Assembly: GCA_020850375.1 (NCBI GenBank)
Contig: JADZET010000476.1
Location: forward strand, 1-5,712
Source of the DNA: Phycisphaeraceae bacterium
GTDB taxonomy: Bacteria > Planctomycetota > Phycisphaerae > Phycisphaerales > Phycisphaeraceae
Length of the DNA: 5,712 nucleotides
Direction: 5' to 3'
Below are positions 1 through 5,712 of the stretch, piece after piece. Positions within the stretch are counted from its first letter, which is position 1, and every line of letters starts with the position of its first letter. Under the pieces are notes generated by a model that was not told where the DNA came from, did no database searches, and worked only from the letters and a program-made list of their open reading frames with translations. A program made the translations under genes and the position numbers.

Positions 1-184
1 AGAACAGGGCACGAAAACGCTCGGGATCGCCCTCGCCCATCGCGGCGTACTGATCGATGATCCGTTGGATCTTCTGCGACTCAGCCTGGACATTCATGGT
101 CGTTTCCTTGGGACAATGGCAGCCTCCGGTGAGCACCATCACCAAGAGTGCTGCCATCGCGCATGCGTGGAGGTTGTGTGGCAT
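1..184 (-). CDS. Putative lipoprotein, N-terminal part (3' end beyond window)
   Basis: This is an open frame of 61 codons running off the left edge. The N-terminus reads MPHNLHACAMAALLVMVLTGGC: a short polar stretch, a hydrophobic core (residues 9-18) and a lipobox-like LTGGC with Cys22 as the probable lipidated residue. That suggests a signal-peptidase-II lipoprotein anchored to a membrane. The n-region has histidines but no Lys or Arg, which is atypical. The mature part includes IQRIIDQYAAMGEGDPERF followed by RALF, which resembles the first helix of SnoaL/DUF4440 (NTF2-like) proteins; this is a weak inference. The start at 184 was chosen because AGGAAA lies 10-11 bases upstream and the hydrophobic segment is in frame. 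Met10 (157) is an alternative start. Met30 (97) would lose the signal peptide. The gene begins 13 bases after the stop of the upstream minus-strand gene, and its ribosome binding site overlaps that TAG stop, so translational coupling in one operon is likely. Confidence 0.6.
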   Translation of the reverse strand, partial: MPHNLHACAMAALLVMVLTGGCHCPKETTMNVQAESQKIQRIIDQYAAMGEGDPERFRALF

Positions 185-197
185 GGGGCCTGATTTC

Positions 198-869
198 CTA
201 ATCCCATTTCTCCGCCGCATTGGAGGCAAGATTCCCGCTTAGCGGCTCCTCGTACTCCTGCCGCAAGCTGTTGGCCAGGGGCAGCGATTCGAGAAGTGTT
301 ACCGACAGTTCGTGTGTGGTCAGCATCTCCTCACCCGGCGCCAGCGTCGACTCGGGGTGCGGACGCAGGTCCGTCGCTGCATCGGAGACCTGCACCTCGT
401 AGAGATAACCGTTCTTCTGGCCATCGTGCACGATCTCGATCCGACGGAGGTTCTGCCCGCTATTCTCGTGAACCTGCAGGGACACGTTCCGCGGCCGGTG
501 AGCGAACGCCCGGGCCAGCTCGAGGACGGGCGTCACGGCTGAACCTGCTCGCAAGTGGTCGAGCACCTGATCGCTGCCGTGAAACCACCTTGCCGGGGGA
601 TCCACGCGCAGCGGCGGCGCGGACGCCTCGACGCGCTCCTTGAGTTTCTCCCAACTGACGAAGCCGTAATTCAGCGCCAGGGCGTATTGCGCCTCATGCA
701 GCGCCACCTTGGCGGCGAAGATCTCCGCATCGCCGGCCCGGCTGAACTGGGCCAGCCTCCGCAGCGTGGGCAGGACGCTGGCGTCACGCTCCCGATAGGC
801 GTGCAGGATCGCCTTGGCCTCTTTACGCAGATGATCCATCGTCGGACGTGGGGGCAAAGAACGAGGCAT
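198..869 (-). CDS. Protein with ankyrin-type helical N-terminal module, unknown C-terminal domain
   Basis: The protein has 223 residues. Residues 14-82 form a helical module with LRKEAKAIL (14-22), an L-R-R-L core (36-39), the signature ALHEAQYALALNYGF (56-70) and W73. This pattern is familiar from the N-termini of ankyrin-repeat-type proteins of planctomycetes and acidobacteria, but no ankyrin repeats follow. By hand count 35 of the first 82 residues match the neighbouring paralog (1221-2540) without a gap. Residues 83-223 are unrelated to that paralog and I do not recognise them. They look like a small beta-rich domain (LRRIEIVHDG, GYLYEVQVSD) with an acidic helical tail. There is no signal peptide or membrane segment, so it is probably cytoplasmic. 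The start at 869 is fixed by GGAAAGGAAGG with a 5-base spacer. That site can be sequestered by the upstream leader, so initiation is probably regulated. The stop overlaps the ribosome binding site of the lipoprotein gene that follows. Function unknown. Confidence 0.8.
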   Translation of the reverse strand: MPRSLPPRPTMDHLRKEAKAILHAYRERDASVLPTLRRLAQFSRAGDAEIFAAKVALHEAQYALALNYGFVSWEKLKERVEASAPPLRVDPPARWFHGSDQVLDHLRAGSAVTPVLELARAFAHRPRNVSLQVHENSGQNLRRIEIVHDGQKNGYLYEVQVSDAATDLRPHPESTLAPGEEMLTTHELSVTLLESLPLANSLRQEYEEPLSGNLASNAAEKWD

Positions 870-991
870 AGAGACCTTCCTTTCCAGATCGCCCAGAGCC
901 TGCCTGCACGGGCGGAAAAGAAGGTGAAGAGGCTATGTCGAGAAGGTGGCCTAAAGCCTTCCCGCAGGCCGGGCGGCGTCCTTCAACGCCG
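870..991 (-). promoter_or_regulatory. Structured 5' leader (copy 1) with sequestered Shine-Dalgarno
   Basis: This is the probable untranslated leader of the 223-residue gene, about 120 nt, described in transcript order. Hairpin P1 is CGGCGT (991-986) / ACGCCG (979-974) with loop TGAAGG. P2 is CCCG (973-970) / CGGG (964-961). P3 is GGCT (958-955) / GGCC (951-948), with GAA/TTC (961-959, 944-942) extending below an ACC bulge. P4 pairs ACCTTCTTTTCC (925-914) with the Shine-Dalgarno region GGAAAGGAAGGT (885-874): 12 contiguous pairs including one G-U. It is capped by GCCC (913-910) / GGGC (894-891) across a 5-base bulge. A second pyrimidine tract, ACCTTCT (947-941), and the purine tract GGGAAGG (963-957) offer competing pairings. 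The same architecture recurs at 2541-2664. I recognise no known riboswitch class. A translational switch, RNA thermometer or protein-binding leader are all possible. Confidence 0.6.
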
Positions 992-997
992 ACTACC

Positions 998-1026
998 ATT
1001 GTGCATCTGCACAGAAGTATTGTCAA
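998..1026 (-). promoter_or_regulatory. Promoter of the 223-residue gene
   Basis: A perfect -35 hexamer, TTGACA (1026-1021), is followed by a 17-base spacer and CACAAT (1003-998) as the -10 element. This is a sigma-70-type layout. Transcription would begin near 991, just at the first leader hairpin. The same two hexamers, with the following GG, occur before the paralog at 2670-2697 although the spacer bases differ. Conservation of the hexamers against a diverged spacer supports a real promoter. Confidence 0.65.
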
Positions 1027-1105
1027 GCTCTTTTACCGTCAATGCCGCTGTGATCTTGCTGAGGCTGCTGGTCATCACCGCTGCCATGCCAGGACGCACC
1101 TACCC

Positions 1106-1177
1106 AACCTTGTGGCGCACGAGCAGCCGGCCCCGTGCTTTTGGCACCAAGCCCGGGCTGCTCGTGCGGTCAAGGTT
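1106..1177. repeat. Large imperfect palindrome between the two minus-strand genes
   Basis: Nested inverted repeats lie here: AACCTTG (1106-1112) with CAAGGTT (1171-1177), then 13 perfect pairs between 1116-1128 and 1156-1168. Inside are GGC (1129-1131) / GCC (1151-1153) and GTGC (1135-1138) / GCAC (1144-1147). The hairpin begins 44 bases past the stop of the 439-residue gene and 80 bases before the next promoter, a natural place to end transcription. No T-tract follows on either strand, so a canonical intrinsic terminator is not supported. A REP-like element or a 3' stabilising hairpin fits as well. The flanks 1027-1105 and 1178-1220 show nothing I can interpret. Confidence 0.6.
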
Positions 1178-1220
1178 TCTGGCCAGCTACCACGTCACGG
1201 CCATGGCTGACGCTTCGTCC

Positions 1221-2540
1221 TTACCACGCCGTCAATGCCTTGGCCATGTCGTCCGCCGCCGCGGCCAGGCAGTTGCGAACCGGCAGGAGCACGTGAATCA
1301 CGTGCTCCTCCTGCCGTGCTGGATCGCCCATGATGGTGGCGTAGCTCTCCGGGCCTTTGTCGGCCAAAGCCGGCGTCAGCAGGCGCACGATACCATCGTA
1401 TTGGCCCGCGGCCTCACGCAGTAGCATTGTCGCTGATGGTGGTGCACCCTCGGCCATCCGACACAGATCCTCGGCGGCCGCCCTGGCGCCCTCGAATGTC
1501 GGCAGAGCCGTCTGCCTGGCCATGGAAACACTGTGATCGTTCCCCTGCCACCGCTCAGCGTCGTAAGGCACCTGCCTCATCGCGGCGATCCAGGCGTCCA
1601 TCGCGGCCAGGCCGAACAGCACGCCACGCGAGCCGGGCACGAAGGCTGCTCCCCGGTTGTGAATCCGCTCGACAGCCCGTTGCAGCACGAGCTTGCGAAT
1701 ATCACCGGCCGGCGATGAACCCTCGGCACGCAGCACCCAGCCATCGCGGATGTGGGTGATCAGGTTGTCCGACCGGCCATTGGGGCCGGCCCCGAGGATC
1801 GTGCCGTCGCTTCGGGCCTCGACGATCAACCCCCAGTCGCACCAGAGAAGCCCACGTGCTCCCGCCCACTCGCCGCAGGACACCACCACCTCCCCCGCCT
1901 GCAGTGCGTGACTGAGGTATGACGCCGCCGGCTTGGCGTAGTACTCACGCAGCCAGAGTTCTTCTTCCTTAGGGTCTTTGGGCATGGGTGGGATGTCGGC
2001 CAGATCGTGATAGTCCGGGAACGGCCGCACGCTCACACCGGCGGCAAGGGCGATGACGTCCAGGCAACGCTCACGGCCCTGAACCTGCCAATGTCCTCGC
2101 GTCGGCTCGCACGGTCGGATGTCGGGTGCGAAGGCGTTGCCGGACCAGAAATAGGTTGTGCGGTAGTCAAACGACTTGCCAAACAATTCCAGGGCCGCGG
2201 ACACCGCCAATGAGAAGGTGTCCTGACGCAGGCGATCGCCCGTGATGCTCACCCCGGCAGCGCGTCCATCCCGGAACACCACCGCCTCGTCCAGCGTCTT
2301 GACATGGCGCATCATGTCATCCCAGTTCGCAAATCCATACTCCATGGCCAGCGCAAACTGAGCCTCGTGCAGCTCGACCGGTGCGGCCAACATCTGAACA
2401 TCGGTCGAATCACGAAAGCGTCGCAACCGGCGCAGCACGGCACACACGCCTGGCTCACCGCGTCGTTGTGCCTTGAGCAGGTCCTTGGCTTCTTCCTTGA
2501 GGTAACGCAGGCTCGGCTTGTTGGGCAGAGTACGAGACAT
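1221..2540 (-). CDS. Ankyrin-type N-terminal module fused to a BtrH/C39-like C-terminal region (putative)
   Basis: The protein has 439 residues. Residues 10-80 carry the helical module shared with the 198-869 gene: LKEEAKDLL (14-22), HEAQFALAMEYGF (58-70), W73. Residues 108-145 (TFSLAVSAALELFG, then DYRTTYFWSGNAF) and 205-265 (a beta-rich stretch with GEVVVSCGEW, LLWCDWGLIVEA and GTILGAGPNG) recall the N- and middle parts of BtrH/C39-like cysteine-peptidase folds. Residues 285-390 (GLAAMDAWIAAMR, REAAGQYDGIVRLL) resemble the helical tail of such proteins. This assignment is from memory of sequence style and is tentative. No Cys stands in the expected helix near 110-115 (Ser110, Ser114), so it may be catalytically inactive or a binding protein. 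There is no signal peptide. The start at 2540 was chosen over upstream in-frame ATGs (2558 and 2609) because GGAAAGGAAGG lies 5 bases before it, exactly as in the paralog, and the upstream ATGs fall in the structured leader. Confidence 0.75.
   Translation of the reverse strand: MSRTLPNKPSLRYLKEEAKDLLKAQRRGEPGVCAVLRRLRRFRDSTDVQMLAAPVELHEAQFALAMEYGFANWDDMMRHVKTLDEAVVFRDGRAAGVSITGDRLRQDTFSLAVSAALELFGKSFDYRTTYFWSGNAFAPDIRPCEPTRGHWQVQGRERCLDVIALAAGVSVRPFPDYHDLADIPPMPKDPKEEELWLREYYAKPAASYLSHALQAGEVVVSCGEWAGARGLLWCDWGLIVEARSDGTILGAGPNGRSDNLITHIRDGWVLRAEGSSPAGDIRKLVLQRAVERIHNRGAAFVPGSRGVLFGLAAMDAWIAAMRQVPYDAERWQGNDHSVSMARQTALPTFEGARAAAEDLCRMAEGAPPSATMLLREAAGQYDGIVRLLTPALADKGPESYATIMGDPARQEEHVIHVLLPVRNCLAAAADDMAKALTAW
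1281..1316 (-). repeat. Intragenic hairpin near the 3' end of the 439-residue gene
   Basis: On the minus strand the codons for RQEEHVIHVLLP form CGGCAGGAG-gag-CACGTG, loop ATT, CACGTG-CTCCTGCCG. This is a 15-bp stem interrupted only by a 3-base bulge, with a three-base loop. It sits 58-93 bases upstream of the stop codon and ahead of the larger palindrome at 1106-1177. The palindrome is plain in the sequence; a role in mRNA stability or translation is only inference. Confidence 0.6.
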
Positions 2541-2664
2541 GACAACCTTCCTTTCCATAGCGCCCGTGGCCTGCACGTTCGGGCAGAAAAGAAGGTTCGG
2601 CACGTTCACACGCGGAAGGTGGATTCAATCCTTCCCGCAGGCCGGGCGGCGTCCTTCAACGCCG
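2541..2664 (-). promoter_or_regulatory. Structured 5' leader (copy 2) with sequestered Shine-Dalgarno
   Basis: This is the leader of the 439-residue gene and the homologue of 870-991. Transcript positions 2664-2630 are identical over 35 bases to 991-957. P1 can extend to 8 bp (2666-2659 with 2652-2645, loop TGAAGG). P2 is CCCG/CGGG (2646-2643, 2637-2634). P3 is GGAT (2631-2628) / ATCC (2624-2621) with loop TGA, plus GGAA/TTCC (2635-2632, 2617-2614) beneath an ACC bulge. P4 pairs AACCTTCTTTTCT (2597-2585) with GGAAAGGAAGGTT (2556-2544): 13 pairs including two G-U. It is capped by GCCCG (2584-2580) / CGGGC (2566-2562), with the bulge GCTAT at the same place as GATCT in copy 1. Substitutions relative to copy 1 mostly keep the pairs. 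Confidence 0.6.
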
Positions 2665-2669
2665 CCGCC

Positions 2670-2697
2670 ATTGTGCCACCATGAGGAACGGTGTCAA
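2670..2697 (-). promoter_or_regulatory. Promoter of the 439-residue gene
   Basis: TTGACA (2697-2692), a 16-base spacer and CACAAT (2675-2670) make a sigma-70-type promoter. It has the same hexamers as the paralog's promoter at 998-1026. The predicted start near 2663 places the first leader hairpin at the very 5' end of the transcript. The promoter lies within the 5' flank of the divergent plus-strand glycosidase operon, 76 bases before its first ATG. Confidence 0.6.
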
Positions 2698-2773
2698 GGG
2701 CTCAGTCGATTGGCATGGGAAGCGGATCAATGGTAAGGATGCATCGGGTATTCTCCAAAGGAGCCGAGCCAGC

Positions 2774-4093
2774 ATGTCCCCAGCCGGTGCCGACACTTCC
2801 CGTAGCAGTCATTTCCCCCGTTATCCGCTCAAAAGCAGCGACAATCACCGTTATCTCGTTGATCAGAACGATCGCCCCGTCCTGGTGCATGGCGACTCGC
2901 CTTGGTCGCTGATCGTCGGCCCCACGCCGGAGGAAGCGGACCTCTACCTCAGGGACCGCGCCGCCAAGGGCTTCAACACGCTGCTGGTCAACCTCATCGA
3001 GCACAAGTTCACGCCCAACGCGCCGCAGAACTTCCGGGGCGACGCGCCCTTCACGACACCGGGCGATTTCACCACGCCCAACGAGAAGTATTTCCAGCAT
3101 GCCGACTGGGTCATCCGCCGGGCCGGCGAGCTGGGGATTCAGATCCTGCTGGACGTCTGCTTCCTGGGCTTCGACGGCGGCGATCAGGGCTGGTACGTGG
3201 ACGTGCTGGCCAATGGGCCGCGGCGCTGCGCCGAGTTCGGCCGCTACGTGGCCGAGCGATACAAGAGCTTCGACAACATCCTGTGGGTCATCGGCGGGGA
3301 CAAGAACCTCGATAAGGAACGCGACGCCATGGTGGCCATGGGCGACGCGATCCGCGCCGTCGACGCCCGTCACCTCTGCACGGGCCACATGGTCCAGGGC
3401 ACCTCGCCGCTGGACCCTACCAGGGCGTTTGGTGATATGCCGTGGATCGACCTGAACAACGTGTACTACAGCGAGGTGGTGCACTCGCGTTGCATACACG
3501 CCTACTACCACCAGCCGGCGATCCCGTTCATCCTGATCGAGTCGACCTACGAGGGCGAGCACAACGCCAGCCGCGTGCAGATCCGCCGGCAGGCGTACTG
3601 GGCGCTGCTTCGGGGCGCGTGCGGCCAGGTCTTCGGCAATCGGCCGATCTGGCTGTTCGATCCCGGCTGGCGGGAGGCGCTTGATTCGCCGGGCTCGGTG
3701 GCCATGACTCACCTCCGCAGACTCTTCGAGAGCCGGCCGTGGTGGGAGCTTGTCCCCGACGATGGCCACAAGGTCGTCACCGATGGCCTCGGTGAGTTCC
3801 GCGGGATGGACTACGTCTCGGCCGCGGTGACCGCCGACGGCTCGTGCCTGATGGCCTACATGCCCTCGGCCCGGACGATCGCGGTTGACACGTCCAGACT
3901 CTCCGGCGACAAAGCCGATGTCTGGTGGTTCAATCCCCGCTGCGGCGAGGTCGAGGCGGGCAAGCCTCTGATCGGCAAAGGCGAGAAGTGGCTGACGCCG
4001 CCGGACTCGCCGGCGGATCATGGGGATTGGGTGGTCGTCGTGGATGACATCGCCAAGGGCCGGCCCGCGCCGGACGGCATGAGACTCGGTTAA
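2774..4093 (+). CDS. Apiosidase-like DUF4038 (GH140-type) glycoside hydrolase
   Basis: The protein has 439 residues. Residues 15-335 form the DUF4038 apiosidase-like TIM barrel: RPVLVHGDSPWSLI (34-47), GFNTLLVNLIEH (66-77), the FTTPGDFTTPNEKYF segment (93-107), ILWVIGGDKN (169-178) and PFILIESTYEGEHN (251-264). By analogy with GH140 family members, Asp176 and Glu256 are the probable catalytic acids. Residues 341-425 (MAYMPS, VDTSRLSG, WWFNPRCGEVEAG, DWVVVVDD) match the small C-terminal beta domain annotated as a putative collagen-binding domain in this family. GH140 enzymes release apiose in rhamnogalacturonan-II breakdown; the substrate here is not determined. No signal peptide is visible, so it is probably cytoplasmic. 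The start at 2774 is preceded by AAAGGAG (2757-2763). The in-frame ATG at 2681 would overlap the divergent promoter and has no family counterpart. This is the first gene of a likely three-gene operon. Confidence 0.88.
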   Translation: MSPAGADTSRSSHFPRYPLKSSDNHRYLVDQNDRPVLVHGDSPWSLIVGPTPEEADLYLRDRAAKGFNTLLVNLIEHKFTPNAPQNFRGDAPFTTPGDFTTPNEKYFQHADWVIRRAGELGIQILLDVCFLGFDGGDQGWYVDVLANGPRRCAEFGRYVAERYKSFDNILWVIGGDKNLDKERDAMVAMGDAIRAVDARHLCTGHMVQGTSPLDPTRAFGDMPWIDLNNVYYSEVVHSRCIHAYYHQPAIPFILIESTYEGEHNASRVQIRRQAYWALLRGACGQVFGNRPIWLFDPGWREALDSPGSVAMTHLRRLFESRPWWELVPDDGHKVVTDGLGEFRGMDYVSAAVTADGSCLMAYMPSARTIAVDTSRLSGDKADVWWFNPRCGEVEAGKPLIGKGEKWLTPPDSPADHGDWVVVVDDIAKGRPAPDGMRLG

Positions 4094-4103
4094 GGGAGAC
4101 GCC

Positions 4104-5411
4104 ATGAGCGATCAAGTATGGGACGTCAACAAGGTCCGCTACCCGCTGAAGATCAGCGCCAGCCGCCGCTACTTCGTCGATCAGGACGACAAGCCAGTCC
4201 TCGTCCAGGGCGACTCCCCCTGGTCGCTGATCGTCGGCCCGTCCCCGGAGGAGGCCGAGCTTTACATGGCCAACCGGAGAGACAGGGGCTTCAACGCGAT
4301 CATCGTCAACCTGATCGAGCACCACTTCACCACCGACGCGCCGAACAACTACCGCGGCGTCGGCCCCTTCACAACGAAGGGCGATTTCAGCACACCCAAC
4401 GAGGAATATTTCAGGCACGCCGACTGGGTCGTCGAGACGGCCGCCCGTTATGGCCTGCAAGTCTTCCTCGCCCCGGTCTTCGTCGGCTACCACGGCGGCG
4501 AGCACGGCTGGGAGAAGGAGATGGTCGCCTGCGGCCCGGAGAAGTGCCTCGCGTACGGCCGCTACGTCGGCCGGCGGTATCGCAAATACGACCACATCTT
4601 CTGGCACATGTCCTGCGACCAGGACCCGACGATCGCCATGCGCGAAGTCCACGCCATGGCCGAGGGCGTCAAGGCCGAAGACCCCCGCCACCTCATGACC
4701 ACCCTGACCGCCCCAGAAAGCTCCGCTCAGGGCATCTTCCCCGGGGCGAGTTGGCTCGACGTCAACGCGACCTATTCCTACAAGCTCGTGCACGACTGCC
4801 TGCGGCGCGATTACCAGTTCGAGCCGACCAAGCCCTTCGTGCTCATCGAGTCGACCTACGAGAACGAGCACAACGCCAGCGCCGTGCAGATGCGCCGCCA
4901 GGCCTACTGGGCGATCCTCTGCGGCGCGTGCGGCCAGTTCATGGGCAACTACCCCATCTGGCAGTTCAGCCAGGGCTGGCAGCAGGCGATGGACCACCGC
5001 GGCGCGTCGGACATGAGCCACCACCGCCGGTTCTTCGAGAGCCGGCCGTGGTGGACGCTCGAGCCGACCAAGCATCGTTCGGTCCTCACCCGCGGCCTGG
5101 GCGAGTGCCACGGCCTGGACTACCTGGCCACCGCGCTGACGGCCGACGGCTCAACCCTGATGGCCTACATGCCGACCCCCCGGAAGCTGATGCTTGACAC
5201 CAGCAAGCTCACCGGCGAGAGCTTCCACGTCTGGTGGTTCAACCCGCGCACCGGCGAGTCGATCACCGGCGGCGTGCTTCCCGCCCGCAGCATGTGCCCC
5301 CTCTGGCCCCCGCCCGATACTGCCAGAGATGACGACTGGGCCCTGATCGTCGACGATGCGGCGAAAGACCTCCCCGCCCCAGGCAAGGTCATCTGGACAT
5401 CACGTGATTGA
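4104..5411 (+). CDS. Second apiosidase-like DUF4038 (GH140-type) paralog
   Basis: The protein has 435 residues and is a tandem paralog of the gene at 2774-4093, colinear from residue 12 onward. Shared blocks include GDSPWSLIVGP (36-46), NLIEH (69-73), FVLIESTYENEHNAS (245-259), RRQAYWAIL (264-272) and FESRPWW (311-317). Glu249 matches Glu256 of the partner. The other catalytic position lies in IFWHMSCDQD (165-174): Asp172 is retained but the usual GGD loop is SCD, suggesting a different substrate or linkage. Residues 335-420 form the C-terminal beta domain (AYMPTPRK, WWFNPRTGES, DWALIVDD). There is no signal peptide. The gene starts 10 bases after the partner's stop. Its ribosome binding site AAGGGAG (4092-4098) overlaps that stop codon, so coupled translation is likely. 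The two enzymes probably act on related parts of one imported glycan, or form a hetero-oligomer. Confidence 0.87.
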   Translation: MSDQVWDVNKVRYPLKISASRRYFVDQDDKPVLVQGDSPWSLIVGPSPEEAELYMANRRDRGFNAIIVNLIEHHFTTDAPNNYRGVGPFTTKGDFSTPNEEYFRHADWVVETAARYGLQVFLAPVFVGYHGGEHGWEKEMVACGPEKCLAYGRYVGRRYRKYDHIFWHMSCDQDPTIAMREVHAMAEGVKAEDPRHLMTTLTAPESSAQGIFPGASWLDVNATYSYKLVHDCLRRDYQFEPTKPFVLIESTYENEHNASAVQMRRQAYWAILCGACGQFMGNYPIWQFSQGWQQAMDHRGASDMSHHRRFFESRPWWTLEPTKHRSVLTRGLGECHGLDYLATALTADGSTLMAYMPTPRKLMLDTSKLTGESFHVWWFNPRTGESITGGVLPARSMCPLWPPPDTARDDDWALIVDDAAKDLPAPGKVIWTSRD

Positions 5412-5453
5412 ACGGACAAATACCTCACCCCTGATCCCCTACAGGAATCCGAC

Positions 5454-5712
5454 ATGCCCAGGATCCCCGTCCGCGACATTGAAATGCACTACGAGCAGCA
5501 CGGCCCAACCGACGGCGAGCCGCTGTTTCTGCTCCACGGCTTCACGGGGGACGTCCACACCTATGACCGCTACCTCGAGCCGTTAGGCAAGCACTACCGC
5601 CTGATCACCGTCGACGCTCGCTTCCACGGCCAGACGACCAACCCCGGCGACCCGCAGATCCTCCACAGCGAGCTGGCCAAAGACCTCGCAGCCCTCTGCG
5701 ACAAGCTGGGCG
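5454..5712 (+). CDS. Alpha/beta-hydrolase fold protein, N-terminal part (3' end beyond window)
   Basis: The first 86 residues are visible: MPRIPVRDIEMHYEQHGP, then PLFLLHGFTGD (23-33) and LITVDARFHGQT (50-61). The HGFTGD segment is the oxyanion-hole loop, and DARFHGQT corresponds to the D-x-R-G-H-G-x-S strand-4 motif of alpha/beta hydrolases, here with Phe in place of the first Gly. The nucleophile elbow (G-x-S-x-G) should lie just beyond the edge, so catalytic competence cannot be judged. The start at 5454 has AGGAA (5443-5447) upstream. It lies 42 bases after the second glycosidase with no terminator between, so co-transcription is likely. An esterase removing acyl groups from the same glycan would fit but is inferred only from position. 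A haloperoxidase-like or lactonase role is equally possible. Confidence 0.82.
   Translation, partial: MPRIPVRDIEMHYEQHGPTDGEPLFLLHGFTGDVHTYDRYLEPLGKHYRLITVDARFHGQTTNPGDPQILHSELAKDLAALCDKLG

Follow-up and report, generated by a model that had tools for sequence, protein, structure and literature searches.

Two tandem genes on the minus strand of the window, the 5,712-nucleotide stretch of Phycisphaeraceae DNA that was analysed here as a whole, are each preceded by a copy of a structured RNA leader, which contains two pseudoknots and pairs its own Shine-Dalgarno (SD) region within a stable hairpin. Covarying structure extends from a predicted promoter to the start codon and includes the SD, as would be expected of a structured cis-regulatory 5′ leader in general. 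Homologues are found in six phyla, almost solely before genes that encode one small N-terminal domain. The leader is, with practical certainty, a real structured RNA, and probably serves as a built-in gene control element that has so far gone unrecognised. That it controls translation in cis is very likely; the fuller proposal of a new class of translation-controlling 5′ leader, with the linked domain as its likeliest effector, is made tentatively, being nearly as apt to be right as wrong.

The Two Leader Copies and Their Genes

The features of the window are compiled in Table 1; for copy 1, leader position n corresponds to window position 991-n. A conserved block is located upstream of either gene on the minus strand, and the leader blocks of the tandem paralogues A and B are 77% and 92% identical. 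The N-terminal parts of proteins A and B share only 42% identity, yet the same SD helix is present in both leaders. Copy 1 scored 144.9 bits with the first covariance model, R1, which was made from six sequences (window copies and pattern-scan genomes) including copy 1 itself, and 105.6 bits with the 83-sequence model R3; for copy 2, which is also part of the models, the scores were 137.6 and 115.8 bits, respectively. Copy 2 was also picked up as a repeat in a self-comparison of the window. The initial annotation had assigned the leader to positions 870 to 991. It was right about the location and not about the size, the structured leader spanning 990 to 867 and comprising more than the four tracts described there.

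For gene A, no Pfam match was obtained to E 0.1, and the single NCBIfam match had 13.8 bits against a cut-off of 156; for gene B, neither Pfam nor NCBIfam gave a match to E 0.1. The plus strand (2681-5411), reading away from the gene B leader, encodes a tandem pair of apiosidase-like glycoside hydrolases, each with a collagen-binding-like domain at its C-terminus (matches PF13204, PF12904), whose genes are 74-76% identical over three long DNA stretches. Since the ATG at 2681 adjoins the predicted promoter of the gene B leader, a later start is the likelier one for the plus-strand hydrolase.

Promoter-like sequences are a feature of the family. Sigma-70-like sites (8/12 matches or better) occur in 61.5% of the 117 leaders for which 60 upstream bases were available, compared with 17.8% of mononucleotide shuffles. 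Within these sites, most -35 boxes fall between -39 and -33 and most -10 boxes between -16 and -11. On the basis of these box positions across the family, transcripts are predicted to start close to the first base of P1.

Table 1: Features of the two leaders and their genes (window coordinates, all on the minus strand).
Feature	Position	Strand	Details
Predicted promoter, copy 1	1026-998	minus	TTGACA 1026-1021, 17 nt, CACAAT 1003-998
Leader RNA, copy 1	990-867	minus	P1 to start codon of gene A
P1 hairpin	990-975	minus	990-986 with 979-975; GAAGG 984-980 in loop
PK1 pseudoknot	984-942	minus	P1 loop 984-980 with CCTTC 946-942
P2 hairpin	973-961	minus	973-971 with 963-961; loop GCCTGC 969-964
PK2 kissing helix	969-898	minus	P2 loop 969-964 with P4 apical loop GCAGGC 903-898
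P3 hairpin	958-948	minus	958-955 with 951-948
P4 hairpin, copy 1	925-874	minus	P4a 925-914 with 885-874; P4b 913-909 with 895-891
Shine-Dalgarno region, AAAGGAAGGT	883-874	minus	Unpaired probability, calculated without pseudoknots, <0.01 at nine of ten bases and 0.13 at the last
Gene A, 223 aa	869-198	minus	N-terminal domain at residues about 1-84 (869-618)
Predicted promoter, copy 2	2697-2670	minus	TTGACA 2697-2692, 16 nt, CACAAT 2675-2670
Leader RNA, copy 2	2663-2538	minus	To start codon of gene B
P4 hairpin, copy 2	2596-2545	minus	P4a 2596-2585 with 2556-2545
Gene B, 439 aa	2540-1221	minus	N-terminal domain at residues about 1-84 (2540-2289)

Comparative Evidence for a Doubly Pseudoknotted Fold

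Pairing was assessed on A7, an alignment of 83 homologues in which the 40 base pairs of the structure give 3,194 cells. Standard pairs occupy 92.7% of these cells (77.8% in shuffles), and both partners have changed in 38 of the 40 pairs (24.8 in shuffles) and in 490 cells (127 in shuffles), where it is to be considered that A7 was fitted to P1, P2, P3, and P4 and is biased toward these helices, and that kinship inflates the shuffle test. Once the partners are slid by one to three columns, pairing falls to 40.9-51.1%. When 6,789 column pairs of the 83 homologues are ranked by weighted, corrected mutual information, the structure holds all of the 19 strongest; several invariant pairs rank low, as is expected of invariance. 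The initial annotation had made its case dependent on covariation among homologues, which is thus strong.

The five pairs of P1 take ranks 1, 2, 3, 22, and 39, and all five show both-sided changes. The P1 loop is engaged in PK1, which is paired in 86.2% of cells and has both-sided changes in five of five pairs over the 83 homologues; two of its pairs rank 7 and 10, the remaining three 127 to 538. P2 is paired in 82.8% of cells, with pair 972-962 at rank 13 and a weak outer pair, 973-961, that is unpaired in 27 of 74 cells. For P3, the corresponding value is 98.2%, and three pairs are found at ranks 6, 9, and 14. The kissing helix PK2 is paired in 100% of cells, with both-sided changes in six of six pairs and three pairs ranked 15, 21, and 26; the variants distinguished by eye include GCCUGC:GCAGGC, GUCCGC:GCGGAC, GUUUGC:GCAAAC, GUUCGC:GCGAAC, and ACCCGC:GCGGGU, besides others. 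Neither PK1 nor PK2 was part of any model used for alignment. Few unpaired bases are conserved in the family, among them AA at 960-959, just 5′ of P3 (99% and 100% of rows), and A947 (73% of rows). The linker at leader positions 50-65 is variable and poorly conserved.

Viewed singly, the window copies lend modest support. The longest complementary run, with G-U allowed, is 13 in copy 1 and 14 in copy 2, lengths that are matched in 38 and 14 of 2000 dinucleotide shuffles, respectively; the folding z-scores are -1.36 for copy 1, with 20 of 200 shuffles folding equally well, and -3.13 for copy 2, with none of 200. It is the comparative evidence that lifts the helix far above chance.

Burial of the Shine-Dalgarno Region

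The 12-bp helix formed by ACCTTCTTTTCC (925-914) and GGAAAGGAAGGT (885-874) on the minus strand, with one G-U pair, lies precisely where the initial annotation had drawn it, and the two copies have it in common. The accompanying claim, that the leader buries its own SD, is borne out over the 83 homologues, in which P4a is paired in 89.4% of cells and both partners have changed in 11 of its 12 pairs; P4b is paired in 96.5% of cells, and ranks 4, 5, 8, 11, 12, and others are held by P4. The energy of P4 was calculated as -25.2 kcal/mol for copy 1 and -22.7 kcal/mol for copy 2, the homologues having a median of -20.6 kcal/mol and a range of -27.1 to -12.2 kcal/mol (37 °C). In the calculated ground state, the SD is hidden.

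Distribution and Compact Forms

A pattern scan of one-per-species genomes yielded 50 loci, three of which, all from MAGs titled Phycisphaerae or Phycisphaeraceae, were recognised as leaders on inspection. With R1, matches at E 0.01 or better were found in eight of 35 genomes from the family of G001, one being the weak locus L078; the 20-sequence model R2 matched in 32 of 397 genomes of the class and 18 of 392 of the phylum. R3 gave matches in nine of 194 genomes from the phylum of a Verrucomicrobiales genome, in 19 of 199 from the phylum of an Acidobacteria genome (five rows of which were counted uninspected), in one of four mixed genomes (Longispora albida), and in four of 39 further mixed genomes. 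The last four comprise three leaders, from Mycolicibacterium houstonense, a Rhodospirillales MAG, and Paenihalocynthiibacter styelae, and one false hit (L253). The weakest rows may likewise be false (L167) or decayed (L163), and searches of more than 40 genomes may miss leaders owing to strict filters and the few candidates scored per genome. Plasmid records add Gemmatimonadota and more Pseudomonadota, which brings the total to six phyla.

Two loci deviate from the common picture. At L163 (1501-1640), a score of 61.6 bits was reached, yet neither a start codon nor a domain gene follows, and the locus is probably a decayed copy. L078 (1501-1622) has leader-like P1, P2, P3, and PK1 sequence, a different P4 region, and a downstream gene without the domain; it is a possible second regulon member.

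In rhizobial forms, a short P1, PK1 (e.g., UGUAGG:CCUACA), a closed P2 hairpin, and P3 are legible, and P4 with its kissing loop is absent, as judged by eye from five sequences; a candidate helix over the start region of these forms was no better than shuffles. Because rhizobial domain genes possess the P1-PK1-P2-P3 core only, burial of the SD by P4 is not universal. Read by eye from these five sequences, the arrangement looks like a conserved core combined with an exchangeable expression platform. Longispora (L158, L200) has a short form in which the SD can, by eye, still pair in a small hairpin. On plasmid pRL11 of Rhizobium johnstonii 3841 (L261, 1122-1203), a compact core stands before a VOC-family gene, and this member is flanked by an IS91-family transposase and a recombinase gene. 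Named strains with the leader or its core are R. johnstonii 3841, Methylosinus sp. C49, Variovorax paradoxus, and Gemmatirosa kalamazoonensis.

Association with One N-Terminal Domain

The linked domain of about 85 residues was described by a profile, A8, whose 20 rows all come from leader-linked genes. For 117 of the 123 distinct leader hits, A8 detects the domain in the 420 bases that follow (E under 1e-3), a count in which the 20 A8 rows match by construction, being the same genes. The match is in the frame of the match-ending start codon in 114 cases and in another frame in three (L135, L183, L245). In the upstream control (600 bases, either strand), the domain was found at none of the 123 hits. 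The six hits without the domain are L167 and, twice, L253, which are false, the decayed L163, the weak L078, and L086:55-186. At L086, two leaders (55-186 and 1501-1623) stand in succession, the second preceding a standard domain gene. The gene after the first, a strong leader, retains the effector found at L096 (identity in 91 of 362 aligned columns, E 3e-30), and a lipoprotein-like start replaces the domain.

Genome by genome, the same association is seen. Of the 397 genomes of the class sample, 32 have the leader, 32 the domain, and 30 both (Fisher p about 2e-40). The leader-only genomes are G043, whose gene does carry the domain on direct check, and G015 (L078); the domain-only genomes are G105, where a leader of 52.9 bits appears once filters are off, and G129. 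By a hand count with fragments merged by hand, 50 of the 52 domain genes of this sample have a leader, those without being G129 (L240) and G211:C4 (L249). In a set of 20 genomes, picked by leader presence and hence not independent, the leader stands at 41 of 42 domain genes of the 12 leader genomes (the exception, L209, reaches 10.3 bits), and no domain gene was found in the eight leaderless ones. When 198 Actinomycetota genomes were searched by domain, five carried it and all five had the leader, with scores from 54.5 down to 24.1 bits; G754, one of the five, was already known as leader-bearing.

Of 14 plasmid records matching one domain query, seven carry a canonical leader (E of 5e-9 or better), namely those of two Burkholderia species, Methylosinus, Variovorax, Gemmatirosa, Azospirillum, and Nonomuraea. 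Six more, rhizobial or related, have the short core form, represented by four weak matches (13.6-17.5 bits) that end at the start codon and by two, closely similar to each other, that were recognised by eye alone. Upstream of the domain gene in the Vibrio campbellii record (L262), no leader was recognised. Altogether, four domain genes examined are without a recognised leader (L240, G211:C4, L209, and L262 of Vibrio); as A8 contains leader-linked genes only, it may fail to detect more distant branches in which the domain occurs without a leader, and the link is perhaps overstated.

No Pfam model covers the domain in the 22 leader-following proteins scanned, and no NCBIfam model exceeds its cut-off in eight proteins, the matches being weak only, such as NF004629 with 13.8 bits against 156. 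An AlphaFold model predicts five helices (mean pLDDT 87.2), and fold searches with it returned no convincing solved relative. Over 114 proteins, the domain is mildly basic, with a mean net charge of +3.7 and a range of -3 to +12. It starts with a conserved LPPRP-like stretch (residues 5-9 of A8), where slow elongation could affect re-initiation given its closeness to the start codon. The C-terminal parts comprise ankyrin repeats, glyoxalase, T2SSE ATPase, TIGR03067, and regions without assignment. Relatives of the L148 domain have mostly ankyrin entries and a few HEAT or acetyltransferase entries among the matches listed (120 of 182); a few within the same 120 have entries that we take to be LRR or GGDEF.

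Proposed Mechanism and Alternative Readings

The transcript would begin at about the first base of P1, and P1, P2, and P3 would fold into a compact core held by PK1. P4 would pair the SD with its anti-SD strand, and its apical loop would kiss the loop of P2; this PK2 contact would tie the SD-burying hairpin to the core, so that translation would depend on events at the core. The domain, supplied by the same gene or by a paralogue, may bind the core and steady the closed state, which would amount to autogenous feedback. Leader and domain would thereby constitute a portable module by which any fused effector is brought under the same control.

The domain is regarded as the likeliest effector since the presence of the leader follows this single domain, whatever the function of the fused part, and occurrence before one protein family is the typical look of autogenous leaders. 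Its direct action is nevertheless advanced as a possibility that falls somewhat short of probable; a small molecule follows as a less likely effector, and ribosome standby without a dedicated ligand comes well behind. Against the domain it may be held that a protein clamp looks redundant given the modelled stability of P4 alone, that simple negative feedback wants an open default, with which a closed ground state fits poorly, that the domain is only mildly basic, and that L086:55-186 is a strong leader without the domain downstream. Slightly more speculative still is the portable module in its full form, in which the doubly pseudoknotted leader and the small helical N-terminal domain recognise each other across unrelated effectors and at least six phyla.

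Alternatively, the leader could be a riboswitch, with the P1-PK1-P2-P3 core as the binding site of a small molecule or ion. Binding would alter the kissing contact and, with it, the SD helix, and the N-terminal domain would share the pathway or sense the same ligand. The double-pseudoknot core with its conserved unpaired AA and A947, the predicted start site near P1, the aptamer-plus-platform layout, the rhizobial forms that keep the core without P4, and the strong leader lacking a downstream domain would all suit a riboswitch. Metabolite riboswitches, however, usually stand before several unrelated gene families, and conserved unpaired bases are few here. Furthermore, after the 123 leaders, the false hits L167 and L253 aside, no recognised transporter or biosynthesis gene occurs, and the gene context offered no ligand candidate. 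A riboswitch is considered unlikely, though it is the closest competitor of the domain.

Rather improbable is a gating by ribosome standby, in which the 5′ pseudoknot and the linker would hold the 30S subunit by the closed SD hairpin until P4 breathes, the leader setting a low or growth-dependent translation rate with no dedicated ligand. Such gating would agree with the high stability of P4 and with the order of 5′ pseudoknot, poorly conserved linker, and hairpin burying the ribosome-binding site, which resembles the order reported for tisB (PMC7708055). It leaves unexplained, however, why the leader is linked to one protein domain and why the kissing of P4 and P2 is conserved.

The initial annotation had pointed to the tracts ACCTTCT (947-941) and GGGAAGG (963-957), which were correctly located on the minus strand, and had let them compete for the partners of the SD helix. 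A tract exchange of this kind, or else heat, would free the SD if the leader were a switch of competing tracts or an RNA thermometer. Complementary tracts are indeed present: both window copies and most of the 20 closest relatives could form the alternative pairings. Leader 44-50 gives with the SD a mean run of 4.48, compared with 4.25 in 100 partner shuffles, of which the highest reaches 4.40, a slight excess that may indicate residual competition of 947-942 with the SD. Column covariation, however, does not support the competition: no alternative column pair (947-942:SD, P1 loop:anti-SD, 961-957:anti-SD) is above rank 288 of 6,789, and in the 83 homologues CCTTC 946-942 covaries instead with P1 loop 984-980 (PK1), as do 957-955 with 949-951 (P3). 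Neither the P1 loop with the anti-SD (4.52; 4.68 in 100 partner shuffles) nor leader 30-36 (961-955) with the anti-SD (5.47; 5.51 shuffled) shows an excess, and PK1 (4.77 versus 3.74), PK2 (6.45 versus 5.21), and P4a (9.20 versus 7.59) are clearly above partner shuffles. Melting would, moreover, need no double-pseudoknot core, and the calculated median energy of P4 makes easy melting of the SD helix unlikely. A switch by heat or by tract exchange appears quite improbable.

Finally, a leader without RNA function, arisen as a by-product of recent cassette duplication or transfer, may be dismissed: the tandem paralogues with their similar leader blocks and the R. johnstonii 3841 member between transposase and recombinase genes would fit recent copying, which cannot account for the compensatory changes that every helix shows among distant genomes from several phyla.

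Relation to Known RNA Elements

In agreement with the initial annotation, which had recognised no known class, the leader matches no Rfam family: with the covariance models of Rfam 15, no family was found at gathering score in the window and 30 further loci. Only two matches under E 1 were obtained, RF01687 in L077 (23.1 bits, cut-off 37), outside the leader, and RF02757 in L267 (18.4 bits, cut-off 138), overlapping it; in the window, there are two matches with E 2 and 9.6, neither within a leader. Among the titles and abstracts listed by literature searches, none was recognised as describing the leader, and a search of PMC11109978 and PMC8632094 for selected terms gave no hit.

Autogenous ribosomal-protein leaders, such as that of rpsO, combine a pseudoknotted 5′ leader at the ribosome-binding site with one protein family. 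The present leader is alike in being pseudoknotted and placed before one protein family. It differs in that the linked protein is non-ribosomal, a small N-terminal domain that occurs in fusion with many effectors; the sequence comparison with ribosomal-protein leaders consists of the Rfam scans alone. Translational riboswitches are known for SD-sequestering helices and loop-loop contacts. With these the leader shares a compact 5′ core at the predicted start, kissing loops, and an SD-hiding platform, whereas it stands almost solely before one protein domain, matches no Rfam riboswitch, and has an SD-burying hairpin that is itself a kissing partner. The tisB standby mRNA of E. coli has a 5′ pseudoknot followed by a ribosome-binding site that is likewise sequestered (PMC7708055), and the leader resembles it in layout, which is not to say in homology. 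The mRNA of tisB encodes a toxin and must be processed to become active; in the leader, P4 kisses the core.

The Rhodopirellula-1 motif, which occurs in Planctomycetes and Proteobacteria, is listed as probably cis-regulatory in a table that gives no Rfam accession for it (PMC2864571). It could be the same as the leader family, the comparison being with that table line alone (PMC2864571). With this reservation as to Rhodopirellula-1, the leader is assigned to the structured, SD-gating kind of elements, from which it is set apart by a double-pseudoknot fold of its own and by a regulon that is unusual in centring on one domain.

Significance

Summarizing, an RNA family that spans at least six phyla has been found in which every helix covaries, which matches nothing in Rfam 15, and which is tied to a domain for which no Pfam or NCBIfam model was found. 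The link between leader and domain predicts that translation of the domain is controlled via the leader, either by the domain itself or by a shared ligand. If this is true, a common control would be explained for ankyrin, glyoxalase, and other effectors that are otherwise little alike. Structural studies would also gain a small, naturally occurring translational switch in this leader, and the named strains make it accessible. Should the portable module hold true, each gene would carry its own receptor RNA together with its own regulator.
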